Made by a program: the position numbers and the translations under genes. 64,000 nt of DNA from Micromussa lordhowensis (taxonomy: Eukaryota; Cnidaria; Anthozoa; Scleractinia; Lobophylliidae). Under the pieces are notes generated by a model. It searched no databases. It had not been told where the DNA came from and saw nothing but the letters and a program-made list of their open reading frames with translations. Where the stretch lies: NCBI GenBank assembly GCA_964020085.1, contig OZ026607.1:21827106-21891105 (forward strand), read 5' to 3'. Below, in pieces: positions 1 to 64,000 of this stretch. Positions within the stretch are counted from its first letter, which is position 1. Every line of letters begins with the position of its first letter.

Positions 1-3000
1 GAAGGCAAAGAGTACGTTTGTTCCCTTGAAGGAAAAGCTTCTTCAGATGCACCAAGGTTTATTTCAGAAGGAACTTGCGGTCTGTTCTGTTCTTCTTGTT
101 GCTGCTCTGGAGTCTGAAAAAGAACAAATAAATTGAAATTATAATACTAGAAAATGCATAAATCAATCTTAGTTACCTCACTAAAACACAGGACGTCCCT
201 GTATCAAATATATCACTTCAAATAAGGCCCAAAAAAGATTTGTACATTTATGCGCATGTCAGTAAACTTTAACAATTCTTAAGCACTCTGAAATCCAGCT
301 AAGAGTGTATAAGAAAATGAGATACAATATATATCAGGAAACTGGTTGAAATGCTACGAGAACATTTGGTTTTGTTTGCGGTTTGTTCGCTAGCGATACC
401 ACGTAGCCCATTTCAGATCGTTAACTTCCGTCCTTGAGTTAACCCTGTGGCATGTTTGATTGGCTATAATTTCACTAACCTAAGTAAGGAAACTTTAAAA
501 CTAGGTTAGTATTGAGACAGTTTCCTTGATTTAACTGCTCAAAACTAAGTGAACCCTAACAAACAGCCTTGTGGTTCAACGTACTACAACAATGCGACCT
601 CAGTTAGCTTACTAACAGAGGCGTCGGTGCATACAGATCAGCTCGCACTCGATCCGAAAATTCAGGCCCAAGGAAGGGCGTTTAAAACAAATTCACTCGG
701 CCAGAGTTTGGTTAGAAGTATCGAACCAGCTTACCAAGGTAACAGAGGAAGGGCTGACGCTTACTTCCGTGATCTTATGCCGTTGAGGTCACGTCAGAAA
801 ACTCGACATGCTATATAAATCTTTTCTCAGATCGAAATCCTCATTCTCATTTCTGATTGCAATACATTCGTTTTAATGTTAACCGGGAGAATTTGACAGT
901 TCATCAAGACGATGCATCGCTAAGAATCACACTGAAGAATGAAAACACTTTTTCATTCGCTACAGAAGAAATGCTACAGAAATTAGATGCTACGTGACGT
1001 GTTCAAAGCAAAAATAATATAAACTAAATAAAAGAAAATGGAATGCCGAAGTGATGTCTTCCACCAATAAAACAAGAACACATGTATTTCTTTACCACTG
1101 TTGTCCACGGTCCGGAGAGAAATAATTCCATGAGATCTTCAGCGATATGAACTGTAGTTTAATAACGAGAGTTTCAATATATGGCATTTATGAAGGCGAC
1201 AAGAGTCATTTCACTAAAATTAGTATTTCAGTTTTGGCAGGGAACTTTGTTTCTTTCAAACGAAACTGGGGAATTTTTCGTTTGGTTGAAGGCGGAAGTC
1301 CAATATCTGTAATTCCATCTTGTAGGAATATAATCAACAAAATGACGACACAAAATGAAAACTCTTCACACCACCCCTGAGGGCAAATTGTGGTTCGCTC
1401 CAGTGATCTTAACCATAAATGGCGATATATTCATCACCGAAACCAGCGAAGAATTATGTAACACCTGTTACGGCCATATAAAGAATGAACTAACATCTTT
1501 TCTTCGCTTCGAGGGAAATAGCGAGAATAATTGGCATTCACAAAATTTAGACATTCACTTTTTTAAAGCCTTAAGTCAGTTACCGTGAAGTGAAGCTTGA
1601 TTTTTGAGGATTTCAGCACAGTATAAATTGCCCATTTACTGACCGCAAGACGTTTTTCAAACAGTGCCCCTGAGAACGCAGTAAAATCTATTAAACGCTC
1701 CAATTTTGGGAAAAACACTTTAATAATTCAGCTATCCTGTTTAAAACTTCCTGTTTCAACAATGCTCAGCGGATGTTTCACACAGTGAACTAATTTTAGG
1801 AATAGTTTTCCCCTAAAATCTTCCCCAGCCTTACAACTCGAGTTCAAAGTTCCTTTTAAAAAAACTGGTAATGGAAGAAGTAAAAGAAAGCTTTCAGAAG
1901 CCTGTTTCTCATGGGAACAACAAAACTTTGGTTAGACTGCTATTACTGGCACCTCTGCGTCAGTTATCTTGACAGATCTGTGCATACATCGACAAGACAC
2001 ATGTTGGCATGGAAATGGAATACTTAGAGCTTAAATTGCAAACTATCACAAATAACCGACATAAACTCAAAAAATCCAAATGATCGACTGAGCGAGAAAA
2101 TTATAAATGACTTAACTTACAGTTTTTGTCGTTGTACAAGGCCGTGAGCTGGTTTCTTTGCCAGGAAGAATTAATCAATGGCGGTGGTTTACGAGATCTG
2201 AGAACCTTCTCGGGTACGAAAGTCACCGAACTCTGATCAATGTCAAAAGAGAGGAAACTTAAGCAACGTCAACGGGTCAGCTATCTATGAACTTTTCTTC
2301 TATGAATTCCGGCAGTACCGTGCAGTAGTTTGTAATTGTGGTGTTTGTAGAATAGACGAAGCGTATCAAAGCACTACATCACGAAGCTTCGTTCCTTACT
2401 GGATAGTATTCATATTTCAGCTTTATATAGTGAAGTTAAGACGAACTTAAAATGAAAACCGCATTGAACACCCTAGCCGAAAGCTATGTGCCGCTTGGGT
2501 GGGGAAAACCCCTTAAATTAAAACTAATGCTGTCCCGAAAACAAAAGCCGGTTTACGACGTTTTCGGAAAGCGGTTCGCCGGGGTCGCACGGTATCGCCC
2601 ACTTCTCCGCAAAGTTAAATATTTGTTCTTATTTTTTAGGCTAAAAATAGACCAAATTGACGATATTTTTAGAACTAATTACGGTACTTGTTTTGTAAAC
2701 ATTGCTAGGTGCTAACATTTTTGTTAGAAAATTACTCTTTTTGGTGGAGCGTTTAAAAAAGCCGTGTAAGGAATGAATTTTGAAAGTCCATAGACCAGTT
2801 CGAAATTTTGTTTGCCATTTTGAGAAAATGGTGCACGATTACAAATAATTTTCGTTTAAGTTTATTTTTTAACTTTTCATGTTCTGCAATGGTAAGAAAC
2901 GCCAAAAACGTACCAACAATATAAGGGCTGGATATAACGTATGTTAAACATTACGAAAATTATTTCACATTGCGCTCATATAAATACCGTGTATATAAAT

Positions 3001-4959
3001 TTTTTAACATGGCTCAAAATCGGAAAACGTTGTACTCTAAAGGTCGTTGTACATGAAACAAAGTTTCCCTGCCGGCTATCTGCTATTGTTAAGTTGCTTT
3101 GGTGTAACGCAGATTTCTTCGAGTGGAACTTCCAAGACTGATCTGATGTAGCCTAGCTTTTGGCTGTCTGGTCTAAGCTTTACAATTACGCCAGTGACGT
3201 CTGTAACTCAGTCCACAATTGCTATTTCAGAACACAAAAAATGCCATTGTATTCAGTAAAATCGTAGCCGTGAACAAAAGATGTCAAAGTATTTAAGGGC
3301 ATGTTTTCAGTGAGCGGGGAAAACTTTAATCCGATTTCTTAGAAAACCTTCGAACTATTTTTCTTAAATATCTTGTTTCAACTTTGTAGTGCTATCCCAA
3401 GACGGTCGGGATTCGTTTTCAAAAGTTAATTTCCTAAAATTCTAAGTATCTAAAATTCGTGTCTATTGTGAACAAGTTGAACAGCACCAAGAGAAAAGCG
3501 CGTATCACCTCCATTACGAGCGGGCGAGCAGTGCAGTGCACCCTTAATTAACTAAACGACATCAGAGATGTATACTGGCAAACCGCAAGCAAGCGACGAC
3601 AAAAAAAAAATTGCTGTGTGGGCGGTTTTCATAAAGATTACGACGAATAATATTGTGCATCGACCGCCACTGACGAAGGTACGTGGGCGGTGTGTTAGAA
3701 AATTTAAATGGCGCCGGACGAATGTTCCTACCAAGGACGCCATGGTTACTGTTTTCACAAAGAAAAATGTGTTGCGAGCTCCCGGCAAAAAAAAAAGAAA
3801 AGAGTTTGCCAGGTTGTGCCCGAACAAAAGGGTGGCAGACACTTACCTACAAGCTGCTTCACTGAGACTTTTGGTTTCTCGTCGAATGATTATTTCCAGA
3901 CGTTTTAAGTCAGTGTCAGTGCAAAACAAATTACTCCGTTTCTAGTCGTTTCCCAACTTCGTCCGCTTTAAAAATGAACACGCAGTACTACTGATGGATT
4001 TTGAAAGCTGCGAACGGATTATTTATTACGCAGAAAAGACGGACAGACGCCTCTAGAAACAGACACTCAGCTGAAAACACGCCTAGTTTATAACACCAAA
4101 TTTATTTACAGCCATGATGCGACTTTACAAGAGTTCTCACATGACCTGAGCAAGCGTTGCCGTAAATGGCTTCTTACTCGACCACTTTGGAATTGAAAAG
4201 TTGTCGTCGCGTAGGATTACATTTGCAAGAACAAAGAATATAATTTTTCCTTTTCCTCAGTATTCGATAGATCATTCACTGAAATATGTACTACGCCTCC
4301 GTTCTCGAGAGTTCGAAGTCAGCAAAATCAACTTCGTATTTGTCACTGTTCGCAAAGTGCGAGCCGAAGACGCAGCGTTTGACATGCACGGGTTCAACGA
4401 GGGCAAGTAATTGAGACAACGTCCAATACATGCGTACATACATAGCTGTGTTGCTGAAACGAAAGTTTTCCTGTTTACATATATGAATAAATGAAACTAA
4501 TTTCTTCCAATATTTCATGGTCGAGCGATCAGGCCTTGTTTTGGTCTCTGCTGTAATTTAATATCTACATGAATTTTTAAAAAAAACAATCAATATATAC
4601 CAGTGTTATATTACCTCGCCGTTCACTCCTTCAATATCAGCCATTGCTTGTAGCTTCTTCCTTTGTTTTGATAATAACTTGGCATCTTTCCGTGTTTCTT
4701 GAAGCTGTAATTTCAAGATGTCGCTAGCGCTCAGAGTCTCGAGGTATTGATCTCTCTCCACGGATAGTCGCTCGATTTCCTTTTGGAGTTCAGCGAGTCC
4801 CTGAACTGGCATTTTAGTATTTCTGGTCTCTTCCATGCTTGTCGCTGTGTTTGGCTTTGTTTTCGCTTCATCGATTCGCTCAGTAGCAATTCGTTTAAGA
4901 AGCGAGTGTGGGGTCGCTAAAGGGAAAACTAAGATGTCAGAATTCAGAAAAGAACACAT
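1..4959 (-). CDS. Unrecognised coiled-coil protein, 5' part (gene runs off the left edge)
   Basis: Two exons are visible. The first is 4615-4959 and ends in a good donor (GAG then GTAATA). The second is 1-113, preceded by a strong polypyrimidine tract and CAG. Both are phase 0, so they join in frame, and the second continues beyond the window. An in-frame TAA lies just before the ATG at 4959. The real start could also be the Met at 4836 or 4812, after which a charged heptad-like helix begins (GLAELQKEIERLSVERD). The second exon is Gln/Glu/Pro-rich. I do not recognise the family. Donor-like sites on the same strand near 2118 and 6219 could belong to alternative 5' exons. The exon pair is fairly convincing; the function is unknown. 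Confidence 0.5.
114..4614 (-). other. Long intron of the coiled-coil gene
   Basis: This is AT-rich sequence between the two exons. Several open frames of 60-125 codons occur (for example around 549-818, 2452-2715 and 3568-3945). None shows a conserved domain, a consistent splice context or a recognisable family, so none is called. A donor-like CTGTAAGT on the minus strand near 2118 is the only possible extra exon signal. Confidence 0.4.
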
Positions 4960-7027
4960 CGTTTATGTTCCTCTCTTTCCAAGATCTAGTTCGCTGTAGT
5001 AATCTTCTGAGAATAGCGGGAGAAAAATGCTTTCCGAAGCATAGACCTTCCGCCATTTTGAATGCAAATCAGTCTTTGGTACGAACTACGCGCTACACAA
5101 AACAAATCATTCACACACTCAACCAGAAAGTGAGGTAAAACTCGAGCGATGCGAGGACTAGACTGAAACTATCGAAAACTTACCCTCTTTTCGAGCAGCA
5201 AAACAAAATATTCCGGGAAAATTCCCTACCAATCGGTTCGAAGCTGGCTGAATATGAATATTGTCAATGATCTGGTTTATAATTTATGACGCGCCATCCA
5301 CAGCCGGGGAATCCCCGTCGGTTCAGCACTATTATTAGACTTTACGCAAACGTAATTTACCCTAGCAGGAAATTTTCGCTGAAAGAGGTATTTTTTTACA
5401 AACTTCAGTTTCTCTCTATGTGCGTTCTTTTTACCAGTTCAAGCTCGCAAGATGAACTTTTCGAAATCCCGAACGGTGCAAATTTTACTTAATGCACTGG
5501 ACTTAGGGTAAAAAGTTTTGAAATCTTCAAAGTTATGCGGAAACAACTTTCTGTTAAAAATCCAACAACCTGAACAAATAGAAGCGTGGCGACAACCGAG
5601 ACACGTTTACTACAAATGCGTTCACAGTTTCAGATGCGCAAAATATATAATTGGTTTGTGATTTAGCTACTAATAAATAGCGTCTAGAAACCATCAGTTC
5701 AAAAAGAAAGTCACGATTCTTTTATAAGCATAACCACATGAAAGGTAAAACGAGTTTGAAATTAACGCTTGCATTCTCTAAACAAAGCAGGAGTTTAGCA
5801 AGGGGGTGCTAAGAATTTATGTCTTTTGGAGAGGAAGTGGCGAGGGATTTATTTCGAAAATGTAGTAGTATGTATGCCACAAGGCAAGTTTCGCCGTAGT
5901 AGCTGTTCATGGATTGTCTAATGGTTAAAACCAACTACAGAAGAAGTAGGAAAAGCTGTATTTGACAAAGAGGCATGCATAGTCAAGGGACCAACGCGTG
6001 TTAACCACGTGTTTTCTGTTTTCCAGTGTCAAGTGCATGGATACACCGAAGCTAGCGCATTTTATAATGTTCAATTTGTAACGTTCGATTGTTTTGACTG
6101 AATTTTTCATGGGTCGTTAGCTTCATTTACTCGGTATAAGCGAAAACCGCAAAAAACAGTAACTCGACAGTTGTAGAAGAGCCGTTACAGGGTGCAATGA
6201 GGATTATAAATGACTTACCTTAAAACGTTTTCTATAAAACCATACAACATCAGCTGCCTTGCTTAACTGAACAAACTTTCACAGGGGATTGCAGTTAATC
6301 TGCAGTTGGCTGCTTTTTTCCGGTTGATATCTTGAATAACTTGAACTGTTAGCGAAAATGTGCTGCTCTGTCACAAGTTAAGTACTTCGTTTGTGTCACG
6401 TCAGCGAATAATTAACGATGCCCGCTCGTGCGTATCAACATGAATTATTGCACGAGCAATGCGCAAGACATGTTTGCTGTCAGGTTTTATACCATGATAC
6501 AGCCAATCAGAATACAGGAAACCTGTTGTATATTCGTCGGTATTACATCCAACCTTCCCATCATGCGCCGAGCTTGTGGCGCTCGATCTCCACTATACTT
6601 TATGCCCTGGCAATAATTATGCAACGCTCTCTCGTGGTATGCATAAACAATCGCCTCCATTTAGCGCGAAAATATGCTAGGATATATTTATCCGCGGACA
6701 TAATTCTTTTCCGAGAAGCGAACAGTTTTCCTAGAGCGTAGCTCGAGAACTGCGAGTTTTGAGGAACAAGGACAAATATCCGAGCATATTTTAGGCCAAA
6801 TGGAGGCTATTGTGTTTATTATCCTTCAAATATTATTCGCAACACAGGCAGTTTTGAAAATTGGGGAATATCACTCGGTTATTCCCGGGAATATTCAGTC
6901 AGGTGACGCGTTTAGACGATATAACTTGTCAAGCTCGTCCATGCGCGCGCAAATTTAAATTACAAAAATGGCGAATTAACGACAATAGACAATACGCGCG
7001 CGTTCAAAAGAGCATTTCAAATCCAGG
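4960..7027. other. Divergent intergenic region upstream of the coiled-coil and PTTG1IP-like genes
   Basis: The coiled-coil gene runs leftward and the PTTG1IP-like gene runs rightward, so this 2-kb stretch must hold both promoters. I see no clear TATA box. The stretch just before 7028 is locally rich in CpG and GCGC. It includes a fold-back repeat at 6640-6822. No further coding exon is supported. Confidence 0.35.
6640..6822. repeat. Fold-back repeat (MITE-like)
   Basis: The left arm starting ACAATCGCCTCCATTT and the right arm ending AAATGGAGGCTATTGTG are about 40-bp imperfect inverted repeats. Both include an AATATGC-type core, and they enclose about 100 bp. There is no coding capacity. Confidence 0.6.
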
Positions 7028-9251
7028 ATGCGATTCACTGCCATTCTGAACAGCATGAGTCTTGCGCGTAAAATCTTATTCTTTCTTATTACAGTCTTTT
7101 GGATAGGAACGACGAAAATTTACAGCCAAACGATCAACTCATCGTTGGCTTGTAACAGCGCAAAAAACTGCCAAACATGTGTGCGGGATTTGTCTTGCTT
7201 CTGGTGCGAAACGCGGCTGTCATGTGAAGTCTACGGCACGAAAAGCAAAGACGAACAGACCAAAGGTTGCGGAGAATGGCGATGGAAGAGCTGCGAGAAA
7301 GCAAATGTATCTGCACCACTGATAGCTATCATAAGTGGCTGCTCTTCGGTGGCGTTGATTTGTGGTGAGTGTAGTATTGCTCCGTTTTCTCTTTAGTTCG
7401 ATTGAGAAGATATGTCAAACACTCAAGACAGTGTTTGACCACATTTCCAAACACCACGAAGTTCGTCAAAAATTATTCGCTGCGTCAACACTCTTCTGGG
7501 TGTTTGGAAATGTGGTCAAGCACGGTCTTTGGTGTTTAAAATGTTACTAAAATCAAACTGAACGCAAGACCGGCACTACTGCAAACGAGGTGTTTTATCG
7601 AGGCCTATATTTCGGCTTACAACATAGGTATTGCAGTCAGTTTTGATTATACACTTCAAGTGAAGTCTGACACGAGCATACATCCTACAGAAAGAAATCC
7701 GACCAATTTATCAGTACGTTTTGTGTTCTTTTACATTGTGAGGATCTCTGTATTCAGACGCATGAAAAAACTGACGTCAATTTGGTAAACGGTGTGGAAT
7801 TATAATCGTTGGATGTTGTCCTTCAGTAGCATTTTAAAACTGGTAAAGGTTCAATTGAGGCCTTACACTACTGTAAAATTGATATCGTTTAAAAATCCAA
7901 GCTTTCGCCGATCTTGGATTTTTAAACGATTTTAATATCAATTTTATAGTAGTGTAAGGCCTCAATTGAACCTTTACCAGGTGTGGAATTAATTTATTAC
8001 GTTTCCCAGTCAAAAGAGCAGGGGGGGGGGGGGGAAGAGGAAAAAAGGGGGCACCCCTCGACCGTACTTGAAATCTGCCCACGCGTACGTAGGAAAGGTA
8101 GTAAGAGAATTAATCCTTAATTCCTGTCTAAGGATCAAAATCATATTTCTTCTTCCAAAACCAATCAATTTTAACAAAGGCAGGTGATGAGAATGAAGTT
8201 TTGATTAATTCCTGAGAGCTTTTCCTGTCTTATCTGCTGAGATATCAGTGGTGAGGGTGGGTGGGTGGGGGGGAGGTTGTGCAACGAACTTGAAAACATA
8301 GGAACATGAATGATCATCGCAGTACGTAATTTTGTACACAACTGAAGCAGCTATAAGAACAAAGTTGAAAAAATCCATGCTTGAATGGGATTCGAACCCA
8401 TGACCTCTGCAATAACGGTGTGAGGCTCTTCCAAATGAGCTATCAAGCCAACTGGGAGCTGGTCACATCGTGAGTTCGTAATATATCCATACATGGTAAA
8501 AAATGTAAGTGAATCTGTGAACGATTTTCAATTTGAACTGCAGTGAAGTTGTAATGACATGAATGTTCATCGCAGTGATGTACACAGCTTAAGCAGATGA
8601 AAAATAAGTTCTGAAAAAATTCCGGCTTGGAAACTTGAAAACATCGCCTATTTTTACAGATCTGATGTCTGTGATGGTGCTTCTCTTTAAGACCTGGCCA
8701 AACGAACACGCAAGTGATTGCAAGTGCACGCAAGTCACCATAAAGCAGACATATCCTGTATTCCATTGGTTAATAATAGGTTAATGGACGTCACTCAACT
8801 TGCTTTGACTTGGGTTGGGAGGCCAAACTGTGAAAAACTTGCGTCGACTTGCATGCAAATTTGATGTCGACCAAAGTGACCGCAAGTTATCGAAAGCCAA
8901 CCCAAGTGCACGCAAGAGTCGCACGTAGACCGCCTTCTTGCGAGTCCGTTTGGCCAGGGTTCGACCCTTGATTTTGCGTTCTCGAAAATTGATGTTACAC
9001 TGCAAAATGAATATATGTTATTTGTCTCTTTTCCAGTTCTGCTGGTGCTCGTTTGCATCAAAAGGGATCTCTGGAAACGAATGATAAGCTCGCGCTTTTA
9101 CGACAGATGGGATCAAGAAGGATTATTCGAGCAGGACGAACGATTTAACAGAAAAAGGAAACACAGTAAAACACAGAGCAGTAAGGCGCAAAAGTTCGCA
9201 GAGAAATATCAACTTAATGACCCATCTATGGCATTTTTGTACTCGCCGTAA
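7028..9251 (+). CDS. PTTG1IP-like type I membrane protein with PSI domain
   Basis: There are two exons, 7028-7364 and 9037-9251, joined in phase 1 (TGTG then GTGAGT; TTTTCCAG then TTCTG), giving 183 aa. Residues 1-33 are a signal peptide (Met10 is an alternative start). Residues 42-89 are a PSI domain with eight cysteines in the usual spacing (CQTCVRDLSCFWC core). Residues about 97-120 are one transmembrane helix split by the intron, followed by a basic, charged cytosolic tail. Length, order and tail match PTTG1IP (pituitary tumour-transforming 1 interacting protein, about 180 aa in mammals). In mammals that protein binds PTTG1/securin and traffics between membrane and nucleus. The partner in this organism is unknown. 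AATAAA lies at 9429-9434. It is convergent with LARP7. Confidence 0.85.
7413..7541. repeat. Fold-back repeat in the PTTG1IP-like intron
   Basis: Arms of about 43 bp share the core GACCACATTTCCAAACACC and its reverse complement around a short loop. A diverged relative of the same family lies at 19761-19885, so this is a dispersed MITE-type repeat. Confidence 0.6.
7840..7980. repeat. Long near-perfect palindrome (hairpin, about 60-bp arms)
   Basis: The left arm begins CTGGTAAAGGTTCAATTGAG and the right arm ends with its exact complement at 7980. The arms differ by only a few bases over about 60 bp, around the loop CTTTCGCCGAT. The intron strand would fold into a long hairpin. Confidence 0.85.
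8304..8449 (-). mobile_element. SINE family A, tRNA-headed
   Basis: On the minus strand, 8449-8379 is a tRNA-like head with an A-box-like segment (TAGCTCATTTGGAAGAGC) and a B box (GGTTCGAATCC). A body and tail follow, ending near GATGATCATTCATG. The same tail is seen at 22950 and 23250. The arms do not make a clean functional anticodon stem, so it is read as a SINE and not a tRNA gene. Confidence 0.75.
8552..8632 (-). mobile_element. SINE family A, headless tail copy
   Basis: The minus strand carries the family-A body (ATTTTTTCAGAACTTATTTT, GCTTAAG) and tail (CACTGCGATGAACATTCATG) without the tRNA-like head. It is a 5'-truncated copy next to the one at 8304-8449. Confidence 0.6.
8693..8959. 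mobile_element. MITE with CCTGGCCAAACG terminal inverted repeats
   Basis: Terminal repeats CCTGGCCAAACGaACaCGCAAG and its near complement at 8936-8959 enclose about 220 bp with repeated GCAAGT motifs and no coding capacity. It lies in the last part of the PTTG1IP-like intron. Confidence 0.55.
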
Positions 9252-10872
9252 CACGTGACCAACTCGACCCAGTTCTTTTGAGTAAACAATAGCGGGGCAG
9301 AAAAAGCTTGGTAGGAGGGCGCAAAACATGGTGGATAACTGTTTTAATAATACTATGCTCGTTTTCAAAACCGAAAAACAAAAGGGCTAAATAGAGAAGT
9401 TAAGCTGAATCAATTTATTTTCAGAACAAATAAAATTCAAGATAAAATCTGTTTACAACTGAATTCTATTTTATTTTGTGTAGTCCGAAATGTGGCAACT
9501 GAGTTTATAGATTTTGCTGGCCGTCCCTATTTCCCAATAAGTTGACTTACAGTTTTATTTTGGATCCTTGAACGAAAAAAAAAAAACGTGTTTCAGGAGA
9601 CTGCCAACAGTTTCCAGCACTTTTCTAACAGCTATAATTTGAAGGATGAATACTGCCACTGCTTAACAGGTGATTCTATAATAATGGCATCATACAAATG
9701 CCCAATCATTGGTAAACAAGTTACGGTCATCCCTTTTATATAACAGGCTACCAAAGCAACAATATGACCTGCTAAAAGCACCCTTAATTTTAGCTTTAAG
9801 CCCCCCATTTTTTGTTCTCGAATTATGATAAGCATGATAAGATGCAAATGTTTCGAAAAATTCTGTAAAGTGGGTTCAGAGCCACCTCAAATTTTCGAAA
9901 CTTTAAGGTGGCTCTGAACCTACTACAAATGGGGTACTTTTAAAAGGTCAAATTGTTGCTATGGTAACCTATTGCGCCACAAAATCGACAGCAACATGTT
10001 CAACAATGATTGGCCAGTTTTGTGATACCAGGACTGTGGCATCAACCGACATACAGTAGTTATAACCCATCAACATCTACTTCTTGGAAAGTGCTGGAAA
10101 CTGTTTGGAGCCACCTTAAACCCATGTCACTGGTGGAATCTTGGAGGTAATGAAACATGACACCAATGAAAAGCGCGGGAATACATGCAACCAGTGCGAA
10201 GCGCGCCAAGTTAGAGCCTATAATCAGGTGTGCGTGAAACTATATAACCGGCGCCAATCGATCCCAAGCACGTGCCAGTGCCAAGCGCGGGAAAGCATGT
10301 AACTGGTGCTAAACGCACGAAACTGAAGGATTATTTTTGGATTTACTGCGAAAAGTCCCCATGCCCGTTCTGATCGGTTACAGGATACTCCAGGCAGGTT
10401 TTTTTTAATCAATTAGAGTTCAGAAACGCTAAACCAAGGTACACTAAGCACAACATTACATTCACAATAATTACTTTCAAAAGTCACTAAAATTTTTTTT
10501 TCCCTGATAATGAAAACCTGCCATGAATGGAATTCTATTTAATAATCTTCTAAAAAGCTCATTATCGAATATGTGAAATTAACACTGACATAAATTTAAG
10601 TTAATGAAATTAAGGTTGCAATTCTAGCCTTGACGCGCTCGAAACAAACCAGGCTGGTCTTCGCGACATATTCACAACATGGACACAAAGGCTCTAATAA
10701 GAAAGTACTATATAATAAGAACTGTCTTGTAACACGGCTCCAAATTCGCTCCAGTTAGTCTGGTGCTGTTTTCGTGCGTGGATTAAAATTTTCCACTGGC
10801 AGTTCTATATTCATTTCTTCACGGCTAAATAGTCCAGCAACGAACTCATTTGTGTTATCTCACATTTTGATG
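9252..10872. other. Convergent intergenic region, PTTG1IP-like and LARP7 3' flanks
   Basis: This holds the 3' UTR of the plus-strand gene (AATAAA at 9429) and a cluster of related TTAA-ended repeats from about 9596 to 10123. No further exon is seen before the LARP7 stop at 10873-10875. Confidence 0.5.
9903..10119. mobile_element. 217-bp MITE with TTAA ends
   Basis: TTAA is followed by GGTGGCTC and the right end is GAGCCACC followed by TTAA. The TTAA duplication is the target preference of piggyBac-type transposases. A related stretch in the opposite sense directly precedes it (9596-9890, ending GGGTTCAGAGCCACCTC). Relatives occur at 36520-36890 and 37590-37807. Confidence 0.7.
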
Positions 10873-13800
10873 TCATGTCTGTAATTCGCCTTCACTGTCG
10901 TCAAAACGAATATGACTTTGTCGTTGTACTTGTAGGGCTTCGGCCTTTCTTGCAACCTAGAAATTAACGCATAAAGCACTCAGGGTAAAATTGTTCGATA
11001 ACTTATTAAAACTAATTCTGGATAAAAAGTTTACCGAGGATTGAATGGTCCAGTTTCGAGGCAACTAAGACCGCTGAATAAAAGGACTGAAGACTCACCT
11101 GTACAGAGTTAAGCTCAATCTGTAGTAAAATATTCATGAAAAAGGTAGGTAAAGTCTGCATACGAGCCAAGTGGCTCATCAGGCCAGAGCTTATCCTGGT
11201 TTCAGTAGCATGAAGCGACTAGGAGTATTTCTACTCCACCCTGGATGGGAAGCTAGTCCATCGCAAGGTTACCCCCAGCATTCAATCGCCGGTACCCATT
11301 TGTACACCTGGGTGGAGAGAGGCACAGTGAAAGTAGGGTGCTTTGCCCAAGAACACATTTAATGTCCCCGGCCAGGGCTCGACACCAGGACCGCTCGATC
11401 TGGAGACGAGCGCACTAATCACCAGGCCACCGCGCCTCTCTATTCACGAAATACTTCCAGTATTGAAGTGAATCAATGCACTGAGTTGTGGAAAATGGCA
11501 AACGATTAAGCGTAGGTTTGTACCTTTTCAGTTCCTCTTTTCTTCCCTCTCTTAGCACTATATCTTGTTACGCGATCGGCATTTATCTTCTCCCAGTACG
11601 CTTTCTCATCTTCCTCTACAAATGAAAAGAAATAAATCACGTCAAATGTGTCGCTTTCAGTGAAACGCTGCGCGTTTTCGATCGTATCACAAGGACGATT
11701 AACGCATCGCATCGACGAAAACGGATTTATGTAAACAGGGCGTTAACTTAGTGGGGTACCCCCAAGAAAATTAGATGGGTGGGTGCGGCCCTCTTACGAA
11801 AACCCTTGCCCTATTTTAAACGCCAAATCTGTGATTTCCCTATCTTATTTCTGACCTGACCAGAAGTTCGATACCCTATTGAAGACTTAACCCTTTAATC
11901 AATACCCTGCTTCAAGCCTGCCTTATAATTAGTTCCCTAGTTATCAAAGATATCAAAGACAATGTAAAGCGCTTTTGTTGATAGTCTTTTCGATAACGAT
12001 AATCAAAGTAGCTCCTTTTTTAAAAAACTTCCTGACCAAAATGGCTTAAAACCATACCCATTGGAGCCGCACGTACCTGTATAGCCCTGATAATGGAGCT
12101 ACCCCAACCTCCCGGGGGGGCGCTACACTCATTTGGGCCTCGTTCACACCAATGCAGTTTCGTTGGAACACGTATACTTGATGCAGTCGTCTGCGCTAAT
12201 ACGATAGAAAACGAAACGCACACGTGAAAGCGCTGTCCAGAGTGCAGATCACTAAAAACGTAGTCCTATCACATTGGAGTGAAGAGCGAAAACCTTTTCT
12301 GATTTGCGTATATGCGCTTTTGAGCGTTTGAGCCGACCTCGTTCCCAGGACAGGGACCTCTCTCTTCCTCGAGGAAGAGAGAGGACCCTGGGAACGAGTG
12401 GACGGACGGGGAAAACGCTGCAAAAACGTTAGTGCAGACGCAAATCTTTTGATGCTTTTTTCGGTGCAAATACTTATCACCGGAATACGCCAGTTGTATC
12501 ACCGCATGGTCTGAAACGGGGCAACGAAACGCCCAAGCTAAAAAGGTCTGCTAGCTTGCCGGTACCCCCGAGAGGTTTAAAATTCAAGTATATCGATTTT
12601 TAATTCACTCTTTATGTTGACAGTCATTCAAAGAACTTGATTGGCACGAAAGCGCAAGGATTTGCAGTAACAAAACAATGATAAGATATATAGTTTAACA
12701 CTGACCTGTTAGTTGGTGGAGTTTTAATTCATCGTTTGTCGATGACATTGTTTCAAACACCGCACTACATTTTTCTGCAGTATGGAAGCGAACGTAACCC
12801 TGCAGAGAAGACCAAAAATAAAACAAAGTTAAATTAGTTTTTCCTTTAAACCAAAGAGACTATCCGCAAGCAAAGGCTTGTATATTGAGTGTGAAACAAG
12901 ACAAACGCCAGTCTGACTTTTCGGGTGAATAAGTGCCGCTTTCGGGAAATCCACGAAAGTAACCGAACAGCCTCCGACTCTTATTGTCCAATCAGGAGAA
13001 TTGTTGTCGGTTCCGTTTGTCGTCATATGCTTGCGTCATCAGTAAACGTTGAAATTTCGCGCCTTTTTTCACGCTTGCTCACGCTGGCAGCGGGCAGGCG
13101 GCAACAACTCGTATTCAAAGAGAAGCTACCTGCCATCCGAAATGTTTCTTTTACAAACTGCATTGTTGATTATACGTACTTAAATTTAATACAGTTAAGA
13201 CGTTTTCCTCACCTCAACACTGCCCTCAGCCAGATCCAAATAAGCTACTGGTGCATAGGAAGAAAACTTGTCCTACAAGTAGAAAAGAATCAAATTAACA
13301 AACACACAAAGGCAAAAATTGGAAACTTCAAACACTGACTCTTATTTTGACCAAAATTATAAAAGCATGCTAACATACCCAATTGAGACTATAACCAAAA
13401 CCATTACTTCCAATCGTTTTTACATGCATCTCTAAATCCAGGCTCCGGTTGTTTGAAAAGTGGATAACGCTAACGTGGTTTGTTTGGTCAACACGTATGA
13501 ACTGGATAGAGATTTATCCGTTGGATAGCTTTATCCAGCCTTCGAACGAGCGAAGCCTGTACTCCACGACTCCTTCCTAAAACTTACCTAGCTAGGCAAG
13601 TGCGTGATAATAATTTCACCCGAGACAGTCCACCATAGTAGTATATGTTCAGCATTTTAAGCCTTGTTGTGGTCTTCCCCTGTCTTCCCTGTCTTCCTGC
13701 ATACTAATAAAGTGTCTTCCTGCATACTAATGTGGATTTCCTACATACTAATTTGGATTAGGTTTACTAATGAGCGTCGCTCTAGTACAATACAAACAAT

Positions 13801-16800
13801 AAGGTTGCCCAGACTTGCCCGCTACTAGTGAACCCTGATTGGCTCATGAGAAATCTGTTATGTGTTCAAATTATAAGCGCGTTCTCCGAGACTTTCAGTT
13901 TATTCTTGTCGGGTAAATAATATTTTTGAGCGGATAGCTTCCAAACATGCAAGTCGAAACGTTAATCGTGAAGATGGCTTGCTTGAGCGTAAAAGACATC
14001 GAATCTATCATGCTTTTATCTGACTTTGGCGACGAGCGAGAATTAATTCTTAGCTAACTGCTCGAGGTTTCCGCTCCGTTAGTCACGCACTGAATCCACT
14101 TTCGCCCTAAATTTGCATACAAACTCCAACGGAAAAGCCCATGGGACAGCTCTACCATTGAAATGACAACAATAGAAGTTCGGAGGACTAATTAATTTAA
14201 ACACGCGACAATAAATTGTTTTCTTAAGAAACTTTATTGCTTGTTAATAGTGAATACACACAGATTTGAAATGAATACACCAAAATTAATACAACTACAA
14301 CATGTTTATGAGTAAAGTATCAGGAAATCATTCGCAATCGCCGCGCTAAAACAACACACACGTCAATAAACTTTCAAACAACTTTATTTAAATAATAACG
14401 ATATAACAAAATCAGTTTTTATCGTCACTCGCGGGAAAATATAACCTCACTTTCGATGTTTTCATGTTTTCGTGACTCACTGCACCGCAGTCATTACAAC
14501 GAGCAAAGGCTTCTTTTATATGTTCGCTGTCAAGTGGAATATCGTAACCACAAATGGGACAAATAGTAAAGTTAGCGTGCCAAAAGCATCTGGGACACTT
14601 TACCACCGCAGTTACGGACACATTCCAGTTTTGACAATGGTGACATGGTTTCGAGGACTCTTTTTGAATGATTCCCTCTTGGTCAGACTCGCTATCACTT
14701 TCTGCATCATTGCTTTCAGATTGACTTTCCTCTTCCGCACTACTGTCGCTACTATCGCTACGGTCACTGTCATCATCACCTTCCCCTTCGTTCTCTCTAT
14801 TAACCTTTTCTTTTTCTAGTAAATCGCTCAAAATTTTCTTGTTTTTTATTAAATGCTTGTCAACTCCTAACTCTGCCAGACCATCCAGGAAAGTATTAAG
14901 CGCTCTGGGTTTGATTACCTCCTCGTTATGAGGGAGCAAAACGTATTCCACCAACTCAGCGATGTTTGTTACGGGAATTATGTGATTTTTTCGAAGTAAT
15001 TGCCCACGTGGAGTCCAAAACAGAATATCCTTGGAAGCAGCCATACTGTGTAGCAAGTCAGAAGCGCGTTTTCTGGAAACAGTTTGTGAGAGATTCTCTA
15101 ACACATCTTTAATTCGTGGTTCCTTGTCATCGCTCTGCTCATCTTCAGAGACATCTATCGCGCCTGCTTCCTCAAAAGGCTCCATTTCACCTTCTCCAAT
15201 TTCTTCATCATCCCAATGTACCTTTCGCTTCATGCCCGAACCGCACTCGTCAAAAGAAGATATGAAATGATTGATCTCGTTAAGGGTTATTGCATTTATA
15301 GCAGAAGAAATCCCAAGCTACTTATAACCGGGGGGCAACAAGTCTTGGATAAATCCACCACCCTCTTGCACAAGAATCTGCTTTTTCTTCTTGTAGGGAA
15401 CATTCGGTTCTGCGAGACTAATTAGAACATCCTTATATGGATGCAATTTCTGCCTGTTTTCTTCGGGAAAGGGGATGTATCCCTTGAGCACATTGTATAA
15501 AACTTGAACTAATGCGTGAACTTGTTGTGGAGTGGCAGTCCCTAATAGAAACTCGCATTGATGGGAAGGGCAATGGGCTAACAGTTGAAGAAAACCACGG
15601 TTGTTCTTTACTACTCGAGACATAATTGCAGACTAAACTAGAGACCCACGTTAACGGTTTTTAAAGAATTGTGCTGGTTGTAGTTTAATTGTCTTAATGA
15701 AACAATAGAATTGTGGAGGAGGAGGGAAAACAATAGAATTGAGGAGGAGGAGGGAAAACAATAGAATTGAGGAGGAGGAGGGAAAACAATAGAATTGAGG
15801 AGGAGGAGGGAAAACAATAGAATTGAGGAGGAAGAGGGAAAACAATAGAATTGAGGAGGAGGAGGGAAAACAATAGAATTGAGGAGGAGGAGGGAAAATA
15901 ATAGAATTGAGGAGGAGGAGGAGGAGGAGGAGGAGGGGGAGGAGGAGGAGGAGGGAAAACAATAGAACAATAGAATTGAGGAGGAGGAGGAGGAGGAGGA
16001 GGAGGGGGAGGAGGAGGAGGAGGGAAAACAATAGAATTGAGGAGGAGGGGGAGGAGGAGGAGGAGGGAAAACAATAGAATTGAGGAGGAGGAGGAGGAGG
16101 GAAAACAATAGAATTGAGGAGGAGGAGGAGGAGGAGGAGGAGGAGGAGGAGGAGGAGGAGGGAAAACAATAGAATTGAGGAGGAGGAGGAGGAGGAGGAG
16201 GAGGGAAAACAATAGAATTGAGGAGGAGGAGGAGGAGGAGGAGGAGGAGGAGGAGGAGGAAAACAATATAATTGTGGTGGTTGAAGCCTATATAAATGTG
16301 GAACATTATACACATTTTGTCAGTTCGCCCTAGGCTTTGAGTGAGTTGACATGAGTTGGTCCTGTCCTGTTTGTCAAAAGGATTTTTCTAGAAAGGATAA
16401 TTTGCAAAGACATATGAACAGCAAACACAGTAATTCCCATTTTACTCCAGTCATACCGATGTCTCAAGAAAAGTGTCAGCGGTTTCAGTTTGAACATCCG
16501 TTCACTTGCATGGTGGCCGGGATGACTGGATCAGGCAAGACGATCTGGGTCCAATCGCTGTTAAGACAGGCTTACAGAATGATTAATCTTCCTCCCGAAA
16601 GAATAGTGTGGTGTTACTCACAGTGGCAGCCCGCCTATATGGAAATGCTAGTCGCCATACCAAATATAGAATTTGTCAAGGGAATCCCGGAATCTCTGGA
16701 AAATGATTCCTATGTAGATGTCAACATACGCAACCTGATTGTCTTTGACGACCAAATGACTGAAGCCGGAAAAGATAATCGGATCGTGAACCTGTTTACA

Positions 16801-19800
16801 AAAGGATCGCATCACCGAAATCTGAGCGTTATTTACATTCTGCAAAATCTGTTTCATCAAGGCAAAGGCAACCGAAGCATCAGCTTAAACAGTCATTACT
16901 TGGTGTTGTTCAAAAATCCACGTGATAAACTACAAGTTTTGACCCTAGCCAAACAAATGTATCCCGGGCGTACTGATTTTTTCCTAAAACAACATGAAGA
17001 AGCTGTAAGAAGGCCCTATGGTTATCTTTTGATCGATTTGAAAACTACCACTCGAGATGACTGTAGGCTGAGAACAAACGTGCTCCCTGGAGAAGAAAAG
17101 TTTAATCAAGTAGAGAAAGAAGAAAATATCCCTCAGGAGTTACTAAGATATCTGAAACAGCAAACTCTGATGGTGCCCCCGCCAATTTCGGAGATGCAAC
17201 GCATTCAGAATAATATGGATAATCTCCTGTATCGTACAAACCTTGGAGAGGACCAAAAAGCGAAGCAGTACATGCAGTTGCAAAACAAGTTTTTAAACTA
17301 TAAACACCAGCTCAAATCGTTAATACCTGAAGCAACAATACCCACCCAAACCCAAGAGCCAAATCAAATTTCTACGAATGTACTGACAGGCGACGTACCA
17401 ACTGCGCCAAACCCCGTTCAAAAACCACCAGAAATCATACCAGCGACTCCAGTTCAAGCACCAACCCAAGTGACAGCCCCACAAGCCTTATCTACCATGG
17501 CAACCTCTTCCTCTATCTCATCTCCCACCCTCCCTCCCTCCATTTTGACTCCCCCTCCCACAGTCGAAACGTTGTCACCAGTTAGAAAGCGTATAACGCC
17601 CCCAGTCTGTCAAATTTGTAAATTACCTGGACTATGAACCGAAGAAAGCCTCTAGAGGATCTCGACGTTTACACAGGACTTCGCCTTACAAGTACTCTCA
17701 ATACGATGAAGACGATTGATTGCATCCTAATTTCCTGATACTTTACTCATAAACATGTTGTAGTTGTATTAATTTTGGTGTATTCATTTCAAATCTGTGT
17801 GTATTCACTATTAACAAGCAATAAAGTTTCTTAAGAAAACAATTTATTGTCGCGTGTTTAAATTAATTAGTCCTCCGAACTTCTATTGTTGTCATTTCAA
17901 TGGTAGAGCTGTCCCATGGGCTTTTCCGTTGGAGTTTGTATGCAAATTTAGGGCGAAAGTGGATTCAGTGCGTGACTAACGGAGCGGAAACCTCGAGCAG
18001 TTAGCTAAGAATTAATTCTCGCTCGTCGCCAAAGTCAGATAAAAGCATGATAGATTCGATGTCTTTTACGCTCAAGCAAGCCATCTTCACGATTAACGTT
18101 TCGACTTGCATGTTTGGAAGCTATCCGCTCAAAAATATTATTTACCCGACAAGAATAAACTGAAAGTCTCGGAGAACGCGCTTATAATTTGAACACATAA
18201 CAGATTTCTCATGAGCCAATCAGGGTTCACTAGTAGCGGGCAAGTCTGGGCAACCTTATTGTTTGTATTGTACTAGAGCGACGCTCATTAGTAAACCTAA
18301 TCCAAATTAGTATGTAGGAAATCCACATTAGTATGCAGGAAGACACTTTATTAGTATGCAGGAAGACAGGGAAGACAGGGAAAGACCACAACTCGCTAAC
18401 GGTTCTACAATCGTTTGTTTTAACTGTTCGTATTTGGGGCAACCCCAAGTTTCTAAATCGAGACAAGGAATGTTCAGTTTGTTTAACAAGTCTTTTTCAA
18501 CATGACCTCCTTTGAAAGCCACCACAGTTCTTTCCTCCGTCTTGTATTGGTTGTACAATCGCAGTAAGACAATATCTACTTCATCATGCTCATATGCTCT
18601 CTCTTGGTAACGGGGCTGATAAGTGAGTCCGTGTATGTTATGTTTTGCAAAGTTCACCGTCTTTTTATCCTTGTGAGACAAGTTTTTAAGTGCTGCTGGC
18701 TGGAAGAAAGCATGGCGGTCAAAGTGTTCATCCCAAGAGTAATACCCCATTTCACGCACTTGAAATTTCTTTTGCACAAAGAATCCCTCTAAGTCTATGA
18801 CGAGACATACGCTGTTCTTGATTCTCAAATCCGCCGCAGCATCAGTTTCTTCAAACGCACTAATTGTGTGCTCATTAGCTTCGTCCACGGTTAACATAGG
18901 TTTAGATGTAGATTCGACTTGCATGTTTGTTCCGCTCAAAAATATTATTTACTCGACAAGAATAAAATGCTAAACGGAGAACGCACTTTTATTTTGAATA
19001 GATTATAGATTCTACATGAGCCAATCAGGGTTCACTAGTAGCGGGCAAGCCCAGGCAAGCTTATTGTTTGAATTGTATTAGAGCGACGCTTATTAGTAAA
19101 CCTAATCCAAATTAGTATGTAGGAAATCCACATTAGTATGCAGGAAGACACTTTATTAGTATGCAGGAAGACAGGGAAGACAGGGGAAGACCACAACAAG
19201 GCTTAAAATGCTGAACATATACTACTCACCATGTTCTTTACATGGTCATGTGTTTTCATTAAGTTTATACTGAGGAAATAATAAACTCAACAATTTTTGG
19301 ATTTCTGATCTTAAAGATGATTTCCAGTACGTACTGCGCAGTCTCAACACCTTAATGTTTACAAACATTGTAAGTTCCCACTCGATGGAATGCGAATCGA
19401 TGTTATTCGTTACCAACCACATACATTATCTTGGAGGCAATTCAAATTCTTTTTCCAGCAGCTTCATTGATTTTCACAGCTGCGAAGTTGTTTCATCAAG
19501 TGATAAGAGAAAGAACAAAGCATGTAGCTTAGACCGCTTTGCATCCATAATGGCGATGGTTTGAAACTTTGAATTTACTTCATGCAAGTAGTTGCGAAAT
19601 ATTTATTTGTGATGTCTTACATGAAACAAAACAAAAGACGCAAACAAAACCTCGAGAGTGCGCAGTACGGACTGGAAATCATCTTTAAGTGGCATAGATT
19701 TTGACGATTTTTTTCTCGGTTTTCTCTTCAGTTTTGGCCACGAACTCGCGATTGAAAAGGTATATCAAACATTTAATCACATTTCCTAACACTTCGAAGT

Positions 19801-22800
19801 TTGTCAAAAATACTCTGCGACGCGTCATATGTCAACACTCTTCTCGGTGTTTAGACATGTGGTAAAACACAGTCTCTTGTATCTGATATGCTACAAGCAA
19901 GTCTCGATTCTGCGACAGCCTCAGCTCGAAAATTAGACGTTCATATCGTGTAAACCCTTTCTATAGTGTAAAGGAAATAAAATCAAGCATTGCAGCATTT
20001 TTTACTCACCCTCAATTCTTTCTTAGTGATACCATGACTTTGACAACTGAACTTTAAAACTACTCCAGGAGTGTATGGCATCTCTTTTACAGCCTGGCTG
20101 TCTTCTTCTGACGATTCTTGGTTCTTCTTCTTTGACACTTCAACTTGACCTTGTGATTGCTTCTTAGCTTGGTTTCCAGCTTCCCTCGACTCCGCTGAAG
20201 GTTTATCATGCAGTTGTTGTTTCAATTTGTTCATAGCTTCCCGTTGCAGATTCTTGTATTCTTTCTTCAGTTCTAACCATTCCAGTCTTAGAGAAAGAAA
20301 GAAAAGGTATCATATAAACATGTAACAAGACGGAAGGAATGGCAACATCAGCCGTTATTATTCTTGTCACGCAACGCATTGGCGGTCGCGTAACGCTTTC
20401 GCGTGGCGACCTTCATCCACAGAATGCGCAACACTGACTATATATTAAGCTTTATTTCAACAACAACAATAATAGTATTTACATGAAAATGTGTTGAAAT
20501 GGGAAGAATCCTCAAAAAGCGCCACAGCACCATTCAAGGTGGACACTCCAACCTACCTATATACCTACTAATAATATTCACACACACACACACACACTAA
20601 AAAAAAATCAAAAATGTATATACAGAAATTCAAAGAGTCAAAAATGTAGAAACCTTCAACTTGAAATCTTCCACAGATGATGCTTCTCTAATATCAAGAG
20701 GGAGACTATTTCATTCCCCGACTATTCTCTTCATAAAACTAAATTTAAATAAATTAGTCCTAGAAAGGCTGGTTAAAAGGTTCGGAGTATCCATACTTCT
20801 CAATGCATATCCCCTGTCGACATCCCTAGAGAACCGAACCCTAGAATCAAGGGTCAGGCGAACATGATTATTAACCACCTTATAAAAGAAAACAACATCT
20901 GCAATAAACCTCCTATCCTCTAAAGATAACAAACGGAGTTCACGTAGCCTAACCAAATATTCGTCATCACTTTTAAGAATGAATTTTGTTGCCCTTCTTT
21001 GAATTGACTCTATATGACTAATGTTACTCTTTGTATAAGGATTCCACACCTAAGAGGCATATTCAACCCTAGGCCTCACAAGACTACAATACAGAGTCTT
21101 AAGAGAGAGCATCACTAGTTAACAAACCCAGATCATTGTGCAAGGAAACTGAATCAAGTTTAGCCCCATTAATATGATAGTCATAGGTAAAAGGGGACTT
21201 CTTTTGGTAATTCTCATAACCTTGGATTTACTAGCATTAATCCTCATCTCATTATTTACACACCACTCATTGATCTTATTTAGGTCCCGCTGGAAGCACT
21301 CTTGATCATGAACAGAGTGAATAACCTTATAAAGTTTACTATCATCAGCATAGAGAACTATCTTATTACCTTCAGAAACCACGCCAGGCAAATCATTAAT
21401 ATAAATTATAAAGAACAACGGTCCCAGAATTGACCCTTGAGGTACACAAGATGTGACTGTCAACCAATCAGAAGTCCCGCCACGTACAGCTACCCTCTGT
21501 TGTCGGTTTCACAGACAATCTTTACACCATTCACCATCCACCAGAAGTTGCCCCCCCTCCCAAACTGTATTGATTTAACTTCTGTATCAGGAGGGAATGA
21601 TCAACTAAATCAAAAGCCTTAGAAAAATCCAGAAATACCACATCGACTTGTCAAGTCATTGTGTACCAAAACTAATTGATTAAAATTTAACATCTCCAAA
21701 CCCTTTCATAGAAAATCATGGTGACCAAGACATGAGAATTAAGCTTCTAATCATCTCAGGCAAACTTAGCTGACTTAACACAAAATTATCCAAATGAAAA
21801 TTTTAGAAGTAGTATGAAAACAGTCAGGAGAAAATTAATGTTGATGAGAGTGAAAAACTACTAACTTGGAAATCACTCGAAGGTGCGGTAATCTTGTTTC
21901 TTTCTTCTCCTTCTTTTTCCGTTTTCTCTTCTTGTGTTTCTTGGCAGTGTCATCCTCACCGCTTTCCTCAGCATTATTTTTAGAGTTCGACTCCGACTTG
22001 TCGTTCATCTTTTTACGTTTTTGTTTCACGCTTTCATCATGGTCGGCTGACTCTGCGTGAGATCTTTTACGAGCTTTTAACCCACTCCCTTCTGTACCAG
22101 TATCCTTATCTTCATTATCTCCTTGCCACCGTACAATTTTCTTGTCCTTCTTGTGTTTTCCATCTTGTTCACTGTCCGCTCCTTCCTTTCCATTCTTGTC
22201 CCTCTCATTACCTTCTTCACCTCTCTTAGACTCCTTACGTTTTTGTTTAATATGGCCACTTTTGCTCGCATCCGCCTGCTCCTCGGTTTCGCCAGAATCC
22301 ACTGAAGAATCACTAATCGTTCTTTTACGTTTCCGTTCTTTGTGGTTTTGGATTTCAACTTCTGATTCGCTATGGGAGCGTTTTCTTTTTCCTTTTGCCA
22401 TCTTGTGCTGTTCACTTGCCTGCTCTGTCCTGACACCGTTTTCGTTTTTCTCCTCTGGTTCACTGGTTTGCTTTTGCTTTCCTTCTTTATTGAACATCTT
22501 CATGAACATTAGGACAGCATTACAATCAATACATACCAGTAAAATGTTTTAGAAAAAAAGTGATATTTGTTAACCATGTTTAAATTAAAACCATCTACCT
22601 ATCTGTCTGTCTCTCTGTATGCCTGCCTGTCTGTCTTTCCACCTGTCTGTCTGTCTCTGTTAGTCCGTCTGCCTGTCTGTCTGTCTGTCTCTCTGTTAGT
22701 CTGTCTGTCTGTCTCTGTTAGTCCGTCTGCCTGTCTGTCTGTCTGTCTCTCTGTTAGTCTGTCTGTCTGTCTTTCCATCTGTCTGTCTGTCTGTCTGTCT

Positions 22801-23156
22801 GTCTGCCTGTCTGTCTGTCTGTCTCTTTGTTAGTCTGTCTGTCTGTCTTTCCATCTGTCTGTCTGCCTGTCTGCCTGTCTGTTCGAATCCTGTTGAATCC
22901 CTGATTTTTTTTTCAGACTTCTTCTTTCCAATTGCTTAAATTGGAAAATTCACTGCGATGATCATTCTTCACTTTCACCTATAACCGCAGTTCAAATATA
23001 TGAATTATTTCATAAACGAATAAACAAGAAATAAAGTTGCTTTCATATATACTTCACATCATTTCACTCCTCTTGGGAAGATGTCAACTCAACAAATTTA
23101 CCTTGCTCCCAATGTGTGGCTTCATAGCTCAGTTGGTAGAGCATCGCACTGGTATC

Positions 23157-23188
<32 letters not shown>

Positions 23189-30760: not shown

Positions 30761-32021
30761 AGCGTGCAAATGAGCGGTATCACAATATAGCAAAGGACCT
30801 TCTTTTAAAGAATACCATCAGCCAAGCATACCGCTGGGCTAGAAGATACCGCGATACCGCATGTTAAGATTTCAATTACCGACATACCACATGAAAAAAA
30901 GCTCAATACCGTAACCTCCAATTTCCCCCTCTAAAAGCTTATTAAATAGCGAGTACAGGTATGTTCCTAATCTGCAGTTCCTTTCGAGCAGTTGGTTTCT
31001 ACTACGCCGTTGCTCTCTTTCACATCGTAGCGCCGATGCAGGAGAAAACAACTCCTAGCAAGATAGATCTGCAGAAGATGACTTCCAATGACCGAAAGAT
31101 TCTTGATAATCGGCCAAAGAAAGATCCAAGTAGCCAATACATAGACCTTACCAAGCTAAGAAATAATATTTATCTTTCCGGAAATGACCTGATAACGAGC
31201 TTGTGAGCTACAATTGTTTAGACTTTACCTTCACAGAGCTTTTTTGGAGCCTCTTGCAGCTAATACGTCCGCCATTGCAGGCCAGGTCGCTGTGTTGTCT
31301 TGGCTGGGGCGCCAGAAGGGGCAACGTACGTTGGCAGGGGAGGGGAGTGTAATGTTACCCGATCGCAGACTGTTTCTTGACGAAGTTTCTTATATATTTC
31401 AGCCCAGAAGATGAATTTCGAAAAATTCACCCATTGCAAGCTATCTTTAGTAAACAAACATTTATTTAATACCATGTAGCGAAAGGCTGGAACAATCTTC
31501 CAATTGACTTCAAAGATATTAGTTTTTCATCTATTTTTTAAGGGAAACTGAGAACTTTTTAACAAGATTTTAACCAATTTTAAGGAATTTTAAACTTGCA
31601 TATTTTCTGTATTGAGGGCCCCTCTGAAAACCACTAGAGATAGCCAATTCTGTGACGCGAATTGTCTACACGTGGACAGTGGACCAAAACGTATTTTGAT
31701 CTATTTTCATCCGATCAGGCAACGTGGCGGGGTAACATTTTATCCGCGGGGGGATTGTGAATACTGTACCGTATCTAAAACATTAAGTCTCTCACACTTC
31801 ATCTTTTCGTGGTAAATTTCCACTCTCTACTAACTCAACAGGGTTTCACATTTTTAAAATATTAATTTGAGATCGAAAATACGATCAGGGAAAACCGATT
31901 ACAGAGCGCACGCATAGGTATTCCCGCGTGAGGTCACGTGGTACGTGAAATCCTGCATAGTTATAGACGAGGTTATTCCTTGTTCGTTTTGCAAATCTTG
32001 CAGGTTCTATGCGCGAAGGCT

Positions 32022-34242
32022 ATGGCTGGTGGAAGGTACGACCATTACGACTACCTGTACAAGATTGTTTTAATTGGAGACTCTGGTGTGGGAAAATCTT
32101 CACTTCTATCTCGTTTCACGCGAAATGAATTCGACCTCGAGTCGAAGTCCACCATAGGTGTCGAATTTGCTACAAGAAGCATTCAAGTGGATGGGAAAGT
32201 CATCAAAGCACAGGTATTTCTGGCTTCATTTCCAACAGATTTTCATTATGTGATTTAGTTTGTCTACGTAGTTAAGTCGAGGCTTCGTTTCACCGGGAAA
32301 TCCATTTATTAGCATAACTTCTGCACGCTGTAAATAATGTTGCATTCTAGGACTCTCTTTTAAAAATTTTCTCTGCGCTGTACGATGTAAACTTGCACGC
32401 AAATTCAGTTGAAAATTTTTCTCATTTGTGTCCCTGCTGGATCTCCTAGAGAGTTAAACCCAAGTAAGACTGAAAAGATGTATTGTTTTTCTTTTGTTCT
32501 TCAACAAATTATGCAAAGACTGTTCTGTTCCTTAAAGTACAATTCCTAAATTATTTATTTATATCGGATATCGATATTCAAGGGCTTGTTTTCCCAAAGT
32601 TGACAATGTTTTTGTGCAGTGATTGTAATTTTTTTCTATTAAAGCAAATCTAATGGACAAAAATTACTTTGTAGCCAAATTTAATTAAAAATGGCTTGTT
32701 ATCAAAAGTCAAATTTCCTTGAATTGTGACTTGTCTCTTGAGGGTTAAAGGAAAATGATGATTATTACTTCACATCTCACATGCATATTTTAAACTTTCT
32801 TTTTCCCTGTTTGGTGGATAAAAATATCTATATTTAGAAGTCTGGGTCATCAAAGTGCTTGTATAAATATATTTCATAACAAGAGTCTCTATTTCAATAT
32901 GGATAATTTTAAATATTACTCTGCGTTGTGTGGTTGAAGTAATGTATCAAAGCTGGACTGGAAGTTCAAGGGGTGGGTGAAGGATTCAAACTGAAAACCT
33001 TCCGAGGGGGGAGGGGGGAGGGGGAGAGGTTCTGGAGATATTCTAGTATGGCACATATATTACATGCAAAACAAAATAAGAAAGAATAAAGTACTTTTCC
33101 AAGATAGTTAAATTTTAAAGCAGTTGAAATGCAAGTTACATCACCTACAGTGGAAATTGCGAAAAGTCTCCCTGGTTTGCACAAGTTCACGGCTGATTGA
33201 AGCAGAGTGAAAACTGCAAACAAAACCAATTTCTGAGGCAAGCTGTAACTGTGATGTACAAGTCAAAGAGTCATAAATTAGTATACAATAGATTTCATAC
33301 TAGCATGATTGGTTAATTTTAAAATTACATTTATAATAATAATTTTTATATTCAACCAAAAGTACTTTAATTAGTAGTTTGAATTTCCTGAAAAAGTTCT
33401 CCTAAACACTTTACTCACCCATTTGGCAAGTGAAGTATCACTATACTTCCCAACTCAAAGACATTTTCTGCTTTGAGGAGAATGTGTCACACATTGTGAG
33501 TAAAAACTCACTGACTCCTTAGAGAAACAACAACTTGAAGTTTTCACTCGCATGTGATCAGGTTGTGCACCTTGAAACCGCAGGAAATTTGTTGTAGTGC
33601 ATAGTGCTAGACTGTTGCGCAATTACTTGGACACTCAGCTGGATAGGGAGATTGATTTGCATTAAATTTTCATCCAATGTTGTGGCATTATTCCTCTAAT
33701 TATTTTCCTCATTAATATTGATATAATTTAATAAATTGACATGTTTGACTGATGACAGTGTGTTTACTTTCCACAAGGTTTGGGACACAGCTGGGCAGGA
33801 GCGTTACCGTGCGATTACAAGCGCGTATTACAGGGGAGCTGTGGGTGCCATTCTTGTTTATGATTTATCCAAACAGAAGACATTTGAGAATGTGGAGAGA
33901 TGGCTAATGGAAGTGCGTGAGCATGCTGAATCTTCTATTGTCACAATGCTTGTTGGAAATAAATGTGATTTGAAACATCTACGAGCAGTCCCTATAGAAG
34001 ATGCCAAGAAATACGCAAATGATTCCGGATTGTCATTCATTGAGGCTTCAGCACTGGATTCTACAAATGTAGAGGAAGCATTTACACAAACTATTACAAA
34101 AGTGCATGAAGTACAGCTTACAAAAATGCGGAAGGAACTTGATATGCCCGGGCAAAACAATGGTTCTTCCAGTGGTAAAGGAAAAGTAGTTGAAGTGGAT
34201 GAAACATCACAGCCGGAGAGAAGTTGTTGTGTTATTCTGTAA
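32022..34242 (+). CDS. RAB11: Rab11 family small GTPase, two exons
   Basis: The exons are 32022-32213 and 33778-34242, phase 0 (CAG then GTATTT; CCACAAG then GTTTGG), giving 218 aa (animal Rab11A/B about 216-218). P-loop GDSGVGKSS at 19-27, switch [13 protein letters not shown], switch [21 protein letters not shown], guanine-binding NKCD and ASALD, C-terminal CCVIL for double geranylgeranylation. The effector region is as in Rab11, which directs recycling-endosome and trans-Golgi traffic with FIP and exocyst partners. Met at 32022 starts the family-typical N-terminus just before [11 protein letters not shown]. The hypervariable tail is diverged, so A or B cannot be assigned. Poly(A)-like AATAAA occurs near 35186. 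Confidence 0.96.
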
Positions 34243-34792
34243 AGACTTTATTACAGACAAATGTAGTGTAATTGTCTGGGCTGGGTTGTACAAAGCCCAA
34301 AGTGCTAGCCCAGGAAAAGTGAGAATTTGATTTCAATTTTGTAACTTTTGACCTTCAGTTTTGAGTTTGAATAATCTCTAACAATGCAAAACATAAGAAG
34401 TGAAAAACATTTATTCAAGGATAAAGTTTATACTTTGTTCATTTTTTAATCCTGGGTTAGCATTAACCGGCATTCAAACGACCTGGTCCTGTTGATTGCT
34501 AAGAGTTATCAAATGGTGAAATTAATTTACTTATAAATTACCTTCTATATAGGCTACTACTTCAATATTGAGTGCTGATTGACAAATAAGAACTTAGAAT
34601 ATTGTAATCGATAGATATAGTTTATACATATATGAGTAGTGGGAAAGAGTTATAGCCAACAGGCAGGAATAAGAAACTTTCAATTATAAAAAACTGAACC
34701 ACTACGTGCACTCTCATTGGTCGATAGGTGTCACCGTGTGTTTAGATGAGAGTATGTAAACTTGGTTGTGACGTTTTAGATTCGCATAAATA

Positions 34793-34952
34793 CAATAGAG
34801 CACTTTTTCCGTGTTTACATAGCCTGATTTAAACACTCGGAGGGTTAGGAGAAATCTTGAAAGTTATGCAAACCCGAGACAGACTGTCTTAGATTCTTTC
34901 AACCCTCCTTGTGTTTAGATGAGGCTGTAAACACAGAAAAAGTGCTCTATTG
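34793..34952. mobile_element. MITE with CAATAGAGCACTTTTTC terminal repeats
   Basis: CAATAGAGCACTTTTTCcGTGTTTACA and its complement at the right end (GTAAACACAGAAAAAGTGCTCTATTG region) are about 28-bp TIRs. They enclose about 105 bp with an internal second pairing (GAGGGTT and AACCCTC). Confidence 0.7.
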
Positions 34953-36349
34953 TTTAAATTGATCATGTTATGAATGATTACAATCAAAGCGTTAGTAACA
35001 AAGCCATGCTACAAGAAGGCAGCAGCCAGTGCCATTCAGATTTGATTTCTTGTCAAATGCTCAAGAATTATTTCTTAAATTGGACTTCAATTGAACCTCC
35101 ATATCATGACTTGCCAACCTTGGGACAATGAAATAATTGTTGTTTGAGGGAGATGGCCTTTTTGAGGAGGTTTAAAAGCAAGAAAATAAATATAATTTAC
35201 ATAATTAGTAAAATAGAGTTTGCGATTCATTATTAGGAAGGAAGTCGGTGGTTTGTGGAGGTTTTGACAATACCTGCTTTGGATACTTTTCTAGAAATTT
35301 AGATAATAAAGAGCAAGGTTTAAAATAATGTGTATCATAAAACCAAAAGCAAAGTACTTACTCTGGTTTATTACAAAGAATGCAGACAATTCATTAAATC
35401 GAAACTCCAATAAAAATTGATCATGGTTTTACTTGTGATTGGATCATGCAACACAGAGGTGTGATTTCTTTAAGGCCAATAATGTTCATGGCAAAGCAAC
35501 TCAAAACCAACACAAAAATATGAATTACTTTGAGATTCAAGGGCAAAATGCTCTAGCAATAATTAAGAAGAAACAACAATAGGGAAACAAATGCTGTGGA
35601 ATTTTGCGACTACCTTCATAAATACATGGTACTGTTCAAATAAAGTTTGTAATATTGTACTGTCAGACAGCCAATCTGGCATGTGCAGTCAATGTGACAG
35701 TGATGAAATGATCTTAGGCATAACACTCCATCGGGAAGAATAACATGGCTGTCATTCAAGGTTAAAAGGTTGAATTACCAAATTAATGCTGGAACTGGGT
35801 TCCATATGCTCCATATCAATTCTAGTTAGTCATAATGTTTTAGGTTTGCTTCAAACCAGCAACACTCAAGTTTGCCTCTTGCAGCTGTTCAGTTGAGGTG
35901 CTGCGTGAAAAAACACTGGTGTGAAATAAGAGATGATCTTCATGTTCTGCATTTCTCCTCTGTTTTTTAGTGCACCATTTTTTGTGCGGCACCCTAGTTT
36001 TCATGCTGCCCCCCCCCCCCCCAACTAACTGAAACCTGAAAGAGGCTACACTCAAGTGTAATATTTGTGTTATGTTTGCCAGATTATGTATTATTATTTT
36101 CTACTGGCCAGTAGCATGCCATCTGAATATGGTCGTGTGTATAATTGGACAATACTCTGAAGTGTACAATCAAATAATATTTTTCAGTAGGTGAGAAAGA
36201 GAAACTATTAATAAACTTGTATTTCTTTTCTTGGGACAAAGTAATATTGCTAATGATAAAATAAATTTAATCTTATTGAAGCCTTATTGAAAATGAATAA
36301 TGTAGTAAAGGTGCTTCCACAAGTTAAAGGCAAGCTTTGATTTAGTTAA

Positions 36350-36505
36350 AGGGGGCAAGTTTCTAAAGAAACTGTGGTGCTGCGACGGTGGGAGTATTAC
36401 AAGATAATTTGGATTTATCAACTGGGTTGATAATGTGAATTGTCCACCGTAAAGAGATTCGGAAGCTGACGTTTCGAGCGTTAGCCCTTCGTCGGAGCGA
36501 ATCGA
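36350..36505. repeat. Dispersed repeat family D, copy 2
   Basis: It carries the same ordered blocks as the copy at 24355-24530, including GAGTATTACAAGATAATTTGG and GAGCGTTAGCCCTTCG. Confidence 0.65.
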
Positions 36506-36519
36506 TTTGATTTAGTTAG

Positions 36520-36890
36520 GCTGGCAACAGTTTCCAGCACTTTTCTAACAGCTATACTTTGAAGGATGAATACTGCCACTGCTTAACAAGTGATGCTACA
36601 ACAATGGTACTATACAAAGTCCCTATCATTGTTAAACAAGTTGCAATCATCCATTTTACATAACAGGTTACCATAGCAATAATATGACCAGCTAAAAACA
36701 CCACTAATTTTCGCTTTTAGCGCTATAACTCAAAAATGAGCTCGGTGACCCCTATTTTTTATTATTGAATTATGGTAAGCATGATAAGATGCAACTTTTT
36801 GCAAAGTTTAGAAAAATTCTGTGGAGTGGGTTCAGATTTTTTTCGAAATTTTAAGGTGGCTCTGAACCCACTCCACAGAACTTTTTTTGC
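36520..36890. mobile_element. TTAA-type repeat, relative of 9596-10119
   Basis: It contains AACAGTTTCCAGCACTTTTC and AAGGATGAATACTGCCACTG as at 9605-9660, then TTAAGGTGGCTCTGAACCCA at 36851. The GTGGAGTGGGTTCAGA and TCTGAACCCACTCCAC stretches form an inverted pair. Confidence 0.6.
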
Positions 36891-36913
36891 AGTTCAGTTT
36901 GATTTTATTAGGG

Positions 36914-37216
36914 AAGGTAAAGTCTGCATACGAGCCAGGGGGGGCATCAGGCCGGCACTTATCTCCAGTTTCTGTCGCACAAAGCAACAAGGAATATTTC
37001 TACTTTATTTCTCTTACTATATTTCTCTCTGGATGGGGTGCTAGTCCATCACAGGGTTACACTAAATTTTCCAGTTCCCATTTATACATCTGGATGGAGA
37101 GAGGCACTATGAGAATCAAGTGTCTTGCCCAAGAACACAACACAATATCCCCAGCCAGGGCTCCAACCCCGACTGCTGGATCTGGAGATGAGCACACGAC
37201 CATGAGGTCACCGCCA
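36914..37216 (-). mobile_element. SINE family B copy
   Basis: It has the same layout as 11143-11440 on the minus strand, with body blocks GTGTTCTTGGGCAAGACACT and CCTCTCTCCATCCAGATGTA and the terminal GGCTCGTATGCAGACTTTAC. Confidence 0.75.
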
Positions 37217-37589
37217 CTTGACTACAACACTGTACCCATCAATGCAAAGAAACAGGGCAAAAGACATATGTTAATTAATTTTATTCATGTAAAACTCTTA
37301 ACATGTCACCCTCAGAGATAACTAATTAGATTTTGTATACAAACTAAGAATTCACAAAGCTTCGCATGGATAGTTAACAGTCATGTTGACTTTCATATTC
37401 ATTGTGCAAAATACATTATGTTAATAACTTCGTTAGTTTTAGATTTGTGCGCCATTTAAATGCAAATTCACAACCGGCTTAATTTTTAATACTACCCTAC
37501 TATCTACAAATTGTTTACATGTTTACTTACAAGGACCTGTACATATTGTTCATCTAAAACATTACATGCAAAAAAAATGAGCTAACTAA

Positions 37590-37807
37590 CTGTATGGTAA
37601 GGTTTCCAGCACTTTCCAACACTTCAATTCTGTCGGGTCATTATAACCACTCTTTACCAGTTGCATGGTATCAAAAAAACTGCCCAATCATTGGTGAAGA
37701 CGTTGTTATCATTTTCGTGATTGTAGCATCAATTGATAAGGAGTGGTTATAATGACCCATGGAAATCTAATTCTTGAAAAGTAATGGAAACTGTTTTGAG
37801 CCACCTT
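37590..37807. mobile_element. TTAA-type repeat, third relative
   Basis: It ends in AAACTGTTTTGAGCCACCTTAA as the MITE at 9903-10119 does. Internally it has the inverted pair GGGTCATTATAACCACTC and GAGTGGTTATAATGACCC. Its left end is less clear. Confidence 0.5.
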
Positions 37808-37968
37808 AAGTAAGGCATTATACTTCTATTATTGTGTAGAGTATGTCACACTTGACTTAAGAGGGTAACATAGTTGTCTCCTCCAATGCAATCAAATTTG
37901 TGATTTCAAATTACATATTATTTTGCACAAAAATGGCCACCAGTTTAAAATTCTTCAATTTAATTGAG

Positions 37969-60204
<22,236 letters not shown>

Positions 60205-60666
60205 CGGTAAATTAAAACCAGTGTTGATATATCGACACGAAGTAAAATTAAGACAAAATAAATCAAAAGAAAAACAAAACAGTTGCTAATATCCACAAGT
60301 CTTGCGGGCTTCTCTGGGACATGAAGAATTCAGACGGGTTCCAAAATACAAAACGAAACCTTTTAGATCAAGTTCCGCGTAAAAATATATATGAAGTCAC
60401 CCGGTGGCTGGCGAGAAAACAGTCGACCATGAGCTTTCATTTTCCACACATCCCTTACTCGTTCACTTCGTTACCAAAATAAATATTTCTTTCTTTTTGA
60501 CGTCCTGTTGCCGACAAATAGCGATAATATAGTCCCAACAAAACAACATTCAAGAACAGAAAACCAAGGAACTCTTTGTTTTGGAAAACTTCTGTTTCTC
60601 TCTATTGGAGACAGCCGCTGACTGAGAACGAATCTGCAGTATAGCCTCGATTTCAATATAACCAAA
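60205..60666. promoter_or_regulatory. Bidirectional upstream region of ANKIB1 and MRPS14
   Basis: 462 bp separate the two divergent start codons. There is no TATA box at a convincing distance on the MRPS14 side. An AAATGGCGG context surrounds the MRPS14 ATG and a CCATGGATT-like stretch lies nearby. Shared-promoter function is inferred from spacing alone. Confidence 0.5.
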
Positions 60667-61921
60667 ATGGCGGTGTTCTTTCGTGTTAAGAAGGTTACTG
60701 TAGTTGCTGGTAGTATTTTACAAAGTTTCCATGGATTATTTCCATCGGCTACCCTTTCGAGTAAGTTCATACATATTGATCACCTGGGTAATTAAAATAG
60801 TACTCCTAGTTGCTTGAAATAATCAGGCAATGGCCAATGGATCGGCCGCCATATGCTGATATTTTCAAGCCGTTAAAGCTTGAGATTAAACAGTGAAACT
60901 TTTACGTTTTTTAGAGGTCCAGAAATTAAGGGATTTTGATCAATAATTCCATATCACTTTGCTGTTACTTTGAGAGAAAGTCAAAAAGAAATTTATGTTC
61001 TGCTGTTTTGTGTGGCATACATGAAAAGATCATTGCCCGGGAGGGGGTGGGGAGATTCCCATATAAAATGATGGGGGTGTTCGCCGTACCTTTTAGGGGT
61101 AAAAAAGCGGTTTTGGTACCAGTTAGCGTGTTAAGCTTCAAAAGGCCCACAGCAGGAGCTTTTGCGGTAGCTTTTCTGGTATTGAACCAAAAAAAAAATA
61201 TGACGGACGATGTGTTGTTTTAGAATTGGTAACTCTAAGGGGTGAAAACATTTCAAAACAGGATGTTGGTACCTTTTCAACATTTCTGATGAGCTCTCCC
61301 ATCCTTCTTCTATGGGAGTCCCCCTCAGAGTATTTTCAAGCCATCTAAGCTAGAGGTTTAACAGTAAAACTTAAACATTTTTTAGAGGTCCAGAAATTTT
61401 AAGGGATTTTGATCAATAAATCCATATCACTAGGCTGTTACCTTGAGAGAAAGTGAGTTATGCTGTTTTATGTGTGGAATAAATTAAAAGATCATCACAT
61501 TTATATCTTAAGAAATACTCAATGATAATGTTGTGTATCTGTATTTTGACATGAAGATCCGTGGGCAAGATCATTTAAGACCTCAACACCTTTGGAAAAA
61601 TTATATCTGAGTCATCATTACCTGAAGAAATGGGGAAGAAGAGACATGAAACGAAGAGCATTGTATGAGCAACATGAAATGGAACGAGGCAATTTGAGAT
61701 ATTTAAAGAAAAATGACATATTACCTTCTGCTGTACGAAAGAAAGCTGCTGAGGATTTGGAAAACCTTCCAAGGGACAGCTCAATCACGCGTGTGCGTAA
61801 TCGTTGTGTTTTGACTGACAGGGGGCGAGGTCTCGTGGGAAGATTCCGTATTTCGAGGATGATGTTCCGCCATTATGCTGACAAAGGTTTGATTGCAGGG
61901 ATGCAGAAGTCGACATGGTAA
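60667..61921 (+). CDS. MRPS14: Mitochondrial small ribosomal subunit protein uS14m
   Basis: The exons are 60667-60760 and 61557-61921, phase 1 (TTTCGA then GTAAGT; ACATGAAG then ATCCG), giving 152 aa (human 128). Residues 1-32 look like a mitochondrial targeting peptide (basic, hydroxylated, no acids). The conserved uS14 core has RRDMKRRALYE, LPRDSSITRVRNRC and the C-terminal RGLVGRFRISRMMFRHYADKG block, ending in the family-typical STW. It binds 16S/12S-type rRNA in the head of the mitochondrial 28S subunit. The acceptor is the only AG that keeps frame. AATAAA lies at about 62155. Confidence 0.93.
60865..61500. repeat. Tandem duplication inside the MRPS14 intron
   Basis: 60865-61040 and 61330-61500 share TTTTTTAGAGGTCCAGAAAT, AAGGGATTTTGATCAATAA and TGAGAGAAAGT in order. 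The stretch between (61033-61330) is a copy of another repeat (GGTACCTTTTAGGGG-type blocks, also near 28320-28450 and 47805-47935). Confidence 0.7.
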
Positions 61922-62934
61922 AAGTCAGTGACAAGAAACTATATTGTAGGAATGTGTGAAACTTGAATTGACTGAGTTTGATCTTCAAAGGAGTTACAGT
62001 TACATGCATGTCTTTTTCATTGCTACATGTACAATGGAACCGTGTCAATCCGGTCTTCAATGGGCCACATAGATCTGGCTGTATTGGCGGGGTGGTTGTA
62101 TAAAAGGGGTTCTTTAAATAAGAAAATCACTGACCGAGCTTTTGTTCGGGCCAGAATAAAATAACCATAAATATGAGGTGGCCATGTTCACAGAGTGGTC
62201 ATAAGGCAGGGTTCCACTTTACTTACCTTTTCAACTCAAACCTCACACAAACTTCAAAATAGTAGTAACTGTTTGCTCAGGTAGAAAGACGTAGAGGTAA
62301 AATTGAAACAAAAGAGAACAAGGATGCTTAACACTGGAGAAGATTGGGACAAATACTTGGCATGGCAGTGATTTGAATAATTATTTTTTTGCCTTAATTT
62401 TTAAGGAATTGTCATGAGTGGTATGACTTCTTTCAAAGTCAAGTCAAACACCTTGGTTCATATAAAAACTTAGAGAGTGGAGCCAGGTTATGTTAAGACT
62501 GAGCCATAGTCAATTTGTTTTTGTGAGTTAACTTTTTACATATTAAATACAACATCATTTAGCCAAATCCTGGTTTGTGGTTTGGAGAATGTACAATGAT
62601 GTTTAAGATCATGTAGTGCCCTGTTCCAATTAAGCACCCTCCTATGAGCTTCCAAAGATAGGTAAGTGCCCTAGATGCTAGCCTGTGATCATGACCTACA
62701 TAACATAAATAAAACAATGCTGGATTGCAGGTTACCCAGATACTAAATCAGCCAACACAGCACCCCAAATACATGTATAAAAAAAACATCAATTTACCAC
62801 TAAAATGATATGGCCTTAGAACTGATAAGAGCAATATTGGGCAATATTAAGGAGAGTTAATACTTTGATCTGCAGACTGAAGAGGTCTTTGACATCTGTA
62901 ATCTGAGCAGGTAGATGGCTTTACTACATATGGG

Positions 62935-63305
62935 TTATTGACCAAGGTCAGGATGGCTGGATATTGGCCAAGTTGTTTTATGTATTAATGGCTGGATATT
63001 GGTTGTTTTTTTTTTTGCATGTTTACAGACAGACACAGAATCAAGGTCTCTAAACTCTTGCAACAAAAGATGAGGCCAATATCCAGCAATAGATATGCCA
63101 AAAAAATTGGCCAATATCCAGCCATCTTGACTGAACCACCTTGGTCAGTAAAGGATTTATTATATGGCTTTCGGGAAAATTCTTCTTGCGGACACAGCAG
63201 GTAGTCCTTGAGGGGACAAGATAGCACCAATTTGTCCACTTGGTTAGCCAATAGTAGCGCAGGAATCAGTTCATCTTGCCCACTCACAGAGCAATTCATA
63301 TAATA
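62935..63305. repeat. Dispersed repeat family E, copy 3
   Basis: GACCAAGGTCAGGATGGCTGGATATTGGCC, GGCCAATATCCAGCCATCTT and TTAGCCAATAGTAGCGCAGG match copy 1 at 40035-40330 in the same order. Confidence 0.65.
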
Positions 63306-63524
63306 ATTTTATTCTCTCACCTCATCATAGGCCTGCAATGTGTGCAGAGAGCTAGATACTTGATGGACTTGGTGCAAAACCATGATAAGTGACAATTTTG
63401 TGTGAATTTTTTTTTCTCAAAAGTGACTGAATTTTTTTTGGTGAAGGTAGCAAAATGAAGGCCTCATCTTTTCATTTCTGAGGTGCCTGTGAAGAGGATT
63501 AAAATAAATTTTTGTATGATTAGT

Positions 63525-63960
63525 AGATTTATACTAAAACAATTTATGAGCTTGAGATTTCTATGCGCGGAAGTTGACTCAGGCTGTGCTCTCGCCACTA
63601 TCATGCTCATAATCTAATTGTTTAATAGAAACAAGTGGAAATTTGAGAGAACGAGAAGTGCTGTGGGAACACAAGCCAACAGGAGAGTGTTTCCACAACT
63701 TTTTCAAGTTCTCCTGAATGTCCACGAGTGTTTCTATAACTCTATGGAAACACAGAGAACATGTTTTCTATTTCTTTTAGAAAATTTCATGATGAAAAAA
63801 AAAAATGAAAACCACTTGTTTACTTTGATCATCAAAATGTAAATTCTCTTTGCTCCCGCCATTATTACGTCAACAGCTCATGCTGTGCGGTGTTCCTATT
63901 GAGTTTAAGTTCTCTGATTGGCTGCGCTACTCACTATTCTCTTGTAGCATAGCAGTGTGT
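63525..63960. repeat. Dispersed repeat family F, copy 2
   Basis: AATCTAATTGTTTAATAGAAAC, GAACATGTTTTCTATTTCTT and GTTCTCTGATTGGCTGCGCT correspond to pieces of 41195-41530. Confidence 0.5.
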
Positions 63961-64000
63961 GGTTGTGAATAAAATGACGGCTGCTTTACGTTTTTGAGGT

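What the first reader, a model, noticed from the sequence alone, without database searches (positions are those of the whole stretch)
13631..19232. Mini-Polinton-like element with 6-bp duplication, no polymerase or integrase
Exact CACCAT duplications and matching AGTAGTATATG ends bound a 5,590-bp element that encodes a packaging-type ATPase and virion-like small proteins but no replication or integration enzymes. This is seen in sequence; the 6-bp duplication and TIRs are established Polinton/Maverick hallmarks. I infer a satellite-like element that may be mobilised and perhaps packaged in trans by a larger relative. An element keeping packaging rather than replication genes would be an unusual parasitic strategy.
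Basis: partly seen in the sequence, partly recalled or inferred. Interest (0 to 1): 0.88.

Follow-up and report, generated by a model that had tools for sequence, protein, structure and literature searches.

The report
Polinton satellite carrying a packaging motor
This 5.6-kb mobile element, from a probably coral genome, belongs to a multi-copy family of short Polinton relatives that carry a predicted DNA-packaging motor but in which no gene for copying or inserting themselves was found, and that likely borrow those enzymes from full-length Polintons with matching ends in the same genome.

Summary
In detail: a 5590-bp element (13637-19226) flanked by CACCAT, with ~322-bp terminal inverted repeats (91%). 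The window copy reads as a recombinant: a ~4.8-kb mini-element whose right tip was replaced, at an 8-bp microhomology, by the terminus of an exonuclease-bearing relative. It is not a one-off. In the window's own genome (581 Mb), 8 of 10 such elements with both ends read have perfect 6-bp duplications, and a cassette of zinc-ribbon protein, pX-like protein and zinc-finger/A32-type ATPase recurs, with pN/pS about 0.2 between subtypes (weak within one subtype). Two full-length ~14.8-kb Polintons (integrase, capsid-like and polymerase-like genes, 6-bp duplications) were read in the same genome; one mini-element shares its terminal 80 bp exactly with one of them. Their ATPase is only ~54% identical to the mini type, and no mini-type ATPase was found on a capsid- or polymerase-bearing element (capped lists). 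Best reading: a long-lived Polinton satellite family, likely replicated and integrated in trans. That its own ATPase steers its DNA into helper particles is inferred, not tested.

The parts
13631..13636 (.). left target-site duplication CACCAT
13637..13958 (+). left outer terminal inverted repeat, AGTAGT start
   Evidence: 90.7% to 18913-19226 over 323 columns
13666..14328 (+). left arm of the inner 663-bp inverted repeat; together with the 29-bp tip it is the mini-element's left repeat
   Evidence: 662 of 663 identical to the reverse complement of 17730-18392
14412..15233 (-). zinc-ribbon protein, 273 aa
   Evidence: 567 relatives; residues 57-171 resemble the C-terminal half of the 314-aa protein of a full-length Polinton (25%, E 2e-7)
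15318..15623 (-). pX-like protein, 101 aa (name recalled)
   Evidence: 38.6% to the corresponding protein of a full-length Polinton, E 2e-24
15700..16275 (.). GGA-rich minisatellite between the divergent genes
16351..17637 (+). C2H2 zinc finger + A32-type packaging ATPase, 428 aa; its frame departs near the C-terminus from that of the 455-aa relatives
   Evidence: Pfam; alignment; 53.6% to the full-length Polinton ATPase over residues 46-256
17730..18392 (-). right repeat of the mini-element, lacking its last 29 bp
18385..18392 (.). recombination joint: 8-bp microhomology ACCACAAC between the repeat and the exonuclease gene
   Evidence: comparison with L031 and with the left repeat
18391..18924 (-). 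exonuclease-like gene without its conserved C-terminal segment (the open frame runs on to 18328 into the repeat)
   Evidence: 109 relatives; full-length relatives; DEDD exonuclease fold of relative P0121
18913..19226 (-). right outer terminal inverted repeat, exonuclease type
19227..19232 (.). right target-site duplication CACCAT

Best explanation
The element is a member of a multi-copy, non-autonomous Polinton-derived family that is likely replicated and integrated in trans by full-length Polintons with matching ends in the same genome. Shown: the family has AGTAGT ends, long inverted repeats and, in most elements with both ends read, 6-bp duplications; it keeps an ATPase, a pX-like and a zinc-ribbon gene that are homologous to genes of full-length Polintons and conserved as proteins between subtypes; no integrase, major capsid, protease or polymerase gene of the full-length type was found in the mini-element stretches read. 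Shown for this copy: an exonuclease-less mini-element is joined at ACCACAAC to an exonuclease-bearing right terminus, and one duplication flanks the joined whole. Inferred: the AGT repeats serve protein-primed jump-back replication by a helper polymerase; a helper integrase makes the 6-bp duplication; the join arose between co-replicating extrachromosomal molecules before insertion. Inferred and untested: the satellite's own ATPase and core-like proteins favour loading of its DNA into particles built from helper capsid proteins, which would explain why packaging genes rather than replication genes are kept.
For: 6-bp duplications in 8 of 10 elements with both ends read, and in both full-length Polintons read. 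The same cassette recurs in the stretches listed. In the genome-wide ATPase search 29 of 102 rows start at residue 1, reach residue 414 or beyond and have no stop (98 of 1286 candidates scored). Pooled pN/pS 0.25 for 13 ATPase copies, 0.18-0.22 between subtypes. Full-length Polintons with matching ends; a mini-element (L011) shares the terminal 80 bp exactly with one. 0 of 22 further stretches hold helper-type integrase, major capsid, protease or polymerase matches. 0 of 97 mini-type ATPase loci lie within 20 kb of 75 scored polymerase loci, and 1 within 20 kb of 84 capsid loci, 0.56 expected. Recombination among minis: the window joint and chimera L024.
Against: No mobilisation or packaging was observed. 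Genome lists are capped (75 of 952 polymerase, 98 of 1286 ATPase, 95 of 341 capsid candidates scored). Two of 10 elements (L010, L015) lack a duplication. Within subtype 1 the codon-position signal is weak: variable sites 16/14/22 for the ATPase, 8/8/9 for zinc-ribbon, 3/0/5 for pX, and pairs of the window's ATPase with its closest copies give 0.23-0.75, so constraint may belong to an unseen parent. The window's own ATPase is frame-shifted. Names for capsid and polymerase genes of the full-length elements are recalled and had no Pfam support.
Confidence: 0.72

Rival explanations
1. The minis are ordinary internal-deletion derivatives of a full-length Polinton with the same ATPase, present elsewhere or recently lost; the genes they keep are leftovers amplified by hitch-hiking, with no role for the satellite.
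For: A penton-gene remnant beside the core gene in 5 stretches and a core gene in 6 show descent from a larger element; protein-level constraint between subtypes could have been inherited from full-length parents; the signal within subtype 1 is weak.
Against: No such parent was found near 97 mini-type ATPase loci; the same cassette is kept in at least two subtypes with about 40% synonymous difference in the ATPase; full-length ATPases read here are about 54% identical.
Confidence: 0.22
2. The doubled right terminus of the window copy is an assembly artefact; the real element is a plain 4.8-kb mini-element or a different one.
For: A near-perfect 663-bp inverted repeat is a hard case for assembly (general knowledge); the inner repeat lacks its tip.
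Against: The joint has an 8-bp microhomology between two sequences found elsewhere; the exonuclease side matches L031 at 98.9% over 654 bp; one duplication bounds the whole. Reads were not available.
Confidence: 0.07
3. The system is segmented: full-length elements lack a packaging ATPase and depend on the minis, so that the two together form one divided genome.
For: The mini-type ATPase was not found on capsid-bearing elements.
Against: Both full-length elements read have their own ATPase gene, one with Adeno_IVa2 above its cut-off.
Confidence: 0.03

Closest known systems
Polintons/Mavericks (Polintoviricetes)
   Same: AGT-repeat ends, terminal inverted repeats, 6-bp duplications, packaging-type ATPase and a pX-like protein homologous to those of full-length elements in the same genome
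   Different: about a third of the length; no polymerase, integrase, major capsid or protease gene found; ATPase with an added N-terminal zinc finger and a C-terminal part resembling half of another Polinton protein
Non-autonomous DNA transposons such as MITEs, and non-autonomous Polintons in repeat libraries (recalled)
   Same: keep the ends and likely depend on enzymes in trans
   Different: these keep protein-coding packaging-type genes with protein-level conservation between subtypes
Phage satellites that redirect packaging, such as P4 and PICIs (recalled)
   Same: predicted use of helper particles with an own packaging function
   Different: eukaryotic host, transposon-like insertion, A32-type ATPase; particle use untested here
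Virophages (Maveriviricetes)
   Same: parasites in the same broad virus group, with a packaging ATPase
   Different: virophages encode their own capsid proteins (PMC11071308, passages); none was found in these minis

Membership tests
Polinton/Maverick (autonomous) | terminal inverted repeats with AGT-repeat ends | tested here: met
   AGTAGT at both ends; the (AGT)2//(ACT)2 motif is reported for vertebrate Mavericks (PMC8097293, passages)
Polinton/Maverick (autonomous) | 6-bp target-site duplication | tested here: met
   CACCAT; 8 of 10 elements with both ends read
Polinton/Maverick (autonomous) | packaging ATPase | tested here: met
   Pox_A32 over its cut-off; 53.6% to the ATPase of a full-length element
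Polinton/Maverick (autonomous) | protein-primed family B polymerase | tested here: not met
   no match in the window element with helper-type genes at E 1e-5
Polinton/Maverick (autonomous) | retroviral-type integrase | tested here: not met
   no match in the window element, while helper L022 has rve + chromo
Polinton/Maverick (autonomous) | major and minor capsid proteins | tested here: not met
   no match in the window element; some other minis keep a core gene and a penton remnant
Polinton/Maverick (autonomous) | Ulp1-type cysteine protease | tested here: not met
   no match to the protease-like open frame of L033
Non-autonomous Polinton derivative (satellite) | ends shared with an autonomous element in the same genome | tested here: met
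   window right repeat 92.5% over 295 columns to full-length L021; L011 identical over 80 bp to L022/L033
Non-autonomous Polinton derivative (satellite) | multi-copy with own duplications | tested here: met
Non-autonomous Polinton derivative (satellite) | moved by helper enzymes in trans | not testable with these tools
   needs activity data
Virophage | own major capsid protein | tested here: not met
   no match to the capsid-like protein of L022
Maelstrom-type (MAEL) domain, for the exonuclease-like gene | MAEL chain among the fold matches | tested here: inconclusive
   the rows shown are mainly DEDD exonucleases such as REXO2, RNase AS, a TREX1 homologue and ISG20L2; the Cys/His pattern suggested MAEL from recall only

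The most novel reading that the evidence does not exclude
A packaging-hijack satellite of an animal Polinton: a long-lived parasitic lineage that discarded capsid, polymerase and integrase but evolved its own zinc-finger-tipped packaging motor and core proteins to load its 4-6-kb genome into the particles of full-length Polintons, an animal counterpart of phage satellites, whose ends still recombine with other elements of the replicating pool.
Probability: 0.35. Interest if true: 0.88.

Novelty: new variant of a known kind. Interest (0 to 1): 0.74.

Why it matters
Particles of Mavericks had not been observed according to the abstract of PMC8097293, and whether such elements behave as viruses in animals is open. 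A satellite that keeps a packaging motor conserved as a protein while giving up replication and insertion would be indirect evidence that DNA packaging by Polintons matters in animals, and it predicts a checkable product: 4-6-kb linear satellite DNA with AGTAGT ends inside particles. It would extend the satellite-helper theme from phages and giant viruses to animal transposons.

Tried and rejected
IMG/VR scans with the ATPase, an ATPase alignment, pX, the exonuclease, the P0182 tail and the capsid-like protein found no relative; GTDB contigs with the ATPase alignment, none. The Oculina exonuclease protein P0182 looked fused to the start of a Polinton polymerase (recalled); its tail does not match the polymerase of the full-length element here, so the idea is open and unused. 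The 12.8-kb and 15.8-kb repeat pairs on C10 and C1 looked like full-length parents; they are mini-elements with other DNA nested in them. Shared contig lengths between ATPase and zinc-ribbon hits (3 of 116 lengths; none between ATPase and exonuclease) are weak and not used. The fold of the capsid-like protein failed (pLDDT 31.9); no solved structure matched it or the polymerase piece by sequence. No PDB chain matched the ATPase or exonuclease profiles by sequence. Maelstrom does not appear among the 50 rows shown, which excludes nothing. A segmented-genome reading is disfavoured because both full-length elements read carry an ATPase. The one capsid/mini-ATPase neighbour pair (C140, 13.4 kb apart) is probably not one element, judging by the layout of L022; it was not fetched. 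Not done: the empty-site check; the genome search with the integrase and with the helper ATPase (not completed). Papers: searches returned none; others (45 papers, 20 listed; 43, 20 listed) gave listings only, apart from passages of PMC4028283, PMC6431247, PMC11071308 and PMC8097293. Repeat libraries and subscription journals could not be searched.
Full report
1. The observation. CACCAT stands on both sides of a 5590-bp element (13637-19226) with AGTAGTATATG ends. Its outer repeats are about 322 bp and 91% identical. Inside lies a second inverted repeat of 663 bp, 13666-14328 against 17730-18392, 662 of 663 identical. Genes: on the minus strand a zinc-ribbon protein (14412-15233) and a 101-aa pX-like protein (15318-15623; name recalled); a GGA-rich minisatellite; on the plus strand a C2H2-finger/A32-type ATPase (16351-17637; Pox_A32 26.3 bits, cut-off 22.8); on the minus strand a truncated exonuclease-like gene (18391-18924). 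Against relatives of 455 aa (P0001, 96% identical) the window's ATPase changes frame near the C-terminus.

2. The host. The window lies in a held genome of 580.8 Mb and 1383 contigs, at C13:21827106-21891105. Named relatives of its proteins are from the corals Oculina and Porites, so the host is probably a coral; the genome itself is unnamed.

3. The family. A 381-bp end probe gave 49 matches with 40 of 466 first-look candidates scored. The ATPase gave 102 rows with 98 of 1286 candidates scored; 29 of the 102 rows begin at residue 1, reach residue 414 or beyond and have no stop. Twenty stretches were fetched, later more. The cassette zinc-ribbon, pX-like, ATPase recurs between long inverted repeats; cassette elements with both ends located measure 4.2-5.8 kb. 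Ten elements had both ends read (window, L009-L016, L032): exact 6-bp duplications are present in eight and absent in L010 and L015. One of the eight, L016, is a 2.5-kb relative without the cassette. Ends of L031 and of the elements with nested DNA were not checked for duplications.

4. The window copy is a recombinant. In a clean mini such as L010 the ATPase is followed closely by the right repeat. In the window the right repeat (17730-18392) stops 29 bp short of its tip and passes, through ACCACAAC, which both parents share, into an exonuclease gene and a second terminus; that part matches L031 at 98.9% over 654 bp. One CACCAT pair bounds the whole, so the join probably preceded insertion (inference). 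L031 carries exonuclease genes at both ends, L032 only C-terminal parts of them, the window's left repeat none: a series of loss. Of 97 mini-type ATPase loci, 13 have an exonuclease match within 8 kb.

6. Full-length Polintons in the same genome. L022 with L033 (C6, 14,891 bp, CATGAA) and L021 with L039 (C5, about 14.8 kb, CCCGGA) have matching ends. They encode an rve integrase with chromodomain (tested on L022), penton-like, core-like, capsid-like and protease-like proteins, a 314-aa protein, a pX-like protein, a 213-aa ATPase (Adeno_IVa2 22.1 bits, cut-off 21, in L033) and polymerase-like open frames. The names penton, core, capsid, protease and polymerase are recalled from sequence resemblance; Pfam gave no support for the capsid-like or polymerase-like pieces. 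Linkage does support the capsid family: 25 of 38 distant relatives of the capsid-like protein lie within 15 kb of a PF03175 polymerase, 0.15 expected; of 46 close relatives only 1 does. Nine capsid-like copies are at least 98% identical over all 444 residues and open.

7. Relation of the two. The mini ATPase is 53.6% identical to the full-length ATPase over residues 46-256. Its residues 250-323 resemble the N-terminal half of the 314-aa protein (27%, E 7e-6) and the zinc-ribbon protein resembles its C-terminal half (25%, E 2e-7); pX is 38.6% identical. So the mini cassette looks like an old, rearranged set of Polinton genes. Six stretches (L015, L020, L024, L027, L031, L032) keep a core gene, and five of them (not L032) a C-terminal remnant of the penton-like gene beside it: a scar of a larger ancestor. 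L024 pairs a subtype-1 ATPase with subtype-2 zinc-ribbon and pX genes, so minis recombine. L011 and the L022/L033 element share the terminal 80 bp exactly at both ends.

8. Absence of replication genes. None of 22 stretches searched has integrase, major capsid, protease or polymerase matches of the full-length type at E 1e-5; the window element and L016 have none either. Of 97 mini-type ATPase loci, 0 lie within 20 kb of 75 scored polymerase loci (0.50 expected) and 1 within 20 kb of 84 capsid loci (0.56 expected). These lists are capped, so absence is not proven.

9. Selection. Pooled pN/pS is 0.25 for 13 ATPase copies; 12 of 13 are free of stops to residue 417. Between subtypes the ratio is 0.18-0.22 for the ATPase, 0.11-0.14 for pX (window pairs) and 0.18-0.20 for the two computable zinc-ribbon pairs; for pX and zinc-ribbon the silent sites are near saturation, so these are rough. 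Within subtype 1 the signal is weak (variable sites by codon position 16/14/22 in nine ATPase copies, 8/8/9 and 3/0/5 in ten zinc-ribbon and pX copies), as copies drifting after insertion would show; constraint acted on the replicating lineage or on an unseen parent.

10. Mechanism. Passages of PMC8097293 tie the terminal short repeats of Mavericks to the jump-back step of protein-primed replication. The minis keep these repeats. The most economical reading is replication and insertion by helper enzymes. Why keep an ATPase? Loading into helper-derived particles by the satellite's own motor is the best guess; it is untested.

11. Novelty. Phrase searches for non-autonomous or mini-Polintons returned no paper in the held library; repeat libraries and subscription journals were not searchable. 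I rate it a new variant of a known kind.

Noticed in passing
L033:2749-7461 and L039:2782-7503: In both full-length Polintons the polymerase-like frame is split at the same place, with a 24-base gap between two open pieces; cause unknown.
   Followed up: no
L031, L032 and exonuclease pairs (e.g. C6:12628009/12633430, C8:13909087/13914045): Other mini-elements carry exonuclease genes or fragments in both inverted repeats.
   Followed up: partly
L022:597-1229 and window 18871-18924: The first 18 codons (MQVESTSKPMLTV...) are shared by the exonuclease gene and an unrelated first gene of the full-length Polinton: the terminal repeat reaches into both genes.
   Followed up: partly
L029/L030 (C10) and L037/L038 (C1): Mini-elements with other DNA of some 8-11 kb nested in them, including a 574-aa open frame, present twice in the C1 case.
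   Followed up: no
L016 and L025: A 2.5-kb element with the same ends but other open frames, and a related inverted-repeat unit beside a similar end.
   Followed up: no
genome G000, e.g. C13:21405334-21416313, about 0.4 Mb from the window: Further, more distant Polinton families with PF03175 polymerase and a capsid-like protein at about 30-39% identity.
   Followed up: partly
window 8377-8449 (-), 23118-23190 (+), 33727-34242 (+), 47990-48350: Two tRNA genes, an open frame resembling a Rab GTPase (label recalled) and a long microsatellite in the flanking DNA.
   Followed up: no
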